Source: Microvirga rosea (GTDB taxonomy: Bacteria > Pseudomonadota > Alphaproteobacteria > Rhizobiales > Beijerinckiaceae). Taken from it: a DNA stretch of 64,000 nt. The notes under the pieces were generated by a model. The model saw only the letters and a program-made list of their open reading frames with translations, was not told where the DNA came from and made no database searches. The translations under genes and the position numbers were made by a program. Location of the stretch: NCBI RefSeq assembly GCF_020595095.1, contig NZ_JAJDOP010000004.1, forward strand, positions 1 through 64,000, in the 5' to 3' direction. Shown piece by piece: positions 1 through 64,000 of the stretch (within the stretch, counting starts at the first letter, position 1; every line of letters starts with the position of its first letter).

Positions 1-1
1 C

Positions 2-223
2 GATGTCGTGCCCTCGACCCTTCTGGCGTTTGCCGGCGGGGCGAGCCCGTTTGCGGTGTCGGGGGTGCCGGTGGACCGGGATGCGCTGGTGGCGGAAGCG
101 GGGCTTTCCTGGCAGGCGAGCCGGAGCGTGAGCCTGGGGGCGAGCTATGCCGGCCAGATCGGCGCGAGGGCACAGGAGCATTCCCTCAAGGGCAACCTCA
201 CCTGGACCTTCGATACGCGATAA
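2..223 (+). CDS. autotransporter beta-barrel C-terminus (partial)
   Basis: Only the last 73 codons are in the window; the frame is open to the left edge, so the GTG at 8 is not taken as a start. The sequence shows the alternating polar/hydrophobic strands typical of the end of a type V autotransporter domain: a 'GVPVDRDALVAEAGL' turn-strand, then SLGASYAGQIG and a final strand LTWTFDTR. In this family the last strand closes the outer-membrane barrel and carries the BamA recognition signal, usually ending in F or W; here three residues follow the last F. The passenger domain lies outside the window, so cargo is unknown. It converges with the gene at 234. Confidence 0.7.
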   Translation, partial: DVVPSTLLAFAGGASPFAVSGVPVDRDALVAEAGLSWQASRSVSLGASYAGQIGARAQEHSLKGNLTWTFDTR

Positions 224-233
224 GGGGACGGCG

Positions 234-1220
234 TCAGGACGCCGCCTCCTCCGTCCGGCTGATCAGCTCTCCGGCAACGTCGCCGATCTTCGGCGCTTCC
301 TCCTTGATGAAAGGCAGCGGACGGCAGACCGAGAGGGCAGCGAGGCCGAAGCGGGCGGTCATGAGGCCGTTCAATACCCCTTCCCCGAGTTTCGCCGAAA
401 TGCGGGCCGCGAGGCCAAGCCCGAGAACCTGCTGCAGAACGCTGTCGCCCACCGCCATCCCGCCGGTGACCGCCAGGTGATTGAAGGCGGCTTTGGCCAA
501 CCGCAGGAAGCCGAAGAAGCCGGGTCTCCCGCCGTAGATGCGGGCAAGTGTCCGCAGCAGCCGCACGGCCGCGAAGATCACGAAGGCGACATCGACGATG
601 GCGCGGGGGCTCACCGCAGTGACAAGGGAAACCTGCTTGGCCGCTCCTGCGATGGCGCGCTTTGCCTGAGCGTCGAGCGGCGCCAGAAGTTCGCGCTCCG
701 CCATGGCCAAGCGATCATCGGCGTCGATGATCTCCTCCATGACGTTCATGAGCCGGGCGCTGCCCTGGACGGCGCCCGCCCGCCTTCCATAGAGGTTCAG
801 AAGGTCCGATACGATTGCCTTGGCGCCCTTGTGATCCTTCACGGCGAGCGCATCGATGGCGGCTTCACGCAGGCGCTCGATGGCCTGTTCGCGCCAGATC
901 CCCCTCACCTCCCGGCCGATCAGCGCCAGGAAGGCGAGTACGGCGAGAACCGCAAGGCCAAGGGCGATCCACCCGAGCCAGGGAGCGACCGCGTAAAGAT
1001 CGACGATGAGCTTCTCGACAGCCAGCCCCAGACCGAGAACCAAGAGGCCCGACAACGCCGAAAGCAAGATGCCCAGCCATGGGGCACGACGCTTCTCGCC
1101 CATCGGCACGACGACGTGATCGGCGGCCTCGATGGCATCGAAGGGCTCATCCGTCACCACGACGGAGCCGTCGGCGACATTCGGATCGTCCAAACGGAAG
1201 GCGCGGGGTTGGCGGCTCAT
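234..1220 (-). CDS. ycjF: YcjF-family inner-membrane protein (DUF697, TIGR01620)
   Basis: A 328-residue protein with a short acidic N-terminus, two hydrophobic segments near residues 45-95 (LGILLSALSGLLVLGLG and LGWIALGLAVLAVLAFLALIG), a charged helical middle and a C-terminal glycine/alanine-rich DUF697 region with further hydrophobic stretches (residues about 190-300). The family is consistently encoded beside ycjX, as here. Its ATG overlaps the ycjX stop by four bases (ATGA), so the two are translationally coupled. In enterobacteria the pair belongs to the envelope-stress (Psp-associated) set, but the biochemical role is not established. Family call is good; function is not known. Confidence 0.85.
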   Translation of the reverse strand: MSRQPRAFRLDDPNVADGSVVVTDEPFDAIEAADHVVVPMGEKRRAPWLGILLSALSGLLVLGLGLAVEKLIVDLYAVAPWLGWIALGLAVLAVLAFLALIGREVRGIWREQAIERLREAAIDALAVKDHKGAKAIVSDLLNLYGRRAGAVQGSARLMNVMEEIIDADDRLAMAERELLAPLDAQAKRAIAGAAKQVSLVTAVSPRAIVDVAFVIFAAVRLLRTLARIYGGRPGFFGFLRLAKAAFNHLAVTGGMAVGDSVLQQVLGLGLAARISAKLGEGVLNGLMTARFGLAALSVCRPLPFIKEEAPKIGDVAGELISRTEEAAS

Positions 1221-2665
1221 GCGAAGCGGTCTCCCAGCAGGAATTCGAGGGCCCGGTCGAGGCGGATATGCGGCAGCTTTCCCATCCGCCCGGCTGCGTC
1301 GACCGGGACCTTGGGGGGCCGGAAGCGAGGAAACCGGAGCGAACCGGGAGGCACCGCTCCCTGAAACACCGCCTCGGCGGCCTCGGGTAGTTCGCCAGGA
1401 AAGATCGCCGCCTCCGCTTCTCCGTCAAAGATCTCGTCACCGACCCGCTCGCCGGCCTCCGGTACTCCGGCGACCGCCCGCAGGGTCTCGCGCCCTTCCC
1501 GGATGGTCGTCTCGCGGGTGGCGCGTACGGAGGCCAGCGCCACCGTTCCGACCCTCGCTCCCGCGGCCTCGGTTCGCTTGGCGGCGCGATTGACCAGAAG
1601 ACGGAGGATCGCGTCGAGCCGGTCGTGATCCGTGTGGTGAAGATGGTCGGCCTTTGTGGCGGCGAAGAGCACCCTGTCGGCCCGCGGCGAGAACAGCCGC
1701 GACAACAGCGTATTGCGCCCGATGCGGAAGGCCATGAGCACTTGGTCGAGCGCCTCCTCGAGCTCCGCAAGGGCAACGGGTCCCGCATCGATGGCGGCCA
1801 GGACGTCGACAAGGACGATCTGCCGGTCGATCCGCTGAAAATGCTCGCGGAAGAAAGGCTTGACCACATGCGCCTTGTAGGCCTCGAAGCGACGTTCCAT
1901 CAAAGCCGCAAAGCTGCCGGGCGTAAGGGACTGACCCGCCGGCAGATCGAGCGGCGCGAAGGTCAGCGCAGGAGATCCTGCCAGATCGCCGGGCATCAAA
2001 AAGCGCCCGGGAGGCGTCGTCGCCACGGCCTCCTCGCTGGAGCGGAGAGACAGAAGATAGTTCTTGAATGCCTCGCTCGCCTTGGCCGCCTGCATTTCAT
2101 CGGCGCTGCCCGCGGGGTCGAACTCCCGCAGAGCCGCATGCCAGGGCGCCGCAACCGCGCTGCGATCCCGCCGACGGCTGGCCTCCACCGTCTGGCGAGA
2201 CCATTCCGCGTAATCCGCATCGAGGAGCGCCAGGTCGAGAAGCCACTCACCCGGGTAATCCACGATGTCGAGGGTGAGAGAGGCGGGTCCGGTGCGCCAG
2301 CCGGACTTGCGTTCATATTCCACATCGACCCGCAACTCGCTGATGCGATTGGTGGATTGGGGCCAGCGCCGGGCGTCCGTCAGCGCGGCCATGTGCTCCT
2401 CGAACGGGAAGCGCGGGATCGTATCGTCCGGCTGATGGGCCAGATGCGCCTGCCGGATCCGTCCTTCGGCGGAGGCCCGAAAGGCGGGAAGGTTCGTGCC
2501 GCGCGTCAGGTGATGCACGAGAGCCGTGGTGAAGACGGTCTTGCCGGAGCGGGCAAGGCCGGTCACCCCGAGCCGGAGGGAGGGTTGCACAAGCTGGCCC
2601 GAAGCCTCCCAGAGAGACTGCGCCGCCGATCCCGCCCGGGACGCGAAGTTGGTAAGCACTGACAC
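1217..2665 (-). CDS. ycjX: YcjX-family P-loop GTPase-like protein
   Basis: A 482-residue soluble protein. The P-loop GLARSGKT is at residues 36-43, followed by a long family-specific region (DIVDYPGEWLLDLALL is the switch-II-like segment) and an ATKADHLH motif in the place of the base-specificity NKxD element. Length and motifs fit the YcjX family (COG3106), a stress-linked dynamin/Ras-like NTPase. It is the first gene of a two-gene minus-strand operon with ycjF. Nothing suggests truncation. What it binds or moves is unknown; the partnership with the membrane protein YcjF implies action at the inner membrane. Confidence 0.9.
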   Translation of the reverse strand: MSVLTNFASRAGSAAQSLWEASGQLVQPSLRLGVTGLARSGKTVFTTALVHHLTRGTNLPAFRASAEGRIRQAHLAHQPDDTIPRFPFEEHMAALTDARRWPQSTNRISELRVDVEYERKSGWRTGPASLTLDIVDYPGEWLLDLALLDADYAEWSRQTVEASRRRDRSAVAAPWHAALREFDPAGSADEMQAAKASEAFKNYLLSLRSSEEAVATTPPGRFLMPGDLAGSPALTFAPLDLPAGQSLTPGSFAALMERRFEAYKAHVVKPFFREHFQRIDRQIVLVDVLAAIDAGPVALAELEEALDQVLMAFRIGRNTLLSRLFSPRADRVLFAATKADHLHHTDHDRLDAILRLLVNRAAKRTEAAGARVGTVALASVRATRETTIREGRETLRAVAGVPEAGERVGDEIFDGEAEAAIFPGELPEAAEAVFQGAVPPGSLRFPRFRPPKVPVDAAGRMGKLPHIRLDRALEFLLGDRFA

Positions 2666-2816
2666 GAAAGCCCGACCTTTGCTTTAGACGCCTATGAGAT
2701 GGGTTCGGCCGTCCGAATTGCAAAGCGGACAGGGATCTTTTCATACAAGGGATGACAGAGCTTCAGCTTCGCCTAAGAAGGCCGGCAAATCGCCGGATCC
2801 TACATCGCCCAGGCAA

Positions 2817-3872
2817 TTACTGGGGCAGGCCGTCCTCCGCTGCCGCACGCTTCGCCACTGCCTGCTCTCGGAGGCGGGCGACGGCTGCTTCAACGAGCTC
2901 GGGACTGGCGCGGAGCATCCCGAGTTCGACCGCCGACATGGCCAGCATGATCGCCGGCAGATTGGCGGATGGCATTCCGTCGGGCGAGAAGAGCTTCAGG
3001 TCGTCCGTCGGCCCCAGCCCGAGATCCGCCACCATGCGGGCCGCGTAGTTGCGCAGCCGCTGCTCATCGGGCGCGCAGGCGGTACTCGCTGCTTTCGGCG
3101 CGGCGGCCGCGGGCTTTGCCGCCTGTGGAGCGGATGCCGCCCTTTGCGGCGGCGGCTTCTGCTGAACCGATCGGACCAGCGGCTCCGGCTTGCGGGCGGG
3201 TTTTCCTCTTTCGCCCATTCCGGCGGCAATGTCCGGGACTCGGTATTCCGGCACGCGTGAGGGCGCGCTCTTCAGGGGAATGACGATGGAAACCCGGCCC
3301 GGCTTGCCGGCCTTGCCTTGCGCCGTCAGCTTGACGCCTCGATGGGATGCCAGCCAGCGGGCCCGCACCGTGCCGCCGATGCCCCGGACGGCGAGCACCG
3401 CGAGACCTCCGATTCCCGTCGCCACGTTGCATTCCGCGGGAGCCCAGCGCCGGACGATGTCGAGGGCGGATTTGCGGTTGAAATCCAGGTAATAGCGGCG
3501 CAGCAGCTGCGCCGCCGCATCCGCCCCCTGGTCGGCGGAGGCGAAACCCACATGGCCCTCGCTGTCCTTCCCGATCTCGCCGTTCCAACGGGCACTTTTG
3601 ATGCACCAGTAATTGTTGAGCTTGACGCAGCGGGTCACGAGGGGCCTGTCGGCTTTCAGAAGGGCCGCGAGCACGGCCACCGGCTTGGGCTCCAAATCGT
3701 CAACGGTCTCTGTGCGCCAGTTCGTGACCTCGCGCGCTTCCGCAAGATACTGCGCCGCCACGTCCTGACGGCTGCCCGCAAGGCCGGCCAGCACCTCGCG
3801 GCCAATTTCCAGCTTTTCCGTCAAAACAGCGCTGCCTGCGAGGTACAGCGCCATCAAAGTGTGAGGCAACAT
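2817..3872 (-). CDS. unknown protein with a P5/muralytic-like segment
   Basis: A 351-residue protein I cannot name. Residues about 82-150 contain NNYWCIKSARWNGE, then GFASADQGADAA, RRYYLDFN and DIVRRWAPAEC. Spacing and motifs resemble the segment found in phage PRD1 P5-type 'structural protein' muralytic domains (NNPGNIR...W.G...GF..F...G.RA...L..Y....II.RWAP). A basic region and a long Ala/Pro-rich linker (about 205-266) follow, then an 85-residue helical C-terminal domain. There is no signal peptide at the chosen ATG, only a mildly hydrophobic start. It stands alone, 151 bp from ycjX. The muralytic resemblance is read by eye and no catalytic residue can be assigned. Confidence 0.6.
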   Translation of the reverse strand: MLPHTLMALYLAGSAVLTEKLEIGREVLAGLAGSRQDVAAQYLAEAREVTNWRTETVDDLEPKPVAVLAALLKADRPLVTRCVKLNNYWCIKSARWNGEIGKDSEGHVGFASADQGADAAAQLLRRYYLDFNRKSALDIVRRWAPAECNVATGIGGLAVLAVRGIGGTVRARWLASHRGVKLTAQGKAGKPGRVSIVIPLKSAPSRVPEYRVPDIAAGMGERGKPARKPEPLVRSVQQKPPPQRAASAPQAAKPAAAAPKAASTACAPDEQRLRNYAARMVADLGLGPTDDLKLFSPDGMPSANLPAIMLAMSAVELGMLRASPELVEAAVARLREQAVAKRAAAEDGLPQ

Positions 3873-3995
3873 GGTCCGGGCGGGCCCTATCGAGGTGGAA
3901 AATCACCTTGGGATACATGGTGCAGAACGACCTGAATCAAGGAAGGTTCAGTCGAACGCGGGCCCCGACGCCCGGCATTCCGCCAAGCGTCCTTT

Positions 3996-4520
3996 TCAGT
4001 CATCCTCGCCGGCGCCCAGGGATTTGGGCGTCACGAAGCGCTCGAGACAGCCGCCCCGTGCCTTCACCTGCTCCCAGTTGTCATCCTTGAAATCGATGAC
4101 CGCCAGCCCGGCGGTGGGGTATTTTCCGGCCAATCGGTTGCAATGCTCCGGCGTTCCGTCGCCGATGAGCATCTTCGCCAGATCCTCGAAGCCCGGATTG
4201 TGGCCGATCATCAGAACGACGCGCATGTCCGGGTTGATCTCCTGGAGCACCGTGAGAAGGCGCCCCGCCGGCGCCTCATAGATGCGGGGTTCATGGCGGC
4301 ATTCGATCGGGCCGAGGGCGGGCTGAACCAGATCCCACGTCTCTTCCGTCCGTCGCGCAGGCGAGATCAGCACGAGATCCGGAACCAACCCTTCTTCCTT
4401 GAGATAGTCCCCCATGAGCACGGCGGCCTTCCGCCCACGGGGCGAAAGGGGGCGTTCCACGTCGAGGACGCCTGCCGGCCAGGAAGATTTCGCGTGCCGG
4501 AGAAGCAGGAGGCGCCGCAT
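3996..4520 (-). CDS. SixA-like histidine phosphatase
   Basis: A 174-residue histidine-phosphatase-superfamily protein. The catalytic RHAKS motif is at residues 8-12 (His9 nucleophile), and a second conserved MIGHNPGFED segment carries the acid/base His. Size and motifs match SixA, which removes phosphate from phosphohistidine on HPt or PTS-type proteins; the substrate here is unknown. It starts three bases after the stop of the MoxR gene, so the two are probably cotranscribed. The C-terminus (LERFVTPKSL) is typical of the alphaproteobacterial version. Confidence 0.85.
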   Translation of the reverse strand: MRRLLLLRHAKSSWPAGVLDVERPLSPRGRKAAVLMGDYLKEEGLVPDLVLISPARRTEETWDLVQPALGPIECRHEPRIYEAPAGRLLTVLQEINPDMRVVLMIGHNPGFEDLAKMLIGDGTPEHCNRLAGKYPTAGLAVIDFKDDNWEQVKARGGCLERFVTPKSLGAGEDD

Positions 4521-4523
4521 CGC

Positions 4524-5372
4524 TCAGCGCCCTTCCCGGCGGGCCAGAAACGCCAGCTTTTCAAACAGACTGACATCCTGCTCGTTTTTCAGGAGCGCCC
4601 CGTGAAGAGGCGGGATGAGCTTGCGGGTATCCCGCTCCCGCAATTGCTCGGAACCGATGTCCTCCGACATCAGGAGCTTGAGCCAATCGAGGAGTTCCGA
4701 GGTCGAAGGCTTCTTCCGAAGGCCGGGGGTATCCCGAACGTCAAAGAAAATCCGCAACGCCTCCTCGGTGAGGCGGCGCTTGATGCCCGGGTAGTGAACC
4801 TCGACGATGCGGGCCATCGTATCCTCGTCCGGAAACCGGATGTAATGGAAGAAGCAGCGCCGCAGGAATGCGTCGGGCAATTCCTTCTCATTGTTGGACG
4901 TGATGATGACGATGGGCCGGCGATCCGCCCGTACCGTCTCCCCGGTCTCGTAGACATGGAACTCCATGCGATCGAGTTCGAGCAGGAGGTCGTTCGGAAA
5001 CTCGATATCGGCCTTGTCGATTTCGTCGATCAGGAGCACCGGCCGGACGGCGGAGGTGAAAGCTTCCCAGAGCTTCCCGCGCTTGATGTAATGCCGGATG
5101 TCGGACACGCGCGGATCGCCGAGCTGGCTGTCGCGCAGGCGCGACACCGCATCATACTCATAGAGCCCCTGCTGGGCCTTGGTTGTCGACTTGATATGCC
5201 ATGTGAGGAGCGGCGCTCTCAGGGATTTGGCGATCTCCTCGGCCAGGACCGATTTTCCCGTGCCCGGCTCTCCCTTCACCAGGAGCGGCCGTTCGAGCAC
5301 GATGGCGGCGTTGACCGCAACAGTCAGATCCTCCGTCGCCACGTAGGTATCGGTGCCTGTGAAACGCGCCAT
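4524..5372 (-). CDS. MoxR-type AAA+ ATPase
   Basis: A 282-residue AAA+ protein. Walker A is GEPGTGKS (residues 34-41), Walker B LLIDEIDKAD (about 112-121), sensor 1 IITSNNEKELPDAFLRR with the arginine finger, and a C-terminal lid. MoxR ATPases act with VWA-domain proteins to insert metals or remodel enzymes; this subgroup accompanies CoxE-like VWA proteins. Its likely partner is the VWA gene at 8829, which lies about 3.5 kb away on the other strand beyond two unrelated genes. It is followed directly by the SixA-like gene. Confidence 0.9.
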   Translation of the reverse strand: MARFTGTDTYVATEDLTVAVNAAIVLERPLLVKGEPGTGKSVLAEEIAKSLRAPLLTWHIKSTTKAQQGLYEYDAVSRLRDSQLGDPRVSDIRHYIKRGKLWEAFTSAVRPVLLIDEIDKADIEFPNDLLLELDRMEFHVYETGETVRADRRPIVIITSNNEKELPDAFLRRCFFHYIRFPDEDTMARIVEVHYPGIKRRLTEEALRIFFDVRDTPGLRKKPSTSELLDWLKLLMSEDIGSEQLRERDTRKLIPPLHGALLKNEQDVSLFEKLAFLARREGR

Positions 5373-5410
5373 ATGCCTCCCCTGTCGTTGCCGGACCGGC
5401 CGTGAGACAG

Positions 5411-5455
5411 ACCCTATGTCCTGACGTCACCTTTCGGCAACCGTCCTCATAGGGT
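5411..5455. repeat. 8-bp inverted repeat in the 5' leader of the 5486 gene
   Basis: ACCCTATG at 5411-5418 is matched by its exact reverse complement CATAGGGT at 5448-5455, separated by 29 bases. It lies in the divergent region between moxR and the cystathionine gamma-synthase-family gene and ends about 30 bases before that gene's ATG. It could be an operator or a leader hairpin, or chance. I could not match it to a SAM-II or other known riboswitch. Confidence 0.35.
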
Positions 5456-5485
5456 AAGTCGAACACAAAGGAGAGGACTCACATC

Positions 5486-6775
5486 ATGCCCTATAATCGT
5501 TACCACAAGGATCGCATCGGCAATCACAAGCTCAAGCCCGAGACCCTGATGCTCGGCTACGGCTACGATCCGAGCCTCTCCGAAGGTGCGGTGAAGCCGC
5601 CGGTCTTCCTGACCTCCACCTTCGTGTTCACCAGCGCTGAGCACGGCAAGGAGTTCTTCGATTACGTGGCCGGGCGCCGGGAGCCGCCGAAGGGTGAAGC
5701 CGCCGGTCTCGTATATTCTCGCTTCAACCATCCGAACTCGGAAATCGTGGAAGATCGCCTCGCCATTTTCGAGGAAACGGAAGCCGGCCTGCTCTTTTCA
5801 TCCGGCATGTCGGCGATCTCCACCACGATCCTGGCTTTTGCCCGCCCCGGCGATGTGATCCTCCATTCGCAGCCCCTTTACGGCGGCACGGAGACACTGA
5901 TCGCCAAAACGCTGGCGAATCTGGGGATCCACTCCGTCGGCTTCGGCGATGGCGTGGATGAGGCGAGCGTCCGGGCGGCCGCCGAGCAGGCGCAAGCCAA
6001 GGGACGCGTTTCGGTGATCCTGATCGAGTCGCCTTCGAACCCCCTCAACACGCTCGTGGACGTCGCTCTTATTCGGCGTGTCGCCGACGAGATCGCGGCA
6101 GCGCAGAACAACCACCGTCCAGTGATCCTCTGCGACAACACCCTCCTCGGGCCGCTCTACCAGAAGCCGATCCAGCACGGGGCCGATATCTCCCTGTATT
6201 CGCTCACGAAATATGTCGGCGGCCATTCCGATCTGATCGCCGGCGCCGCGCTCGGCTCCAAGGAGCTGATGAAGCCGGTGCGCCTCCTGCGCTCCGCCAT
6301 AGGGACGCAGCTCGATCCGCATTCCTGCTGGATGATCGGCCGCTCCCTGGAGACTTTGGCCCTGCGGATGAACGCGGCGAACCGGAACGGGGAGATCGTG
6401 GCCAAGTTCCTGAGCGAGCATCCGAAGATCACGAAGGTCCATCATCTCGCCTATCTTCCGGAAACCTCCCCCGTGAAGCGCGTCTATGAGGCACAATGCA
6501 CGGCGCCGGGCTCCACCTTCTCCTTCGACGTGGCAGGCGGAGAGGCGGAAGCCTTCAAGGTTCTCAACGCCCTTCAGGTCTTCAAGCTCGCCGTGAGCCT
6601 CGGCGGCACCGAATCGCTGATCTCCCATCCGGCCTCGACGACGCATTCCGGCGTGCCGAAGGAAACCCGCGATCGCCTCGGGGTCAGCGATGCGACGATT
6701 CGCGTCTCGATCGGTATCGAGCACCCGGATGATCTGGTGGCGGATCTGGCGCAGGCCCTCGCAACCCTCGGATAA
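5486..6775 (+). CDS. cystathionine gamma-synthase family PLP enzyme
   Basis: A 429-residue Cys/Met-metabolism PLP-dependent enzyme. The Schiff-base lysine is Lys242 in [11 protein letters not shown]; upstream are SSGMSAIST (cofactor phosphate binding), ESPSNPL and the Asp-containing CDNTLLGP. The C-terminal [17 protein letters not shown] motif is the substrate-carboxylate site. The family includes cystathionine gamma-synthase, O-acyl-homoserine sulfhydrylase and methionine gamma-lyase; these cannot be separated from sequence alone. An AAGGAG site lies about ten bases before the ATG. The N-terminus (about 25 residues before the core) and the long insert after the first strand match the 430-residue subgroup common in alphaproteobacteria. 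Confidence 0.88.
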
Positions 6776-6916
6776 GGCAGGACCCTTAATCCACGGGCAG
6801 AGGGCTGCCCTGAACAGGATGCGCGCAATTCGGACGCAACGTCCCGATGTGTGCGCATCTTTCCCTTGCGCAGAGACCACCCTTCCCACCATGATGCATG
6901 GAATCGGACGGAGATA

Positions 6917-8779
6917 ATGGCAGCTGCGATAAATCTGCAATCTTATCAGGAACCTATCCTCTTCCTTGCAACGGCAGCTATCGTCGTCCCGCTCTTTCAT
7001 CGGCTGAGGATCAGCCCCGTGCTCGGCTACCTGGCCGCGGGAGCGCTGCTGGGTCCGTTCGGGCTGGGGCGACTTGTCCCTGACCATCCTTGGATCAACT
7101 GGATCACCTTCACCAATCCGGAAGGCACGTCGCACATCGCCGAATTCGGCGTGGTGTTTCTTCTCTTCACCATCGGGATCGAGCTGTCCTGGCAACGCCT
7201 GCGCACCTTGCGGCGGCTCGTCTTCGGCTTTGGCTCCCTCCAGGTGATCCTGTGCGCGGCAATCCTCGGGATCCTGGCGCTGCACCTTGTGGAGACGATC
7301 AGCGGAGCGGTGTTGGTCGGCCTTGCCTTCGCCTTGTCTTCCACCGCCATCGTCATTCCGGTCATTGCGGAGCAGAAGCGCCTCAGCACGGTTGTCGGGC
7401 GCGCCAGCTTCTCGGCGCTGCTGTTCCAGGATCTTGCCGTCGCCCCGATCCTGTTCACTATCGCGGTTCTCGATACGGGAAAGCCGGAAGTCACCACGGC
7501 GTCTTTCGCCTGGGCTCTGCTGCAGACATTTCTGGCCCTTGGCGGCATCATCGGCCTCGGACGCCTCGTCCTGCGCCCTTTCTTCCAACTCGTGTCCGCG
7601 ACGAAGAGCCCCGAACTTTTCATGGCCGCGAGCCTTCTGGTGGTTCTCGTGACCAGTCTCGTGGCGGCGGCCAGCGGATTGTCGATGGCCCTCGGGGCCT
7701 TTATCGCCGGCGTCCTTCTCTCGGAGACCGAATACCGCCGGGCCGTCGACGTGACGATCCAGCCGTTCAAAGGCCTCCTGCTCGGGGTCTTCTTCGTCTC
7801 GGTCGGGATGAGCCTCGACCCGCTCCGGCTCCTACAGGCCCCCATCCTGATCCTGACGGCCGCTGCCGTTACGGTGGTGGTGAAGAGCCTGATCATCACC
7901 GCGCTCGGGCGCCCGTTCGGCTTGAGCGCGTCCGATGCGGCGGAAACCGGTCTTCTTCTTGGTCCGAGCGGGGAATTCGGACTCGTCATTATCGGCAGCG
8001 CCGTCGGCGCGGGACTGCTTCCGCCGCTCATCGGCCAGAATCTCCTCGTCGCGACAACGCTGACGATGGTGGCCATTCCGCTTCTCGCCCGCCTCGGAAG
8101 ACGGCTGAGCCGGCGCCTCGAACAGCGCCAGCCGGCGGACCCGTCCCTCGCCGTCATGCCGACCCAGGACGAGGTCGCCCGCGTGATCGTGGCCGGATAC
8201 GGCCGGGTGGGACAGCTGGTCGGGGACATGCTCGAGCGGCACAAGGTGCCCTATCTGGCGATCGACATGGACCCGATGAGGGTCGCCACGGAGCGCCGCG
8301 CCGGGAAACCGGTCTATTTCGGGGACGGCTCCTATCCGGAGCTTCTTCGGGCCTGCGGCATCGAACGGGCGCGCGCTCTGGTGATCACCCTCGATACGCC
8401 AAGCGCGATCGAAGGGGTCGTGGCGGCTGCCCGGAAGGAGCGCGCGGACCTTACCATCGTGTCCCGCGCGCGGGATGCCAAGCACGCGGCGGAGCTCTAC
8501 AAGCAGGGCGTCGATGACGCGGTTCCGGAAACCATCGAAGCCTCGCTGCAGTTGAGCGAAGCCGTGCTGACGGATATCGGTGTCCCGATGGGCCTCGTGA
8601 TCGCCTCCATTCACCAGCGCCGGGACGAGTTCCGGGTCCTGCTCAAGGAGAGCAGCTCCAACCGGGCCTCGGACAGGAATGAATTTCGCGCTCGCAGAAC
8701 GATCGGAAAGTCGGTTGTGCCGTCACCCAGAAGCAAGGCGGATGGCGAGGTCGAGCCGATGTCGAAGACCGGCTCCTGA
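6917..8779 (+). CDS. Kef-type CPA2 cation:proton antiporter with RCK domain
   Basis: I use the ATG at 6917, which has a GGAG just upstream, giving 620 residues; an in-frame GTG-type start 66 bases upstream has no such support. Residues about 5-400 form the CPA2 membrane domain with some 12 hydrophobic segments (FLLFTIGIEL, SSTAIVIP, GPSGEFGLV). A cytoplasmic TrkA-N/RCK domain follows, with the nucleotide-binding motif GYGRVG at 427-432 and the acidic DMDP. This architecture is that of KefB/KefC/YbaL, usually K+/H+ antiporters gated by ligands. The KefF/KefG subunit is absent here, so glutathione gating cannot be assumed. Confidence 0.9.
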   Translation: MAAAINLQSYQEPILFLATAAIVVPLFHRLRISPVLGYLAAGALLGPFGLGRLVPDHPWINWITFTNPEGTSHIAEFGVVFLLFTIGIELSWQRLRTLRRLVFGFGSLQVILCAAILGILALHLVETISGAVLVGLAFALSSTAIVIPVIAEQKRLSTVVGRASFSALLFQDLAVAPILFTIAVLDTGKPEVTTASFAWALLQTFLALGGIIGLGRLVLRPFFQLVSATKSPELFMAASLLVVLVTSLVAAASGLSMALGAFIAGVLLSETEYRRAVDVTIQPFKGLLLGVFFVSVGMSLDPLRLLQAPILILTAAAVTVVVKSLIITALGRPFGLSASDAAETGLLLGPSGEFGLVIIGSAVGAGLLPPLIGQNLLVATTLTMVAIPLLARLGRRLSRRLEQRQPADPSLAVMPTQDEVARVIVAGYGRVGQLVGDMLERHKVPYLAIDMDPMRVATERRAGKPVYFGDGSYPELLRACGIERARALVITLDTPSAIEGVVAAARKERADLTIVSRARDAKHAAELYKQGVDDAVPETIEASLQLSEAVLTDIGVPMGLVIASIHQRRDEFRVLLKESSSNRASDRNEFRARRTIGKSVVPSPRSKADGEVEPMSKTGS

Positions 8780-8828
8780 TCTGCCGGTGAACCCATGACG
8801 TCGCTGGCGCCCGCCGGAGATTGATCCA

Positions 8829-10004
8829 ATGTTCCTGACCTTCTTTACCGAGCTGCGCGCCGCCAAGATCCCCGTTTCCTTGAGGGAATATCTCGGGTTT
8901 CTCGAAGCCCTCGAGCAGGATCTCGCCGACAAGAAGGTGGAGGAGTTCTACTACCTGTCCCGTGCCTGCCTGGTGAAGGATGAGCGCCATTTCGACCGGT
9001 TCGACCAGGTGTTCGGCCGTGTCTTCAAGGGACTAGAAACCCTCGGCCAGAGCGCCGAGGAGGTCGAGATCCCGGAGGAATGGCTCCGCAAGCTCGCGGA
9101 GCGCTATCTCACGGACGAGGAAAAACGCCAGATCGATGCTCTCGGGTGGGACAAGCTCTGGGAGACTCTTCAACAGCGCCTGCGGGAGCAGCGGGGCCGT
9201 CACCAGGGCGGCAACAAGTGGATCGGCACGGCCGGCACCTCTCCCTACGGCGCCTACGGTTACAATCCGGAAGGCATCCGCATCGGCCAGAAGGGGAACC
9301 GGAATTTCAGCGCCGTAAAGGTATGGGACAAGCGGGAGTTCAAGGATTTCGACGACGGCGTCGAACTCGGGGTCCGGAACATGCGCATCGCGCTGCGCCG
9401 CCTGCGCCGCTTCGCCCGCACGGGCGCCGTCGAGGAATTGGATCTCGATGAAACGATCCATGAGACCGCCCACAAGGGATACCTGGATGTGCGCCTGCGA
9501 CCGGAGCGGCGCAACGCCGTCAAGGTCCTGCTCTTCCTCGATGTCGGCGGGTCCATGGACTGGCATATCGAGATTGCGGAAGAACTCTTCTCGGCGGCGA
9601 GGCTGGAGTTCAAGCACTTCGAGCACTTCTACTTCCACAACTGCGTCTACGAGGCGGTGTGGAAGGAGAACCGACGCCGCTTCGACGAAAAGATCGCGAC
9701 CCTCGACATCATCCGAACCTATCCGTCCGATTATCGGGTCGTCTTTGTGGGCGATGCTTCCATGAGCCCCTATGAGATCAAGGTGGCGGGGGGCTCGGTG
9801 GAGCACTGGAACGAGGAGGCCGGACAGGTTTGGCTCGAACGGCTCCTTCACCACTTTCCCCGGGCGATCTGGCTGAATCCCGTGCCGCAATCGCGCTGGG
9901 GCTACACGCAATCCGTCACTCTCCTGCGCCAGATCTTTTCCGACCGCATGTATCCGCTGACTCTCGAAGGGATCGACCAGGCAATGCGGGAACTGGTACG
10001 CTGA
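8829..10004 (+). CDS. CoxE-like VWA-domain protein
   Basis: A 391-residue protein of the COG3552/CoxE group. The N-terminal helical half (FLTFFTELRAAKIPVSLREYL) is the family start; the VWA domain begins near residue 230 with FLDVGGSMDWH. The metal site is therefore D238-x-G-G-S, with Gly where the classical MIDAS has the first Ser, a form usual in this subgroup. MoxR/CoxE pairs mature metalloenzymes such as CO dehydrogenase or prepare other targets; no such target is encoded here. GGAG lies eight bases before the ATG. The matching MoxR gene is at 4524, on the opposite strand. Confidence 0.88.
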   Translation: MFLTFFTELRAAKIPVSLREYLGFLEALEQDLADKKVEEFYYLSRACLVKDERHFDRFDQVFGRVFKGLETLGQSAEEVEIPEEWLRKLAERYLTDEEKRQIDALGWDKLWETLQQRLREQRGRHQGGNKWIGTAGTSPYGAYGYNPEGIRIGQKGNRNFSAVKVWDKREFKDFDDGVELGVRNMRIALRRLRRFARTGAVEELDLDETIHETAHKGYLDVRLRPERRNAVKVLLFLDVGGSMDWHIEIAEELFSAARLEFKHFEHFYFHNCVYEAVWKENRRRFDEKIATLDIIRTYPSDYRVVFVGDASMSPYEIKVAGGSVEHWNEEAGQVWLERLLHHFPRAIWLNPVPQSRWGYTQSVTLLRQIFSDRMYPLTLEGIDQAMRELVR

Positions 10005-10007
10005 CCC

Positions 10008-10577
10008 ATGACGAAAATTTACGAGCATAGCCCCCGGCCTGTAGGCGGGCCGATCATCTTCACCCTCAAGGGCGACAAACTGGTGGTGGATTCCGGCCGC
10101 AAGGTCCGCGAGGTCCAGCTGGGCGCGGTGGAGGCCGTTCGCATCACCTATGAGCCGGGGCGCTTCGCCCAGAAGGTTTTTCGGACCCGCATCCGGATGA
10201 AGGACGGAAAAACCTTCACGTTCTCATCCCTCACCTGGCGGAGCCTCGTGGAAGCGAAGGCTCAGCCGGAAGAATACCGGAATTTCGCCAGGACATTGTT
10301 CGCGGCCATCGCCGACGCCAACCCGAATGCGCGGTTTCTCGCCGGAAAGAGCCGGCCGGTCTGGCTCGCGACGGTCGGGCTGACAAGCGTCTCGCTCCTC
10401 GGGATGGCCTATCTGATCTGGCGCGCTCTTCAGATGAACGTGACAGGCGTTGCCCTGCTCGGCGGATTGCTGGCTCTTGTCGGCATCTGGCAGCTTGAGC
10501 CGATGATCCGGCTCAACAAGCCGAGGCCGTTCAGGCCCGATGCTCCGCCGGAGGAGCTGCTCCCCTCCACGCCTTGA
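10008..10577 (+). CDS. unknown small membrane protein
   Basis: A 189-residue protein starting three bases after the VWA gene stop, so probably in the same transcript. The N-terminal 110 residues are a beta-rich, PH-like globular part (LVVDSGRKVREVQLGAVEAVRITY ... RIRMKDGKTFTFSSLTW), followed by two transmembrane segments (WLATVGLTSVSLLGMAYLIW and VALLGGLLALVGIW) and a Pro-rich tail. I do not recognise the family. Its position suggests a link to the CoxE/MoxR pair, but nothing in the sequence proves it. Confidence 0.75.
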   Translation: MTKIYEHSPRPVGGPIIFTLKGDKLVVDSGRKVREVQLGAVEAVRITYEPGRFAQKVFRTRIRMKDGKTFTFSSLTWRSLVEAKAQPEEYRNFARTLFAAIADANPNARFLAGKSRPVWLATVGLTSVSLLGMAYLIWRALQMNVTGVALLGGLLALVGIWQLEPMIRLNKPRPFRPDAPPEELLPSTP

Positions 10578-10645
10578 GACCCTCTCGGGGCGCAATAGGA
10601 TGGGCCCGGACGCAGGCAACGAGAGCGTCCGGGATTCGTCGTCCT

Positions 10646-11071
10646 TCAGGCTCTCACCACCAGAACCGAGCACTTGGCATGCCGCACGATCGTGGAGGCG
10701 TTGGAGCCGAGCAGGTACGTCGCCATGCTCGGACGATGAGAACCGATCACGATGAGGTCGGCTCCCGTATTCTCGGCCTCGTTCAGGACCTCGGCATAGG
10801 TGGAGCCGAGGCGAACGACCGCTGAAACCCGCTCGGCCGGCAGCTCCACGGTCGCCGCCAGGTCCGCGAGCTTCTTCTCCGCATCGCCCTGCTGCTCCTC
10901 GTCGAAGGTGGGCGGCATGAATTCCATATAGGTGACCGGAACAATCGACCGGATATAGACGAGTCGGATGGTGCCGCCGGAAACCGTTGCGATTTCAACG
11001 GCTTTGGCGATGGCCGGCTTCGCGGCATCGACTTCCGCGAGATCTACCGGAACGAGAATTGTCTTGTACAT
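10646..11071 (-). CDS. universal stress protein (UspA family)
   Basis: A 141-residue single-domain Usp. The start MYKTILVPVDLA is the standard first strand, with GAGG six bases upstream; a start four codons earlier is possible but unsupported. The C-terminal ATP-site region reads IGSHRPSMATYLLGSNASTIVRHAKCSVLVVR. The second Gly of the classical G-2x-G-9x-G(S/T) motif is Arg, as in the UspF/NhaX-like subgroup. It is a lone minus-strand gene. A different, tandem Usp is encoded at 42994. Confidence 0.88.
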   Translation of the reverse strand: MYKTILVPVDLAEVDAAKPAIAKAVEIATVSGGTIRLVYIRSIVPVTYMEFMPPTFDEEQQGDAEKKLADLAATVELPAERVSAVVRLGSTYAEVLNEAENTGADLIVIGSHRPSMATYLLGSNASTIVRHAKCSVLVVRA

Positions 11072-11200
11072 GGCTGTCCTCACATGCCGCGCGAATCCAG
11101 GGATTATCCCTCTTCACCAAACGTCATGACTGATAGGAATTCTTAGCCCAAGCTTCGCTGCGGCCAAAGGAGAACCTTGGCCGGGAGACGATGCTCTCTC

Positions 11201-11521
11201 TCAGCCCTGGCGCGTGGGCGTGCGCACCACGAGACCATCGAGTTCCGGCCGGACACGGATCTGGCAGGACAGGCGGGAATTAGGACGCACGTCATAGGCG
11301 AAATCGAGCATGTCCTCTTCCATCGGCTGCGGTGTGCCGGTCGCCTCCTCCCATTCCTCGTCCACATAGACGTGGCAGGTGGCGCAGGAGCAGGCCCCGC
11401 CGCACTCGGCCTCGATGCCCGGAATGCCGTTTCGAACCGCGGTCTCCATCACCGTGGAACCCTCTTCGGCATCGACGGTACGGGCGGTGCCCTCGAAATC
11501 GATGAACGTGATCTTCACCAT
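11201..11521 (-). CDS. adrenodoxin-type [2Fe-2S] ferredoxin
   Basis: A 106-residue ferredoxin with cluster ligands C40, C46, C49 and C86 (C-x5-C-x2-C ... C), the spacing of adrenodoxin/putidaredoxin and of Rhodobacter FdVI-type proteins; C44 is an additional non-ligand cysteine. The conserved [18 protein letters not shown] and RLSCQI segments are intact. It carries electrons from a ferredoxin reductase to an oxygenase or to Fe-S assembly; no partner is adjacent, so the acceptor is not known. This type is often constitutive and essential in alphaproteobacteria. Confidence 0.92.
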
Positions 11522-11836
11522 TGCAGACCTCTGACTGACGGCGCATACTTAATCCAGCGTCAGAAGAAAAACGAGAGACCTGAACGGGAACCCTGCCGTT
11601 TTCCTGCCGCATTTGGCATGGCGTTGCTGGTTACCGAGCCGTTAACGACGTTCGCAAGAGGCAGGGGACATCGGGTTTCCATCCCCCGGCCCCGCCGCTA
11701 GACTTACTTGGTAAATGGCAGGTTACCGAACGTAAGACTCAAAAAGGGTTTTGCGGCTCGGACGAAGTCGGCTCGTGTGCGTTATCGACGTATTCCGGCG
11801 GCTTCAACGACCATCTGTTGCGTCACGAGGGCGATC
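11522..11836. other. divergent intergenic region, ferredoxin / GPR-like gene
   Basis: These 315 bases separate the minus-strand ferredoxin from the large plus-strand coiled-coil gene and must hold both promoters. The plus-strand reading frame is open from 11708, but the 43 extra codons are basic and unlike the rest of the protein. A GAGGG ribosome site lies just before the ATG at 11837, so I treat 11708-11836 as leader. I see no terminator, operator repeat or small gene that I can support. Confidence 0.5.
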
Positions 11837-14800
11837 ATGGCGACCGAAAAGAAGAAGATTAAAGACCCGGCAGAGGCGGCTCTGTCCGCCGTCGAACAGG
11901 CATTGAACCTGGATGACGCGCTGCCGACGATGTCCTCATCATCGCCCCTGCCGGATCGGCGCGACGATACGGTCGCACAGGAGGAGCCCCGGCTTCCCGA
12001 TATCGACGATCATGATTTCACGAAGGGTCCGTTCGCCAGCCTCGACGAGGAGACGGACGACCATACCGACACGCGTCACGCCCGGTTCGACGAGGCGGCC
12101 CGCTCCGGTTTCATCGCCCCCGACCGGAATGCCGTGGCCAACGACGATCGCCAGAATGTCGGCGTGATGCTGCAGGCCCTCCAGGTTCGGCCTTCCCGTC
12201 GCGCCTATGTGATCGCGACGCTCGCCTCGCTGCTCTGGCTCGGCGGAGCAGCCTACCTGGTTTACTCGCAGGGCATCACGACACCGGAACAGCTTCTGGC
12301 GACCTACAGCGTAGCGCAGTTGACGGTGGCCGGCATGGTGCTGGCTGCGCCCGTCATTCTTTTCTTCATCGCCGCCATGCTCACCGTCAGGTCTCAGGAG
12401 ATGAAGCAGGTTGCCCGCGCCGTCGGCGAGGTCGCCGTGCGTCTCGCCCAGCCTGAAAGCTTCTCGACGGACGCCGTTCTCTCCGTGTCTCAGGCCGTCC
12501 GCCGCGAGGTCGCCGCCGTGGGCGACGGAGTCGAGCGCGCCCTTGCCCGGGCAGGCGAACTGGAAACCCTCGTGCGCAGCGAGATCTCGACCCTTGAGCG
12601 CGCCTATTCCGACAACGAGATCCGCATTCGCTCCTTGATCGATGAGCTGGTGACGCAGCGCGAAGCGATCGTGACCAACGCAGAGCGCGTCCGCAGCGCG
12701 ATTACCGGCTCGCATCAGAACCTGACCCAGGATCTCGATGCCGCGGCCGAGCGTGTGGTCTCTTCCGTGAACGGCGCTGGCGAGCGCGTCACCTCCTCGC
12801 TCCAGGAGCGCGGCGAACAAATCACCCAGGCCCTTGGACGCGCCGGCGAGCGGGTCGTCGAGGAAATGGCCAACCGGGGCGTCGAACTGGTCGATCGCCT
12901 GTCCGGCACCAGCGAGGACATCAAGTCCGGCATCGCCGATGTCGGCTCGCGCATCACGGGCGCTTTGGAAAACAAGGCCCAGGACATCACCGGTGCCTTC
13001 GAGCGCACCGGCGACGTGCTGACACGCCATCTCCAGGAAGGCGCGAGCCAGGTGACCCGCACCCTCGCGGAGACCGGCCGCGGTGTGATCGAGGCGTTGG
13101 CCCAACAGGGCAACGATGTCCGCGAAGCCTTCGAGCAGACCGCCCGGACCCTGGAAGACAGCTTTGCCCAACGGGGCTCGGAGATCACCGAGAAACTGGC
13201 TGCGACCGGCGGCGTCATCGCCGACGACATCTCGGCCCGCACGGCGGACATGCGTGATCAGATCGCCTCGGCGGGAACGGCCGTCGGCGAGGAGATCGTC
13301 CTGCGCGGCAGCACGGTCCGTGACGAGCTGGCGTCCACGGGCGCGTCCATCGTCGAGCAGCTCGCCACGCACGGCTCCGCCCTGCGGACCGAATTCGCCA
13401 CGACGGCGACGACCTTCCTCGAAGACATGGCCGCGCGGGGCCACACCTTGCGTGAGCAGCTGGCCTCCACCGGCACCGAAGTCGTGGATGAGATCGTCGT
13501 GCGCGGCAACGAGTTCCGCGAGCGTCTTGCGACGACGGCGGCGGATGTCACCCGCGAAATCTCCGTGCGCGGCGGCGAAGTCCGCGAGCAGCTCGAAGGG
13601 GCCGTACGGCTGGCCGACGAAGCCATCGGAACCCGCGTCGAGGATCTGGCCACCCGCCTCGAAGCGGCGAGCCTGCGCGTCAGCGAGACGGTCACCACCC
13701 ACGGCGATACGTTGGAGACGACCCTCACGGCAACCGGCGAGCGCATCGCGGCGCTCATGGGCGAGCGCGTGGGCGCCTTCCAGTCCGAATTCGAGAACCG
13801 GGGACAGGAATTTTCGGGAATCCTCAGCCGCCATGCGGAAGAGGCGCAGACACGCCTTGCGGGAACCGGCAAGGACATCGTCCTCGCCATCGCCACGCAG
13901 GGCGCTCGCGTGAACGAGGCTTTGAACCGCACCGCCGAGACGCTGGCGCAGACCGTCGACGTCCGTGGGCGCGAGATGGAGGAGACCCTTGGCTCCCGCC
14001 TCGCCGCCTTCGAGGATGTGATGAGCCGCGGCGGCGACGTGGCCGAACGCATTTCCCGCGATGTGGGCAGCCTGACGGAAACGATCAGCGGCCGCTTCGA
14101 GGAGATGGATCGTCTCATCACCGTCCAGGGCAGGACGCTGGCGGAGTCCTTCTCCGAGCGCGCCCGCGAAGCGACCGGCAGCATCGAAGCGCAGCTCACT
14201 GCTCTCGAAGAGCATGCGGCACGCCGGACGACGGAAATCACGGCCAATTTCGACACCATCGTCGAGCGTGTGGACCAGACCCTCAGCGCCCGCTCGTCGG
14301 CTCTCAACGAGGCGCTGGTGGTGCGCACGGGCGAGATGGCCCGCGTCATGGCCGAAGGTGGCCGCGACGTCGCCAACGCCCTGCAGGCCCGCATGGACGA
14401 AATCGGTCAGGCGATCGCCGCCCGCAGCGGCGCCATTGCCGAAACGCTCACGAGCAAGGCCGACCAGATCAGCGAGGCTCTCGGCAACCGTACCGCCGAG
14501 ATCAATGAGACCTTGGGCAGCCGCGCCGCCGAGATCAACGAAACCCTGGGCAGCCGTGCGATCGAGATCAACGAAACCCTCGGCACGCGTGCCGCGGAGA
14601 TCGCCACGACCCTCGACGAGCGGGTGTCCGTCTTCGAGGAGCGCGTCGTCAACCGCCTCTCCGGCGTGGCGGAAGCCATCGAGGACAAGGGCGAAGCCGT
14701 CCTCGGGTCGCTCGGCAACCGTATCGGGGAGATCCGCGAAATCTTCGACACGCAAGGCACCTCGCTGGTCGAGAGCCTTGGCCAGCACGGCAGCACGATC

Positions 14801-16618
14801 GGCGGCGAAATCGCCGCGATCAGCCAGACGGCTCTGCGCGATCTCGAAGAACGCAGCAACACGGTTATCAACAGCCTGCAGGACCGCAGCTCCTCCATGC
14901 TGGCGGCCTTCCAAGAGCGCAGCATGGAGCTGACCTCGTCCTACATGCAGTCGACGGAGGCCATGAGAGCCGCCATCGACGAAGGGGCCGAGCGCGCCGT
15001 CACCACCCTCGTGGATACCAACGAGCGGCTGCGTGGCGACCTGTCGGACGTCCTTGCCCGACTGCAGGATACGAACCGTCTCTTGCAGCAAGTGGCGGCC
15101 AGCGCCAGCGGCAATCTCGGCGCCGTCGAGGACGGCCTTGCCGGCCGCATTCAGCAGATCGAAGGCCTCCTTTCCGAAATCGCGACTCAGACCGGACGTG
15201 CATCCGATCAGGTGGCCGATCAGGTCGATGCGCTCCGGTCGGTCTCGTCCGGCGCGATCCAGCAGGCGACCGAACTCGCCCACGCCCTCGAGGAACGTGG
15301 CCGCTCTCTCACGGAGGGTGTCCGCGAACAGCTTCAGACCATCAACGATGCAGCCTCGGCTCTGGAACGTGCGGAAGCCCGCATCAACTCCGCCCTCTCC
15401 GGCCGCGAGCAGACCCTCAACGATCTGCTCGAGCGCATCAGCGCCCGCTCCGGAGAGCTCGAAACCGTTACAAGCTCCTTCTCCAGCTTGGTGGAGGGTT
15501 CGCTTCGGACGGCGGAGGAGCGCGCTCGTCAGGTCGGTTCGGTTCTCGCCGAAACCGCCCAGTCGACCACCCGGGTCATCGGCGAGCAGTTCGAGCGCAT
15601 TCGGACCTCCTCCGGTGCCGAAGGCGAGCGGACGGCTGCAGCCCTCCGGTCCGCTTACGAGCAGGCCGCCTCCGAAATGGCGGAGGCGCTCAACGCGGCC
15701 ACCGCGAAATTCCGCGACACCATGGGTGAGCTTCGCGGCATGACGGGCCAAATCCAGCGTGAGCTCGAGACCACCCGAGCCGAATTGCGCCGCGGCGTCG
15801 TCGAGCTGCCGCAGGAGACCCAGGAAACCACGGCTCAGATGCGCCGGGTCGTTGCGGACCAGATCAAGGCTCTGAATGAGCTGTCGGCCCTGGTTTCGCG
15901 CTCGACCCGCGTGGTCGATGCGGCTCCGGCCGCGCAGCCCCGCCGCGTCAACGAAGCCTCTGTCGCCGCAATGGCAGCAGCGGTGGAGCAGCGTCCGACA
16001 CCGGCTCCGGCCCCCACGCCGGCTCCGGCTCCGACTCCCACGGTTGCCCGCCAACCAGAACCGAAGCCTGCTCCGGCAGCGGCGGCGCCCCCGGCCCCAT
16101 CGGCCGCGCCTCAGGCTGCGCCCGCTCCTCGCCCGGCCCAGCCCACGGCGGAGCGCCCCGTCCAGCGGGAAGCCGGCCGTGGCGGCGGATGGCTCTCGGA
16201 CCTTCTCAACCGCGCGTCGCGGGATGACGAAGGGGCCGCTGCCCGTAACGGTCGCCCCGACCGCTCGCGGGTCAACAGCCTCGAATCCCTCGACTCGATC
16301 TCGGTTGATATCGCCCGGATGATCGATCACGACGCGGCGGTCGATTTGTGGGACCGTTATCGTCGGGGCGAGCACAACGTGTTCACCCGCAGGCTCTATA
16401 CCATTCAGGGCCAGCAGACCTTCGACGAGATCCGCCGCAAGTACCAGCGCGACCCGGAATTCAAGCAGACCGTGGACCGGTATGTGGAGGAGTTCGAGCG
16501 CCTGCTCGCCGAGGTCTCGCGGGATGACCGCGACTCCATGCTGACCAAGACCTACCTCACGTCCGAAACCGGAAAGGTCTACACGATGCTGGCCCATGCC
16601 AGCGGCCGGTTCGGCTAA
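11837..16618 (+). CDS. giant coiled-coil membrane protein, GPR/RgsE-like
   Basis: A 1593-residue protein. An acidic, disordered N-terminus (1-120) precedes two TM helices (about 123-144 and 161-183). A roughly 1150-residue apolipoprotein-like helical region follows, with repeating units such as 'G.RV...L..RG..I...L'. An Ala/Pro-rich linker (about 1360-1450) and a conserved C-terminal domain (about 1485-1593: DIARMIDHDAAVDLWDRYRRG, QQTFDEIRRKY) complete it. This matches the layout of Agrobacterium GPR (Growth Pole Ring) and Sinorhizobium RgsE, which organise polar growth in Rhizobiales. The assignment is by architecture and C-terminal character. It is shorter than Agrobacterium GPR (about 2100 aa), consistent with repeat loss. 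It is a lone gene closed by a strong terminator. Confidence 0.75.
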   Translation: MATEKKKIKDPAEAALSAVEQALNLDDALPTMSSSSPLPDRRDDTVAQEEPRLPDIDDHDFTKGPFASLDEETDDHTDTRHARFDEAARSGFIAPDRNAVANDDRQNVGVMLQALQVRPSRRAYVIATLASLLWLGGAAYLVYSQGITTPEQLLATYSVAQLTVAGMVLAAPVILFFIAAMLTVRSQEMKQVARAVGEVAVRLAQPESFSTDAVLSVSQAVRREVAAVGDGVERALARAGELETLVRSEISTLERAYSDNEIRIRSLIDELVTQREAIVTNAERVRSAITGSHQNLTQDLDAAAERVVSSVNGAGERVTSSLQERGEQITQALGRAGERVVEEMANRGVELVDRLSGTSEDIKSGIADVGSRITGALENKAQDITGAFERTGDVLTRHLQEGASQVTRTLAETGRGVIEALAQQGNDVREAFEQTARTLEDSFAQRGSEITEKLAATGGVIADDISARTADMRDQIASAGTAVGEEIVLRGSTVRDELASTGASIVEQLATHGSALRTEFATTATTFLEDMAARGHTLREQLASTGTEVVDEIVVRGNEFRERLATTAADVTREISVRGGEVREQLEGAVRLADEAIGTRVEDLATRLEAASLRVSETVTTHGDTLETTLTATGERIAALMGERVGAFQSEFENRGQEFSGILSRHAEEAQTRLAGTGKDIVLAIATQGARVNEALNRTAETLAQTVDVRGREMEETLGSRLAAFEDVMSRGGDVAERISRDVGSLTETISGRFEEMDRLITVQGRTLAESFSERAREATGSIEAQLTALEEHAARRTTEITANFDTIVERVDQTLSARSSALNEALVVRTGEMARVMAEGGRDVANALQARMDEIGQAIAARSGAIAETLTSKADQISEALGNRTAEINETLGSRAAEINETLGSRAIEINETLGTRAAEIATTLDERVSVFEERVVNRLSGVAEAIEDKGEAVLGSLGNRIGEIREIFDTQGTSLVESLGQHGSTIGGEIAAISQTALRDLEERSNTVINSLQDRSSSMLAAFQERSMELTSSYMQSTEAMRAAIDEGAERAVTTLVDTNERLRGDLSDVLARLQDTNRLLQQVAASASGNLGAVEDGLAGRIQQIEGLLSEIATQTGRASDQVADQVDALRSVSSGAIQQATELAHALEERGRSLTEGVREQLQTINDAASALERAEARINSALSGREQTLNDLLERISARSGELETVTSSFSSLVEGSLRTAEERARQVGSVLAETAQSTTRVIGEQFERIRTSSGAEGERTAAALRSAYEQAASEMAEALNAATAKFRDTMGELRGMTGQIQRELETTRAELRRGVVELPQETQETTAQMRRVVADQIKALNELSALVSRSTRVVDAAPAAQPRRVNEASVAAMAAAVEQRPTPAPAPTPAPAPTPTVARQPEPKPAPAAAAPPAPSAAPQAAPAPRPAQPTAERPVQREAGRGGGWLSDLLNRASRDDEGAAARNGRPDRSRVNSLESLDSISVDIARMIDHDAAVDLWDRYRRGEHNVFTRRLYTIQGQQTFDEIRRKYQRDPEFKQTVDRYVEEFERLLAEVSRDDRDSMLTKTYLTSETGKVYTMLAHASGRFG
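14489..14620 (+). repeat. 33-bp tandem repeat (4 units) inside the GPR-like gene
   Basis: Four consecutive 33-base units encode 11-residue (hendecad) repeats: RTAEINETLGS, RAAEINETLGS, RAIEINETLGT, RAAEIATTLDE. Units 2 and 3 are nearly identical at DNA level; unit 4 is diverged. Eleven-residue periodicity fits apolipoprotein-like amphipathic helices or right-handed coiled coils, and the recent identity suggests unit gain or loss within the coding frame. Confidence 0.85.
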
Positions 16619-16643
16619 CCGGCGCTTCCAGTTAGGATTGATG

Positions 16644-16672
16644 AAAACGCGGCCGATCCGGCCGCGTTTTTT
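16644..16672 (+). terminator. rho-independent terminator after the GPR-like gene
   Basis: A perfect 12-bp stem (AAAACGCGGCCG / CGGCCGCGTTTT) with a 3-base ATC loop, ending in a T run (16667-16672). It lies 25 bases after the stop codon. The A-tract on the left arm means it could also work for the opposite strand, but no minus-strand gene ends here. Confidence 0.92.
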
Positions 16673-16791
16673 ATTGCCTGGACGGCCACCGAACCTGCCT
16701 TCCATGACCTCGGACGTAATCGACCCGGCCCTTGGGCTCCCGCAAGGTGGTCTCACCCAGTCGTTGGGATCGTCCATGAAGGAGACTGAAA

Positions 16792-17166
16792 ATGACCGAT
16801 ACCGCCACCATCGCCGACCGCTACATTGCCGTCTGGAACGAGCTGGATCAGGGCCGCCGCCGTCAGCTCCTCACCCAGATCTGGACGGAGGACGGCAGCT
16901 ACCGGGACCCTCTGATGGCAGGCAAGGGACATGACCAGATCGACACCCTGATCGCAGCGGTTCATGCCCAGTTCCCCGGCTTCCGGTTCTCGCTGCTGGG
17001 GCAACCCGACGGCTACGGCGACCAGATCCGCTTTTCGTGGGCGCTCGGACCTGCGGGTGCCGACGGGATCGTCAAGGGAACGGACTTTGCCACCCTCGAA
17101 GGCGGGCGCCTCAAGGCGGTGACGGGATTTCTCGATCAGGTTCCCGACGCCGTCCCGGCCTCGTGA
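16792..17166 (+). CDS. NTF2-like / SnoaL-type protein
   Basis: A 124-residue single-domain protein with the NTF2-like start (IADRYIAVWNELDQGRRRQLLTQIWTEDGSYRDP) and a beta-sheet C-terminal half. Such folds serve as small-molecule-binding proteins or isomerases; the pocket residues are not diagnostic. An AAGGAGA site lies six bases before the ATG. It sits alone between the terminator and the convergent Mla-type operon. No substrate can be proposed. Confidence 0.75.
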   Translation: MTDTATIADRYIAVWNELDQGRRRQLLTQIWTEDGSYRDPLMAGKGHDQIDTLIAAVHAQFPGFRFSLLGQPDGYGDQIRFSWALGPAGADGIVKGTDFATLEGGRLKAVTGFLDQVPDAVPAS

Positions 17167-17283
17167 GGATCGTGGCGGGGAGACGTTCCACCGGACGCCC
17201 CCCGCTTCGACCGTCATCTTTGCGGATGGCGGATCGGAGGAACACCGGGCAACCGAGGTCCCTGCATCGGGAGCCCGGGATGA

Positions 17284-17949
17284 TCAGGCTGGAGGCTGAT
17301 TGCCGTTCTGATTGGGCTCCTCGCGCCGGGGCAGCGGGCTGGCGCTGACCCAGCGGACGACGTCGAGCATCACACCGGACAAGGCCTCGTCCAGGGCGCG
17401 GGCGGCGTTCGGCGCATCGATGGCGGCGACCGGCGCCTGCCCCCGGAAAATACGGCCGAACAGAATGCGACCGGTCGCATCGTTCACGATCTTGACGGCG
17501 ATTTCCACCACCGCCTGATTGTCGGGTGTCGCAACTTCGAACCTGCGGAGCTCGGATACGAGCTGCACATCCCCCACCGCACCACTGCTTGGCCGGGACA
17601 CGCCCCGGAGCTGGGAGGCGTTCTCGAAGGTGTTGATCAGCTTCGTCTGGATGAGCCGCGGGAGGTTATCGGCCCACTGGCCGCCGTTCAGGAACGTAAT
17701 CGCCCCGGACGCATCCTTCACGATGATCTGCTGGGTCGAAAGAGCCTGAAGGGCGGCAGGCTCGTTGACCAGAAGCTGAACGCCCGCGGCTCCCCGGATC
17801 CGGGATGTCGGCGCGGAAAGATCATAGGTCGTAGGGGCCGCTCCCGAGGAGCAGGCCGCAGTCAACCCTGCGAGAACCAGCGCCGGAGAAAGGCGCAGGA
17901 GCCGTCGGACCCGATCGGAAGAGGTGGGAAACACGGAGGACCTACACAT
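17284..17949 (-). CDS. ABC-type transport auxiliary lipoprotein (PqiC/LetC-like)
   Basis: A 221-residue lipoprotein with a signal peptide ending in the lipobox LTAAC (Cys about residue 33), then SSGAAPTTYDLSAP, typical of the ABC_trans_aux family (PF03886). It is the last gene of the Mla-type operon, 13 bases after mlaD. In this system it probably forms the outer-membrane-side partner of the MCE protein. The ATG at 17949 lacks a clear ribosome site; a GTG six codons later is an alternative that still leaves a complete signal peptide. Confidence 0.85.
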   Translation of the reverse strand: MCRSSVFPTSSDRVRRLLRLSPALVLAGLTAACSSGAAPTTYDLSAPTSRIRGAAGVQLLVNEPAALQALSTQQIIVKDASGAITFLNGGQWADNLPRLIQTKLINTFENASQLRGVSRPSSGAVGDVQLVSELRRFEVATPDNQAVVEIAVKIVNDATGRILFGRIFRGQAPVAAIDAPNAARALDEALSGVMLDVVRWVSASPLPRREEPNQNGNQPPA

Positions 17950-17962
17950 ACTGGTTCAGAGT

Positions 17963-19291
17963 TTAACGGCGGCCATTGTATTCGGGCAGATTGGAACGAC
18001 CACCGAAGATAAACTGCTGTGGATTACGTTCGATGCTGCGGACGGCACGGCTGATATCGTTGAGCGTTCTCCGCCCTTCCACGGCCAGAGCCTCGTATTC
18101 CCGAAGGCCCGAATCGGTGAAGCGCCCGAGGCCGGACAGGACCCCGGTCGTGCGCTCGTTGAGATTGTCCGCCAGGACGCGCACGGAATTCGCGGCCTCC
18201 TTGATCGAGTCGAATGCGCTCTTGCCCTCTTCGCCGGAAGCGGAGCCGAGGAATTTCTGCGCTCCCTCGAGGACCGCATCGATCCGATCGGCCGACTTGT
18301 TGAGCTTCTCGGTGATGGAGCGGGCTTCCTGGATCGCCTTGTCGATATCGGGGCTGCGCTTGCTGAGCGTCTGGGTGAACACATCCACGTTGTCCACCGT
18401 GCGCCCGACCTTGGACGGATCGATCGCCTTCGTGAGCTTGGTGATGTCGTCGAGGGCCGTGTCCAGCTTCGGCGCGGCGTCGTTGAGCCGTGACACGAGG
18501 CTTGCGGCGTCCCTCAGGGCATCGTTGATGTCCTTGCGGCTGTCGGCCAGGCCTTGCGTGAAGTTGTCCACATTCTCGACGATCTTCGCGACGCGCTGCC
18601 GGTCGACCGCCTTCACGACCTCGTCGAGGTTCGTCGCCAGGGTTTCGAGCTTCTCGGCGAGAGGTCCGACCTTCTCGGCCGCCTGGCCGACCTGGGCCAG
18701 GAAGCGGTCGATCCCCTCCGCGTTCTCGCCCAGCGCCTGCGAGAAGCGTTCGACGTTCTGCACGGTCCGGTTGATCGACCCCTCGTTGTCCGAGATGACC
18801 CGGCCGACCCGCTCGAGCACATCGTCGGCGCGCCGGGCGATGTTGCGGGCGGTTTCGATCAGGTCCTGGAAGTCGGAGCGATCGGCGAAGATCGTCGGCA
18901 AGGGCTGCCCCGGCCCGGCCACGAGCTTGGGGGAATTGGGCTCGCCGCCCGACAAGGCGATGGTGGCGACGCCGGTGAGGCCCTGGTACTCCAGGCGGGC
19001 CCGGGTATCGGTGCGGACGGGCGTGTTGTTGTCGATCTGCGTGATGGCGACGACCCGGCGCGGATCTTCCGGCAGCAGGCTGATATCGGTGACCTCGCCC
19101 ACCCTCAGGCCGTTGAAGGAGACCGTGGACCCCTTCGACAGGCCGGAGACCGAGCCGGAGAAGACGATCCGGATGGCCTGGCGTGTCTGTCCCCGGTCCC
19201 CACCGGAGAACCAGTAGACGAAGCCGAATCCCGCCGCGATCACCGCCAGCGTGAACAACCCGATCAATGCGTAATTCGCACGCGTTTCCAT
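17963..19291 (-). CDS. mlaD: MlaD-like MCE-domain lipid-transport protein
   Basis: The start METRANYALIGLF at 19291 gives 442 residues; an upstream in-frame start would overlap mlaF. One N-terminal TM anchor (about 9-30) leads into the MCE domain (about 40-120: GSVSGLSKGSTVSFNGLRVGEV, the family signature). A long helical region with many 'DDV/LxxxxxxV' heptads follows (about 140-430). Such extended MCE proteins form periplasmic channels or needles carrying phospholipids between membranes. This is longer than E. coli MlaD (183 aa) and typical of alphaproteobacterial homologues. It lies eight bases after mlaF. Confidence 0.9.
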   Translation of the reverse strand: METRANYALIGLFTLAVIAAGFGFVYWFSGGDRGQTRQAIRIVFSGSVSGLSKGSTVSFNGLRVGEVTDISLLPEDPRRVVAITQIDNNTPVRTDTRARLEYQGLTGVATIALSGGEPNSPKLVAGPGQPLPTIFADRSDFQDLIETARNIARRADDVLERVGRVISDNEGSINRTVQNVERFSQALGENAEGIDRFLAQVGQAAEKVGPLAEKLETLATNLDEVVKAVDRQRVAKIVENVDNFTQGLADSRKDINDALRDAASLVSRLNDAAPKLDTALDDITKLTKAIDPSKVGRTVDNVDVFTQTLSKRSPDIDKAIQEARSITEKLNKSADRIDAVLEGAQKFLGSASGEEGKSAFDSIKEAANSVRVLADNLNERTTGVLSGLGRFTDSGLREYEALAVEGRRTLNDISRAVRSIERNPQQFIFGGRSNLPEYNGRR

Positions 19292-19299
19292 CACAAACC

Positions 19300-20100
19300 T
19301 TACGCGCCGCCGGCCATGACCGCGCGAGCCCGTTTCCCATGAAAATAGGCGCGGAGCCAAGGATGATCCGATGCAAGCATCGCCTCTATGGGTCCTTCCG
19401 CCAGGATTTTGCCGTCGCCGAGGGCTGCGATTCGGTCGCAGACCGTGTGAAGGCTGTCGAGATCATGGGTTACCATGAATACCGTAAGCCCTAAAGTGCG
19501 CTGTAACGTGGCAATGAGTTCATCGAACTCGCCGGCGCCGATGGGGTCGAGGCCGGAGGTCGGCTCATCGAGAAACACGATGTCCGGGTCGAGCGCGAGC
19601 GCCCGAGCCAGAGCCGCCCGCTTGATCATGCCGCCGGACAGCTCGGACGGGAGCTTGTCGGCCGCATCGGGCTTGAGACCCACCATTTCGATCTTGAGCA
19701 TCGCAAGCTCGTCCAGAAGGCGGTCCGACAGGTTCAGGAACTCGCGCATCGGGACCTGGACGTTCTGCTTCACCGTGAGGGCGGAGAACAAGGCCCCCTG
19801 CTGAAACAGCACTCCCCAGCGCCGTTCCAGGAGCCGCCGTTCCGAGGGGGACAGCTCGTCGAGATTCTGCCCCAGCACCTCGATCGTCCCCGCCCGCTTC
19901 GGCACGAGACCGAGGATCGTGCGGGTCAGCACCGACTTGCCCTGTCCCGAAGCGCCGACGAAACCGAGGATTTCTCCCCGGTAGATGTCGAGATCCATAT
20001 CCTTGAGAATGGTTTTCTCGCCGAAGCCGACCTCCACGTCGCGGACGCTGATGACCACTTCGCGGTTCTGGGCGGCGGGGTGGCGATTGTCGGACATCAT
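19300..20100 (-). CDS. mlaF: MlaF-like ABC ATPase
   Basis: A 266-residue ABC ATPase. Walker A is GASGQGKS (49-56), the signature LSGGM (about 155) and Walker B DIVFLDEP followed by the D-loop SGLD; the switch His is in VTHDLDSL. The GxSGxGKS form and LSGGM are characteristic of MlaF/TTG2A. It energises lipid transport with the permease MlaE. The gene overlaps the mlaE stop (TGATGATG), so either of two consecutive ATG codons (20100 or 20097) may be used. Confidence 0.93.
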   Translation of the reverse strand: MMSDNRHPAAQNREVVISVRDVEVGFGEKTILKDMDLDIYRGEILGFVGASGQGKSVLTRTILGLVPKRAGTIEVLGQNLDELSPSERRLLERRWGVLFQQGALFSALTVKQNVQVPMREFLNLSDRLLDELAMLKIEMVGLKPDAADKLPSELSGGMIKRAALARALALDPDIVFLDEPTSGLDPIGAGEFDELIATLQRTLGLTVFMVTHDLDSLHTVCDRIAALGDGKILAEGPIEAMLASDHPWLRAYFHGKRARAVMAGGA

Positions 20101-21245
20101 CAGTACCTGATCGCCGCGAAGAACATGGCAAAAAGGCCATCGAGAACGATGACCATGAAGATCGCCTTCACGACCGAGGATGTCACATGCCGTCCGAGCG
20201 ACTCGGCGGATCCCTCGACGGCGACGCCCTCCAGGGTGGCGATGATGCCGATCACCAGGGCCATGAAAGGCGCCTTGATGAGCCCCACGAAGAAGGTGTT
20301 CAGCGCAAGGGCGGCCTTCAGGCGGGATAGATAGACATCGGGGCTGATGTCGCCATAGATCCAGGCCGTGAGCCCGCCTCCGGACAAGGCCGCGATCGAC
20401 GAGATGAAGGTCAGGAGCGGCAGCCCGATCACCAGGGCGAGGATGCGCGGGACGATCAGCACCTCGATCGGATCGAGGCCCATGACCCGCAGGGCGTCGA
20501 TTTCCTCCCGCATCTTCATGGAGCCGATCTCGGCCGTGAACGCCGAGCCGGAGCGGCCCGCTACCATGATCGAGGTCAGGAGGACCCCAAGCTCACGCAG
20601 AACCAGGATTCCGATGAGATCGACGACGAAAGGCGTCGCGCCGAAACGCTGGAGCTGGAATATGCCCTGCTGGGAGATGATGCAGCCGACGAGGAACGAG
20701 ATCAGGACGATGATCGGGACGCCCCGATAGGCGATCTGCTCCAACTGGTTGACGACCGCCGTGCCACGGAACCGCTTCGGGTTGAGAATGACGCGCAGGA
20801 GCGCCGAGACGAGTTCGCCCAGAAAGGCCACTCCGCCGACGAGATCACGCCCGGCCTCATGAACCGTTTTGCCCACATCGACCAGGAAATCGATGACCTT
20901 GGAGCGCTTGACGACCTTCTGCTCCTGGAACCCGCGATAGGCCACTTCGTCGAGAAGAATCTGCTGCTCGGGGGATGCATTGGCGAAATCGGCCGCGAGG
21001 CCGCGCTCGCCCAGCTCGTGCCGGGTGCGGTCCAAGACCCATGCCCCAAGGGTATCGAGGCGACCCACGCGGCCGAGATCGATGATCATGCGATGCTGAT
21101 CCGCGCCGCCCGTGATTTCGGCGGCCAGCGATTCCACGCGCTCGGAGTTCTCGGCGATCCAGTGACCGGCGAGCCTCGCCGTCACCTTATCCCCAGCTCC
21201 CTCGATTTCCACTTGCGGCTCTTGAGCCAAGATGCTCTGCGCCAC
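20100..21245 (-). CDS. mlaE: STAS-MlaE fusion permease
   Basis: I choose the GTG at 21245 because GGAAGGA lies about six bases upstream; a TTG 54 bases earlier has no such site. The 381-residue product has an N-terminal STAS domain (about 1-100; IIDLGRVGRLDTLGAWVL) fused to an MlaE permease (about 130-380) with the family motifs GCIISQQG, LTSIMVAGRSGSAFTAEIGSMKMREEIDAL. In E. coli the STAS protein MlaB is separate, so this fusion replaces it, as in many non-enteric bacteria. First gene of the operon mlaE-mlaF-mlaD-lipoprotein, divergent from the epimerase. Confidence 0.92.
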   Translation of the reverse strand: MAQSILAQEPQVEIEGAGDKVTARLAGHWIAENSERVESLAAEITGGADQHRMIIDLGRVGRLDTLGAWVLDRTRHELGERGLAADFANASPEQQILLDEVAYRGFQEQKVVKRSKVIDFLVDVGKTVHEAGRDLVGGVAFLGELVSALLRVILNPKRFRGTAVVNQLEQIAYRGVPIIVLISFLVGCIISQQGIFQLQRFGATPFVVDLIGILVLRELGVLLTSIMVAGRSGSAFTAEIGSMKMREEIDALRVMGLDPIEVLIVPRILALVIGLPLLTFISSIAALSGGGLTAWIYGDISPDVYLSRLKAALALNTFFVGLIKAPFMALVIGIIATLEGVAVEGSAESLGRHVTSSVVKAIFMVIVLDGLFAMFFAAIRY

Positions 21246-21329
21246 GACGATCCTTCCGGCATTGATTCCGTTTGGTGATAGCGTGTCGCCAAGGCACAAG
21301 TCGAGCCGAAGTTGTCAGAAGAGGCCAGA

Positions 21330-22313
21330 ATGCGTCAGTTGACCGTCACCATCGACAGATTTCCCATCGCCGGAACGTTCACCATCGCCCGCGGATCGCG
21401 GACGGAAGCCGTCGTGGTCACCGCGACGATCCGGGAGGACGGCGCAACGGGACATGGAGAATGCGTGCCTTATGCGCGCTATGGGGAAACGGTCGAGGGC
21501 GTGGCCGAGGCCATTGCGGCGCTGGCCCCCCGGATCGCGGAGGGGCTGACCCGGGAAGCCCTTCAGGACGCCATGCCGCCCGGCGCGGCCCGGAACGCTC
21601 TCGATTGCGCCCTTTGGGATCTCGATGCCAAGCGCTCGGGCATCCGCGCCCACCTTACCGCAGGGGTCGATCGCTGGCCTCCGGCCACCACCGCGTACAC
21701 GATCAGCCTCGGCACGCCGGATGTCATGGCCGAAGCGGCCGCGAAGGCTTCGGACCGGCCGATCCTGAAGGTGAAGTTCGGAGGCCCCGGGGGCGATCTG
21801 GAGCGGATTGCGGCAGTCCGCAGGGCCGCCCCTGACGCGACCCTGATCGCCGATGCCAATGAAGGTTGGACCGAGGACAACCTCGCTCAGCATTTCGCCG
21901 CCTGTGCGGAGGCGGGCTTTGCCCTGGTGGAGCAGCCATTGCCGGCCAAGAACGATGGCTTCCTCGGCAAAATCTCCCGTCCCGTGGCGATCTGTGCCGA
22001 CGAGAGCGTTCATGATCGCGCAAGCCTCGACCGCCTCGTCGGGCTCTACGACGCCGTCAATATCAAGCTCGACAAGACCGGCGGCCTCACGGAGGCTCTT
22101 GCGCTCGCCGATGCGGCGGAAGCGCGAGGCTTTTCCCTCATGATCGGCTGCATGGTCGGGACGTCGCTGGCCATGGCGCCCGCCATGGTGCTGGCTCCCC
22201 GCGCCCGTTTCGTGGATCTCGACGGCCCGCTCCTGCTCGCGAAGGACCGGGAGCCGGGCCTTCGCTTCGACGGAAGCATCATTTATCCGCCCGAACCGGC
22301 CCTCTGGGGCTGA
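21330..22313 (+). CDS. dipeptide epimerase / DgcA-like enolase-superfamily enzyme
   Basis: A 327-residue muconate-lactonizing-subgroup enolase superfamily member. The catalytic pair is K147-x-K149 (LKVKFGG) and a KLDKTGG lysine near residue 250. Metal ligands are D175 (DANEGW), the Glu of EQPLP and the Asp of ADES. This pattern marks L-Ala-D/L-Glu epimerases, but the related N-acetyl-D-Glu racemase DgcA shares it; the usual DgcN neighbour (DUF1611) is absent. ATG 21330 is preferred over a TTG 18 bases earlier. Its 3' end overlaps the convergent MFS gene by 31 bases. Likely role: recycling of murein peptides or D-Glu compounds. Confidence 0.85.
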   Translation: MRQLTVTIDRFPIAGTFTIARGSRTEAVVVTATIREDGATGHGECVPYARYGETVEGVAEAIAALAPRIAEGLTREALQDAMPPGAARNALDCALWDLDAKRSGIRAHLTAGVDRWPPATTAYTISLGTPDVMAEAAAKASDRPILKVKFGGPGGDLERIAAVRRAAPDATLIADANEGWTEDNLAQHFAACAEAGFALVEQPLPAKNDGFLGKISRPVAICADESVHDRASLDRLVGLYDAVNIKLDKTGGLTEALALADAAEARGFSLMIGCMVGTSLAMAPAMVLAPRARFVDLDGPLLLAKDREPGLRFDGSIIYPPEPALWG

Positions 22314-23461
22314 GACTTGAGCATCCGCCACGCAATGAAGGTGAGGATGAAGCCGGCGGCGCCTAAAGGCGCCATGGCGGCGAAGACGGCCGCTCCGGCT
22401 TCCTTGTAGATCACGCCGCTCGCGATGGTGGATGCCGCCGTAAAGAGGGCGGCGAGCGATCCGTAGATCCCCTGTGCCCTCCCCCTGGCATTGAGCGGCG
22501 CCAAAGCGGTGAGCGCCGCCATCGCCCCGATATGCGATGCCCCGAAGGTGAGGCTGTGGAGGGTTTGAAGCCCCAAAGTCACGGCCGCATTCGGATGAAG
22601 GGACAGCATGGTGAAGCGGAAAACCGCGGCGGACGAGCCGAGCAGGATCAACCCGAGGCCGGAGCCCCGGCCGACGGCGTTGCCGAGAACCATGAAAACC
22701 ACGATTTCCGCGATCACGCCGGCGGCCCAGAAGTAGCCGATGACGGAGTCGGCGAAGCCCTGCGACTGCCAGTAGATGCTCGCAAAAGCATTGAGGGCCC
22801 CGTGGGTGCCCTGCGTCATGGCCGCGCCGATGAGGACGATCCACAGCACTGGCGGCAGTTTTTTCGATTGAGGGCCCGCATCCCCGGCTTTGAGCGGAAG
22901 GTCGGGTCCTTGCCGGGGCACGGCGATGAGCGTCGCCGAGATCCCGAGAACGGGGATCAGGGTCAGGGCCACGAGGACGATATTGGCGCCGAACGCGCCG
23001 ACCAGATACCCGGCCACGATGTTGGCGATGAAAAACGAAATCGAGCCCCAGCCCCGGAGCCGGCCGTAGTGCAGCCGCGGATCGCGCTGGACGGCAGCGG
23101 TCGTGACAAGGTCGTTCCCCGGAATGACGGCCGCCTGGGCAACGGCCACCAAGCCGACCAAGGCGACGATAGCGATCTCGTTGGGAGCGAACATCAACAG
23201 GGGAAAGCCCACCATCTGGCCGACGTGGCTGGCCAGGAGCAACCTCCGTGGGCCGAAGGAGCGATCCGCAAGGCTCAGCAGCGGCGCGGTCGCGACGATC
23301 CTGACGATGATCGGAATAGCGACGACGATGCCGATGACCGCCGGACTGAGAGCCTTGCTCTGCAGCCAGATCGGAAAGAACGGCAGATAGAAGCCGTGAC
23401 TGAAGAAGCTCGCCGCATGGAGAGCCGACAGCCGAATGGCGCTCGCCGATAAGGGAGACAT
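22283..23461 (-). CDS. MFS transporter (HcaT-like)
   Basis: A 392-residue permease with twelve predicted TM segments, starting LSALHAASFFSHGFYLPFFPIWLQSKALSPAVIG, typical of the MFS_1_like / HcaT (3-phenylpropionate transporter) and LacY-related group. DRSFGPRRLLL is the loop 2-3 motif. The substrate cannot be read from sequence. Its last ten codons overlap the 3' end of the convergent dipeptide epimerase gene; the arrangement may cause antisense interference but does not imply shared function. Confidence 0.85.
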   Translation of the reverse strand: MSPLSASAIRLSALHAASFFSHGFYLPFFPIWLQSKALSPAVIGIVVAIPIIVRIVATAPLLSLADRSFGPRRLLLASHVGQMVGFPLLMFAPNEIAIVALVGLVAVAQAAVIPGNDLVTTAAVQRDPRLHYGRLRGWGSISFFIANIVAGYLVGAFGANIVLVALTLIPVLGISATLIAVPRQGPDLPLKAGDAGPQSKKLPPVLWIVLIGAAMTQGTHGALNAFASIYWQSQGFADSVIGYFWAAGVIAEIVVFMVLGNAVGRGSGLGLILLGSSAAVFRFTMLSLHPNAAVTLGLQTLHSLTFGASHIGAMAALTALAPLNARGRAQGIYGSLAALFTAASTIASGVIYKEAGAAVFAAMAPLGAAGFILTFIAWRMLKSQPQRAGSGG

Positions 23462-23607
23462 CAGCGGGACGGGTCGGCAAGGATGCCGAAAAGGAAGGAA
23501 AAGGTCGCGGTCACGGCGTAAGGTCGTTGATAACGTTAGGGAAGGCCTTGAGCTGGCTCAAGCTTTCGAAACACTGGGTCCATCGGGAATCGGGGGCCTA
23601 GGGCACG

Positions 23608-24105
23608 ATGAAATCCACCATGCCGGATGGCGAGGCGCACGTCACGTTCAGTTCTGTGGATTACGAGGCGATCGAGGCTGCCGTTCTGGAAACCTCCCGC
23701 GGCCGCTGGTTCCTGCGTGAGTACGCCCGGCGCAACCGGAATGCCGATACGCAGGCGGTTCTCGCCGCCATCGCCGGCCTCGAGAAGAGGATGGCGGACG
23801 AGCAAACCGCCCGCACGATGGATCAGATCCGGGCGAGCCTTCTCGACATGGCAGGGGCCATCGAGGACACTAAGGCCGAGATCGGTCCAGACCGGAATCC
23901 AGGTCCCGCCGCCGAGGCGCCGGATACAGGGGCTGCGGAGCGGCGGATCGCGCGCATCCTGGAGACCTTGCGCTATCTGGAACAACGCATTCAAGCCATG
24001 ATGACCCTCTGCGAGCCGCCTTTGGAGGCGGGCCTCGGCCATCCCGGGCCCGATGGCGGAACCGGCATGACGCAGGCGGATCTTCGGCCCGGACTCCTTA
24101 ATTGA
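23608..24105 (+). CDS. conserved hypothetical helical protein
   Basis: A 165-residue soluble protein whose start FSSVDYEAIEAAVLETSRGRWFLREYARRNRNADT looks like a conserved alphaproteobacterial motif ('ET.RGRWFL.EYA.RNR..DT'), followed by a helical, coiled-coil-prone middle and a second helix (AERRIARILETLRYLEQRIQAMM). I do not know a function for the family. It stands alone between the minus-strand MFS gene and the minus-strand agt gene. Confidence 0.7.
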   Translation: MKSTMPDGEAHVTFSSVDYEAIEAAVLETSRGRWFLREYARRNRNADTQAVLAAIAGLEKRMADEQTARTMDQIRASLLDMAGAIEDTKAEIGPDRNPGPAAEAPDTGAAERRIARILETLRYLEQRIQAMMTLCEPPLEAGLGHPGPDGGTGMTQADLRPGLLN

Positions 24106-24124
24106 AGATCGTCGGCCCGGCGGT

Positions 24125-25141
24125 CTATCTGGCAGGGCTTGCGTCGCAGGCTCCCTCGATATTCGAGAAGAACTGACGGGCGCTTTCCCGCCACGTGAAG
24201 GTTTCGCCATAGGCGCGGCATCGGTCCCGGGGAATATCGAGGGCGGCAAGCGCCGCCTCCCGCAGGTCGTGGCTCAGAACCCCGCACCCCGACGAGCCGA
24301 CCACATCGAGAGGTCCCGTCACCGGATAGGCCGCGATCGGCAGGCCCGACGCCAGAGCCTCGAGCAGGACAATTCCAAACGTGTCTGTCAGGCTCGGAAA
24401 GACGAAGACGTCGGCCGACGCATAGATGCGGGCAAGAGCCTCCCCGGTGAGCGGACCGAGGAACCGCGCATCCGGGTAGGCCTGCTCCAGTTCTGTACGG
24501 GAAGGCCCGTCACCCACTACGACCTTGGTGCCCGGCAGCCGGAGCGACAGAAACGCCCCAAGATTCTTCTCGACGGCCACGCGCCCGACAAACAGGAAGA
24601 TCGGCCCTTGGAAATCGAGAACCCGCTCCTTTCGCGGCCGGAAGAGCCGGGTATCCACCCCGCGCGTCCAACGGCGAATGTTCCGGAACCCGTGGCCCTT
24701 CAGTTCCGCCTCCAGGGAGGGGGTGCTGACCATGATGGCCCGACCGCTGTTGTGGAACCGGCGCAAGGCTCCGTAGACGAGACCGGGCGGAACGGGAAAT
24801 CTCGCGCAGACATATTCCGGAAAGCGCGTGTGATAGCTGGTGGTGAACGCCCTTCCCTGCCGCCGGCAATACCCGTGGACGGCGAGCCCGATCGGCCCCT
24901 CGGTGGCGATATGAATATGAGTGGGGTTAGCCTGCTCCAGAAGGCTCGCCACGCGGCCCCGCCGCGCCACGGACAGGCGGATTTCCGGATAGGTCGGCAT
25001 GGGAAAGGAACGGAAACTCTCCGGGGTCAGGAACGAGACCTCGGCTCCATGGGCCGGCGCCTCGGACGCCATGTATTCGAGAGAGCGAACGACGCCATTG
25101 ATTTGAGGCTTCCAAGCATCCGTGGCGATGAGAAGGCGCAT
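24125..25141 (-). CDS. GT4 glycosyltransferase, Agt-like (glycolipid synthesis)
   Basis: A 338-residue GT-B, family 4 glycosyltransferase: N-terminal ATDAWKPQINGVVRS, hinge GRVAVEKNL and the donor-site motif TDTFGIVLLEALASG (Asp in place of the first Glu of EX7E). It overlaps the stop of the PlcP-like gene (TGATG), an arrangement I recall for plcP-agt of alphaproteobacteria. There Agt makes glucosyl- or glucuronosyl-diacylglycerol that replaces phospholipids under phosphate starvation. By sequence alone it could equally be an MgtA-like mannosyltransferase; the neighbour decides the call. Confidence 0.8.
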   Translation of the reverse strand: MRLLIATDAWKPQINGVVRSLEYMASEAPAHGAEVSFLTPESFRSFPMPTYPEIRLSVARRGRVASLLEQANPTHIHIATEGPIGLAVHGYCRRQGRAFTTSYHTRFPEYVCARFPVPPGLVYGALRRFHNSGRAIMVSTPSLEAELKGHGFRNIRRWTRGVDTRLFRPRKERVLDFQGPIFLFVGRVAVEKNLGAFLSLRLPGTKVVVGDGPSRTELEQAYPDARFLGPLTGEALARIYASADVFVFPSLTDTFGIVLLEALASGLPIAAYPVTGPLDVVGSSGCGVLSHDLREAALAALDIPRDRCRAYGETFTWRESARQFFSNIEGACDASPAR

Positions 25142-25950
25142 CAGGCCGCCCTGACGCGTAAGGAATCCGGCTCTGCGAACAGAGGAATATCCTGCTTCTG
25201 CAGCTCGGCCCAGCGGATCATCTGGAGCGATCCGTCATAATGCTCCACGATGGCGGTGCACGACTCGACCCAGTCCCCCGTATTCACGTAGCGCACGCCG
25301 TCGAGGTCATGCATGGCGGCATGGTGAATATGCCCGCAGATGACGCCGTCCGCCTCCTGCCGTTTGGCCTCCGCGGCCAGCAGCTCCTCGAACCGGCTGA
25401 TATAGTTCACCGCATTCTTGACCTTCAGTTTGGCCCAGGAGGACAGCGACCAGTAGGTCAGCCCGAGCTTCCGGCGGGCGACGTTGAGATAGGTGTTCAC
25501 CATCAGCGCCACCGTGTAGGCGCCATCGCCGAGAAGCGCGAGCCAGCGGGCGTGGCGCACCACGAGATCGAACTGGTCGCCGTGGATTACGAGAAAGCGC
25601 TTGCCGTCGGCGGTCTCGTGAAGCGCCGAGTCGGCAAGCTCGATGCCGCCGAGATGGACGCCCAGATAATCGCGCAGGAACTCGTCGTGGTTGCCGGGGA
25701 TATAGACCAGGCGCGTCCCCTTCCGCACCTTGCGCAGGAGTTTCTGCACCACATCGTTGTGCGCCTGCGGCCAGTACCAGCCCGACTTCAGGCGCCAACC
25801 GTCGACGATGTCGCCCACGAGATAGATGGTATCGGCATCGTACATCTTCAGGAAGCCGAGCAGCTGTCCTGCCTGACAGCCCTTGGTGCCGAGATGAAGG
25901 TCCGACAAGAACAACGTCCGTACGCGGATGAGACCAAGGTCCTGGGCCAT
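25141..25950 (-). CDS. PlcP-like phospholipase C (metallophosphoesterase)
   Basis: The start MAQDLGLIRVRTLFLSDLHLGT at 25950 has AAGGG six bases upstream and gives 269 residues; an in-frame start 126 bases earlier is unsupported. Metallophosphoesterase motifs are complete: SDLHLG, GDIVDGW, GNHDE, VIHGDQFD and CGHIHH. The fold is that of UDP-2,3-diacylglucosamine diphosphatases, but in Rhizobiales this length and sequence type belongs to PlcP, which hydrolyses phosphatidylcholine under phosphate limitation. The coupled glycosyltransferase supports PlcP: it would use the diacylglycerol formed. Confidence 0.8.
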   Translation of the reverse strand: MAQDLGLIRVRTLFLSDLHLGTKGCQAGQLLGFLKMYDADTIYLVGDIVDGWRLKSGWYWPQAHNDVVQKLLRKVRKGTRLVYIPGNHDEFLRDYLGVHLGGIELADSALHETADGKRFLVIHGDQFDLVVRHARWLALLGDGAYTVALMVNTYLNVARRKLGLTYWSLSSWAKLKVKNAVNYISRFEELLAAEAKRQEADGVICGHIHHAAMHDLDGVRYVNTGDWVESCTAIVEHYDGSLQMIRWAELQKQDIPLFAEPDSLRVRAA

Positions 25951-26005
25951 GCTGCACCCTTTCCGAAGGTTAGGGCACAGAGGAACGGATTCGCGTCTCA
26001 GCTCC

Positions 26006-26034
26006 ATGACGGGCAGCTTGCAAAATTGTGACAG
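26006..26034 (-). promoter_or_regulatory. possible Pho box upstream of plcP
   Basis: On the minus strand a CTGTCAC half-site (26034-26028) is followed 22 bases later, two 11-bp turns, by CCGTCAT (26012-26006); the middle turn position (TTGCAAG) is poor. PhoB sites are 11-bp-spaced CTGTCAT-type direct repeats. The array ends 55 bases before the plcP ATG. Two of three positions fit, so this is only a candidate. Confidence 0.35.
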
Positions 26035-26157
26035 AGACCGGCCGAACCATGCATGCGGCGCAGGGATTTTCCGCACAAGAGGGGTTCACGCGGCCCGCCG
26101 CCCGTGATTGGTTGGCATTCTGCCGCAGCAACTCGAACTCATGAAGCCCCTCCCGCC

Positions 26158-27090
26158 GTGAAACCTCTCCTGGGGATTTCCCTCAAAATCCTCTCCGCTT
26201 TCGTCTTCACCCTCATGTCGGCAGGCCTGAAGACCCTATCGAGCGTCTACCCGGTCGGCGAGCTGGTTTTCTTCCGGTGCTTCTTTGCCCTTATCCCGCT
26301 TTTGACCTGGCTGGCCTGGCAGGGGGATCTGATCAACGCTGTCCGGACCGAGCACGTGGCGGGCCATTTCCTGCGCGGACTGATCGGGACGTCGAGCATG
26401 TATCTGGGCTTTGCGGCCCTCGCCTATCTGCCCCTGCACGATACCATCGCCATCGGATATGCCTCCCCGCTGATCGTGGTCATCCTCGCCGCCCTCCTCT
26501 TGAAGGAAAAGGTCCGCGCCTATCGCTGGACCGCCGTCGGAATCGGGTTCGTCGGGGTGCTGATCATGCTGTCTCCCTTTCTGAAGCTCGGCTCCTTTTC
26601 AGGAGGCCTCGGGGCCGGATCGAGCATCGGGGCCTTCTTCTCCCTCATGGGGGCCGTTTGTTCGGCGGGAGCCACGATCCAGGTCCGCCGTCTCACCCAG
26701 ACGGAACGGACCGGCGCCATCGTGTTCTATTTCTTCATCCTCGCTTCCGGATTGTCGCTTCTCACCATCCCGCTCGGCTGGGTGGTCCCGTCCCTGTCCG
26801 ATCTTCTGCTTTTCATCCTTGTGGGAATCCTCGGCGGGATCGGTCAGATTCTTCTCACCCAAAGCTACCGCTTCGCCGACACCTCCATCCTTGCGCCCTT
26901 CGAATACACCACAATGATCTGGGCGCTCCTGCTCGGATGGTTCGTGTTCGGAGACCTTCCGACGGCTGCGGTCATGTCCGGAGCGGCCATCGTCGCCGGA
27001 ACCGGGCTTTTCATCGTGTGGCGGGAGCGAAAGCTCGGCCTCGAGCGCGCCAAGGCCCTCGAGACCGCCGCTCAGCGGCCGGGGGGCTAG
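26158..27090 (+). CDS. EamA/DMT-family transporter
   Basis: I place the start at the GTG at 26158 (KPLLGISLKILSAFVFTLMSAGLKTL), giving 310 residues; the frame is open back to 26053, but that stretch is hydrophilic and atypical. Ten TM segments in two EamA repeats are visible; RHxLRGLIGTSSMYLGFAAL and the second-half FEYTTMIWALLLGWFVFGD are family hallmarks. It exports or imports a small metabolite of unknown type. A paralogue is encoded at 45034. The following XRE-cupin gene could regulate it. Confidence 0.83.
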   Translation: MKPLLGISLKILSAFVFTLMSAGLKTLSSVYPVGELVFFRCFFALIPLLTWLAWQGDLINAVRTEHVAGHFLRGLIGTSSMYLGFAALAYLPLHDTIAIGYASPLIVVILAALLLKEKVRAYRWTAVGIGFVGVLIMLSPFLKLGSFSGGLGAGSSIGAFFSLMGAVCSAGATIQVRRLTQTERTGAIVFYFFILASGLSLLTIPLGWVVPSLSDLLLFILVGILGGIGQILLTQSYRFADTSILAPFEYTTMIWALLLGWFVFGDLPTAAVMSGAAIVAGTGLFIVWRERKLGLERAKALETAAQRPGG

Positions 27091-27190
27091 GCCTGAAGCC
27101 AGAATGGTCGGGAAGCCCCGCGAAAAGCGGCCTTCGCGGTCCCCCACGCTTGACCCGTCCCTCATGTTCCCCCACAACCGTTTTGAGGAA

Positions 27191-27200
27191 CGAACGTTCG
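27191..27200. promoter_or_regulatory. 10-bp palindrome CGAACGTTCG upstream of the XRE gene
   Basis: A perfect palindrome, CGAACGTTCG, 28 bases before the ATG of the XRE-cupin regulator. XRE-type repressors often bind such symmetric sites near their own promoters, so autoregulation is possible. The site is short and in GC-rich DNA, so chance is not excluded. Confidence 0.35.
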
Positions 27201-27227
27201 ATCTTTCAGAACTGAGGACGGGTTTAG

Positions 27228-27845
27228 ATGGGCGTCGAAGGCAAGGAGCGTCACCGGGAGCTGGAAACCGGCGCACAGGTCATTTCCGGCCATTTGGGGA
27301 AGACGATCCAGCGGCTGCGCAAGGCGTACAACCTGTCTCTTTCGGAACTCGCCGAGCAATCCGGCGTGGCGAAATCCATCATCAGCCAGATCGAACGGAA
27401 CGAGACGAACCCGACGCTGGCCACGATCTGGCGCCTGAGTCAGGCTCTCGACGTCTCGATCGAGCGCGTTCTGGCCACCAGCGACGAAGAGCCGTTCATC
27501 GAGAAATCGACCCGCGCCGACACCCCGATCCTCGTGTCCGAGGACGGGAAGGTGCGCCTTGCGATCATCGGCTGGCTCAAGACCATCGAGTGGCTGCAAT
27601 GGTACGATGTGCAGGCCGAGCCCGGCGGCGTGCTCGACTCCGACGGTCACCAGCGCGGCTCGATCGAATGCCTTTCCGTAATCGACGGTGAATTCGAGGT
27701 TGAGGTCGGGGACGTGGTCCAGCGGGCGAAAGCGGGCGAAACCCTGCGCTATCGTTGCGACCGGCGTCACACGGTGCGAGCGGTCGGGAATACCCCCGCG
27801 CACGCCACGATGGTCTGCATCCTCAAGGCTGCCGTGATGGATTGA
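27228..27845 (+). CDS. XRE-family regulator with C-terminal cupin domain
   Basis: A 205-residue regulator. Residues about 20-80 form the XRE helix-turn-helix (IQRLRKAYNLSLSELAEQSGVAKSIISQIERNETNPTLATIWRLSQALDV), and about 130-200 a cupin (PGGVLDSDGHQRGSIECLSVIDGEFEVEVGD ... HTVRAVGN). This architecture is that of SutR/PuuR-like sensors, which bind a small ligand in the cupin. The ligand and targets are unknown; the EamA gene 137 bases upstream is the nearest candidate. Confidence 0.88.
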   Translation: MGVEGKERHRELETGAQVISGHLGKTIQRLRKAYNLSLSELAEQSGVAKSIISQIERNETNPTLATIWRLSQALDVSIERVLATSDEEPFIEKSTRADTPILVSEDGKVRLAIIGWLKTIEWLQWYDVQAEPGGVLDSDGHQRGSIECLSVIDGEFEVEVGDVVQRAKAGETLRYRCDRRHTVRAVGNTPAHATMVCILKAAVMD

Positions 27846-27878
27846 CCCGGCCAGGGTCGCATCACCCCCACCAAGCGC

Positions 27879-28826
27879 TCACTGCGGCTTCTTGTAACCC
27901 ACCTTCGGCGGCAGGGACAGGATGTACTCAGCCATGGCCCGGCGGTCGGCTTCCGGCAGCTGGGCCGTGTTGTGAACCACGGACGCCATCGGTCCGCTCA
28001 CCGTGTCGAAGGTCGGCGTCTCGCCGGTCGTGAGAAGCGTGACGACCTCTTCGGGGGACCATCCGCCGATGCCCGTCGGGCCGGGCGTGATGTTGGGGAC
28101 GATGCCCCTGCCCTCCGGATCGGGCCCACCGGCGAAGCGCCGCTCGGGAATGATGGCGCCCATCATGTTCCGCTCACTGTGGCATTCGGCGCAATGTCCG
28201 AGGCCCTCGACGAGATAGGCGCCCCGGTTCCATTCAACGGATCGGTCAGGGTCAGGCATGAAGACGTGCCCGTCGAGAAAAGCCAGCTTCCAAAGGCCGA
28301 CACCGCGGCGGATATTGAAGGGAAACGGCAGGTCATGGGGAGACGCTTTGCCTTCGATGGCAGGCAGGGTTTGGAGAAACGCGAACAGATCTCCCAGATC
28401 GGCCGCCGTCATCCGCTGATAGGACGTGTAGGGAAAAGCCGGATAATAGTGCTGCCCGTCCGGCGACACACCTTCATGCATGGCGCGGACGAAATCGGCC
28501 TGGCTCCAGCTGCCGATGCCATCGCGCTTGTGCGGCGAGATATTCGGGACATGGAAGGTGCCGAAAGGCGACTTGAGGGCATAGCCGCCGCCAAGACGCA
28601 TCTTGTCGTCCTGCCCAGGAGTGGCGTGGCAGGATGAACATCCTCCGGCGAAAAAGACGATACGGCCCTTCTCCGGGTCGGACTTTCGGGCAACTTCCGC
28701 CGACGCGTCCGAACCTGTCGCCAGCTCGCCGTGCACAACCTGCCATGCGGTCGGTGATGTGAGAGCCATGAATGCGACAAGCCCAAGCAGCAGGAGACCA
28801 AACAGCACGGCAAGCGCTTTGCGCAT
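27879..28826 (-). CDS. membrane-anchored dihaem cytochrome c
   Basis: Start chosen at the ATG at 28826, nine bases after a GGAGGG site (an ATG six bases earlier would be only three bases from it). The 315-residue product has an N-terminal TM/signal segment (LAVLFGLLLLGLVAFMALT) and two cytochrome c domains: haem sites CSSCH (C63, C66, H67) and CAECH near residue 205, each with a distal Met region (LGGGYALKSPFG...HVPNIS, IVPNIT). The fold is that of dihaem electron carriers of alcohol or aldehyde dehydrogenases. The partner oxidoreductase is not nearby. Confidence 0.88.
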   Translation of the reverse strand: MRKALAVLFGLLLLGLVAFMALTSPTAWQVVHGELATGSDASAEVARKSDPEKGRIVFFAGGCSSCHATPGQDDKMRLGGGYALKSPFGTFHVPNISPHKRDGIGSWSQADFVRAMHEGVSPDGQHYYPAFPYTSYQRMTAADLGDLFAFLQTLPAIEGKASPHDLPFPFNIRRGVGLWKLAFLDGHVFMPDPDRSVEWNRGAYLVEGLGHCAECHSERNMMGAIIPERRFAGGPDPEGRGIVPNITPGPTGIGGWSPEEVVTLLTTGETPTFDTVSGPMASVVHNTAQLPEADRRAMAEYILSLPPKVGYKKPQ

Positions 28827-28842
28827 TCTCATCCACCCTCCG

Positions 28843-28871
28843 AAAAAACGGGCGGCCCGAACCGCCGCCCG
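28843..28871 (-). terminator. terminator between the cytochrome c' and dihaem cytochrome c genes
   Basis: Read on the minus strand: an 8-bp stem CGGGCGGC / GCCGCCCG with a 7-base loop and a run of six T. It ends two bases before the GGAGGG of the downstream dihaem cytochrome gene. This should strongly reduce read-through, so the downstream gene would need another promoter or be expressed at lower level. Confidence 0.85.
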
Positions 28872-28920
28872 CATTGTTCAGCTTAAATGTCTCCGTCCGC
28901 AAGGCAGACGGGGCGCGGTC

Positions 28921-29355
28921 CTAGCCGACCGGCTGGCGGAACGTCTTGTGGCAGGTGCCGCAGTTCTGAAGCACCTTCGGCATCTCCGCCTTGAAGGTGG
29001 CCTCGTCCTTGATGGTGGTGAGAGCCGTCTGCGAGTCCTGGTCGAACTTGGCGAAAAGCGCATCGAACTCGCTCTTCTTCTCCCAGACCGCCGGCGTGGC
29101 CTTGGTATTGCCGTCCTTGGAATTGGCCGGGAACAGGTCCGGCTCACCCTTGGCGCTGCGGGAGAAGGTTTGCAGGGCAGCCTGGACTTTGGCCAGATCG
29201 AAAGGCGCCTGGTCCTTCAGCATGGCGCCGATCCCGCGCGAGTGCTCGCCATTGTCCTTCATCAGCTTCTGCCGCTGCGCAATGACATCCGTCTGCGCAA
29301 GCGCCGCCGTCACCCCAAGCGCCAGGATGCTGGCCGCGATAAAACTACGCTTCAT
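28921..29355 (-). CDS. cytochrome c' (c556-type)
   Basis: A 144-residue periplasmic protein with a signal peptide (MKRSFIAASILALGVTAALAQ) and the haem-binding CGTCH at 132-136 near the C-terminus, the position typical of cytochrome c'/c556 four-helix proteins. The core is helical. AGAGGG lies eight bases before the ATG. Cytochromes c' carry or scavenge small gases; the function here is not shown. It is upstream of the dihaem cytochrome c gene but separated by a terminator. Confidence 0.88.
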   Translation of the reverse strand: MKRSFIAASILALGVTAALAQTDVIAQRQKLMKDNGEHSRGIGAMLKDQAPFDLAKVQAALQTFSRSAKGEPDLFPANSKDGNTKATPAVWEKKSEFDALFAKFDQDSQTALTTIKDEATFKAEMPKVLQNCGTCHKTFRQPVG

Positions 29356-29491
29356 ATGGAATTCCCTCTTGAGCCCGTGAACCGGTTCTTATGATTCCTC
29401 ACCGGCCATGCGGCATTAGCGCATGGTCGGCGCCTGTCGGGCAACCGGGCGCAACAACACAACTCTGTGAGGAACAGCGAACCCGTTCGCC

Positions 29492-29809
29492 CTATTCGAC
29501 AGGTTCTCCGGCGGTGATCCAGTCCTTGAATCCGCCTTTATAATGCTCCCGGAGATCCCGTCCCGCCGCCTGGGCGAACTCGATCGCCCGCAGGGACCGC
29601 ACACCCGCCGCGCAGGAAAAAACGATTCTCTTGTCCGCAGGCAGGGACTCGGCGTCGAAGGTGGAGAGCGGATGAGACACCGCGCCCGGAATGTGCCCGG
29701 CCGCGAATTCCTGCGGCTCCCTCACATCCACAAGGAGGATGGAGCCGTCGCTCAATCCCTTCTTGATGTCATCCCGGTTCAAATCGATGACCGGCACCGG
29801 ACCATTCAT
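29492..29809 (-). CDS. rhodanese-domain protein
   Basis: Start MNGPVPVIDLN at 29809, with GGAGG seven bases upstream; the longer in-frame start 30 bases earlier is not needed. The 105-residue single domain has LLVDVREPQEFAAGHIPGAVSHPL and the active-site loop CAAGVR with catalytic Cys66. Single-domain rhodaneses transfer sulfane sulfur; the acceptor is unknown. It is a stand-alone gene. Confidence 0.88.
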   Translation of the reverse strand: MNGPVPVIDLNRDDIKKGLSDGSILLVDVREPQEFAAGHIPGAVSHPLSTFDAESLPADKRIVFSCAAGVRSLRAIEFAQAAGRDLREHYKGGFKDWITAGEPVE

Positions 29810-29872
29810 GCATAAGCCTCCGTGCTGCTGCCCGATCATACCGGCATCGCACGGAGGCAGGCAATCCGCCCG

Positions 29873-30319
29873 TCAGGCCAGGTCCGGAATGCGCAGAACC
29901 CAGCCCGGCTGGATCATGTCGGGGTCCTTCACGGGCGGCGAATTGGCCTTGACGATCTCCGTGTACTTGGCTCCCTTCCCCTTGCCGTAGTGCTTCTCGG
30001 CGATGGCCCAGAGGGTGTCGCCCTTCTGGACCGTGTACATGGTCGACTGCTTCGCCGGCTGCTGGACCTGAAGTTCGGACGTGTCGACTTCGGCCACCCC
30101 ATAGGTGTTGCCGAGGGACAGGATGATCTTTTCGGCCTCTTCCTGGCTGACGGCCTGTCCCGAGACCTTCACCTTGTCGCCTTGAACGTCGATGCCGAGC
30201 TTGTCGGCGTCGAAGCCATGGCCCTGCACCTCCTTCTTGAGAGCCTCGGTCGTCGCCGCCTGGGCACTTCCGCCGAACAGCTTGGCGCCCGCCTCCTTGA
30301 TGAATTTGAATAGACCCAT
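29873..30319 (-). CDS. BON-LysM protein, Kbp/YgaU-like
   Basis: A 148-residue protein: an N-terminal helix (GLFKFIKEAGAKLFGG), a BON domain (about 25-90) and a C-terminal LysM domain (TVQKGDTLWAIAEKHYG ... IQPGWVLRIP). The same order and length are found in the E. coli potassium-binding protein Kbp (YgaU), which is stress induced. The GGAGGA site is strong. A possible EcfG-type promoter sits 49 bases upstream. It has no signal peptide, as for Kbp. Confidence 0.88.
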   Translation of the reverse strand: MGLFKFIKEAGAKLFGGSAQAATTEALKKEVQGHGFDADKLGIDVQGDKVKVSGQAVSQEEAEKIILSLGNTYGVAEVDTSELQVQQPAKQSTMYTVQKGDTLWAIAEKHYGKGKGAKYTEIVKANSPPVKDPDMIQPGWVLRIPDLA

Positions 30320-30367
30320 GACACATCTCCTCCGCTGGTCGGCGTCGTCGCGCCGCCCCGGTTGAAA

Positions 30368-30392
30368 GACGCCGAAGCCCGCTTACGGTTCC
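30368..30392 (-). promoter_or_regulatory. possible EcfG-type (general stress) promoter for the LysM gene
   Basis: On the minus strand, GGAAC (30392-30388) and CGTC (30371-30368) are 16 bases apart; the EcfG consensus is GGAAC-N16/17-CGTT. The -10 box has one mismatch. It lies immediately after the stop of puuE-uraD and about 50 bases before the ATG of the Kbp-like gene, whose E. coli relative is stress induced. Confidence 0.35.
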
Positions 30393-30394
30393 GC

Positions 30395-31837
30395 TTAGGC
30401 CAGGGACGAGAACACATCGGCCAGGGACGGAAGCCGATCCTTCAGGCGCAGGAGCGCGATCCGCTCGATCTCGACGACCGCGGTGTCGAACTCCCGGTCC
30501 GCGTCATGATCGAGCCTTTCCTCGAAGGCTGCCAGGATCTCTTCCTTGGAGCGCCCCTTGACCGCCATGATGAACGGGAAGCCGAACATCTGCCTGTAAC
30601 GGTCGTTCAGGGCCAGAAAGCGGTTCCGCTCCTCCTCGGTGAGGCTGTCGAGCCCCGCGGAGGCCTGCTCGCCGCGGGAATCCGAGGTCAGGTCGGCGAG
30701 CTTCAACCGCCCGGCGAGGTCGGGATGGGAGCGGATCAAGGCGAGCTTCTGCTCGCGGCTCGCCTGCGACAACACGTGAACCATCGTCGCGTGCAGCCCC
30801 TCCGCCGTATCCTGCGCAGGGGAAAATCCTTCGTCATAGGCCCGCTCGGCAATCCACGGGGAGTGCTCGAACACATCCCCGAAGAGCTGCACGAACATGG
30901 CCTTGGTCATGGTGCTGGGCCTGACATCCGCCGGCCGATGGTGGCGGATCCAATGCCGGGCGATGTCGACGCGCCGGGCAACCCAGACATCGTCATGGGA
31001 GAGAACATAATCGAGAAAGCGCTCCAGTGCCGCTGCTCGCCCCGGCCTGCCGGCAAGACGGCAATGAAGCCCGACGGACATCATCTTGGGCGCGGTTTCC
31101 CCTTCGGCATAAAGGGTATCGAACGTGTCCTTCAGGTAGGTGAAGAATTGATCACCGGAATTGAATCCCTGCGGGGTGGCGAAGCGCATGTCGTTGGCGT
31201 CGAGCGTGTAGGGCACGATCAGCAGCGGCCCTTTCGTCCCTTGTTCCCAATAGGGAAGATCGTCGGCATAGGAGTCCGCGCTGTAGAGGAAGCCGCCTTC
31301 TTCCGCCACGAGGCGGTTGGTATGCTCCGAAGTGCGTCCCGTGTACCAGCCGAGCGGTCGTTCGCCCGCGGCCTGCGTATGAATGCGGATGGCCTCGCGC
31401 ATGTGGGCCCGCTCCTCGTCCGAGGAAAAATCCCGATAGTCGATCCACTTCAGGCCGTGACTGGCGATTTCCCAATCGGCCTCCTTCATGGCGGCGACGG
31501 CCTCCGGATTGCGCATCAGCGCAGTGGCGACCCCATAAACGGTCACCGGCAGGCCGCGCTCGGTGAAAAGGCGCCAAAGACGCCAGAAACCGGCCCGCGA
31601 GCCGTACTCGTAGATCGACTCCATGCTCATGTGCCGCTGTCCGGGCCAAGGCGCGGCGCCGACGATCTCGGACAGAAACGCCTCCGACGCCCTATCGCCA
31701 TGGAGGATGTTGTTCTCCCCGCCCTCTTCATAGTTGACGACGAACTGAACGGCGATCCGCGCGCCGTTCGGCCAGCGGGGGTTCGGCGGATTTCGGCCAT
31801 AGCCGACAAGGTCGCGGGGATAGGACGTCTCGGCCAT
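30395..31837 (-). CDS. puuE-uraD: allantoinase PuuE - OHCU decarboxylase (UraD) fusion
   Basis: A 480-residue two-domain enzyme. Residues about 1-305 are the metal-independent, polysaccharide-deacetylase-fold allantoinase PuuE (YPRDLVGYGRNPP, WPNGARIAVQFVVNYEEG, EIASHGLKWIDY). Residues about 315-480 are UraD (MTKAMFVQLFGDVFEHSPWIAERA with the catalytic His; HPDLAG). UraD converts OHCU to (S)-allantoin and PuuE hydrolyses allantoin to allantoate, so the fusion joins two successive steps. It follows uraH by two bases. An internal Met at the domain border could allow separate UraD synthesis, but no ribosome site is evident. Confidence 0.92.
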   Translation of the reverse strand: MAETSYPRDLVGYGRNPPNPRWPNGARIAVQFVVNYEEGGENNILHGDRASEAFLSEIVGAAPWPGQRHMSMESIYEYGSRAGFWRLWRLFTERGLPVTVYGVATALMRNPEAVAAMKEADWEIASHGLKWIDYRDFSSDEERAHMREAIRIHTQAAGERPLGWYTGRTSEHTNRLVAEEGGFLYSADSYADDLPYWEQGTKGPLLIVPYTLDANDMRFATPQGFNSGDQFFTYLKDTFDTLYAEGETAPKMMSVGLHCRLAGRPGRAAALERFLDYVLSHDDVWVARRVDIARHWIRHHRPADVRPSTMTKAMFVQLFGDVFEHSPWIAERAYDEGFSPAQDTAEGLHATMVHVLSQASREQKLALIRSHPDLAGRLKLADLTSDSRGEQASAGLDSLTEEERNRFLALNDRYRQMFGFPFIMAVKGRSKEEILAAFEERLDHDADREFDTAVVEIERIALLRLKDRLPSLADVFSSLA

Positions 31838-31839
31838 GG

Positions 31840-32193
31840 TCAGCTGCCTCGGTAGGTGGAATAGCTCCAGGGCGAAACCAGGAGCGGCACATGGTAGTGG
31901 CCATCCGGCTCGGCAATCGCGAAGCGGATGGGAACGACATCGAGAAAGGGCGGATCGGCGGTTGCGGTCGCGAGAGCGCGGAAATACGGCCCCACGTGGA
32001 ACACCAGCTCATAGGTGCCGATCCGGAAGGATTCGCCGAGGAGCAGGGGCTGATCGGTGCGGCCATCCGCATTGGTCAGCGTCCGCGCGACCGGATGGCG
32101 CGCGTCGCCTTCCAGCAAAAAGAGTTCCAAGGCGACGCCGCGCGCCGGGCGGCCGTTGGCGGTGTCGAGGACGTGGGTGGACAATCGTCCCAT
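31840..32193 (-). CDS. uraH: 5-hydroxyisourate hydrolase (transthyretin-like)
   Basis: Start MGRLSTHVLDTANGRPARG at 32193 gives 117 residues, the usual size. Signature elements are THVLD (His in the active site), the conserved Arg of GRTDQP, HYHVPLLVSP and the C-terminal tetrapeptide YRGS, which separates HIUases from transthyretins. It hydrolyses 5-hydroxyisourate to OHCU, the substrate of the next gene's UraD domain. First gene of a minus-strand operon divergent from puuD. Confidence 0.93.
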   Translation of the reverse strand: MGRLSTHVLDTANGRPARGVALELFLLEGDARHPVARTLTNADGRTDQPLLLGESFRIGTYELVFHVGPYFRALATATADPPFLDVVPIRFAIAEPDGHYHVPLLVSPWSYSTYRGS

Positions 32194-32395
32194 GAGAAGA
32201 CCTTTTGACGAGGGCCGCGCCTGCGGCATCGGTGAATTGTCGGGCCCCGGGTGTCGGCGTCAAGCGCGAGGAACGGCGGACGCCTGCAGGTGCAGCGCCC
32301 CGCGCCCTCTTCCTGTTGAAAAAGCGGCCGGGCGGGCCTTTCGCAAATCCGGCCGCCGCCCTAGGCTACGGCCCGTGTCAGTATGAAGGGGCCGC

Positions 32396-33622
32396 ATGAT
32401 CGACCCGCAGATCTCCGAATGGATCAGCCAGCTTCTCCGCTGGGTCCACGTCATCACGGCCATCGCCTGGATCGGCTCGTCCTTCTACTTCATCCATCTG
32501 GATCTCAGCCTGAAGAAGCGCGACGGTCTGGCGCCCGGAGTCGGCGGCGAGGCATGGCAAGTCCATGGCGGCGGCTTCTACAACATGCGCAAGTATCTGG
32601 TCGCGCCGCCGGAGATGCCGAAGGAACTGACCTGGTTCAAATGGGAAAGCTATTCCACCTGGATCACCGGCTTTTTTCTGCTCGTCTGGGTCTATTACCT
32701 GCACGCGGATCTCTACACCGTGGATCCGGCCGTGCGGGCTCTTGCTTCCTGGCAGGTGCCTCTCATCGGCATCGGCGGCATCGCCTTGAGCTGGCTCGTC
32801 TATGAAGGCCTGTGCCGCTCGCCGCTCGGCCGAAACGACGTGGCGCTGGGATGTTTCCTCTTCCTCTACATCCTTGTCGCCGCGTTCGTGTTCAGACACC
32901 TTTTCAGCGGACGGGCGGCGTTTCTGCACACCGGTGCAATGATCGCGACATGGATGTCGGCGAGCGTCTTTTTCGTGATCATCCCCAACCAGAGAAAAGT
33001 CGTTGCCGATCTCCTGGCCGGGCGTTCGCCGGATCCCGCCCTCGGCAAACAGGCGAAGCAGCGCTCGACGCACAACAACTACCTGACGCTGCCCGTTCTG
33101 TTCCTGATGCTGTCGAACCACTATCCTCTCGCCTGGTCTTCGCGATATGCGGTCGGCATCGTCGGCTGCATCCTGATCGCCGGGGCGATCGTGCGCCACT
33201 TCTTCAATTCCCAGCATGCCGGCAAAGGGTCGCCCTGGTGGACCTGGGCCGTCGCCGCGGCCGCGATCGTTGTGGCGATCTGGCTCTCGATCATCGGCAA
33301 GCCCGGGAACGAGAACACGGCGGACATTCAGAACGGGGCGACTTCCGCGACCCTCGCCGCCGCCTTCGACGACGCCGTTCTGGCCGTTCAATCACGCTGT
33401 TCCATGTGCCATGCGGCGGAGCCCGCCTGGGACGGTATTTCCATCGCCCCGAAGGGCGTTCGCCTCGACACGCCGGAGAACATCCTGCGCCACGCCGATC
33501 TGATCCGCGTCCAGGCCGTGCTGACTCACGCCATGCCCCCGAACAACATCACGGAGATGACCCTCGAGGAGCGCAAGGTCGTGGCCACGTGGCTCGCGCA
33601 GAAGGACGCCGCCGTCCGTTAG
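32396..33622 (+). CDS. puuD: membrane urate hydroxylase with cytochrome c domain
   Basis: A 408-residue inner-membrane protein: about eight TM segments in the first 300 residues (LLRWVHVITAIAWIGSSFYFIHLD is the family start), then a periplasmic cytochrome c domain with CSMCH (C335, C338, H339) and MPPNN as the distal Met. This is the PuuD urate oxidase that passes electrons to the respiratory chain rather than to oxygen directly. AAGGGG precedes the ATG. The divergent partner genes uraH and puuE-uraD complete the path from urate to allantoate. Confidence 0.92.
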   Translation: MIDPQISEWISQLLRWVHVITAIAWIGSSFYFIHLDLSLKKRDGLAPGVGGEAWQVHGGGFYNMRKYLVAPPEMPKELTWFKWESYSTWITGFFLLVWVYYLHADLYTVDPAVRALASWQVPLIGIGGIALSWLVYEGLCRSPLGRNDVALGCFLFLYILVAAFVFRHLFSGRAAFLHTGAMIATWMSASVFFVIIPNQRKVVADLLAGRSPDPALGKQAKQRSTHNNYLTLPVLFLMLSNHYPLAWSSRYAVGIVGCILIAGAIVRHFFNSQHAGKGSPWWTWAVAAAAIVVAIWLSIIGKPGNENTADIQNGATSATLAAAFDDAVLAVQSRCSMCHAAEPAWDGISIAPKGVRLDTPENILRHADLIRVQAVLTHAMPPNNITEMTLEERKVVATWLAQKDAAVR

Positions 33623-33707
33623 GCGCGTCCGCACGACATCACGCCCGGGGCACCACCCTCGCCTTTGGGAAATGCTGTTCTATAACCTTCCAAAAATAGG
33701 AGAGGAC

Positions 33708-34142
33708 GTGACCGAACTGACCCTCGAAATCGCGCAGTCCATCGTATCGGCCGCGCTCAAGACCGCCAGGGCGAAATCTTTCAAGCCTTTAGCCATTGTG
33801 GTGTATGATGAAAGAGGAGCCCTGAAGGCCCTTGCCTCCGAGGATGGGACAAGCCTCAAGCGCGCGGAGATCGCCATGGGCAAGGCCTACGGCGCTTTGG
33901 CCATGGGCGTAGGATCCAGGGCGCTGCACAAGATGGCGACGGACAGGCCCTATTTCGTGGCGGCCGCAAGTCACGTGGTGGGCGGCCAGCTCGTTCCGGT
34001 CCCCGGCGGGGTCTTGATCAAGGATTCCCAGGGGCGGGTCCTGGGAGCCGTCGGAGTGTCGGGAGACACGTCCGACAATGACGAAATTGCCGCCGCCGCA
34101 GGCATCGAGGCGACGGGCCTGACGTTCGACGCCGGGGCTTGA
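33708..34142 (+). CDS. GlcG/HbpS-family protein
   Basis: Start taken as the GTG at 33708, five bases after AGGAG; an ATG 36 bases earlier is an alternative. The 144-residue product has the family pattern LTLEIAQSIVSAALKTAR...PLAIVVYDERG, KRAEIAMGKAYGAL and GGVLIKDSQGRVLGAVGVSGDTSDNDE. GlcG/HbpS proteins bind haem or small ligands and often sit beside oxidases or dehydrogenases of purine and glycolate pathways, as here next to puuD. No catalytic activity is established. Confidence 0.82.
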   Translation: MTELTLEIAQSIVSAALKTARAKSFKPLAIVVYDERGALKALASEDGTSLKRAEIAMGKAYGALAMGVGSRALHKMATDRPYFVAAASHVVGGQLVPVPGGVLIKDSQGRVLGAVGVSGDTSDNDEIAAAAGIEATGLTFDAGA

Positions 34143-34301
34143 GGGCCTTAATCCTCCTCTAAGCCATTGTCCGGATTGAATATTTTTTTGCCTCTGGACA
34201 GAAATGGTTGATTGAACAACAAATGAGTCAAGGTCACTGTCCTAATTGACCGTGATCGAAGCCTTCAAAAACCCTGGAAACACCAGAAAGGGAACGCGTT
34301 C

Positions 34302-35885
34302 ATGTTATGGATCAAACAAGCGGCGCTCGCCGCCGTTGCCACAGCCGCCCTGTTGGGACCGGCCTCCGCGGAAGTCGTCTACAACCGCGCCAATTCCGGC
34401 GAGCCGGAAACGCTCGACACGCACAAGACCTCCACCGTCCAGGAATCCCACATCCTGCGCGACATGCTGGAAGGCCTCGTGACCTACAGCGCCGAGGGCA
34501 AGGCCATTCCCGGTCAGGCAGCCAAATGGGAAGTCGGTGACGACGGCAAGACCTACCGCTTCACCCTGCGCGACGGCCTCAAGTGGTCGAACGGCGATCC
34601 GGTGAAGGCTGCGGACTTCGTGTATTCCTACCGCCGCATCATGAATCCGGAAACGGGCGCGAAATACGCGAACATTCTTTATCCGATCCTGAACGCCGAG
34701 AAGATCAACAAGGGTCAGGCGAAGATCGAGGAACTCGGCGTCAAGGCGATCGACGACAAGACGCTGGAAATCAGGCTCGAGCAGCCGACCCCCTATTTCA
34801 TCGAGCTTCTGACGCACCAGACGAGCCTTCCGGTTCATCAGGCGTCGGTGGAGAAGTTCGGCAAGGACTTCGTGAAGCCCGGCAACATGGTGACGAACGG
34901 CGCCTACAAGCTCGCCGAGTTCGTCCCGAATTCGCACATCAAACTCGTCAAGAACGAGAACTACTACGACGCCAAGAACGTCAAGATCGACACCGTGATG
35001 TTCTATCCGACGCCCGACTTCGCCGCGATGGTGCGTCGCTACGAGGCCGGCGAGCTCGACACGACCGACGACGTGCCGGCCGACCAGATGAAGTCGCTCA
35101 AGGAGCGCTTCAAGGATCAGGTGAGGCTCGGGCCGTATCTCGGGACGTGGTTCCTGGTGGTGAATACGTCGAAGGCGCCGTTCAACGACGTGCGCGTCCG
35201 CCAGGCCCTTTCCATGATGGTCGACCGTGAATTCGTGGCCGAGCAGATCTGGGGCCAGACCATGCAGCCGGGCTATTCGTTCATGCCTCCGGGCGTGGGC
35301 AACTACGGCGAGCCGGCCTACATGGACTACAAGGACATGTCGCCGATCGACCGCGAGGAGAAGGCCAAGGCGCTCCTCAAGGAAGCGGGATTCGGTCCCG
35401 GCAAGCCGCTGAAGGTGGAAATCCGCTACAACACCACCGACAACAACCGGAATACGGTTGTGGCCATCGCCGAGCAGTTCAAGCCGGCCGGCATCGAAAC
35501 GTCCTTCATCAACACCGATGGCAAGACGCACTTCGCCCACCTGCGTGACGGCGGCGATTTCGACCTTGCCCGCTACGGCTGGATTGCGGACTATTCGGAC
35601 CCGAACAACTTCCTGTTCCTGCTCAAGAGCGACAACAAGGGCTTCAACTACGGAAAGTACAACAATCCGGAGTTCGACAAGCTTCTCGAGCAGGCCGCCG
35701 CCGAGATGGATCTCACCAAGCGCGCGGAAATCTTCAAGAAGGCCGAGGCCATCTTGATGAAGGATATGCCGTGGATCCCGATCATGTACTACGGCAAGAG
35801 CAACCTGATTTCGCCCAAGATTCATGGGTTTGTGCAGAACACGCGCGGCGTCTATCCGTCGCGCTTCCTGTCCAAGGATCAATAA
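34302..35885 (+). CDS. peptide ABC transporter substrate-binding protein (OppA-like)
   Basis: A 527-residue periplasmic solute-binding protein of family 5, with signal peptide MLWIKQAALAAVATAALLGPASA and the mature start EVVYNRANSGEPETLDTHKTSTVQESHILRDM. Its core motif RDGLKWSNGDPVKAADFVYSYRR is diagnostic of OppA/MppA. Binds oligopeptides or murein peptides; the exact ligand is unknown. A strong AAGGGAA site precedes the ATG. An AT-rich stretch (34180-34230) in the 159-base upstream region is the likely promoter. A hairpin with T run follows, separating it from the permease genes. Confidence 0.9.
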   Translation: MLWIKQAALAAVATAALLGPASAEVVYNRANSGEPETLDTHKTSTVQESHILRDMLEGLVTYSAEGKAIPGQAAKWEVGDDGKTYRFTLRDGLKWSNGDPVKAADFVYSYRRIMNPETGAKYANILYPILNAEKINKGQAKIEELGVKAIDDKTLEIRLEQPTPYFIELLTHQTSLPVHQASVEKFGKDFVKPGNMVTNGAYKLAEFVPNSHIKLVKNENYYDAKNVKIDTVMFYPTPDFAAMVRRYEAGELDTTDDVPADQMKSLKERFKDQVRLGPYLGTWFLVVNTSKAPFNDVRVRQALSMMVDREFVAEQIWGQTMQPGYSFMPPGVGNYGEPAYMDYKDMSPIDREEKAKALLKEAGFGPGKPLKVEIRYNTTDNNRNTVVAIAEQFKPAGIETSFINTDGKTHFAHLRDGGDFDLARYGWIADYSDPNNFLFLLKSDNKGFNYGKYNNPEFDKLLEQAAAEMDLTKRAEIFKKAEAILMKDMPWIPIMYYGKSNLISPKIHGFVQNTRGVYPSRFLSKDQ

Positions 35886-35895
35886 TTAAGGCGAG

Positions 35896-35926
35896 GGAGC
35901 GGTCCCATACGGGGCCGCTCCTTTTC
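35896..35926 (+). terminator. attenuator/terminator after the OppA-like gene
   Basis: Stem GGAGCGGTCCC / GGGGCCGCTCC (11 bp with one G-U pair), loop ATAC, then TTTTCT. It lies ten bases after the stop and 33 before the permease start. Such intraoperonic terminators allow more binding protein than permease to be made. Confidence 0.85.
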
Positions 35927-35958
35927 TATTCTCAGGTTTCTCACCAGGAGAAAGCATC

Positions 35959-36879
35959 TTGCTCTCCTTTATCATGCGCCGTTTTCTGACGGCCATTCCG
36001 ACCTTACTGGTCATCGTGACGATCTCGTTCTTCCTGATCCGGCTGGCTCCCGGCGGCCCGTTCGACCTCGAGCGCCCCCTCGAAGCCAAGGTGATGGAAA
36101 ACCTCAACCGGATCTATCAGCTCGATAAGCCGCTGATTCAGCAGTACTGGCTGTACCTCTCCGCCGTCATGCACGGGGATTTCGGGCCCTCCTTCATCCT
36201 GCGCGATTTCTCGGTTGGTGAGCTCTTCGCCCGGGGCCTGCCCATTTCGATGACCCTCGGCGCCCTGGCGATCACGCTCGCGATCCTGGTGGGCGGCACC
36301 CTCGGAACGATCGCGGCCCTGCGTCAGAACAGCCTTGCCGATTATATCGTGACCGGCCTCGGCGCCATGGGCCTGACGATCCCGAACTTCGTGGTGGCGC
36401 CGGTTCTGCAGATCGTTCTCGGTCTTGCCCTTGCCTGGCTTCCCGTGGCCGGTTGGGCCGACGGGTCCCCGCGCAACCTCGTCATGCCGGTAATCGTGCT
36501 GGCCCTTCCGCAGATCGCGGTCGTGGCCCGCATGACCCGCGCGGCGATGATCGAGAACCTGCGCTCGAACCACATCCGGACCCTGCGCTCCCTCGGGCTG
36601 CCCTGGCACGTAATCGTAACCCATGCCCTGCGCGGCGCCTCGCTGCCCGTGATCTCCTATCTCGGGCCGGCGGCCGCGGCCCTGCTGACCGGTTCCGTCG
36701 TGGTCGAGACGATCTTCGGCCTTCCCGGCATCGGACGCTACTTCGTCGAGGGCGCGCTGAACCGCGACTACACGCTCGTCATGGGGACGGTCGTGGTCGT
36801 GGCCGTGTTCGTGCTCATCTTCAACCTCGTGGTCGACATTCTCTACGCCGTCGTCGATCCGCGCATTCGTTTTGATTGA
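35959..36879 (+). CDS. OppB-like ABC permease
   Basis: Start is a TTG (MLSFIMRRF) eight bases after AGGAG; the first ATG, 15 bases later, is too far from that site. The 306-residue permease has six TM segments, the OppB start FLTAIPTLLVIVTISFFLIRLAPGGPF and the EAA loop (RAAMIENLRSNHIRTLRSLGLPW). The size equals E. coli OppB. Second gene of the transporter operon. Confidence 0.9.
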   Translation: MLSFIMRRFLTAIPTLLVIVTISFFLIRLAPGGPFDLERPLEAKVMENLNRIYQLDKPLIQQYWLYLSAVMHGDFGPSFILRDFSVGELFARGLPISMTLGALAITLAILVGGTLGTIAALRQNSLADYIVTGLGAMGLTIPNFVVAPVLQIVLGLALAWLPVAGWADGSPRNLVMPVIVLALPQIAVVARMTRAAMIENLRSNHIRTLRSLGLPWHVIVTHALRGASLPVISYLGPAAAALLTGSVVVETIFGLPGIGRYFVEGALNRDYTLVMGTVVVVAVFVLIFNLVVDILYAVVDPRIRFD

Positions 36880-36887
36880 GGGCCGTC

Positions 36888-38024
36888 ATGGCTGAAGGCG
36901 CCGCACTTCCCATCGAAACCCTTGCCGATCCCGTATCCGGACGTTCCCTCTGGGTCGAAGCCAGGGGCCGTCTGCTCAACAACAAGGCCGCCGTGGCCAG
37001 CATCGTGCTGCTGGGGTTCATCGCCATCGCCTGCATCTTCGGGCCGCTCGTCACCGGGCACCCGTTCGATCAGGTCTATCCCGACTACGTGAAGGTTCCG
37101 GCAAGCCTGGAAGCCTATCCGAAGGCGGACCAGATCACGCCGCAGATCGAGCGCATCGGCGCCCGCGTCCGGGGCAAGCCCGAGAACATCCAGGTGAAGG
37201 GAGACAACGTCACCGTGACCCTGGTGGGGCAGCGGCCCATCGACGAGCGGCTTCTCGCCTATTTCGAGCGCTCCGACATGTTCGGCGCCGCCAAGATCGC
37301 CGAGAAGACGGATGAAGGCAAACGCATCGTCGTCGACGTGCCTTTGAAGAAAAAGTACTTCCTCTTCGGGACCGACACGAACGGCCGCGATCTTCTCACC
37401 CGCACGATGAAGGCCGGTCAGATCTCGCTGGCCATCGGTCTCCTCGCCACCTTCGTGGCCATCCTGATCGGCGTCGCCTACGGCGCGACCTCCGGCTATC
37501 TCGGAGGCCGGGCCGACCTGATCATGATGCGCGTGGTGGACGTGATCTACTCGCTCCCATTCATCTTCTTCGTGATCATGCTGGTCGTCTTCTTCGGCCG
37601 CAACTTCATCCTGATGTTCATCGCCGTCGGCGCGGTGGAATGGCTGGACATGGCGCGCATCGTCCGTGGCCAGACCCTTTCCATCAAACGCCAGGAATAC
37701 GTGCAGGCGGCCGAAGCGCTGGGGGTCGAGACGAAGGGCATCATCCGCCGTCACGTCATCCCGAACACCCTCGGTCCCGTGGTCGTCTACATGACCCTTC
37801 TGGTTCCGAAGGTGATCCTCCTGGAGAGCTTCCTGTCCTTCCTGGGACTTGGCGTTCAGGAGCCCAACACCAGCCTCGGGGTGCTCATCTCGGAAGGCGC
37901 GAAGAACATCCAGGGCGCCACCTGGATGTTGCTCTATCCGTCCCTGACCCTGATCGCGATCCTGTTCTGCCTCAACTTCATCGGTGACGGCTTGCGCGAC
38001 GCCCTCGACCCGAAGGATCGTTAA
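36888..38024 (+). CDS. OppC-like ABC permease with enlarged periplasmic loop
   Basis: A 378-residue permease. TM1 (KAAVASIVLLGFIAIACIFGPLV) is followed by about 110 hydrophilic residues (HPFDQVYPDYVKV ... KKKYFLFGTDTNGRDLL) before TM2, much more than in E. coli OppC (302 aa). The EAA loop is EYVQAAEALGVETKGIIRRHVIPN. The extra domain probably extends into the periplasm and contacts the binding protein. ATG 36888 is preferred over a TTG 12 bases earlier. Confidence 0.9.
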   Translation: MAEGAALPIETLADPVSGRSLWVEARGRLLNNKAAVASIVLLGFIAIACIFGPLVTGHPFDQVYPDYVKVPASLEAYPKADQITPQIERIGARVRGKPENIQVKGDNVTVTLVGQRPIDERLLAYFERSDMFGAAKIAEKTDEGKRIVVDVPLKKKYFLFGTDTNGRDLLTRTMKAGQISLAIGLLATFVAILIGVAYGATSGYLGGRADLIMMRVVDVIYSLPFIFFVIMLVVFFGRNFILMFIAVGAVEWLDMARIVRGQTLSIKRQEYVQAAEALGVETKGIIRRHVIPNTLGPVVVYMTLLVPKVILLESFLSFLGLGVQEPNTSLGVLISEGAKNIQGATWMLLYPSLTLIAILFCLNFIGDGLRDALDPKDR

Positions 38025-38025
38025 G

Positions 38026-39660
38026 ATGGCTGATCCCGTTCTGACAGTTCGAAACCTGAATGTTCGCTTCCGGACCGGAGACGGCATTCTTCACGCCGTC
38101 AAGGGCATCGATCTCGACGTGAATGCGGGCGAGACCGTCGCCATCGTCGGAGAATCGGGTTCGGGCAAGAGCCAGACCATGATGTCCGTCATGGGCCTCC
38201 TCGCCTCGAACGGCTGGGCCGAAGGGTCCGTAAAGTACAGGGGCGACGAGCTCGTCGGGCTTTCTCCCGACAAGCTCAACCGGTACCGTGGCTCCAAGCT
38301 GACGATGATCTTTCAGGAGCCGATGACGTCGCTCGATCCGCTCTACCGGATCGGCGAACAGCTGGCCCTGCCGCTCACGACGCATGGCGGACTGAGCAAG
38401 GCGGAGGCCCGTCGTCGCGCCATCGAGCTTCTCGAACTCGTGCGGATCCCCGATCCGCAACGGCGCATCGACTCCTACCCCCATGAAATGTCCGGCGGCC
38501 AGCGCCAGCGCGTCATGATCGCCATGGCCCTCGCCAACAATCCGGACGTCCTGATCGCCGACGAGCCGACGACCGCTCTCGACGTGACGGTCCAGGCCCG
38601 GATCCTGGAGCTTCTGGCCGACCTGCAGAAGCGGCTGGGCATGTCGATCGTCTTCATCACCCATGACCTCGGCATCGTCCGCCGCTTCGCCGACCGCACT
38701 TATGTGATGAAGCGCGGCGAGGTCGTCGAAAGCGGCGCCACGTCGGACATCTTCGCGGCTCCGAAGCATCCCTATACGCAGATGCTGATCGATGCGGAGC
38801 CGAGGGGCACGAAGGAGCCTGCTCCGGCCGGGTCTCCCCTCGTTCTCGACGCAAGGGACGTGAAGGTTTCCTTCGTTCTGAAATCCAACCTGTTCGGCCA
38901 GCCCACCCACGTGCTCAACGCGGTTGACGGCGTGAGCCTCTCCGTACGTGCCGGCGAGACCGTCGGCGTGGTCGGCGAGTCGGGCTCCGGCAAGTCCACC
39001 CTGGGGCGTGCCGTGCTGCGGTTGCAGTCGGCCAGCGGCATGGTGCGGTTCGAGGACCGCAATCTGATGCCGCTCGACCGCGCGGGCATGCGTCCCTTGC
39101 GCCGTCACCTGCAGCTGGTGTTCCAGGATCCTTTCGGCTCCCTTTCCCCGCGCATGACGGCGGGCGAAATCGTGACCGAAGGACTTTTGGTCCACGAGCC
39201 CCGTATCTCCCGTCGGGATCGGGACCGGCGCGCCGCGCAGGCTTTCGAGGAGGTGCGGCTGGAGCCGGGGTGGCGCAACCGCTTCCCCCACGAATTCTCG
39301 GGCGGGCAGCGCCAGCGCATTGCCATCGCCCGCGCCATGATCCTGCATCCGAAGCTCGTCGTTCTGGACGAACCGACATCCGCTCTCGACCGGTCGGTGC
39401 AGAAGGAAATCGTCGAACTCCTGCGTGACCTGCAGAAGGCCCATGGCCTCGCCTACGTGTTCATCAGCCACGACCTCGCGGTCGTCCGGGCGCTTTCGGA
39501 CGAAATCATGGTCATGAAGAACGGCAAGGTGGTCGAGCGGGGCTCCGCGGAGGAAATCTTCGAACGGCCTCGGGAGGATTATACCCGCGATCTCATCGCG
39601 GCCGCCTTCCTGAAGGAACGGGGTGTCGCCGCGCCTACCCCCGCGACACTGGCTTCCTGA
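38026..39660 (+). CDS. OppD-OppF fused ABC ATPase
   Basis: One 544-residue protein carrying two ABC modules, as in GsiA or YejF. Module 1 (about 5-255) has [18 protein letters not shown] and [10 protein letters not shown]; module 2 (about 285-535) has [18 protein letters not shown] and [10 protein letters not shown]. Each ends with the OppD/F-type switch region THD / SHD. In Opp systems the two ATPases are usually separate genes; fusion guarantees 1:1 stoichiometry. Last gene of the operon, two bases after the OppC-like gene. Confidence 0.92.
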
Positions 39661-39675
39661 TATCGGAACCGGGAC

Positions 39676-39706
39676 GCCATGGCGCGAATTGAATCTGCGC
39701 CATGGC
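39676..39706. repeat. perfect 10-bp inverted repeat over the start of the LigD-like gene
   Basis: GCCATGGCGC (39676-39685) pairs with GCGCCATGGC (39697-39706) across an 11-base loop. The ATG of the LigD-like gene (39702) lies in the right arm, and no Shine-Dalgarno is visible upstream. In RNA the start would be in a GC-rich hairpin. Alternatively it is the T-less terminator of the Opp operon. Confidence 0.7.
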
Positions 39707-41291
39707 AAAGCTCGCACCCTATCGCGCCAAGCGCGACTTCACCAAGACCTCCGAGCCGAAGGGAGGATCTTCCCGCCGGCACGGTTCGTCCTTCGTCATC
39801 CAGAAGCACGATGCTTCCCGCCTGCACTACGATTTCCGCCTGGAGATGGACGGGGTCCTGAAGAGCTGGGCGGTCGCCAAGGGACCAAGCTTCGTTCCCG
39901 GGGACAAGCGCCTTGCGGTGGAGGTCGAGGATCATCCCCTCGCCTACGGCGATTTCGAAGGCACGATCCCGGAAGGTCAGTATGGCGGCGGCACCGTCAT
40001 GCTGTGGGATCGCGGAACCTGGGAGCCGGAAGGCGACCCGGCGGAAGGCTATGCCAAAGGTCGCCTCAGTTTCCGCCTCGACGGTCAAAAGCTGCACGGC
40101 ACATGGCATCTGGTCCGCATGGCGAAGCGTCCGCGGGAAAAACAGCCTTCCTGGCTCCTGATCAAGGCCGATGACGGGTTCGCACGCAGTGCCGACGATC
40201 CCGACATCCTGGAGGAGGCTCCCTCATCCGTCAAAACGGGCCGCTCCCTTGACGAGATTGCCGGCAATAAGACGAAGGCCTCCGAGACAAAGTCTTCCAA
40301 GACAAAACCCGCCGCGACAAAATCCACCTCCGCCGCGAAGCCGGCGCCACGGGCGAAGGCCGCATCGAAGAAAGTCGCTGCGAAGGACACCGACCGGGTC
40401 GAAGTGGCCGGCGTCTCCCTGTCCCATCCCGACCGCGTATTGTGGGATGAACAGGGGGTCACGAAGCAGCAACTGGCTGAATTCTATGTCGGCATCTCAG
40501 AATGGTTGCTGCCCCACCTGGTGGATCGGCCGCTGACGCTGATCCGCTGCCCTTCGGGAGCACAGAAGAGCTGTTTCGTCCAACGCCACGCATGGCAGGG
40601 CCTATCGGATTTCATCGAGCGCCACAGCGTTCGCGACGACGGTGGCACGATGGAAATCTTGAGTGTGCATGACATTCAGGGTGTCGTAGCGCTGGTCCAG
40701 GCAGGCGTTCTCGAGATGCATGTGTGGAGCGCCACCTTGGCCGATCTGGAGCGCCCCGACCGGATCATTTTCGATCTCGATCCGGGCGAAGGCGTCGGCT
40801 GGCCCCTCGTGATCGAAGGGGCTCGCGCGATCCGGGACCGGTTGAAAGGTCTGGGCCTCGAGAGCTTCGTCAAGACGACCGGCGGCAAGGGTCTGCATGT
40901 GGTGGCGCCATTGACCCCGAAGGCATCCTGGAAAGACGCGATGACGTTCACCCGCGATCTTGCGCAGGCCATGGCGGCGGACGAACCCAAACGCTACACG
41001 ACCACATCCGTGAAGCAGGAACGTGAAGGCAGGATCTTCATCGATTACCTTCGCAACAATCGCGAAGCGACTGCGGTCGCGCCCTATTCGACCCGATCGC
41101 GCCCGGGTGCTCCCGTCTCGACGCCCTTGGCCTGGGAGGAACTTTCCGCGAAAATCAAGCCCAATGGCTTTACCGTGCAGAACCTGGGCAAACGCCTCGC
41201 GGCACTCCGTCGGGATCCTTGGGCCGATATGGCCAAAGTCGACCAGATCCTCCCCGCTCCCACACGGAAGCGACGCTCACCCAGGCGGTAG
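39702..41291 (+). CDS. LigD-like phosphoesterase-polymerase protein lacking the ligase domain
   Basis: A 529-residue protein. Residues about 10-160 are a LigD-type 3'-phosphoesterase with all metal and phosphate residues (H36, H42, D44, R46, H78, Y82). SVKTGRSLDEIA (near 178-190) is the segment that in LigD precedes the ligase domain. A Lys/Ser/Ala-rich linker (about 190-230) follows instead, and then a full archaeo-eukaryotic-primase-type polymerase (about 232-520; SHPDRVLW, FDLDPGEG with D-x-D, TTGGKGLHVVAPL, GRIFIDYLRN). The ligase motif KxDG is absent. It may trim and fill ends for another ligase in Ku-dependent repair. No ku gene is in the window. Confidence 0.88.
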   Translation: MAKLAPYRAKRDFTKTSEPKGGSSRRHGSSFVIQKHDASRLHYDFRLEMDGVLKSWAVAKGPSFVPGDKRLAVEVEDHPLAYGDFEGTIPEGQYGGGTVMLWDRGTWEPEGDPAEGYAKGRLSFRLDGQKLHGTWHLVRMAKRPREKQPSWLLIKADDGFARSADDPDILEEAPSSVKTGRSLDEIAGNKTKASETKSSKTKPAATKSTSAAKPAPRAKAASKKVAAKDTDRVEVAGVSLSHPDRVLWDEQGVTKQQLAEFYVGISEWLLPHLVDRPLTLIRCPSGAQKSCFVQRHAWQGLSDFIERHSVRDDGGTMEILSVHDIQGVVALVQAGVLEMHVWSATLADLERPDRIIFDLDPGEGVGWPLVIEGARAIRDRLKGLGLESFVKTTGGKGLHVVAPLTPKASWKDAMTFTRDLAQAMAADEPKRYTTTSVKQEREGRIFIDYLRNNREATAVAPYSTRSRPGAPVSTPLAWEELSAKIKPNGFTVQNLGKRLAALRRDPWADMAKVDQILPAPTRKRRSPRR

Positions 41292-41296
41292 AAGGG

Positions 41297-41932
41297 TCAT
41301 ATCAGGGGAGCCTTGAGCCCTTCGGCCTCGAACGTTTTTTGCACGGCCGGGCGCGCAAGCGCCCGTTCGGCCAAGGCCAGAAGGTTCGGCAGCGTCCGTG
41401 GCGGACGGGGCATGCCGCGGCCCCAGCGGATCAGCATCAGCAGGAACAAGTCTGCGGCGGAGAATTGATCGCCGAGAAGCCAGGTCTTGTCGCCCAGTTG
41501 AGCGGAGATCACGTCGAACATGTGATTCAGCCGCCGCTCGGCCGCGTGCTTGACGCTCGGGACAGCCGCCTCATCGTCCGCGTGTTCATAGGGATAGAAC
41601 CAGGCGCGGTATTCCGCCTGCGGCGTGTTCGAAAGGTGGATCATCCACTTGTAGAATTGGGCCCGCTCCTTGGTGCCGACAGGCGGCGCCAATCCGGCCT
41701 GCGGAAACTTGTCGACCAGATGAAGCGCGATGGCGGCAGTCTCGAACAGCACCAGGTCGTCATCGACCAGAACCGGGATGCGGCCGTTGGGATTGAGCCG
41801 GAGATACTCCGCGCTCTTCTGCGCGTTCTCCTCCCTGTTCACGAGGCGCAGCTCGAACTCCACCCCGATTTCCCGCAACATCATGTGAGGAAGAAGGCTG
41901 GCATTGCCGGGAAAGTAGTAGAGCGCGAGCAT
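41297..41932 (-). CDS. glutathione S-transferase family protein
   Basis: Start MLALYYFPGNASLLPHMML at 41932 (211 residues). The N-terminal thioredoxin-fold domain ends with the glutathione-contacting VLFETAAIALHLVD ('ES/ET' motif), and the C-terminal helical domain has GDQFSAADLFLLMLIRW. It resembles beta/theta-type bacterial GSTs in which Ser or Cys near residue 10 activates glutathione; here Ser12 is the candidate. The substrate is unknown. Convergent with the LigD-like gene. Confidence 0.85.
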   Translation of the reverse strand: MLALYYFPGNASLLPHMMLREIGVEFELRLVNREENAQKSAEYLRLNPNGRIPVLVDDDLVLFETAAIALHLVDKFPQAGLAPPVGTKERAQFYKWMIHLSNTPQAEYRAWFYPYEHADDEAAVPSVKHAAERRLNHMFDVISAQLGDKTWLLGDQFSAADLFLLMLIRWGRGMPRPPRTLPNLLALAERALARPAVQKTFEAEGLKAPLI

Positions 41933-42076
41933 CGAATTCGCCTTCCGTTCAAAGCTTGACCGCAAGCCTGATTAGTTTCCTTCCACGGGAGAGTAAAGCT
42001 GCAACCTTTCCATTCCGTTCGCCTGCTCTAAGGTCGTGTTCTGTCGCCGGTGCCTTTTGCAGGAGAAACAGACAAC

Positions 42077-42901
42077 ATGTCGGATCGGACTCATGCCTTG
42101 GTCGAAAAATACCGGGTCAAGCCGGGAAAGACCGTAAAGCTCAAGGATTTCGATCCGCGCGACAAGAGCGGTTTGGGCGATGAGGATCTCACCAAGGCGG
42201 AGACGGCGGAACTGGCGCGCGATATCGATGCGCTGCAGGACCGTCTCTACGCCGAAGGGGCGCGGTCTCTGCTCGTCATTCTCCAAGGAACCGATACGGC
42301 CGGAAAGGACGGGACGATCCGCGGCGTCTTCAATGAGACGGGACCGATCGGCGTCTCGGTGACGGCGTTTCGGGCGCCGACGGAAGCCGAACTGGCTCAC
42401 GACTACCTCTGGCGCGCCCATCTGGCGGCTCCCAAACGCGGGATGATCGGCATTTTCAACAGGTCTCACTATGAGGACGTGCTGGTCGGAAAAGTGCGTG
42501 AGCTCGCGACCAAGAAAGCCATCGAGCAGCGCTACGAGCAGATCAATGCCTTTGAAAGGATGTTGACCGACAACGGCACCGTCATCCTCAAATTCATGCT
42601 CCACATCTCGAAGGACGAGCAAAAGGAGCGTCTGCAGGAACGCCTCGACGATCCCAAGAAGCACTGGAAGTTCAACCCCGGCGATCTGGAGGACCGGAAG
42701 CGGTGGGACGATTTCCAGGAGGCCTACGAGATCATGCTCAACCGTTGCTCGACCGACTGGGCGCCCTGGTACGTGATTCCGGCCGACCGGAAATGGGTCC
42801 GCAACGCGATCATCGCCCGTATCGTCAAGGCGACGCTTGAGGACATGGACCCGAAATACCCGAAACAATCGTGGGATCCCAAGGATTTTACAGTCGACTG
42901 A
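42077..42901 (+). CDS. ppk2: polyphosphate kinase 2 (PPK2, class III-like)
   Basis: A 274-residue PPK2 with the N-terminal YRVKPGKTVKLKDFDP of the polyphosphate:nucleotide phosphotransferase subgroup (TIGR03709). Walker A is GTDTAGKDG (71-79), the lid region AAPKRGMIGIFNRSHYEDVLV, and a Walker B-like LKFMLHIS. It transfers phosphate between polyphosphate and AMP/ADP. AGGAG lies ten bases before the ATG at 42077; an in-frame start 27 bases earlier is less likely. The gene stands alone, 50 bases past the divergent GST. Full family length. Confidence 0.9.
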   Translation: MSDRTHALVEKYRVKPGKTVKLKDFDPRDKSGLGDEDLTKAETAELARDIDALQDRLYAEGARSLLVILQGTDTAGKDGTIRGVFNETGPIGVSVTAFRAPTEAELAHDYLWRAHLAAPKRGMIGIFNRSHYEDVLVGKVRELATKKAIEQRYEQINAFERMLTDNGTVILKFMLHISKDEQKERLQERLDDPKKHWKFNPGDLEDRKRWDDFQEAYEIMLNRCSTDWAPWYVIPADRKWVRNAIIARIVKATLEDMDPKYPKQSWDPKDFTVD

Positions 42902-42993
42902 TCCCAAGGGATGACTGGCCTTGGCCCCTCCTGGCCGTCAAGCTTGGCTTGAGGGGCTTGCCGAGAAGCCCCTTGAGCGCGACAATATCCCGT

Positions 42994-43830
42994 ATGAAAA
43001 GCATTCTCGTTCCCATTGAAGATCACGGCGTGGCAGAGCCTGTTCTTGAAACAGCTCTGCATCTCGGCACCATGTTCGACAGCTACATGGAAGGCGTGGC
43101 GATCACTCCCGATTATCCGGTGGTTCTGCCCGTCGATATCGCCATCGGCGTTCCCTCGCCCATCACCCCCGAGAACCGGGCCGAGATGGCGAAATCCTGC
43201 CGGGAGCGCTTCGAGGCTTTCATGATCAAGAAGCAGATCCCTCGGGCAGCATCGGCCCTGGCCGGTCTCAGCTTCGGCTGGCGCCAGGACGGGCTGATGG
43301 AAGATGCCTTCCTCGGGGCCTATGGACGCGTTTTCGACATCACCGTCGTGGGCCGCCCGGACGGTGTCGACGGCCACACCCGTCTTTCAACCGTCGAAGC
43401 CGCTCTTTTCGAAACCGGACGGCCGGTTCTGATCGCACCGCCACAGCCCCCTTCGACGTTCGGGAACACCATCGTCATCGCCTGGAACCGCAGCACGGAA
43501 ACGGCCCGGGCCGTCATGGGCGCCATGCCGCTTCTCGCCAGGGCCCGCCGCACCATCGTGCTCGAACTCGAGGATTGGGGCGTCCCGGGCCCCTCGGGAT
43601 CCGAACTGGTTCGCTCTCTTCGCATGCACAACATCAACGCGGATGCCATCGTGGCCGCCGATCCCTCGAACCGCCCCGGTGAAGCGATCCTGTCGGAAGC
43701 GGCGGCCTTGAACTGCGATCTCCTGGTGAAGGGGGCTTATACCCAGAGCCGCCTGCGGCAGATGTTCTTCGGCGGAGCAACGAGCCACATCCTCGGAAAC
43801 ACGACCATCCCGGTCCTGATGGCCCATTAG
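42994..43830 (+). CDS. tandem universal stress protein
   Basis: A 278-residue protein with two Usp domains: first MKSILVPIEDHGVAEPVLETALHLG (1-145), second NTIVIAWNRSTETARAVMGAMPLL (about 155-278) ending GGATSHILGNTTIPVLMAH. Only the second keeps a recognisable ATP-site pattern (KGAYTQSRLRQMFFGGATSH). No clear ribosome site precedes the ATG. A GC-rich stem-loop (AGGGGCTT...AAGCCCCT, 42952-42973) lies in the leader, just after ppk2, and might terminate that gene. Confidence 0.85.
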   Translation: MKSILVPIEDHGVAEPVLETALHLGTMFDSYMEGVAITPDYPVVLPVDIAIGVPSPITPENRAEMAKSCRERFEAFMIKKQIPRAASALAGLSFGWRQDGLMEDAFLGAYGRVFDITVVGRPDGVDGHTRLSTVEAALFETGRPVLIAPPQPPSTFGNTIVIAWNRSTETARAVMGAMPLLARARRTIVLELEDWGVPGPSGSELVRSLRMHNINADAIVAADPSNRPGEAILSEAAALNCDLLVKGAYTQSRLRQMFFGGATSHILGNTTIPVLMAH

Positions 43831-43902
43831 AAAAACAAGGCTGAGCCCAGTCGTGAGGCCCCGTTGCCGGAATGTGACCTGTTCTGACGTCCGGAAAATC
43901 CC

Positions 43903-44832
43903 ATGACGGAAAATCGCATGACGGCGAATACCGCACTTGTCCTCGATGAACGCTTCCGGCGGCTCGTGATCTCGTCCGCCCGGCTCGAAAAGCTCGCGGA
44001 GGGATTCCGCTGGGCGGAGGGACCGGCTTATTTCCCGGCCGGTCGCTATCTCGTTTGGAGCGATATCCCCAACGACCGGATGATGCGGCTCGATGAGACC
44101 TCCGGCCATGTCAGCGTGTTCCGGCAACCGGCGGCCTATTCCAACGGCAACACCGTCGACCGGCAGGGCCGCCTCGTCACCTGCGAGCACGGGAATCGCC
44201 GCGTGACCCGCACGGAGCATGACGGCTCGATCACTGTCCTCGCGAGTCATTACGGCGGCAAGCGCCTCAACAGCCCCAACGATGTGGTCGTGAGATCCGA
44301 TGGCTCGATCTGGTTCAGCGATCCCGCCTACGGAATCGATTCAGATTACGAAGGGCATAAGGCGGAGAGCGAGATCGGTGCCTGCCATGTCTATCGCGTC
44401 GATCCGCAGACCGGCGCCGTCACGATCGCCGCAGACGATTTCGTGCGCCCGAACGGGATCGCTTTCTCGCCGGATGAAAAGCGCCTCTACGTCGCCGATA
44501 CGGGCGCAACCCATGTGGAGGACGGGCCACGCCATATCCGGGTCTTCGACGTCGATCGGGACGGCAAGCTGACCGACGGGCGCGTCTTTGCCGTCTGCAC
44601 GGCCGGGCTCTTCGACGGTTTTCGGCTCGATGAAGCGGGACGGATCTGGACCAGCGCCGGCGATGGGGTCCATTGCTACGATCCTGACGGAACATTGATC
44701 GGCAAGATCCTGGTGCCCGAGGTCGTCGCGAACGTGGCGTTCGGCGGCCCGAAGCGAAACCGCCTCTATATCTGCGCAACCACGTCGCTTTACGCGATCA
44801 TGCTTCCGGTCAACGGCGCCAAGACCGTTTGA
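43903..44832 (+). CDS. SMP-30/gluconolactonase-family lactonase
   Basis: A 309-residue six-bladed beta-propeller. Metal ligands are visible: Glu in WAEGPAYF, Asn in RLNSPNDVVV, Asn in RPNGIAFS and Asp in LFDGFRLDEAG. These are the ligands of gluconolactonase and SMP-30. It hydrolyses a sugar lactone, but the sugar is not evident and no sugar genes lie nearby. Two near-repeated starts exist (MTENR-, MTANT-, 15 bases apart); either may be used. Confidence 0.88.
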   Translation: MTENRMTANTALVLDERFRRLVISSARLEKLAEGFRWAEGPAYFPAGRYLVWSDIPNDRMMRLDETSGHVSVFRQPAAYSNGNTVDRQGRLVTCEHGNRRVTRTEHDGSITVLASHYGGKRLNSPNDVVVRSDGSIWFSDPAYGIDSDYEGHKAESEIGACHVYRVDPQTGAVTIAADDFVRPNGIAFSPDEKRLYVADTGATHVEDGPRHIRVFDVDRDGKLTDGRVFAVCTAGLFDGFRLDEAGRIWTSAGDGVHCYDPDGTLIGKILVPEVVANVAFGGPKRNRLYICATTSLYAIMLPVNGAKTV

Positions 44833-44854
44833 GGCAGAGCCATTTGAGGATGGC

Positions 44855-44876
44855 CATGCCCCGGGAACGGGGCATG
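44855..44876. terminator. hairpin after the lactonase gene
   Basis: CATGCCCCG and CGGGGCATG form a perfect 9-bp stem closed by a GGAA tetraloop, 22 bases after the stop. It lacks a T run, so it may stabilise mRNA rather than terminate. The rest of the 201-base gap to 45034 shows nothing I can support. Confidence 0.45.
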
Positions 44877-45033
44877 AATGCCCGTTGAGCGCTTGTGAAC
44901 CGGACTCGCTTCCCTCATGAAGGGCCGATCACGATTGCCTTTCGGCCTTTGCCTGGAAGAACGCAGGCGGCCAGATGAAGAGATTTGCCATGCCCCCCGA
45001 CGATCCGGAACTCACCGCTGCCGGAGCTGATAG

Positions 45034-45978
45034 ATGGACGGACCCGCGGCGATGAGCGTGACCTCGTCGGCGAAGATCCGCTCGGGAGCGGTGTATGGCA
45101 TCGGCTTGATGCTTCTGGGCGTCTTCCTGTTCGCCATGAACGACGTCATGGGGAAATGGCTGGTCGCCACATATTCCGTTGGCCAGGTTCTGTTTCTGCG
45201 CAGCATCGCGGCCCTGGCCATCCTGCTGCCGCTCATGCGCCGCCAGAAAGTCCCGTTCAAGATCCCGCCGCAGCCGGGACTTCACCTCCTGCGGATCACG
45301 CTCTCGACCCTGGAGGTCGCCTGCTTCTATTGGGCCGTGACCTATCTGCCCCTTGCGGACGTGATGACGTACTATCTGGCGGGGCCGATCTATGTGGCGG
45401 CCTTCGCCGTGTTCATGCTCGGCGAAAAGCTCGACCTGCCACGGATCGCAGCCATTGCGGTCGGCTTCGTGGGCGTCCTCGTGGCGCTACGCCCCTCTCC
45501 GGCTACCCTGTCTCTGCCGGCCCTCATCGCCTTGACCGGAAGCGTGTTCTATTCACTGCTGATGATCACGACCCGGAAGCTGCGTGAGACCCATGACGCC
45601 ACTCTGGTTCTCGGCCAGATTCTCGGCGCCCTGGTCTTCGGCTGCGCCACCGCGCCCTTCGCCTGGGTCACTCCCGGACCGATCGAGCTGGCAGCACTGT
45701 TTCTGCTCGGAATCGTCTCCATGGGCGGCCATGCCTGCGTCAACCGCTCGCTCAAGCTCGCCCCGGCATCGGTGGTTGCTCCCTATCAATACACGCTGAT
45801 CGTCTGGGCGATCGTGCTGGGGTACCTGTTCTTCGGGGACGTCGTCGGATTCTGGACGCTCGTCGGAGCCGCGATCATCTGTGGCGCCGGCCTCATCCTC
45901 CTCGTGCTGGAACATCAGGCGGCACGGCGGGGGCGCATTGCCGAAGATGTCGAGGCGCCCGTCCTGCCGGAAGCCTGA
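45034..45978 (+). CDS. EamA/DMT-family transporter
   Basis: A 314-residue permease with ten TM segments and two EamA repeats (GLMLLGVFLFAMNDVMGKWLV; YQYTLIVWAIVLGYLFFGD). FLRSIAALAILLPL and ACFYWAVTYLPLADVMTYYLAGPIYV are typical of the group. Ligand unknown. The first ATG (45034) is used; another at 45052 is possible. It is a paralogue of the gene at 26158 but not closely similar. Confidence 0.85.
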   Translation: MDGPAAMSVTSSAKIRSGAVYGIGLMLLGVFLFAMNDVMGKWLVATYSVGQVLFLRSIAALAILLPLMRRQKVPFKIPPQPGLHLLRITLSTLEVACFYWAVTYLPLADVMTYYLAGPIYVAAFAVFMLGEKLDLPRIAAIAVGFVGVLVALRPSPATLSLPALIALTGSVFYSLLMITTRKLRETHDATLVLGQILGALVFGCATAPFAWVTPGPIELAALFLLGIVSMGGHACVNRSLKLAPASVVAPYQYTLIVWAIVLGYLFFGDVVGFWTLVGAAIICGAGLILLVLEHQAARRGRIAEDVEAPVLPEA

Positions 45979-46080
45979 GAAGCCCTTCGGCGGTTCCGAC
46001 CCTGTGGTTCATCTTTGTGTCCAGCTTGACATCGCGGAACGCCGGACAGTCAATGGTTCCAACCACAACGGGGGGAACCC

Positions 46081-47271
46081 ATGCGCCTCAGTTTATCCGT
46101 CGCTGCCGCAACCGCAGGCTTACTGCTCGCCTCTTCGGCATTGGCACAGGACATCAAGATCGCACTCATTGCCGGCAAGACCGGGCCTCTGGAGGCGTAT
46201 GCCAAGCAGACCGAAGCCGGCTTCATGATGGGCCTCGAGTACCTGACCAAGGGCTCGATGGCCTTGAACGGCCGCAAGATCAACGTGATCGTCAAGGACG
46301 ATCAGCTCAAGGCCGACCTCGCCAAGACCCTGCTGGAGCAGGCCTATAACGATGATCAGGTCGACATCGCGGTCGGCACGACCTCATCGGCCGCCGCCCT
46401 CGCCATGCTGCCCGTGGCGGAGGAAAACGGCAAGGTTCTGATCGTTGAGCCGGCCGTCGCCGATGCGATCACCGGAGAGAAGTGGAATCGCTTCATCTTC
46501 AGAACCTCCCGCAACTCCACGCAGGACGCTTACGGCGCGGCGGCGGCCGTTCCGGCAACGGGCGAAGTCACCATCGCGACGCTTGCCCAGGACTACGCCT
46601 TCGGCCGTGATGGCGTCGCGGCGCTCAAGAGCGCGCTCGCAGCAATCCGACCGAACGCCAAGGTCGTGTTCGAGGAATACGCACCCCAGAACGCCACGGA
46701 CTTTACCGCCTCTGCTCAGCGCTTGTTCGATGCCTTGAAGGACAAGCCGGGAAAGAAGATCATCGAGATCATCTGGGCCGGTCAGCACCCACTGCCGAAG
46801 ATCGCCGATCTCAAGCCAGAGCGCTTCGGCATAGAGATCGCTCCGGGCGGCAACATCCTGCCGGCGATGCAGATCTACAAGAACTATCCAGGCATGGAAG
46901 GCGCGATCTACTACTACTACGCGTTTCCGAAGAACCCCATGAACGACTGGCTCGTGACGGAGCACCAGAAGCGCTACGGCGCACCGCCGGACTTTTTCAC
47001 CGCGGGCGGCTTTGCGGCCGCATCAGCGGCCCTCACGGCCATCGAGAAGGCTGGCGGGACAGATCCCGAGAAGCTCATCAAGGCCATGGAAGGCATGTCG
47101 TTCGAGACGCCGAAGGGACCGATGACGTTCCGGAAGGAAGACCATCAGGCGCTTCAGGTGATGTACCATTTCAAGGTGAAGGCCGACGGCAAGGACCAGA
47201 ACGACCTGCTCGATCTTGTCGATACGATTCCGGCCGACAAGCTGCCGATCCCCGTTCGCAACAAGCGCTGA
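46081..47271 (+). CDS. branched-chain-amino-acid-type (HAAT) solute-binding protein
   Basis: A 396-residue type I periplasmic binding protein (Peripla_BP_6) with signal peptide MRLSLSVAAATAGLLLASSALAQ. The mature core has IKIALIAGKTGPLEAYAKQTEAGFMMGLEYL, then VGTTSSAAALAMLPVAEENGK. HAAT binding proteins recognise branched-chain amino acids, amides or aromatic acids; this ligand cannot be told. A GGGGG ribosome site precedes the ATG. First gene of a five-gene transporter operon. Confidence 0.9.
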   Translation: MRLSLSVAAATAGLLLASSALAQDIKIALIAGKTGPLEAYAKQTEAGFMMGLEYLTKGSMALNGRKINVIVKDDQLKADLAKTLLEQAYNDDQVDIAVGTTSSAAALAMLPVAEENGKVLIVEPAVADAITGEKWNRFIFRTSRNSTQDAYGAAAAVPATGEVTIATLAQDYAFGRDGVAALKSALAAIRPNAKVVFEEYAPQNATDFTASAQRLFDALKDKPGKKIIEIIWAGQHPLPKIADLKPERFGIEIAPGGNILPAMQIYKNYPGMEGAIYYYYAFPKNPMNDWLVTEHQKRYGAPPDFFTAGGFAAASAALTAIEKAGGTDPEKLIKAMEGMSFETPKGPMTFRKEDHQALQVMYHFKVKADGKDQNDLLDLVDTIPADKLPIPVRNKR

Positions 47272-47274
47272 TCC

Positions 47275-48057
47275 GTGGCCCCGACAATGCTCTCTCCGCC
47301 CGCGCTTGAAACGCGCGGGCTCACGATCCGGTTTGGCGGTCACGTGGCCGTCAACGACGTTTCGTGCCGCTTCATGAAGGGAAGGCTGACGGCCATTGTC
47401 GGGCCGAACGGAGCAGGCAAGACAACCTACTTCAACTTGATCTCCGGACAGCTGCACGCAAGCGCGGGAAAAGTGTTGATCGAAGGGTCCGACGTCACCG
47501 GCCTCGGACCCGCAGGTCGTGCGAAACGCGGCCTCGGGCGGGCATTCCAGCTCACCAATCTGTTCCCCGGACTGACAGCCTTGGAAAATGTGCGCCTTGC
47601 CGTGCAAAGTCGCGCCCAAGCAGGTTGGTCGCTCCTGTCCGTCTGGAACGATCGCCGTGATCTGATCGCAAGGGCCGAGACCATTCTTGAGCAGGTCCGG
47701 CTCTCCGACAAACGATATGTGACCCCGAGCGCGCTTTCCCATGGCGACCAGCGCAAGCTCGAAGTGGCGCTGCTGATTGCCATGGAGCCGAAGATCTTCA
47801 TGTTCGATGAGCCCACCGCCGGGATGAGCGTCGACGAGGTCCCGACGGTTCTCGAGCTGATCCAGGACATCAAGGATCGCGGCAACGCGACGGTGCTGCT
47901 CGTGGAGCACAAGATGGATGTGGTGCGCTCACTCGCCGATCGCATCATCGTTCTTCACAACGGAAACCTCGTGGCCGATGGAGAGCCCGGGGCAGTCATA
48001 GCCTCGCCCGTCGTGCAGGAAGCGTATCTCGGCCTGGAGGCCTCATCCCATGGCTAA
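47275..48057 (+). CDS. HAAT ABC ATPase (LivG-like)
   Basis: A 260-residue ATPase with Walker A GPNGAGKT, the LivG-type QLTNLFPGLTALENV segment, signature LSHGDQRKLE and Walker B IFMFDEPTAGM. The signature begins LSHG rather than LSGG, as is common in LivG/UrtD. Starts with GTG three bases after the preceding stop (ATG 12 bases later is possible) and overlaps the next gene by eight bases. Confidence 0.9.
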   Translation: MAPTMLSPPALETRGLTIRFGGHVAVNDVSCRFMKGRLTAIVGPNGAGKTTYFNLISGQLHASAGKVLIEGSDVTGLGPAGRAKRGLGRAFQLTNLFPGLTALENVRLAVQSRAQAGWSLLSVWNDRRDLIARAETILEQVRLSDKRYVTPSALSHGDQRKLEVALLIAMEPKIFMFDEPTAGMSVDEVPTVLELIQDIKDRGNATVLLVEHKMDVVRSLADRIIVLHNGNLVADGEPGAVIASPVVQEAYLGLEASSHG

Positions 48058-48787
48058 GGGCATCGATGAGCCGCTGCTCCGCCTGGAGGGTGTCCACACC
48101 CACATCGGCCCATACCACATTCTCCATGGTGTTTATTGCGAAGTGCCCAACGGTGAGCTGACCATGCTGCTGGGCCGCAACGGAGCCGGCAAGACCACGA
48201 TGCTCCGAACGATCATGGGCCTCTGGCGCGCCTCCTCTGGGAGCATTCACTTCGACGGACGCGACATCACGGCCCTGCCGTCACCGGATATCGCCCGCTC
48301 GGGCATCGCGTATGTGCCCGAGGCCATGGCGATCTTCTCCGACCTCACCGTCCGCGAGAACATCGTGCTGGCGGCTCGCAACGGTCCCGTCCATAGCTCG
48401 CGTCTCGACTGGATGTTCGGCCTGTTTCCGGCCTTGAAGCGCTTCTGGAATCTGCCGGCGGGCCACCTTTCGGGCGGCCAGAAGCAGATGCTGGCGATCG
48501 CCCGGGCCATCGCCGAGCCACGACGGCTGCTGCTTGTCGACGAACCGACGAAAGGGCTCGCGCCGGTCATGATCCACAGCATGATCGAAGCCTTCCGGGC
48601 TCTCAAGGCTGCGGGGGAAACGATTCTCCTCGTCGAACAGAACTTTCACGCTGCCTCTCAGCTGGGCGACAACGTCATCGTCATGGACGACGGCCTCATC
48701 GTCCATTCCGGCGCCATGAGCGACCTCGTGGCCGATAAAGCCCTGCAGCAGCGCCTCCTCGGCCTCAGCCTGGATTCCCACCAATGA
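48050..48787 (+). CDS. HAAT ABC ATPase (LivF-like)
   Basis: A 245-residue ATPase: Walker A GRNGAGKTT, signature LSGGQKQML, Walker B LLLVDEPTKGLAP. The YVPEAMAIFSDLTVRENI segment is the LivF hallmark. It overlaps LivG by eight bases and LivH by four, indicating translational coupling. Confidence 0.92.
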   Translation: MAKGIDEPLLRLEGVHTHIGPYHILHGVYCEVPNGELTMLLGRNGAGKTTMLRTIMGLWRASSGSIHFDGRDITALPSPDIARSGIAYVPEAMAIFSDLTVRENIVLAARNGPVHSSRLDWMFGLFPALKRFWNLPAGHLSGGQKQMLAIARAIAEPRRLLLVDEPTKGLAPVMIHSMIEAFRALKAAGETILLVEQNFHAASQLGDNVIVMDDGLIVHSGAMSDLVADKALQQRLLGLSLDSHQ

Positions 48788-49803
48788 GCAATGCTGCCGC
48801 CGAACCCATTGAAACCTCCCTGCCCCGCGCCAGGATCGACTGGATCCCGTTGATTCTCGTTCCCGTCCTCGCCATCGCAACCCTGCCCCTGGTCGGGAAT
48901 GTCTCCGCCTGGGTGACGTTGACCGTCGCGGGACTCGCCATGGGCATGATGATCTTCCTGATGGCTTCGGGTCTCACGCTCGTCTTCGGACTCATGGACA
49001 TCATCAATTTCGGCCATGGCGTCTTCATCTCCCTGGGTGCCTACGCGACCCTCCTGGTGCTTGGCCCGCTCGCAGGCTGGGCAAGTGCGGACTCCATCGG
49101 CCTCAATCTGGCATTGCTGGTTCTCTGCATTGCCGCAGCCATGGGTCTCACAGCGGTGGTCGGCGTGGTCTTCGAGCGGGTGATCGTCCGCCCGGTCTAC
49201 GGCAATCACCTCAAGCAGATCCTCGTGACCATGGGCGGACTGATCGTGGCCGAACAGGCGATCCACGCGATTTGGGGCGCATCGCCGATTCCGGTTCCCG
49301 TGCCCGAGACCCTGCGCGGCGCATTCGTGATCGGCGACATCGTGATGGAGCGCTACCGGGTCGTTGCCATCGGGATCGGTCTCTTGGTCTTTTTCGCCAT
49401 GCAGGTGCTGCTGAACCGCACCCGGATCGGCCTCCTGATCCGGGCGGGCGTCGAAAATCCTGAAATGGTCGAAGCGCTCGGCTACCGTATCCGTCGCCTG
49501 TTCGTCAGCGTGTTCGTCGCCGGGTCCGCCCTTGCCGGGCTCGGGGGCGTCATGTGGGCCTTCTACCGCCAGACGCTGACCGCGGGCATGGGAATGGAGG
49601 TGATGGTGCTGGTCTTCATCGTCATCATCATCGGAGGCCTCGGATCCGTCGGCGGGTGCTTCGTCGGCTCGGTGCTGGTCGCGCTCATGGCCAATTATGT
49701 CGGGTTTCTCGCCCCCAAACTGGCTCTCGTGTCCAATATTCTCGTGATGGCGTTGGTGCTGATCTGGCGTCCCCAAGGCCTCTTTCCGGTGGCACGCCGA
49801 TGA
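48784..49803 (+). CDS. HAAT ABC permease (LivH-like)
   Basis: A 339-residue permease with about eight to nine TM segments and the family motif GLTLVFGLMDIINFGHGVFISLGAYA; the EAA-like loop region is GVENPEMVEALGYRIRRLFVSVF. It has an extended hydrophilic N-terminus (about 20 residues). ATGA overlap with the LivF-like gene upstream. Confidence 0.92.
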   Translation: MSNAAAEPIETSLPRARIDWIPLILVPVLAIATLPLVGNVSAWVTLTVAGLAMGMMIFLMASGLTLVFGLMDIINFGHGVFISLGAYATLLVLGPLAGWASADSIGLNLALLVLCIAAAMGLTAVVGVVFERVIVRPVYGNHLKQILVTMGGLIVAEQAIHAIWGASPIPVPVPETLRGAFVIGDIVMERYRVVAIGIGLLVFFAMQVLLNRTRIGLLIRAGVENPEMVEALGYRIRRLFVSVFVAGSALAGLGGVMWAFYRQTLTAGMGMEVMVLVFIVIIIGGLGSVGGCFVGSVLVALMANYVGFLAPKLALVSNILVMALVLIWRPQGLFPVARR

Positions 49804-50933
49804 CACGCTCCTCCGCCCCGGCCCGCTCATTCACCGAGACCCGCATTCGTCGTGGTCCGTCCTCATGGCTCCTGTCGTCCGACACGCCACGTTCCTGGGC
49901 CCTGTCCCTCATCCTGATCGTGATCGTCACCTGCCTGGCCGCAGCGCCGTTTCTTTTCTCAGGCAGCCAGCCCTTGAGCACGGCCGCGAAGATCTGCGTC
50001 TTCGTGCTTCTCGTGGCGAGCTATGATCTTCTTCTCGGATACACGGGCATCGTTTCCTTCGCCCATACGATGTTCTTCGGAATTGGCGGCTATGGAATCG
50101 CGATCGCCCTCGAGCGGCTCGGCCCTTCCTGGGAATCGGTCGCGGTCGGCCTCGTGGCGGCGCTGGCGCTTTCCGCCGTTCTTGCAGCCGTCATCGGGCT
50201 CCTCTCGTTGCGGGTACGGGCCATCTTCTTCTCGATGATCACCCTCGCGGTTGCGTCCGCCGTCGCCGTTCTGGCGTCTCAGCTATCGGCGATTACGGGC
50301 GGCGAGGACGGATTGTCCTTTCAGCTTCCCGCTGAATTGCGCCCGGCCTTCCGTCCTTTTGCAGAGCCGATCCTCGGCCTGGCCATCAACGGACGCATCC
50401 TGGCCTACTACATGATCTTCATCACGGCCGCCGTGCTCTTCCTGGTGCTTCTGCGGGTCGTCAACTCGCCCTTCGGACGTGTGCTGCAGGCCATTCGTGA
50501 GAATGAGTTTCGGGCCGAGGCCCTCGGCTACCGGGTCGTTGCCTATCGCACGGCCGCCTCGGTTATTTCAGCGATGGCCGCGACCGTCGCCGGGGCGCTC
50601 CTGGCCCTTTGGCTGCGCTATAACGGTCCCGACACGACCCTGTCGTTTTCGATCATGATCGACATCCTGCTGATGGTGGTGATCGGCGGCATGGGAACGC
50701 TCTACGGGGCCATTATCGGCGCCGCCCTGTTCGTCCTCGCCCAGAGCTATCTCCAAGTGCTCATGGGAGCCGGCAGCCAGACGCTGAGCGGGATCCCCAT
50801 CCTGCCCGATCTGGTTCATCCTGATCGTTGGCTGCTGTGGCTGGGTCTTCTGTTCATCGTCAGCGTCTACGCCTTTCCAGGCGGGATCGTCGGCCACTTG
50901 CGCAAACGGGGACGGTCGCACGAGCTTGGCTGA
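49800..50933 (+). CDS. HAAT ABC permease (LivM-like)
   Basis: A 377-residue permease beginning at ATG 49800 inside the LivH stop (ATGA). About ten TM segments; GYTGIVSFAHTMFFGIGGYG and the QAIRENEFRAEALGYRVVAYR loop are LivM signatures. An N-terminal extension of about 40 hydrophilic residues precedes TM1. A 6-bp stem (GCTTGG/CCAAGC) spans the stop codon, but it has no T run. Confidence 0.92.
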   Translation: MTRSSAPARSFTETRIRRGPSSWLLSSDTPRSWALSLILIVIVTCLAAAPFLFSGSQPLSTAAKICVFVLLVASYDLLLGYTGIVSFAHTMFFGIGGYGIAIALERLGPSWESVAVGLVAALALSAVLAAVIGLLSLRVRAIFFSMITLAVASAVAVLASQLSAITGGEDGLSFQLPAELRPAFRPFAEPILGLAINGRILAYYMIFITAAVLFLVLLRVVNSPFGRVLQAIRENEFRAEALGYRVVAYRTAASVISAMAATVAGALLALWLRYNGPDTTLSFSIMIDILLMVVIGGMGTLYGAIIGAALFVLAQSYLQVLMGAGSQTLSGIPILPDLVHPDRWLLWLGLLFIVSVYAFPGGIVGHLRKRGRSHELG

Positions 50934-50984
50934 ACCAAGCCGGCTCAGAATCGTTTTCCTTAGGTAAAGTGGAGGGTTGCAGCG

Positions 50985-51452
50985 ATGAGCCGTGCCTTTG
51001 TTCGGGAAGATGAAGGTGGCGAGGCCTTCGAGGACCTACCCGATCGCCCGCTCAGCCCGCACCAGAACCTTGTCACGCCCGAGGGCCTGACGCAGATCGA
51101 TCGCATGATCGAGGATCTGCGGCATCGTCTCGCGCACGCTCATGAGGCGGACGATAAGGGCGAGATCGCAAGAGTATCCCGCGATCTCCGATATTGGTCC
51201 CACCGGAAATCGGCAGCCGAACTCGTCCCTCCTCCGACGGATCAAAGCCATGTCCGTTTCGGTTCCCGAGTCACCTTCGAGCGGGACGACGGGCGGACCC
51301 AGACCTACCGGATCGTCGGAGAGGATGAAGCCGATCCGGCCAAGGGGAGCATCTCGTACGTCTCCCCCCTCGCCCAGGCTCTGCTCGGAAAGCAGATCGG
51401 CGATACGATCGCTGTCGCCCATACGGAGGCGGAGATTACGCGGATCGAGTAA
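50985..51452 (+). CDS. GreA/GreB-family transcript cleavage factor
   Basis: A 155-residue protein: a short family-specific start (MSRAFVREDEGGEAFEDLPDRPLSPHQNLVTPEGL), a helical coiled-coil hairpin (about 35-75) and the GreA/B C-terminal FKBP-like domain (VRFGSRVTFERDDGRTQTYRIVGEDEADPAKGSISYVSPLAQALLGKQIGD). The hairpin tip has DDKGEI, acidic residues that could hold the catalytic metal in the RNA-polymerase secondary channel. It is shorter than E. coli GreA (158) and of the alphaproteobacterial paralogue type. Converges with the MscS gene, five bases apart. Confidence 0.85.
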   Translation: MSRAFVREDEGGEAFEDLPDRPLSPHQNLVTPEGLTQIDRMIEDLRHRLAHAHEADDKGEIARVSRDLRYWSHRKSAAELVPPPTDQSHVRFGSRVTFERDDGRTQTYRIVGEDEADPAKGSISYVSPLAQALLGKQIGDTIAVAHTEAEITRIE

Positions 51453-51456
51453 GCTT

Positions 51457-53229
51457 TCAGGATGCGGTTGAGGCTTTTGGGCCTTCCGCTTCGGACGCAT
51501 CCTTGAGTGGGTAGACGTTTGAGCCCTCCGGCGCCGTCTCTCCCGTCTCGCTGGTTGTGGGTTCGATGGACGCGTCCCTGAGCATCAAATCGATATCCTG
51601 CTGAATGCGAAGAAATTCGTCCCAGCGTGCCGTCCTGATCAGGGCCTGAACTTCGGCCTTCGGCGTCTCCTCATGCACGTCGCGCAGCCGGACCTGCACG
51701 GAACCGGGTTCGATGTCGGGATGCCCCGTGACCAGATTGGCGATGTCCTCCACCTCGCGACGGATGGCGATACTGTCGGTCGCCTTCAGACCGACCGACC
51801 GGACATAGGGCATGCGATCCCGGTTGGTCAGGTTGATGATGTTCATGTTCACAAAGGTCGCGTTGGGGATCGTGATCAGGGACCGATCCAGCCCGCGAAT
51901 ACGGGTCGAGCGAATGCCGATCTCCTGCACACGCCCTTCAAGATTTCCAAAGCGGCAGAGATCTCCCACCCGAACAGGCCGGTCCGCATAAAGGATCAAT
52001 CCGCCGATAAAATTCTCAAGGGTCGGCTTGGCGGCGAGCGCCACCGCAAGACCGCCCACGCCAAGACCTGCCAGCAATCCCGCGAGGGGGATCCCGAGAT
52101 AGGAAGCCCCATAGATCAGCAGCACGATACCGACCACGATGCCGCCGATCCGCACCGCCGCACGGGCGAGATGCGCATCGATGCTTTCCGAACGGGAGAA
52201 CGTGAGCTGACCGGCCAGACCGTTCGAAAACTTCAACACCGCCACGACCAATGCCACGTACGCAATACCCTGCCCGACCTGTCCGACGATGTCATTGACC
52301 CGGCCGGTGAGATTGATCTCGTAATCCGCGACAGCGACGGTAACGAGGCACGCCACCGCAATCGCTCCCGGCGCCACGATCGTCGCCAGCAGGGATGTCA
52401 GGCCGGTCCCGTGGTGTGCCGCCTTCTGAGCCAGCCGTCGGACACCCGCGACGGACCACGCCGAAAGACCGATCAGCAGGAAAAGACCGATCCACTGCCA
52501 CAGGGCCTGCCCCTCGATCTCCACGCGGAAAGTCGCGGGCAGCTTCTCGATGAAAATATACCATTTCGGGGGCAGAAGATGGCCCGGAGATTGACTGAAG
52601 AAGTCATAGAAATCGGAATTGCCGCCTGCGATGTCGGGCTGATCACGGATAAGGCGGTACACATTGTCCAGTTGCTGGACCGTCTCGCTCGAGAACAGGT
52701 ACTCACCCGCGTGTGCGCCCTCAGCGACCCTCGCAATGCGGATCTCGGTGCCCGGAATGTTCCAACTGGCGATCGGGCTCTTGCCGACCGTTTCGTCGCC
52801 CGGAATGGTACTGGCGTCGGGCAAAGGCAAACGGTCGAGGATCTCCTTCAGAAGCAAGGTGGCTTCCAGCCTCCGATGCTCAAGCTCCACCGGAGGCACC
52901 TCTCTCAAGTCGAGCGCCCGGGAAGCCCGCGCCAGAAGAGCCTCCGCCTCCTTGACCTTTTCCTTGACGCTGGGGCTCCAGAAAATGCCCGGCTCCTGGA
53001 TATTCTCCTGATATGCGTCCATCAGGAGCGCCGTGGCGCGCCGAGAATTGTTGCGGAAATCCTCCAACGTTGTCCGCGGGCTCGATGTCTCGGCGGGAGC
53101 AAGAAGCCGAAGGCTTCCGAGGGCCGCTGGGGTTGCGAAGAATTGCACGCTCCCAAACAAGATCACCAGCATGAGGCAGATCAAAGGGATGGCAGCTTCC
53201 CGAACGTGGCGTCTGTGAGGGATCTTCAT
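51457..53229 (-). CDS. large MscS-family mechanosensitive channel
   Basis: A 590-residue protein. An N-terminal signal/TM segment (about 12-31) is followed by about 200 periplasmic residues, then five to six TM helices (about 240-410). The MscS pore helix and beta domain (GLGVGGLAVALAAKPTLENFIGGLILYADRPVRVGD; RSTRIRGLDRSLITIPNATF) follow, with a cytoplasmic C-terminus. It resembles the long MscS variants with an extra sensor region rather than the 286-residue E. coli MscS. Likely role: release of solutes under osmotic downshift. No neighbour suggests a ligand. Confidence 0.9.
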   Translation of the reverse strand: MKIPHRRHVREAAIPLICLMLVILFGSVQFFATPAALGSLRLLAPAETSSPRTTLEDFRNNSRRATALLMDAYQENIQEPGIFWSPSVKEKVKEAEALLARASRALDLREVPPVELEHRRLEATLLLKEILDRLPLPDASTIPGDETVGKSPIASWNIPGTEIRIARVAEGAHAGEYLFSSETVQQLDNVYRLIRDQPDIAGGNSDFYDFFSQSPGHLLPPKWYIFIEKLPATFRVEIEGQALWQWIGLFLLIGLSAWSVAGVRRLAQKAAHHGTGLTSLLATIVAPGAIAVACLVTVAVADYEINLTGRVNDIVGQVGQGIAYVALVVAVLKFSNGLAGQLTFSRSESIDAHLARAAVRIGGIVVGIVLLIYGASYLGIPLAGLLAGLGVGGLAVALAAKPTLENFIGGLILYADRPVRVGDLCRFGNLEGRVQEIGIRSTRIRGLDRSLITIPNATFVNMNIINLTNRDRMPYVRSVGLKATDSIAIRREVEDIANLVTGHPDIEPGSVQVRLRDVHEETPKAEVQALIRTARWDEFLRIQQDIDLMLRDASIEPTTSETGETAPEGSNVYPLKDASEAEGPKASTAS

Positions 53230-53603
53230 GTGTCTTACCGTGTTAAGCCTCGGTCATCTGGCGTGAGGAACTCTAGACCTGACTCACAACGGTTTCCACC
53301 GAAGATGACCGGTAAGGCAAGTACCGACAAAGGCATGATGTCTTATCGCAGACTGACAGGACCGATAGGCAGAGCCATGCCGCGATGCGCGTCCAGGTCA
53401 TCGGCAAGCAAACTGATGTATCAGTTCAAGTAATGGTATTCACCTATTTACCCACTCAAGAATTCGTCGCAGAATAAATTGGGTCTCCATGAATCCGAGC
53501 ATCAGGAATATTACCTCGCCTCCCAATCTTCTTGTTTCTTGTGACGCACATCCACTAACCAGCTGATGGGGAGCCCCCTTCGGCCTAGCCAGGAGCCGAC
53601 GCC
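53230..53603. other. intergenic region between mscS-like and 53604
   Basis: These 374 bases between divergent genes hold both promoters. The AT content rises towards 53430-53520. I see no convincing hairpin terminator, operator pair or short gene; the open stretches here are shadows or lack ribosome sites. Confidence 0.45.
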
Positions 53604-54059
53604 ATGAATGATGAAGAGGTTGAAATCGTTGCGGCCGAACTGGCCAAGATCGGCGGTACCGCTTGGTATCCCGGGCGGGAAAAAGGCTCGGTGCTGAGGG
53701 TGGTGACGGAGCGATATCGGGACCGCGCTCGGGTGGCCATCGCAGCCCTCGACCGGTTTCGGGCCAGCCGGAACAATGCGCCGCAGCCAGAGCAACTGGA
53801 CGCTGAAGACAAGTCTCCGTCCTTGGTTGCCACCGGCAAGGTGAAGAAGGGGGCAACGGTCGTCTATCGCCCACCAGGAGACCGGCGCGCCTATCCCTGC
53901 ACGATTGAAAAGATCAGCGAAGACTTCGTTTATCTCGTACCGCAGATGAGAGAACCCATCGGCTGGGTTCCGGCGGCCGAGATCTGGACGAATCCGAATT
54001 TTCTCAGCGATCTAAAATTGGAAGAAGAAACCCGCCAGGACGCCCCACCCCATCTATGA
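53604..54059 (+). CDS. hypothetical protein with C-terminal SH3-like segment
   Basis: A 151-residue protein with AGGAG eight bases before the ATG. The N-terminal half is helical (VEIVAAELAKIGGTAWYPGREKGSVLRVVTERYRDRARVAIAAL). The C-terminal half (VKKGATVVYRPPGDRRAYPCTIEKISEDFVYLVPQM) reads like a small beta-barrel (SH3/KOW type). I do not recognise the family. It is a lone gene. Confidence 0.65.
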   Translation: MNDEEVEIVAAELAKIGGTAWYPGREKGSVLRVVTERYRDRARVAIAALDRFRASRNNAPQPEQLDAEDKSPSLVATGKVKKGATVVYRPPGDRRAYPCTIEKISEDFVYLVPQMREPIGWVPAAEIWTNPNFLSDLKLEEETRQDAPPHL

Positions 54060-54113
54060 CAGGCTCGTCGCCTCCCACGATGCCGCAGTCGTCTTCCCCA
54101 TTATAAGGCGTTT

Positions 54114-54404
54114 TCACCGCTTCTTCTGGGCCGGAGCCCGGCCTGCCGCCAAGGTTGTCTCGACCTTGTCGAGCTTATCCTCGATCTTGTCTAGTTTTGC
54201 CAGGATCTGAAACAGAAGATCCGGGACGACCCGAGAATACTCGACATTCTCGCGTGAAGCTTTGGCCGTCGCTTGAGCAGCTTCGATCAGCTCACGAAGT
54301 TCCGCTCGGCTGACCGGGGTGCCCTCAGGCACCGGAGCTGATTGGGCAGCTGCCTGGGTGATGAACCCCAGCATGAGGAAAGAAGCAAGGGCGGCACGAC
54401 GCAT
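54114..54404 (-). CDS. small secreted coiled-coil protein
   Basis: The ATG at 54404 has AGGAG seven bases upstream, giving 96 residues with signal peptide MRRAALASFLMLGFITQAAAQ. The mature part is short and helical (RAELRELIEAAQATAKASRENVEY; LFQILAKLDKIEDKLDKVETTL), a heptad pattern suited to oligomerisation. It has no recognised domain, and no neighbour explains it. The gap from here to 54637 (about 230 bases) contains nothing else I can support. Confidence 0.6.
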   Translation of the reverse strand: MRRAALASFLMLGFITQAAAQSAPVPEGTPVSRAELRELIEAAQATAKASRENVEYSRVVPDLLFQILAKLDKIEDKLDKVETTLAAGRAPAQKKR

Positions 54405-54636
54405 GGCCATTCTCCTGGAACACATTCTTGTCTGTCTCCAGCAATCGTCCTGTCAGGTAAAGTTTCTCCTAAGAAGCAGTGACAAGACTGTGAAGATGCT
54501 TTCCGGGACCCTTCGCTCAAGAACTTCCCTCCGGAAGCCCCGGGAGCTTGGCCATTTCCATTACGGGCGGGGGCAGTGATACTGCCAGAAATCGGCAACG
54601 CGGTCTCTTAGGCAAGTATCCATAAGGAGATCCGCG

Positions 54637-55002
54637 ATGTTAGAACCAAACCTCATCATCCTCTACGTGGCAGATCCAGGCACAAGTGCGGTATTTTATG
54701 AGCGCCTGCTTGGCCGGGAGCCTGACGCCTCGTTTCCTACCTATGTGGCCTTTAAGCTCTACAATGGTTTGACCTTGGGCTTATGGTCGCTTGCGGCCAA
54801 GAACTTCGTATCGTCTGGGACAGGTCATCGAACCGAGCTGGCCTTCATGGTCGAGAGCGACCATGTGGTCGATCAACTCTACGAAAAGTGGATCCGGGAA
54901 GAGGTTCGCATCGAGCAGGAGCCGGTGGTGGCCGTCTTCGGCCGCACCTTCGTGGCGCTTGATCCGGACGGCCATCGGATCCGCGTCTGCACACCGGGCT
55001 GA
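54637..55002 (+). CDS. VOC-family (glyoxalase/bleomycin-resistance-like) protein
   Basis: A 121-residue protein with two beta-alpha-beta-beta-beta modules: LIILYVADPGTSAVFYERLLGREPDAS and ELAFMVESDHVVDQLYEKWI ... FVALDPDGHRIRVCTPG. The usual first His ligand at the N-terminal strand is absent (LIILYV), so a metal-dependent activity is doubtful. It is closer to binding-protein types (PhnB-like). The AAGGAG site is clear. It ends 41 bases before the FixK-type box of ccoN. Confidence 0.8.
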   Translation: MLEPNLIILYVADPGTSAVFYERLLGREPDASFPTYVAFKLYNGLTLGLWSLAAKNFVSSGTGHRTELAFMVESDHVVDQLYEKWIREEVRIEQEPVVAVFGRTFVALDPDGHRIRVCTPG

Positions 55003-55043
55003 TCTGGGCCGTCTTTTCCATCAAGCATGACCGTTCCGTCCCA

Positions 55044-55057
55044 TTGATCTGAATCAA
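55044..55057 (+). promoter_or_regulatory. FNR/FixK-type box upstream of ccoN
   Basis: TTGATCTGAATCAA exactly matches the FNR/FixK consensus TTGAT-N4-ATCAA. Its centre is 87 bases before the ccoN ATG. With activators usually centred at -41.5, transcription would start near 55092, leaving a 46-base leader. It implies microaerobic induction of the oxidase. Confidence 0.92.
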
Positions 55058-55137
55058 TGTGTCCTTCCATGCCCGCCCCTAAACGGTGAAGTTGCGGGCG
55101 AAGCTTTTGCTCGCCTCTCTTCAGAACGGTCGAGGCT

Positions 55138-56799
55138 ATGGCTCAAACGGCAACAAATCCCAAGGGAATGACCTTCGGCGAGGCAGGCTCCGCGCTTGCA
55201 TTCGCCGCTTTGTCCTTCCTGAGCATCATCATTGCAGCGAAGGCATACACACCGGAATATGCCTTTCACGCGTATCTTTTCGCAGCGGCGGCGGGCGCGG
55301 CCGTATTCAAGATCGTCGACCGGTATTATGACCGCCCGGCCGAGTTGCCTCCGCTGACGATCAACGGAAAGCCCAATTACAATATGGGGCCGGTGAAATT
55401 CGCGACGATCGCCTCGGTATTCTGGGGCGTTGCAGGTTTTACGATCGGCCTTCTGATCGCGCTGCAACTTGCCTTTCCGGCGCTGAACTTCGATAGCGCC
55501 TGGCTCTCGTTCGGCCGGATGCGCCCGCTGCACACGTCCGCGGTTATTTTCGCGTTTGGCGGCAACGTGCTGATTGCCTCGTCGCTTTACGTCGTGCAGC
55601 GCACGTGCCGCGCGCGCCTTGTCGGTGATATCGCGCCATGGTTCGTGGTGCTGGGATACAACTTTTTCATCGTCATCGCCGGAACGGGCTATCTGCTCGG
55701 GATCACACAGGGCAAGGAATACGCTGAGCCCGAATGGTATGCGGATCTCTGGCTGACGGTCGTGTGGGTCGCGTACTTCCTGGTCTTCCTTGGCACAATC
55801 ATGCGCCGCAAGGAGCCGCATATCTACGTGGCCAACTGGTTCTATCTCGCCTTCATCCTGACCATCGCGGTTCTGCATCTCGGCAACAACGCGACGATTC
55901 CCGTCTCGATCTTCTCCCCGAAGAGCTACATTGTCTGGTCGGGCGTTCAGGATGCGATGGTGCAATGGTGGTATGGCCATAACGCCGTAGGCTTCTTCCT
56001 CACCGCCGGCTTCCTGGCCATCATGTACTACTTCATCCCGAAGCGTGCCGAACGGCCGGTCTATTCCTATCGCCTGTCGATCATTCACTTCTGGGCGCTG
56101 ATCTTCCTCTATATCTGGGCAGGTCCGCACCATCTTCACTACACCGCCCTGCCCGATTGGGCGCAGACCCTCGGCATGGTGTTCTCGATCATGCTGTGGA
56201 TGCCTTCCTGGGGCGGCATGATCAACGGCCTCATGACGCTCTCCGGCGCATGGGACAAGCTGCGCACCGATCCGGTTCTGCGTCTGATGGTGGTGTCGGT
56301 CGCCTTCTATGGCATGTCGACCTTCGAAGGGCCGCTCATGTCGGTCAAGGCTGTGAACTCCCTGTCTCACTATACGGACTGGACGATCGGACACGTCCAC
56401 TCGGGTGCGCTCGGCTGGGTCGCGTATGTTTCCTTCGGGGCGATCTACTGCCTGGTGCCATGGTTGTGGAACAAGGAGCGCCTGTATTCGATGAAGGCCG
56501 TTTCCTGGCACTTCTGGATTTCGACGCTCGGCATCGTTCTCTACATCTCGTCCATGTGGGTTGCAGGAATTCTGCAAGGCCTGATGTGGCGTGCCTACAC
56601 GAGCCTAGGCTTCCTTGAATACTCCTTCATCGAGGTCGTGGAAGCGATGCAGCCCTTCTATGTCATCCGTGCGCTCGGCGGAGCCCTGTTCGTCGCCGGC
56701 AGCCTGATCATGGCCTGGAACATCTGGAAAACGATCACGGTCGGCGAGGAGGCCGCGGAAGCTCCCGCCCTGCAGCCATCGCTGATGGCCGCTGAATAA
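55138..56799 (+). CDS. ccoN: cbb3-type cytochrome oxidase subunit I
   Basis: A 553-residue subunit with about 14 TM segments, carrying the haem b and haem b3-CuB centre of the cbb3 (high oxygen affinity) terminal oxidase. Conserved elements include [30 protein letters not shown] (CuB ligand region), [13 protein letters not shown] with consecutive His residues, and [16 protein letters not shown] precedes the ATG. First gene of ccoNOQP. Confidence 0.96.
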
Positions 56800-56810
56800 A
56801 GGAACCCACT

Positions 56811-57545
56811 ATGTCTGTTTGGGCCCGTCATAAGATTTTCGAGACGAACTCGATCATCCTCATCATCGGCGTGCTGATCGTCATCGCGATCGGAGGTCTC
56901 GTCGAAATCGTGCCGCTCTTCTATCTGAAGAGCACCATCGAGAAGGTGGAGGGCGTTCGGCCCTACACCCCTCTCGAGCTCGCCGGCCGCAACATCTATG
57001 TCCGCGAAGGCTGCTATAACTGCCACAGCCAGATGATCCGCCCCCTGCGCGACGAAGTGGAGCGCTATGGACATTACTCACTCGCGGCTGAAAGCATGTA
57101 CGATCGCCCGTTCCAATGGGGATCGAAGCGCACCGGCCCCGACCTGGCCCGTGTCGGAAACAAGTATTCCGACGACTGGCACCGGGATCACCTGGCCAAT
57201 CCCCGAGCCGTCGTTCCCGGCTCCATCATGCCCTCTTACCCGTGGCTTGCTACCACCGAGCTCGATGCGGACCACGTTTCGGAAGACATGAAGGTCCAGG
57301 CTCACCTCGGCGTTCCCTATACGCCCGAGATGATCGACAAGGCCGGAAGCGACATCCGGATCCAAGCCACCACGGATGCTCCGAACGCCGACGATCTCGT
57401 CAAGCGCTATCCTGGCGCTCAGGTGCGCAATTTCGGCGGCAATCCGCAGAAGGTCACAGAGGCCGACGCACTGATCGCCTATCTGCAGATGCTCGGAACG
57501 CAGGTGGACTTCAAGCTCTATGACAACAAGGCCAACGTGCGCTGA
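56811..57545 (+). CDS. ccoO: cbb3 oxidase monohaem cytochrome c subunit
   Basis: A 244-residue membrane-anchored cytochrome c. An N-terminal TM helix ([25 protein letters not shown]) is followed by haem motif CYNCH (C68, C71, H72) and the distal Met in [11 protein letters not shown]. It passes electrons from CcoP to CcoN. The start has GGAAC six bases upstream, 12 bases after the ccoN stop. Confidence 0.96.
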
Positions 57546-57557
57546 GGACTAAGAACC

Positions 57558-57713
57558 ATGCCCGCAACTTATAAATTCCTCGCCGAATTCGCCCAAACCT
57601 GGGGGCTTGCCTACTTCGTGGCCGTTTTCCTCGCAGTTCTGGTTTATGCCCTCGCCCCTTCGCGGAAAGGCCGCTTCGACGCGGCGGCCCGCATGCCTCT
57701 TCAGGAGGACTGA
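57558..57713 (+). CDS. ccoQ: cbb3 oxidase small subunit
   Basis: A 51-residue protein: MPATYKFLAEFAQTWG, one TM helix LAYFVAVFLAVLVYALAP, then a basic SRKGRFDAAA tail. Position between ccoO and ccoP, one TM segment and the RKGRFD cytoplasmic stretch identify it as CcoQ, which stabilises the oxidase. GAGG is seven bases before the ATG; the stop is four bases before ccoP. Confidence 0.92.
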   Translation: MPATYKFLAEFAQTWGLAYFVAVFLAVLVYALAPSRKGRFDAAARMPLQED

Positions 57714-57716
57714 GTC

Positions 57717-58601
57717 ATGGCCCACGACACACAGGGACCTGTCGACTCCGTCACAGGTGTCACCACCACGGGACACAGCTGGGACGAGATTCAGGAACTG
57801 AACAATCCACTTCCGCGCTGGTGGCTGTGGACGTTCTACGCGACGATCGTCTGGGCCGTGGCCTACTGCGTCGTCTATCCGGCCTGGCCGCTCATCTCGT
57901 CCTATTCCAAGGGCGTTTTCGGCTGGCAATCCCGAGATGCCATCGAGGTCGACCTCGCATCGCTCAAAAACCAGCGTGCAGGCATGACGGCGAAGCTCGC
58001 GGATACTCCCCTCGAACAGGTCAGCCAGGATCCGGAGCTTTTCGCGTTTGCCCGCGCTCAGGGTAAAGCCGCGTTCGGCGACAATTGCGCACCTTGCCAC
58101 GGAGCCGGCGGCGCGGGCGCGAAGGGCTATCCCAATCTGAACGACGATGACTGGCTCTGGGGTGGTTCTCTCGCTCAGATCGAGCAGACGATCCAGTTTG
58201 GCGCCCGCTCCACCAACGAGCAGGGTCATCAGGGATCGATGCCGGCTTTCGGCAGGGACGGCATGCTCAAGCGCCAGGAAATCTCGCACGTGGCCGACTT
58301 CGTCCGTTCTCTTTCGGGGCTTTCGGTGGAACAGGGAGCGGATCTGGCCGCAGGAGCGAAGATCTTCGCGGATAATTGCGCCGCCTGCCATGGGGACAAG
58401 GGCCAGGGCAACCAGGACCTTGGAGCGCCCAACCTGTCGGACAAGATCTGGCTCTTCGGATCCTCCAAGGCCACCATCATGGAAGGCCTGACCAATGGTC
58501 GCGGCGGCGTGATGCCCACCTGGCATGGCCGCCTCGACGATACCACAATCAAGGCACTGGCCCTCTACGTGCACTCGCTGGGGGGCGGGCGTCCGCAGTG
58601 A
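57717..58601 (+). CDS. ccoP: cbb3 oxidase dihaem cytochrome c subunit
   Basis: A 294-residue subunit with an N-terminal DEIQELNNPLPRWWLW motif, one TM helix, and two c-type haems: CAPCH (C124, C127, H128) and CAACH (C221, C224, H225). The distal Met regions are GSMPAFG and GVMPTWHG. It receives electrons from soluble cytochrome c. AGGAGG lies seven bases before the ATG. Last gene of the operon, before a strong terminator. Confidence 0.96.
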   Translation: MAHDTQGPVDSVTGVTTTGHSWDEIQELNNPLPRWWLWTFYATIVWAVAYCVVYPAWPLISSYSKGVFGWQSRDAIEVDLASLKNQRAGMTAKLADTPLEQVSQDPELFAFARAQGKAAFGDNCAPCHGAGGAGAKGYPNLNDDDWLWGGSLAQIEQTIQFGARSTNEQGHQGSMPAFGRDGMLKRQEISHVADFVRSLSGLSVEQGADLAAGAKIFADNCAACHGDKGQGNQDLGAPNLSDKIWLFGSSKATIMEGLTNGRGGVMPTWHGRLDDTTIKALALYVHSLGGGRPQ

Positions 58602-58623
58602 GGGAGACCTTTGTCATGATGAG

Positions 58624-58652
58624 AGGCTGGCGGACAACCGCCAGCCTTTTTC
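58624..58652 (+). terminator. rho-independent terminator after ccoNOQP
   Basis: A perfect 10-bp stem AGGCTGGCGG / CCGCCAGCCT with loop ACAA and a T run, 23 bases after ccoP. It separates the structural genes from the assembly genes. Confidence 0.94.
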
Positions 58653-58656
58653 TGCT

Positions 58657-58670
58657 TTGACCGAAATCAA
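58657..58670 (+). promoter_or_regulatory. FNR/FixK-type box upstream of ccoG
   Basis: TTGACCGAAATCAA matches TTGAT-N4-ATCAA with one change (C for T in the left half). It begins five bases after the terminator and its centre is 69 bases before the ccoG ATG. The assembly operon therefore probably has its own microaerobic promoter. Confidence 0.85.
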
Positions 58671-58732
58671 TGCGCGCGACCGCCAACGATCTAGGAAAAG
58701 GATGTTCCGATCGATAACGAGCAGGCATATCC

Positions 58733-60199
58733 ATGGCTGACGCCCCCCTTGCCGGACAATTGACGCCTGAAGCCGAGGATCCGGCTGACGCACAGCCTCT
58801 TTATGCGCCGCGCAAGAAGATCTATCCCCAAGCCGTAAAAGGTCGCTTCCGCTCGATCAAATGGGCCGTGCTGCTCATCAGTCTCGGAATCTACTACTTC
58901 CTGCCGTTCCTGCGCTGGGACCGGGGACCGAATGCTCCGGACCAAGCCATCCTGGTCGATCTGGCCAATAGCCGGTTCTACTTCTTCTTCATCGAAATCT
59001 GGCCGCAGGAAGTCTATTATATTACGGGGCTTCTGATCCTCGCGGCGCTGACGCTTTTCTTGATGAACGCCGTAGCCGGGCGCATCTGGTGCGGCTATCT
59101 CTGCCCGCAGACGGTTTGGACCGACCTGTTCTACGCGGTCGAGCGCCTGATCGAAGGCGATCGGCGGGAACGGATGAAGCGGGCGAAGGAAAAGCCCACC
59201 CTCGAGATCATCACGCTGAAGATCCTGAAGCACTCCATTTGGCTTCTGATCGCCTGGTGGACCGGCGGAGCCTGGGTTCTGTACTTCGCCGACGCTCCGA
59301 CCCTGGTCTGGCAGCTTCTCACCTTCCAGGCGCCGGCCCTCGCCTATATCTGGATCGGCATTCTCACCTTTACGACCTATACGCTCGCAGGCTTCATGCG
59401 TGAGCAGGTCTGCACCTACATGTGTCCGTGGCCTCGCATTCAGGCGGCCCTGACCGACGAATACGCGCTCAATGTCACCTATCGCTATGATCGGGGTGAG
59501 CCGCGCGGTTCGATGAAGAAGAACGAAGCGATCAAGCGGACGGGTGCCCCTGCGGGCGATTGCATCGACTGCGCCCAATGCGTGGCCGTGTGCCCCACCG
59601 GGATCGATATCCGGGACGGCCTCCAGCTTGACTGCATCCAGTGCGGGCTTTGCATCGATGCTTGCAATTCCGTCATGGAGAAGATCGGACGCCCGGTTGA
59701 TCTGATCGCCTATGACACGGACATGAACGTCCAAGCCCGGATCGAGGGGCGGCCGGAAGTACGCCGCATCATACGTCCGAGAACGGTCCTGTACGCGGCG
59801 CTCATCGCAGTGGTGGCGGCGGTCATGGTGGTCGCGCTCGCTCTCCGCCACACGGTCGACCTCAGCGTGATGCACGACCGCAACCCCCTGTTCGTGCGCC
59901 TGTCCGATGGGTCGATCCGAAACGCCTTCACTGTCCGTGTCTCGAACAAAAATTTGGAAGAGCGTCGATATGTCGTGACCGTCGAGGGCCTGCGGAGCGC
60001 GAAGCTCGATGTGGTCGGAGGCCATATCGACCAGCAAGGACGATCCATCCTTGCCGTCGGCCCCGATCAGACCCTCGAAGCACGGGTTCTGGTCACCACC
60101 GGCGAAACTCAATCCGCCTCAACGGACCTCCACTTTACGCTCACCGATCTTTCGAGTGGCGAGACCGCTCGCACCAGCGACCATTTCATGGCGCCCTAA
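58733..60199 (+). CDS. ccoG: cbb3 assembly ferredoxin-like protein (RdxA/FixG)
   Basis: A 488-residue polytopic protein with five TM segments and a cytoplasmic di-cluster ferredoxin domain: C277-C280-C283-C287 (CIDCAQCVAVCP) and C301-C304-C307-C311 (CIQCGLCIDAC). CcoG reduces copper needed for CuB insertion into CcoN. The periplasmic C-terminal domain (about 360-488) is Ig-like (IG_CcoG type). First gene of ccoGHIS. Confidence 0.94.
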   Translation: MADAPLAGQLTPEAEDPADAQPLYAPRKKIYPQAVKGRFRSIKWAVLLISLGIYYFLPFLRWDRGPNAPDQAILVDLANSRFYFFFIEIWPQEVYYITGLLILAALTLFLMNAVAGRIWCGYLCPQTVWTDLFYAVERLIEGDRRERMKRAKEKPTLEIITLKILKHSIWLLIAWWTGGAWVLYFADAPTLVWQLLTFQAPALAYIWIGILTFTTYTLAGFMREQVCTYMCPWPRIQAALTDEYALNVTYRYDRGEPRGSMKKNEAIKRTGAPAGDCIDCAQCVAVCPTGIDIRDGLQLDCIQCGLCIDACNSVMEKIGRPVDLIAYDTDMNVQARIEGRPEVRRIIRPRTVLYAALIAVVAAVMVVALALRHTVDLSVMHDRNPLFVRLSDGSIRNAFTVRVSNKNLEERRYVVTVEGLRSAKLDVVGGHIDQQGRSILAVGPDQTLEARVLVTTGETQSASTDLHFTLTDLSSGETARTSDHFMAP

Positions 60200-60211
60200 G
60201 GAACGTTCCAC

Positions 60212-60712
60212 ATGCCTGTGACGATTGCCGCACGCCGCACCCCTCGCCCGCTCACCGGAAAGATGGTTCTCGTCTATCTCCTGAGCTTCTTCGCCGTCGT
60301 CATCGGCGTTAACGTGATCATGGCCCGCGTCGCTGTTTCAAGCTTCAGCGGCGTGGAGACGGAAAGCGTCTACAAGGCGGGCCTCGCCTTCAAGAACGAC
60401 GTAGCCGCCGCACAGGCCCAGGAAGCGCGCCACTGGGCTGTCGAAGCCCAGCTCCAACAAGCCGCGAATGCCACCCGCATCGTGGTGACCGCGCAGGATG
60501 CCGGTGCTCATGCGCTGGCGGGCCTTGTACCCAAGTTTCATCTCGCTCATCCCACGGATCGTCGCCGGGACGTCGCGCTTGAACCGGTGGAGGTCGGCTC
60601 AGGCCGTTTTGAAATGGAAACTCCCGTCCGTCATGGCCAATGGGACTTGATCATCACACTCGCGCGGGGCGGAGAAGTTGTTTTCCGCTCCAAGAGCCGC
60701 ATCAGTCTTTGA
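60212..60712 (+). CDS. ccoH: cbb3 assembly protein
   Basis: A 166-residue FixH-family protein: one TM helix (KMVLVYLLSFFAVVIGVNVIMARVAVSSF) and a periplasmic beta-domain with FKNDVAAAQAQEARHW, the conserved region of CcoH. It supports oxidase assembly. It starts 13 bases after ccoG, with AAGGAA eight bases before the ATG. Confidence 0.9.
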   Translation: MPVTIAARRTPRPLTGKMVLVYLLSFFAVVIGVNVIMARVAVSSFSGVETESVYKAGLAFKNDVAAAQAQEARHWAVEAQLQQAANATRIVVTAQDAGAHALAGLVPKFHLAHPTDRRRDVALEPVEVGSGRFEMETPVRHGQWDLIITLARGGEVVFRSKSRISL

Positions 60713-60722
60713 GGGGATGGCC

Positions 60723-62966
60723 ATGGCCGAGGCTCTCGATCTTTCCGTCTACGTGAAACGCCAGGATGACGGCACGGCACATTTGGACCTTGCCGTCGAG
60801 GGCATCGATTGCGCGGCCTGCATTACCGAGATCGAGGGCGGATTGTCCCATCTGCCGGGACTGCTTGCAGCACGCCTGAACTACACGACCCATCGGTTGA
60901 TGTTGCAGTGGGAAGGATCGCTCGATCCTGCCACGTTCGTCCAGGAGCTCGACAGGCTCGGCTACCGCGCGCACCCGTTCCGGGCTCGCGCCCTGGAGGA
61001 GGAAGAGGCACGCCGGGCGCAATGGCTCCTCAAGTGCCTGGCGGTTGCCGGATTTGCGTCCATGAACATCATGCTGCTTGCGGTTTCCGTCTGGTCGGGC
61101 AATGTGAGCGACATCTCTCCCGAGACGCGCGACTTCTTTCACTGGCTGGCGGCTCTCATTTCCTTGCCCGCCGTCGCCTATGCGGGTCAGCCCTTCTTCC
61201 GAAGCGCCATTGGCGCCCTGAAGAATGGGCGCACCAACATGGATGTGCCGATTACGATCGGAATTCTGCTTGCCCTTCTGATGTCGGTGATCGAAACGAT
61301 CAACCACGCGGAGCATACGTATTTCGACTCCGTCGTCATGCTGCTCTTCTTCCTGCTTTGTGGGCGCTACCTGGATCAAGCGATGCGGCGCAGGACACGG
61401 GCGGTCGCCGGCAACTTGGCCTCGCTCAGGGCGGAAGTCGCTCACCGGCTGGATCAACACGGCGAGCCGACCTTAGTCCCGACAGTTGCCCTCCGGCGGA
61501 ACGACCGCGTGCTTGTACGGCCCGGCGAACGGATCCCCGTGGACGGCATTGTGATCGCCGGTGCGTCCGAGGTCGATGAAAGCCTGGTGACGGGCGAAAC
61601 GTCGCTGCGTTCCTTGCAGGAAGGCGATACGGTTTATGCTGGCAGCTTCAATCATGCCGGCGCGCTTACGGTTCATGTCACGGCTGCCGGACAGGGCACC
61701 CTCCTCGACGAGGTTGAGCGGCTGCTCGAAAACGCCTCCGCCGCCAAATCACGTTATCGGCAGCTTGCCGACCGGGTCGCACGCGCCTATGCGCCGATTG
61801 TGCATGCTGCAGCGGCGTTGACCGCCCTCGTTTGGATCGCAACAGGATCATCGGTCCATGATGCCGTCATCACGGCTGTCGCGGTGCTGATCATTACCTG
61901 CCCATGCGCACTGGCCCTCGCCATTCCTGTCGTTCAGGTCGTCGCGTCCGGCACCTTGTTCAAAGCCAATGTTCTGCTCAACTCGGGCGATGCTCTGGAG
62001 CGTCTGGCCCATATCGATACGATCGTCTTTGACAAGACCGGTACGCTCACCCTGCCGGAGATGCGTGTCGCCAATACGGCTGCGATTGAACCCGAACTCT
62101 TGGAAACAGCCGCTCGCCTTGCCATGTCCAGCCACCACCCTCTGGCCGCTGCCGTCGCACGGGAGATCAGGTCCGCGAAGCCTTTTCCTGGGGTTGTCGA
62201 GGAGCCAGGTCGAGGCGTGCGCGCGATAGTCGACAACCGGGAGATCCGTCTCGGCAGTCCTTCCTTCTGCGGGGCAGAGGATCTCGCGGCGATCATGGCG
62301 GGAGAGAACGAGCAGGCATCCGTAATTGCCTTCTCCCGCGGGGAGGAGCGGGTCGTTCTGCTCGTTCGCCAGGCCCTTCGGCCCGATGCCTTGCATACCG
62401 TCAGGGCGCTGCAGGACCTCGGGCTGGATTGCCGGATCCTTTCGGGAGATCGTCCCGCAGCCGTCGGCCCCATCGCGCATGCGCTCGGGATCGCGTCCTG
62501 GCGTGGGGGCGCAAAGCCCGCCGACAAGATCGGCGAACTGAAGCTTCTGATGGCCAACGGCAAGAAGGTGCTCATGGTTGGCGACGGCCTCAATGACGCA
62601 CCGGCGCTCGCGAGCGCCGATGTCTCGATGTCGCCGATCACCGCCTCTGATCTCACACAGGCTCAGGCGGATGCGGTTTTCTTAGGGGACAAGCTTGCTC
62701 CCGTCCTTGACGCGATCACGATTTCCCGACGGGCGCATGCGCTGATGCGGCAGAACCTCGTCCTTGCGCTGGTTTACAATCTCATCGCGGTGCCGCTGGC
62801 GTTTCTCGGCTACGTGACGCCCCTTGTGGCAGCGCTCGCCATGTCCGGCTCCTCGAGTCTCGTGACCTTGAATGCTCTGCGGGCGCGCGGCAAAAAGGTA
62901 GACCCAATGGCAAAGGCTTCGACCGGCCCTTCCCGCTTGACTGAAATTGCTTCCCAAGGAGCGTGA
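60723..62966 (+). CDS. ccoI: copper-exporting P1B-type ATPase for cbb3 assembly
   Basis: A 747-residue P-type ATPase. An N-terminal HMA-like domain carries the CxxC site C30-A-A-C33; the metal-binding CPC is 393-395, the phosphorylation motif D437KTGT and the hinge GDGLNDAP at 620-627. Eight TM segments are expected. FixI/CcoI proteins move copper to the periplasm for CuB of the oxidase. The start at 60723 has GAGGGG six bases upstream; an ATG six bases earlier is too close. Confidence 0.95.
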   Translation: MAEALDLSVYVKRQDDGTAHLDLAVEGIDCAACITEIEGGLSHLPGLLAARLNYTTHRLMLQWEGSLDPATFVQELDRLGYRAHPFRARALEEEEARRAQWLLKCLAVAGFASMNIMLLAVSVWSGNVSDISPETRDFFHWLAALISLPAVAYAGQPFFRSAIGALKNGRTNMDVPITIGILLALLMSVIETINHAEHTYFDSVVMLLFFLLCGRYLDQAMRRRTRAVAGNLASLRAEVAHRLDQHGEPTLVPTVALRRNDRVLVRPGERIPVDGIVIAGASEVDESLVTGETSLRSLQEGDTVYAGSFNHAGALTVHVTAAGQGTLLDEVERLLENASAAKSRYRQLADRVARAYAPIVHAAAALTALVWIATGSSVHDAVITAVAVLIITCPCALALAIPVVQVVASGTLFKANVLLNSGDALERLAHIDTIVFDKTGTLTLPEMRVANTAAIEPELLETAARLAMSSHHPLAAAVAREIRSAKPFPGVVEEPGRGVRAIVDNREIRLGSPSFCGAEDLAAIMAGENEQASVIAFSRGEERVVLLVRQALRPDALHTVRALQDLGLDCRILSGDRPAAVGPIAHALGIASWRGGAKPADKIGELKLLMANGKKVLMVGDGLNDAPALASADVSMSPITASDLTQAQADAVFLGDKLAPVLDAITISRRAHALMRQNLVLALVYNLIAVPLAFLGYVTPLVAALAMSGSSSLVTLNALRARGKKVDPMAKASTGPSRLTEIASQGA

Positions 62967-62969
62967 GCA

Positions 62970-63119
62970 ATGAATGTGCTCCTCTTTCTCGTACCTATGG
63001 CGCTCCTGCTCGGCCTTTCGGGTCTCGCGGCATTTCTGTGGTCTCTTCGAAACGGCCAATACGACGACGTGCAAGGCGCAGCCCTGCGGGTCCTCAGTGA
63101 CGAGGATTTGAAACCATGA
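62970..63119 (+). CDS. ccoS: cbb3 assembly small protein
   Basis: A 49-residue protein: one TM helix (NVLLFLVPMALLLGLSGLAAFLWSL) followed by RNGQYDDVQGAALRVL, the RNGQYDD motif typical of CcoS/FixS. It is needed for cofactor insertion into CcoN. It lies three bases after ccoI, and its stop overlaps the next start (ATGA). Confidence 0.93.
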   Translation: MNVLLFLVPMALLLGLSGLAAFLWSLRNGQYDDVQGAALRVLSDEDLKP

Positions 63120-64000
63120 CGACCCTCACGGGTCTTCCCCGCGCGGGACAGCTGGACTGTGTCTGCGCCGTGGCGTCAGACGACAGCCCGGTGGCAGGCC
63201 GCAGTACATTTCTTTTGGCGACGGCCTTTTCCCTTTCGGTTTTGGCGCAGATTCTGATTTTAGGAATCTTGCCGCTCGCGGGCCTTTCCCTCGCCCCCGA
63301 CCACACATGGACGTCACTCCCCTATGCGGCATTCTATGCCGGAGCAGCCGTCGCGAGCCTTCCGGCCTCCCTTCTTCTGGATGCGCTCGGCCGGCGAGCG
63401 GCATTTTCGCTTGGCGCCAGTCTTGGGATCGCGGGGGGGCTGGTGCTCGTCTGGGCTCTGGTCCACTGGCATTTCGGCGCTCTTGTCCTCAGCGCATTTT
63501 GGCTGGGCGTCGCCGGAGGCTTCAGTCTGTTCTATCGCCACGCCGCTGCGGGATTAAGCGGCCAAGGCCCGCGAGGAACCCTGCTGGTCTTTGGCGCGGC
63601 AACCCTTGTAGGCCTTGTCGCGCCGACTCTTGCCGGTCTGGCGGAGACCATGCTGTCGCCGCTCACCTTCGTGGGTGTGGCGATCCTGGCTGCCACGGCG
63701 CATATTGGCTCGCTCGTGGCGACGGCAGCTCTTCCCTATGGGCCTGAGCGCTCGTTCGCAGACGAGGGAGCAACCAGAACCTCCTTCAAGGACATTCGTC
63801 TCCCGACCCTCGTCGGGAGCCTGGCTTGGTTTCTCATGACCTTTCTGATGGGGGCCACTCCGCTTGCCATGGTCGGCTGCGGGCTCGCGGAAGCGGTTCC
63901 CGGAGCGATCGCCTGGCACGTGATCGCCATGTATGCCCCTACCCTAATCTTAGCGACCCTGCCTGGCCGCTTGGGCGCGGCGCGGATCCTCTCCGGCGGC
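63116..64000 (+). CDS. MFS transporter, 3' end beyond the window
   Basis: Reading frame open from ATG 63116 to the right edge (295 codons, no stop). The product is a hydrophobic permease with about eight to ten TM segments so far; ATPLAMVGCGLAEAVPGAIAWHVIAMYAPTLILATLPGRLG is like the C-terminal half of an MFS subgroup with the WHVxAMYxP motif. Its four-base overlap with ccoS suggests cotranscription under the same box. The substrate is unknown; a copper-transport link (as for CcoA) is possible but the sequence seen gives no Met-rich metal motif. Confidence 0.75.
   Translation, partial: MTTLTGLPRAGQLDCVCAVASDDSPVAGRSTFLLATAFSLSVLAQILILGILPLAGLSLAPDHTWTSLPYAAFYAGAAVASLPASLLLDALGRRAAFSLGASLGIAGGLVLVWALVHWHFGALVLSAFWLGVAGGFSLFYRHAAAGLSGQGPRGTLLVFGAATLVGLVAPTLAGLAETMLSPLTFVGVAILAATAHIGSLVATAALPYGPERSFADEGATRTSFKDIRLPTLVGSLAWFLMTFLMGATPLAMVGCGLAEAVPGAIAWHVIAMYAPTLILATLPGRLGAARILSGG

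Follow-up and report, generated by a model that had tools for sequence, protein, structure and literature searches.

A LigD-like gene in which the ligase domain is missing

Within the window (the whole 64,000-nucleotide stretch of Microvirga rosea DNA analysed here), a group of ABC transporter genes is followed by a gene encoding a LigD 3'-phosphoesterase (PE) domain and a LigD primase-polymerase (POL) domain, joined by a variable linker rich in lysine, alanine, and serine (Table 1). The ligase (LIG) domain of LigD is absent. Such two-domain proteins are called PE-POL below.

Table 1. Genes, protein domains, and ligases discussed in the text. Positions refer to the window unless a contig or another locus is named.
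Feature	Position	Strand	Remarks
ABC transporter permease, oppB-like	35959..36879	+	Synteny marker; name from appearance
ABC transporter permease, oppC-like	36876..38024	+	Synteny marker; name from appearance
ABC transporter ATP-binding protein, oppDF/YejF-like	37984..39660	+	Synteny marker
PE-POL protein gene (LigD without ligase domain)	39702..41291	+	529 aa, ATG start
PE domain, residues 1-160	39702..40181	+	Pfam, alignment of 40 PE-POL proteins
Ala/Lys/Ser/Pro-rich variable linker, residues 188-233	40263..40400	+	Site of the ligase domain in three-domain orthologues
LigD-type POL domain, residues 238-510	40413..41231	+	Pfam, alignment
Glutathione S-transferase (GST)-like gene	41297..41965	-	Synteny marker
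PPK2 family polyphosphate kinase	42050..42901	+	Synteny marker
Universal-stress-protein-like gene	42871..43830	+	Synteny marker; name from appearance, no NCBIfam match
SMP-30/gluconolactonase-like gene	43903..44832	+	Synteny marker; name from appearance, no NCBIfam match
Standalone LigD-type ligase, 331 aa	contig 33, about 92113-93105 (L137, 8114-9109)		Same contig, about 51 kb downstream of PE-POL
Standalone LigD-type ligase, 365 aa	L002, 470-1567		Other contig

Pfam places LigD_N (E 3.9e-45) over residues 34-139 and LigD_Prim-Pol (E 1.1e-91) over residues 254-507, and up to E 1 it finds no ligase family in the ORF. The NCBIfam models TIGR02777 and TIGR02778 both score above their cut-offs, while those of full-length LigD fall below (TIGR02776, 364 vs 373 bits; PRK05972, 676 vs 895), and a motif scan of the whole protein finds no KxDG. 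The initial annotation, made from the sequence alone, had described a phosphoesterase and a polymerase without a ligase and had suggested a comparison with LigD domain models; it was right about the architecture and the missing ligase lysine, and also about details, in that the active-site residues of PE (H36, H42, D44, R46, H78, Y82) carry exactly the numbers it gave and the POL motifs FDLDP and IFIDYLRN begin at residues 357 and 445. Between the SVKTGRSLDEIA segment and POL there are only about 46 residues (188-233), of low complexity. Since a typical ligase domain has about 300, this stretch is far too short to be one.

The closest solved structures, judged by sequence, both come from Pseudomonas aeruginosa LigD: 2lj6 for PE (E 6e-63) and 2fao for POL (E 1.9e-61 to 9e-61). 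POL matches Prim-PolC (6sa0) more weakly (E 1.7e-39). The six PE residues named above align with residues that PMC8656161 describes for P. aeruginosa LigD, namely His42, His48, Asp50, Arg52, His84, and Tyr88.

The surroundings of the gene are stable, with the transporter ATPase gene upstream and PPK2 downstream in 39/39 relatives of the genus. Exceptions among the other markers are an unmatched GST in G017, an unmatched SMP30-like gene in G015, and three genomes in which the stretch or contig ends (G029, G046, and G034). No repair gene occurs among the neighbors examined (transporter, GST, and PPK2), so there is no guilt by association to draw upon. Elsewhere in the window, two frames of 1636 and 1612 aa overlap on opposite strands (11708-16618, plus; 11939-16777, minus). 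The plus-strand frame has no NCBIfam match at E 1e-10, and the real gene may therefore be the one on the minus strand.

Ku and ligases in the host genome

The host genome (5.0 Mb in 38 contigs, called 100% complete, with the window on contig 33) contains no other relative of this kind. A search for ku and for a separate ATP-dependent ligase had been proposed at the outset. A profile search of the 38 contigs with PF02735 gave no Ku candidate at all; with the same model 20 genomes of the genus exceed the cut-off, 18 of them with a Ku match at E below 1e-43. Three ATP-dependent ligases are present, one a LigB-type "cisplatin damage response" ligase and two that are standalone ligases of the LigD type (Table 1). 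Both of the latter carry the KxDGYR motif and score well above the NHEJ-ligase cut-off of TIGR02779 (324 and 328 bits vs 227.75). The two are 79% alike, in a genome without detected Ku. Beside a standalone ligase of the host lies a gene that we take to be DUF72-like; it was seen only in the host when stretches of about 1.5 kb beside the other copies were scanned.

Ligases like these (63-79% identical) are intact in 10 of the 48 genomes of the genus, the host included, and broken in G020. LigB-type matches in G022, G023, and G030 lie below the NHEJ cut-off. One might suppose the standalone ligases to be the fragment lost from the PE-POL locus, but they group apart from the ligase domains found at that locus in G010 and G044 (see below), and the idea is unsupported.

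Architectures and Ku across the genus

The genus, which contains named Microvirga species, was surveyed in 48 genomes, of which 42 reach 90% completeness or more with contamination of 5% or less. (Microvirga aerophila and Microvirga sp. 3-52 are the relatives that match over the full length, at 75%, among the best 80 of 593 in a large genome collection.) A PE domain is present in all 48, and an intact PE-POL of 517-557 aa occurs, at one locus, in 40, counting the host. G010 and G044 alone have a three-domain LigD (PE-LIG-POL) at this locus, the form for which the initial annotation had advised looking in close relatives. In G043, PE and POL are two ORFs overlapping by ATGA, a natural fission of PE-POL (L175, about 9845-10447, minus strand). 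G024 retains a POL-only gene with intact catalytic motifs (L242, 7770-8800). No PE or POL match lies between the flanking genes of G003, G004, and G008, where the gaps measure 535, 34, and 539 bases, and G018 is rearranged, PPK2 alone of the gene group being found on the stretch read.

A full LigD at the locus in related strains had been named beforehand as a sign of recent deletion or assembly error. The two genomes just mentioned do possess one, to the letter, but the conclusion does not follow: the short form is common to 40 of 48 species, and both a recent deletion and an error of assembly can be rejected.

Ku exceeds its cut-off in 20 of the 48 genomes and does not in 28, among which G029, with a Ku fragment below the cut-off, is scored as Ku-minus. 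Of the genomes with PE-POL, 27/40 are Ku-minus and 13/40 Ku-plus. By classes assigned by hand from the profile-search results, 23 of those 27 also lack any LigD-type ligase; a standalone one is present in the other four (the host, G015, G031, and G039).

Ku-linked LigDs of about 860 aa are encoded at other loci in the genus. The five genomes that have lost PE from the PE-POL locus (three empty, one POL-only, one rearranged) all carry Ku together with a full-length LigD, as though the latter were able to take over the task. The association of PE loss with Ku (5/20 Ku-plus vs 0/28 Ku-minus genomes; Fisher p 0.009) is only suggestive, since when relatedness is counted there are three independent pairs and the median p is 1.

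Constraint on PE and POL

Fifteen alignment columns were checked, which we take to represent the catalytic residues of PE and POL together with some supporting ones, and all 15 are invariant across the 40 aligned PE-POL proteins of the genus. In PE, the six active-site residues and D12, E18, and E76 are the same in 40/40, as are D358, D360, and D448 in POL; T254, K255, and R441 of POL are invariant in a 36-row alignment. Mean conservation over the 40 proteins is 0.92 in PE and 0.87 in POL, compared with 0.57 in the linker.

The ratio dN/dS is about 0.14 for PE-POL (Nei-Gojobori, 381 pairs with dS below 1). Its median is 0.146 when both members of a pair are Ku-minus (145 pairs) and 0.136 when both are Ku-plus (50 pairs), figures drawn from pairs that are not independent. 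Their similarity gives no sign of relaxed constraint in the absence of Ku. Selection had been invoked from the start to explain an intact frame lacking a domain, and the survey agrees: the two-domain form is whole in most of the genus, its catalytic residues do not vary, and dN/dS is low, with only two of the 48 genomes having the three-domain form at the locus.

How often was the ligase domain lost?

In a quick tree of POL sequences (139 rows), the PE-POL proteins of the genus and the proteins of G010, G044, and G043 make up one group (SH-aLRT 100), within which G010 splits first (support 93, not starred). A quick LIG tree (105 rows) pairs the ligase domain of G010 with that of G044 (99) and separates both from the LigDs linked to Ku in the genus and also from the standalone LigD-type ligases, which form a clade of their own. 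The 529-aa protein is an orthologue of three-domain LigD (PE-LIG-POL) from which the ligase domain has disappeared, in a lineage often without Ku.

The number of losses depends on G044, which is nested among relatives that have no ligase domain. When the tree is built from seven flanking proteins (47 rows), it becomes the sister of the PE-POL genome G030 (97/88), in a group of four that includes the window (100/100), and the AU test rejects a single clade of ligase-less rows (p 4.9e-11, or 1.7e-4 with the 43 rows of a tree that also includes PE and POL). If only losses are allowed, the best tree needs four of them; three suffice if G044 is placed outside the window, G023, and G030 taken together, a topology that the test does not reject (p 0.12). 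LIG was either lost three or four times or lost once and then regained in G044. Nothing marks the ligase domain of G044 as a recent import: its identity to that of G010 is 65.6%, compared with 73.7% for PE and 63.6% for POL, and the GC content is even over all three. An older regain is possible. On the tree of flanking genes, Ku needs at least 12 changes and the loss of PE from the locus three (G018 is absent from this tree).

PE-POL beyond the genus

Outside the genus, 274 genomes of the family were searched. Among the matches listed, PE is found in 152, Ku in 149, and both in 141, so PE without Ku amounts to 11/152 there, compared with 28/48 in the genus (Fisher p 6e-13, uncorrected for relatedness). 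In three of those 11 the frame is a full-length LigD (these genomes are 82-84% complete), in five PE stands alone, and in three there is a fragment; none contains a frame of the size of PE-POL. The standalone PE frames (L256-L260), about 176-231 aa long, come from five family genomes without detected Ku. In G226 and G238, PE frames of a length similar to PE-POL belong to a PE-LIG gene with a separate POL gene adjacent to it, beside Ku (L221, 5314-7790; L222, 6174-8596), which is another way of splitting LigD.

Among the best 80 of 593 relatives, at least six single PE-POL frames without LIG come from outside the genus: two from Pontibacter and one each from a Bacteroidetes MAG, Pedobacter deserti, the bin FW021_48, and Pararoseomonas. 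Neither Ku nor a LigD-type ligase over the cut-off was found in four of these six genomes, whose completeness is not stated (both Pontibacter, the Bacteroidetes MAG, and Pararoseomonas). The remaining two have both: in Pedobacter deserti PE-POL is accompanied by Ku and a separate LigD-type ligase, and in FW021_48 the three lie side by side (L030, 9914-13289). PE-POL can therefore also belong to a split end-joining set. The protein of Pararoseomonas and the five others fall on two POL branches, both long, far from the group of the genus, and the PE-POL form probably has more than one origin.

Ku lies inside the fetched stretch at 83 of 100 loci in a mixed set (the best 80 of 593 relatives and 20 others). 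A Marinimicrobia MAG divides PE and LIG-POL between two frames (L084, 8049-10939).

A putative role in end healing and gap filling

In bacterial non-homologous end joining, a process dependent on Ku, LigD is usually seen as the half that carries out the work. What, then, does a LigD without LIG do in a cell without detectable Ku? Two facts, that Ku is lacking and that LigD-type ligases occur patchily, point to end healing and gap filling as the task that is conserved, one in which other ligases would do the sealing. We consider it somewhat probable, weighing the genomic evidence as a whole, that PE-POL is a Ku-independent enzyme that heals 3' ends and fills short gaps, its nicks being closed by such ligases. 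Most likely it would work on single-strand breaks and short gaps, without Ku. The PE domain would remove a 3'-phosphate or trailing 3'-ribonucleosides to give a 3'-OH, and the tethered POL would hold the 5'-phosphate side and insert a nucleotide or a few. The nick would then be sealed by another ligase, candidates being the housekeeping LigA, the LigB-type enzyme, or, in the host, perhaps a standalone LigD-type ligase.

We infer these steps from what has been reported of such domains in LigD and in Prim-PolC. The PE domain of LigD heals 3' ends, taking off 3'-phosphates and 3'-ribonucleosides (PMC8656161), and the LigC/Prim-PolC pair fills gaps of 1-3 nt in excision repair (PMC5663958). PMC4770248 cites a role of LigD in P. 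putida that does not depend on Ku, and it also places the 5'-dRP lyase of LigD in the ligase domain. That domain is the missing one, and classical base excision repair would therefore require another lyase.

The stability of the PE-POL locus while Ku changes at least 12 times counts in favor of gap filling. Counting against it are the resemblance of POL, which has no Loop 3, to the POL of end-joining LigD, the two standalone LigD-type ligases of the host, and the presence of Ku in two of the six outside genomes with PE-POL and 13 of the 40 within the genus. A POL of the LigD type without Loop 3 could have gaps, paired overhangs, or both as its substrates. It may be, then, that two 3' overhangs are paired and filled by POL, trimmed by PE, and sealed by a housekeeping ligase, in a microhomology end joining free of Ku. 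LigD-type POL reportedly helps to bring ends into synapsis (PMC5663958); the present data, however, do not separate gap filling from end bridging, the end-joining systems described in the accessible literature rely on Ku, and we judge this course rather improbable. It is also unlikely, if still credible, that LigD has been divided into two proteins, PE-POL processing double-strand ends and a standalone LigD-type ligase sealing them, here without Ku. Both host ligases pass the NHEJ-ligase profile and carry the KxDGYR motif, and two of the six outside genomes combine PE-POL with Ku and a separate LigD-type ligase, one of them in adjoining genes. Yet intact standalone ligases occur in only 10/48 genomes of the genus while PE-POL occurs in 40, they form a clade apart from the ligase domain of the G010/G044 locus, those of the host do not adjoin PE-POL, and no Ku was found there.

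Could PE-POL instead be an accessory end-processor for Ku and full LigD, kept for a time after Ku has gone? Ku comes and goes in the genus and is present in 13 of the 40 PE-POL genomes, but constraint looks equal in Ku-minus pairs and the locus is empty or reduced in some Ku-plus genomes only, never in Ku-minus ones, so that this explanation is very doubtful. Scarcely to be entertained is a decaying, functionless remnant or an artefact of assembly: one domain is indeed gone, and a full LigD occupies the locus in 2/48 genomes, but a protein found in 40/48 species with invariant catalytic residues and dN/dS near 0.14 already contradicts it. The initial annotation had offered two guesses, a polymerase for another repair route and an end-processing enzyme in need of a ligase in trans. 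The first fits better; the second, taken as end joining with a partner ligase, fits less well, given the lack of Ku in the host and the scarcity of intact standalone ligases in the genus.

Relation to known systems

The protein has PE and POL in the same order as the PE-LIG-POL enzyme of the P. aeruginosa type, with the same catalytic residues, and is linked to it by the three-domain orthologues at the locus in G010 and G044. The His-His-Asp metal site of PE and the POL domain are both there; unlike that enzyme, however, the protein has no KxDG ligase, and its host has no detected Ku partner. Mycobacterial Prim-PolC, associated with LigC, is likewise a LigD-like polymerase of short gaps with no ligase in the same chain (PMC5663958). 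To judge from the accessible text of that article, the window protein differs in having a fused PE, no C-terminal Loop 3, and no adjoining ligase gene: its alignment to 5op0/6sa0 ends at chain position 293/298, before Loop 3, and the protein itself ends about 12 residues later, and its neighbors are the transporter, GST, and PPK2 rather than a LigC operon. The LigD of Bacillus subtilis (LIG-POL) is also a two-domain variant, but it is the reverse case, keeping the ligase and lacking PE (PMC8656161).

In split NHEJ sets the activities of LigD are similarly spread over more than one protein; compare the two genes of G043. Methanocella paludicola has such a set, in separate genes. FW021_48 has another, with PE-POL like that of the host, but also with Ku and an adjoining ligase gene, and the host has neither. 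The survey of Sharda et al. 2020 (PMC7719229) has a class for genomes of this kind, though its accessible text neither treats the class as a repair system nor traces its origin. A literature search whose coverage excluded most subscription journals gave no description of a PE-POL that is Ku-free and spread across a genus.

Hints of Ku-independent roles for LigD, in mutagenesis and excision repair, exist for other species (PMC4770248). That Microvirga has turned LigD into a Ku-independent enzyme of end healing and gap filling, through parallel losses of the ligase three or four times within the genus, is a proposal that we make tentatively, as a possibility short of a likelihood. If it is true, nature has performed a separation-of-function experiment in which selection keeps PE and POL, but not ligation, once Ku is gone, and the PE-POLs of Pontibacter and Pararoseomonas, on distant POL branches and with no detected Ku, would be further cases.

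The preservation of PE and POL almost unchanged across most of the genus suggests a repair job of their own. With Ku and ligase missing in many species, PE and POL under constraint, and G044 at hand as a comparator, the genus offers a clean system in which to study the roles of the two domains. It also carries a warning, that genomes of this kind should not be scored simply as lacking the pathway.
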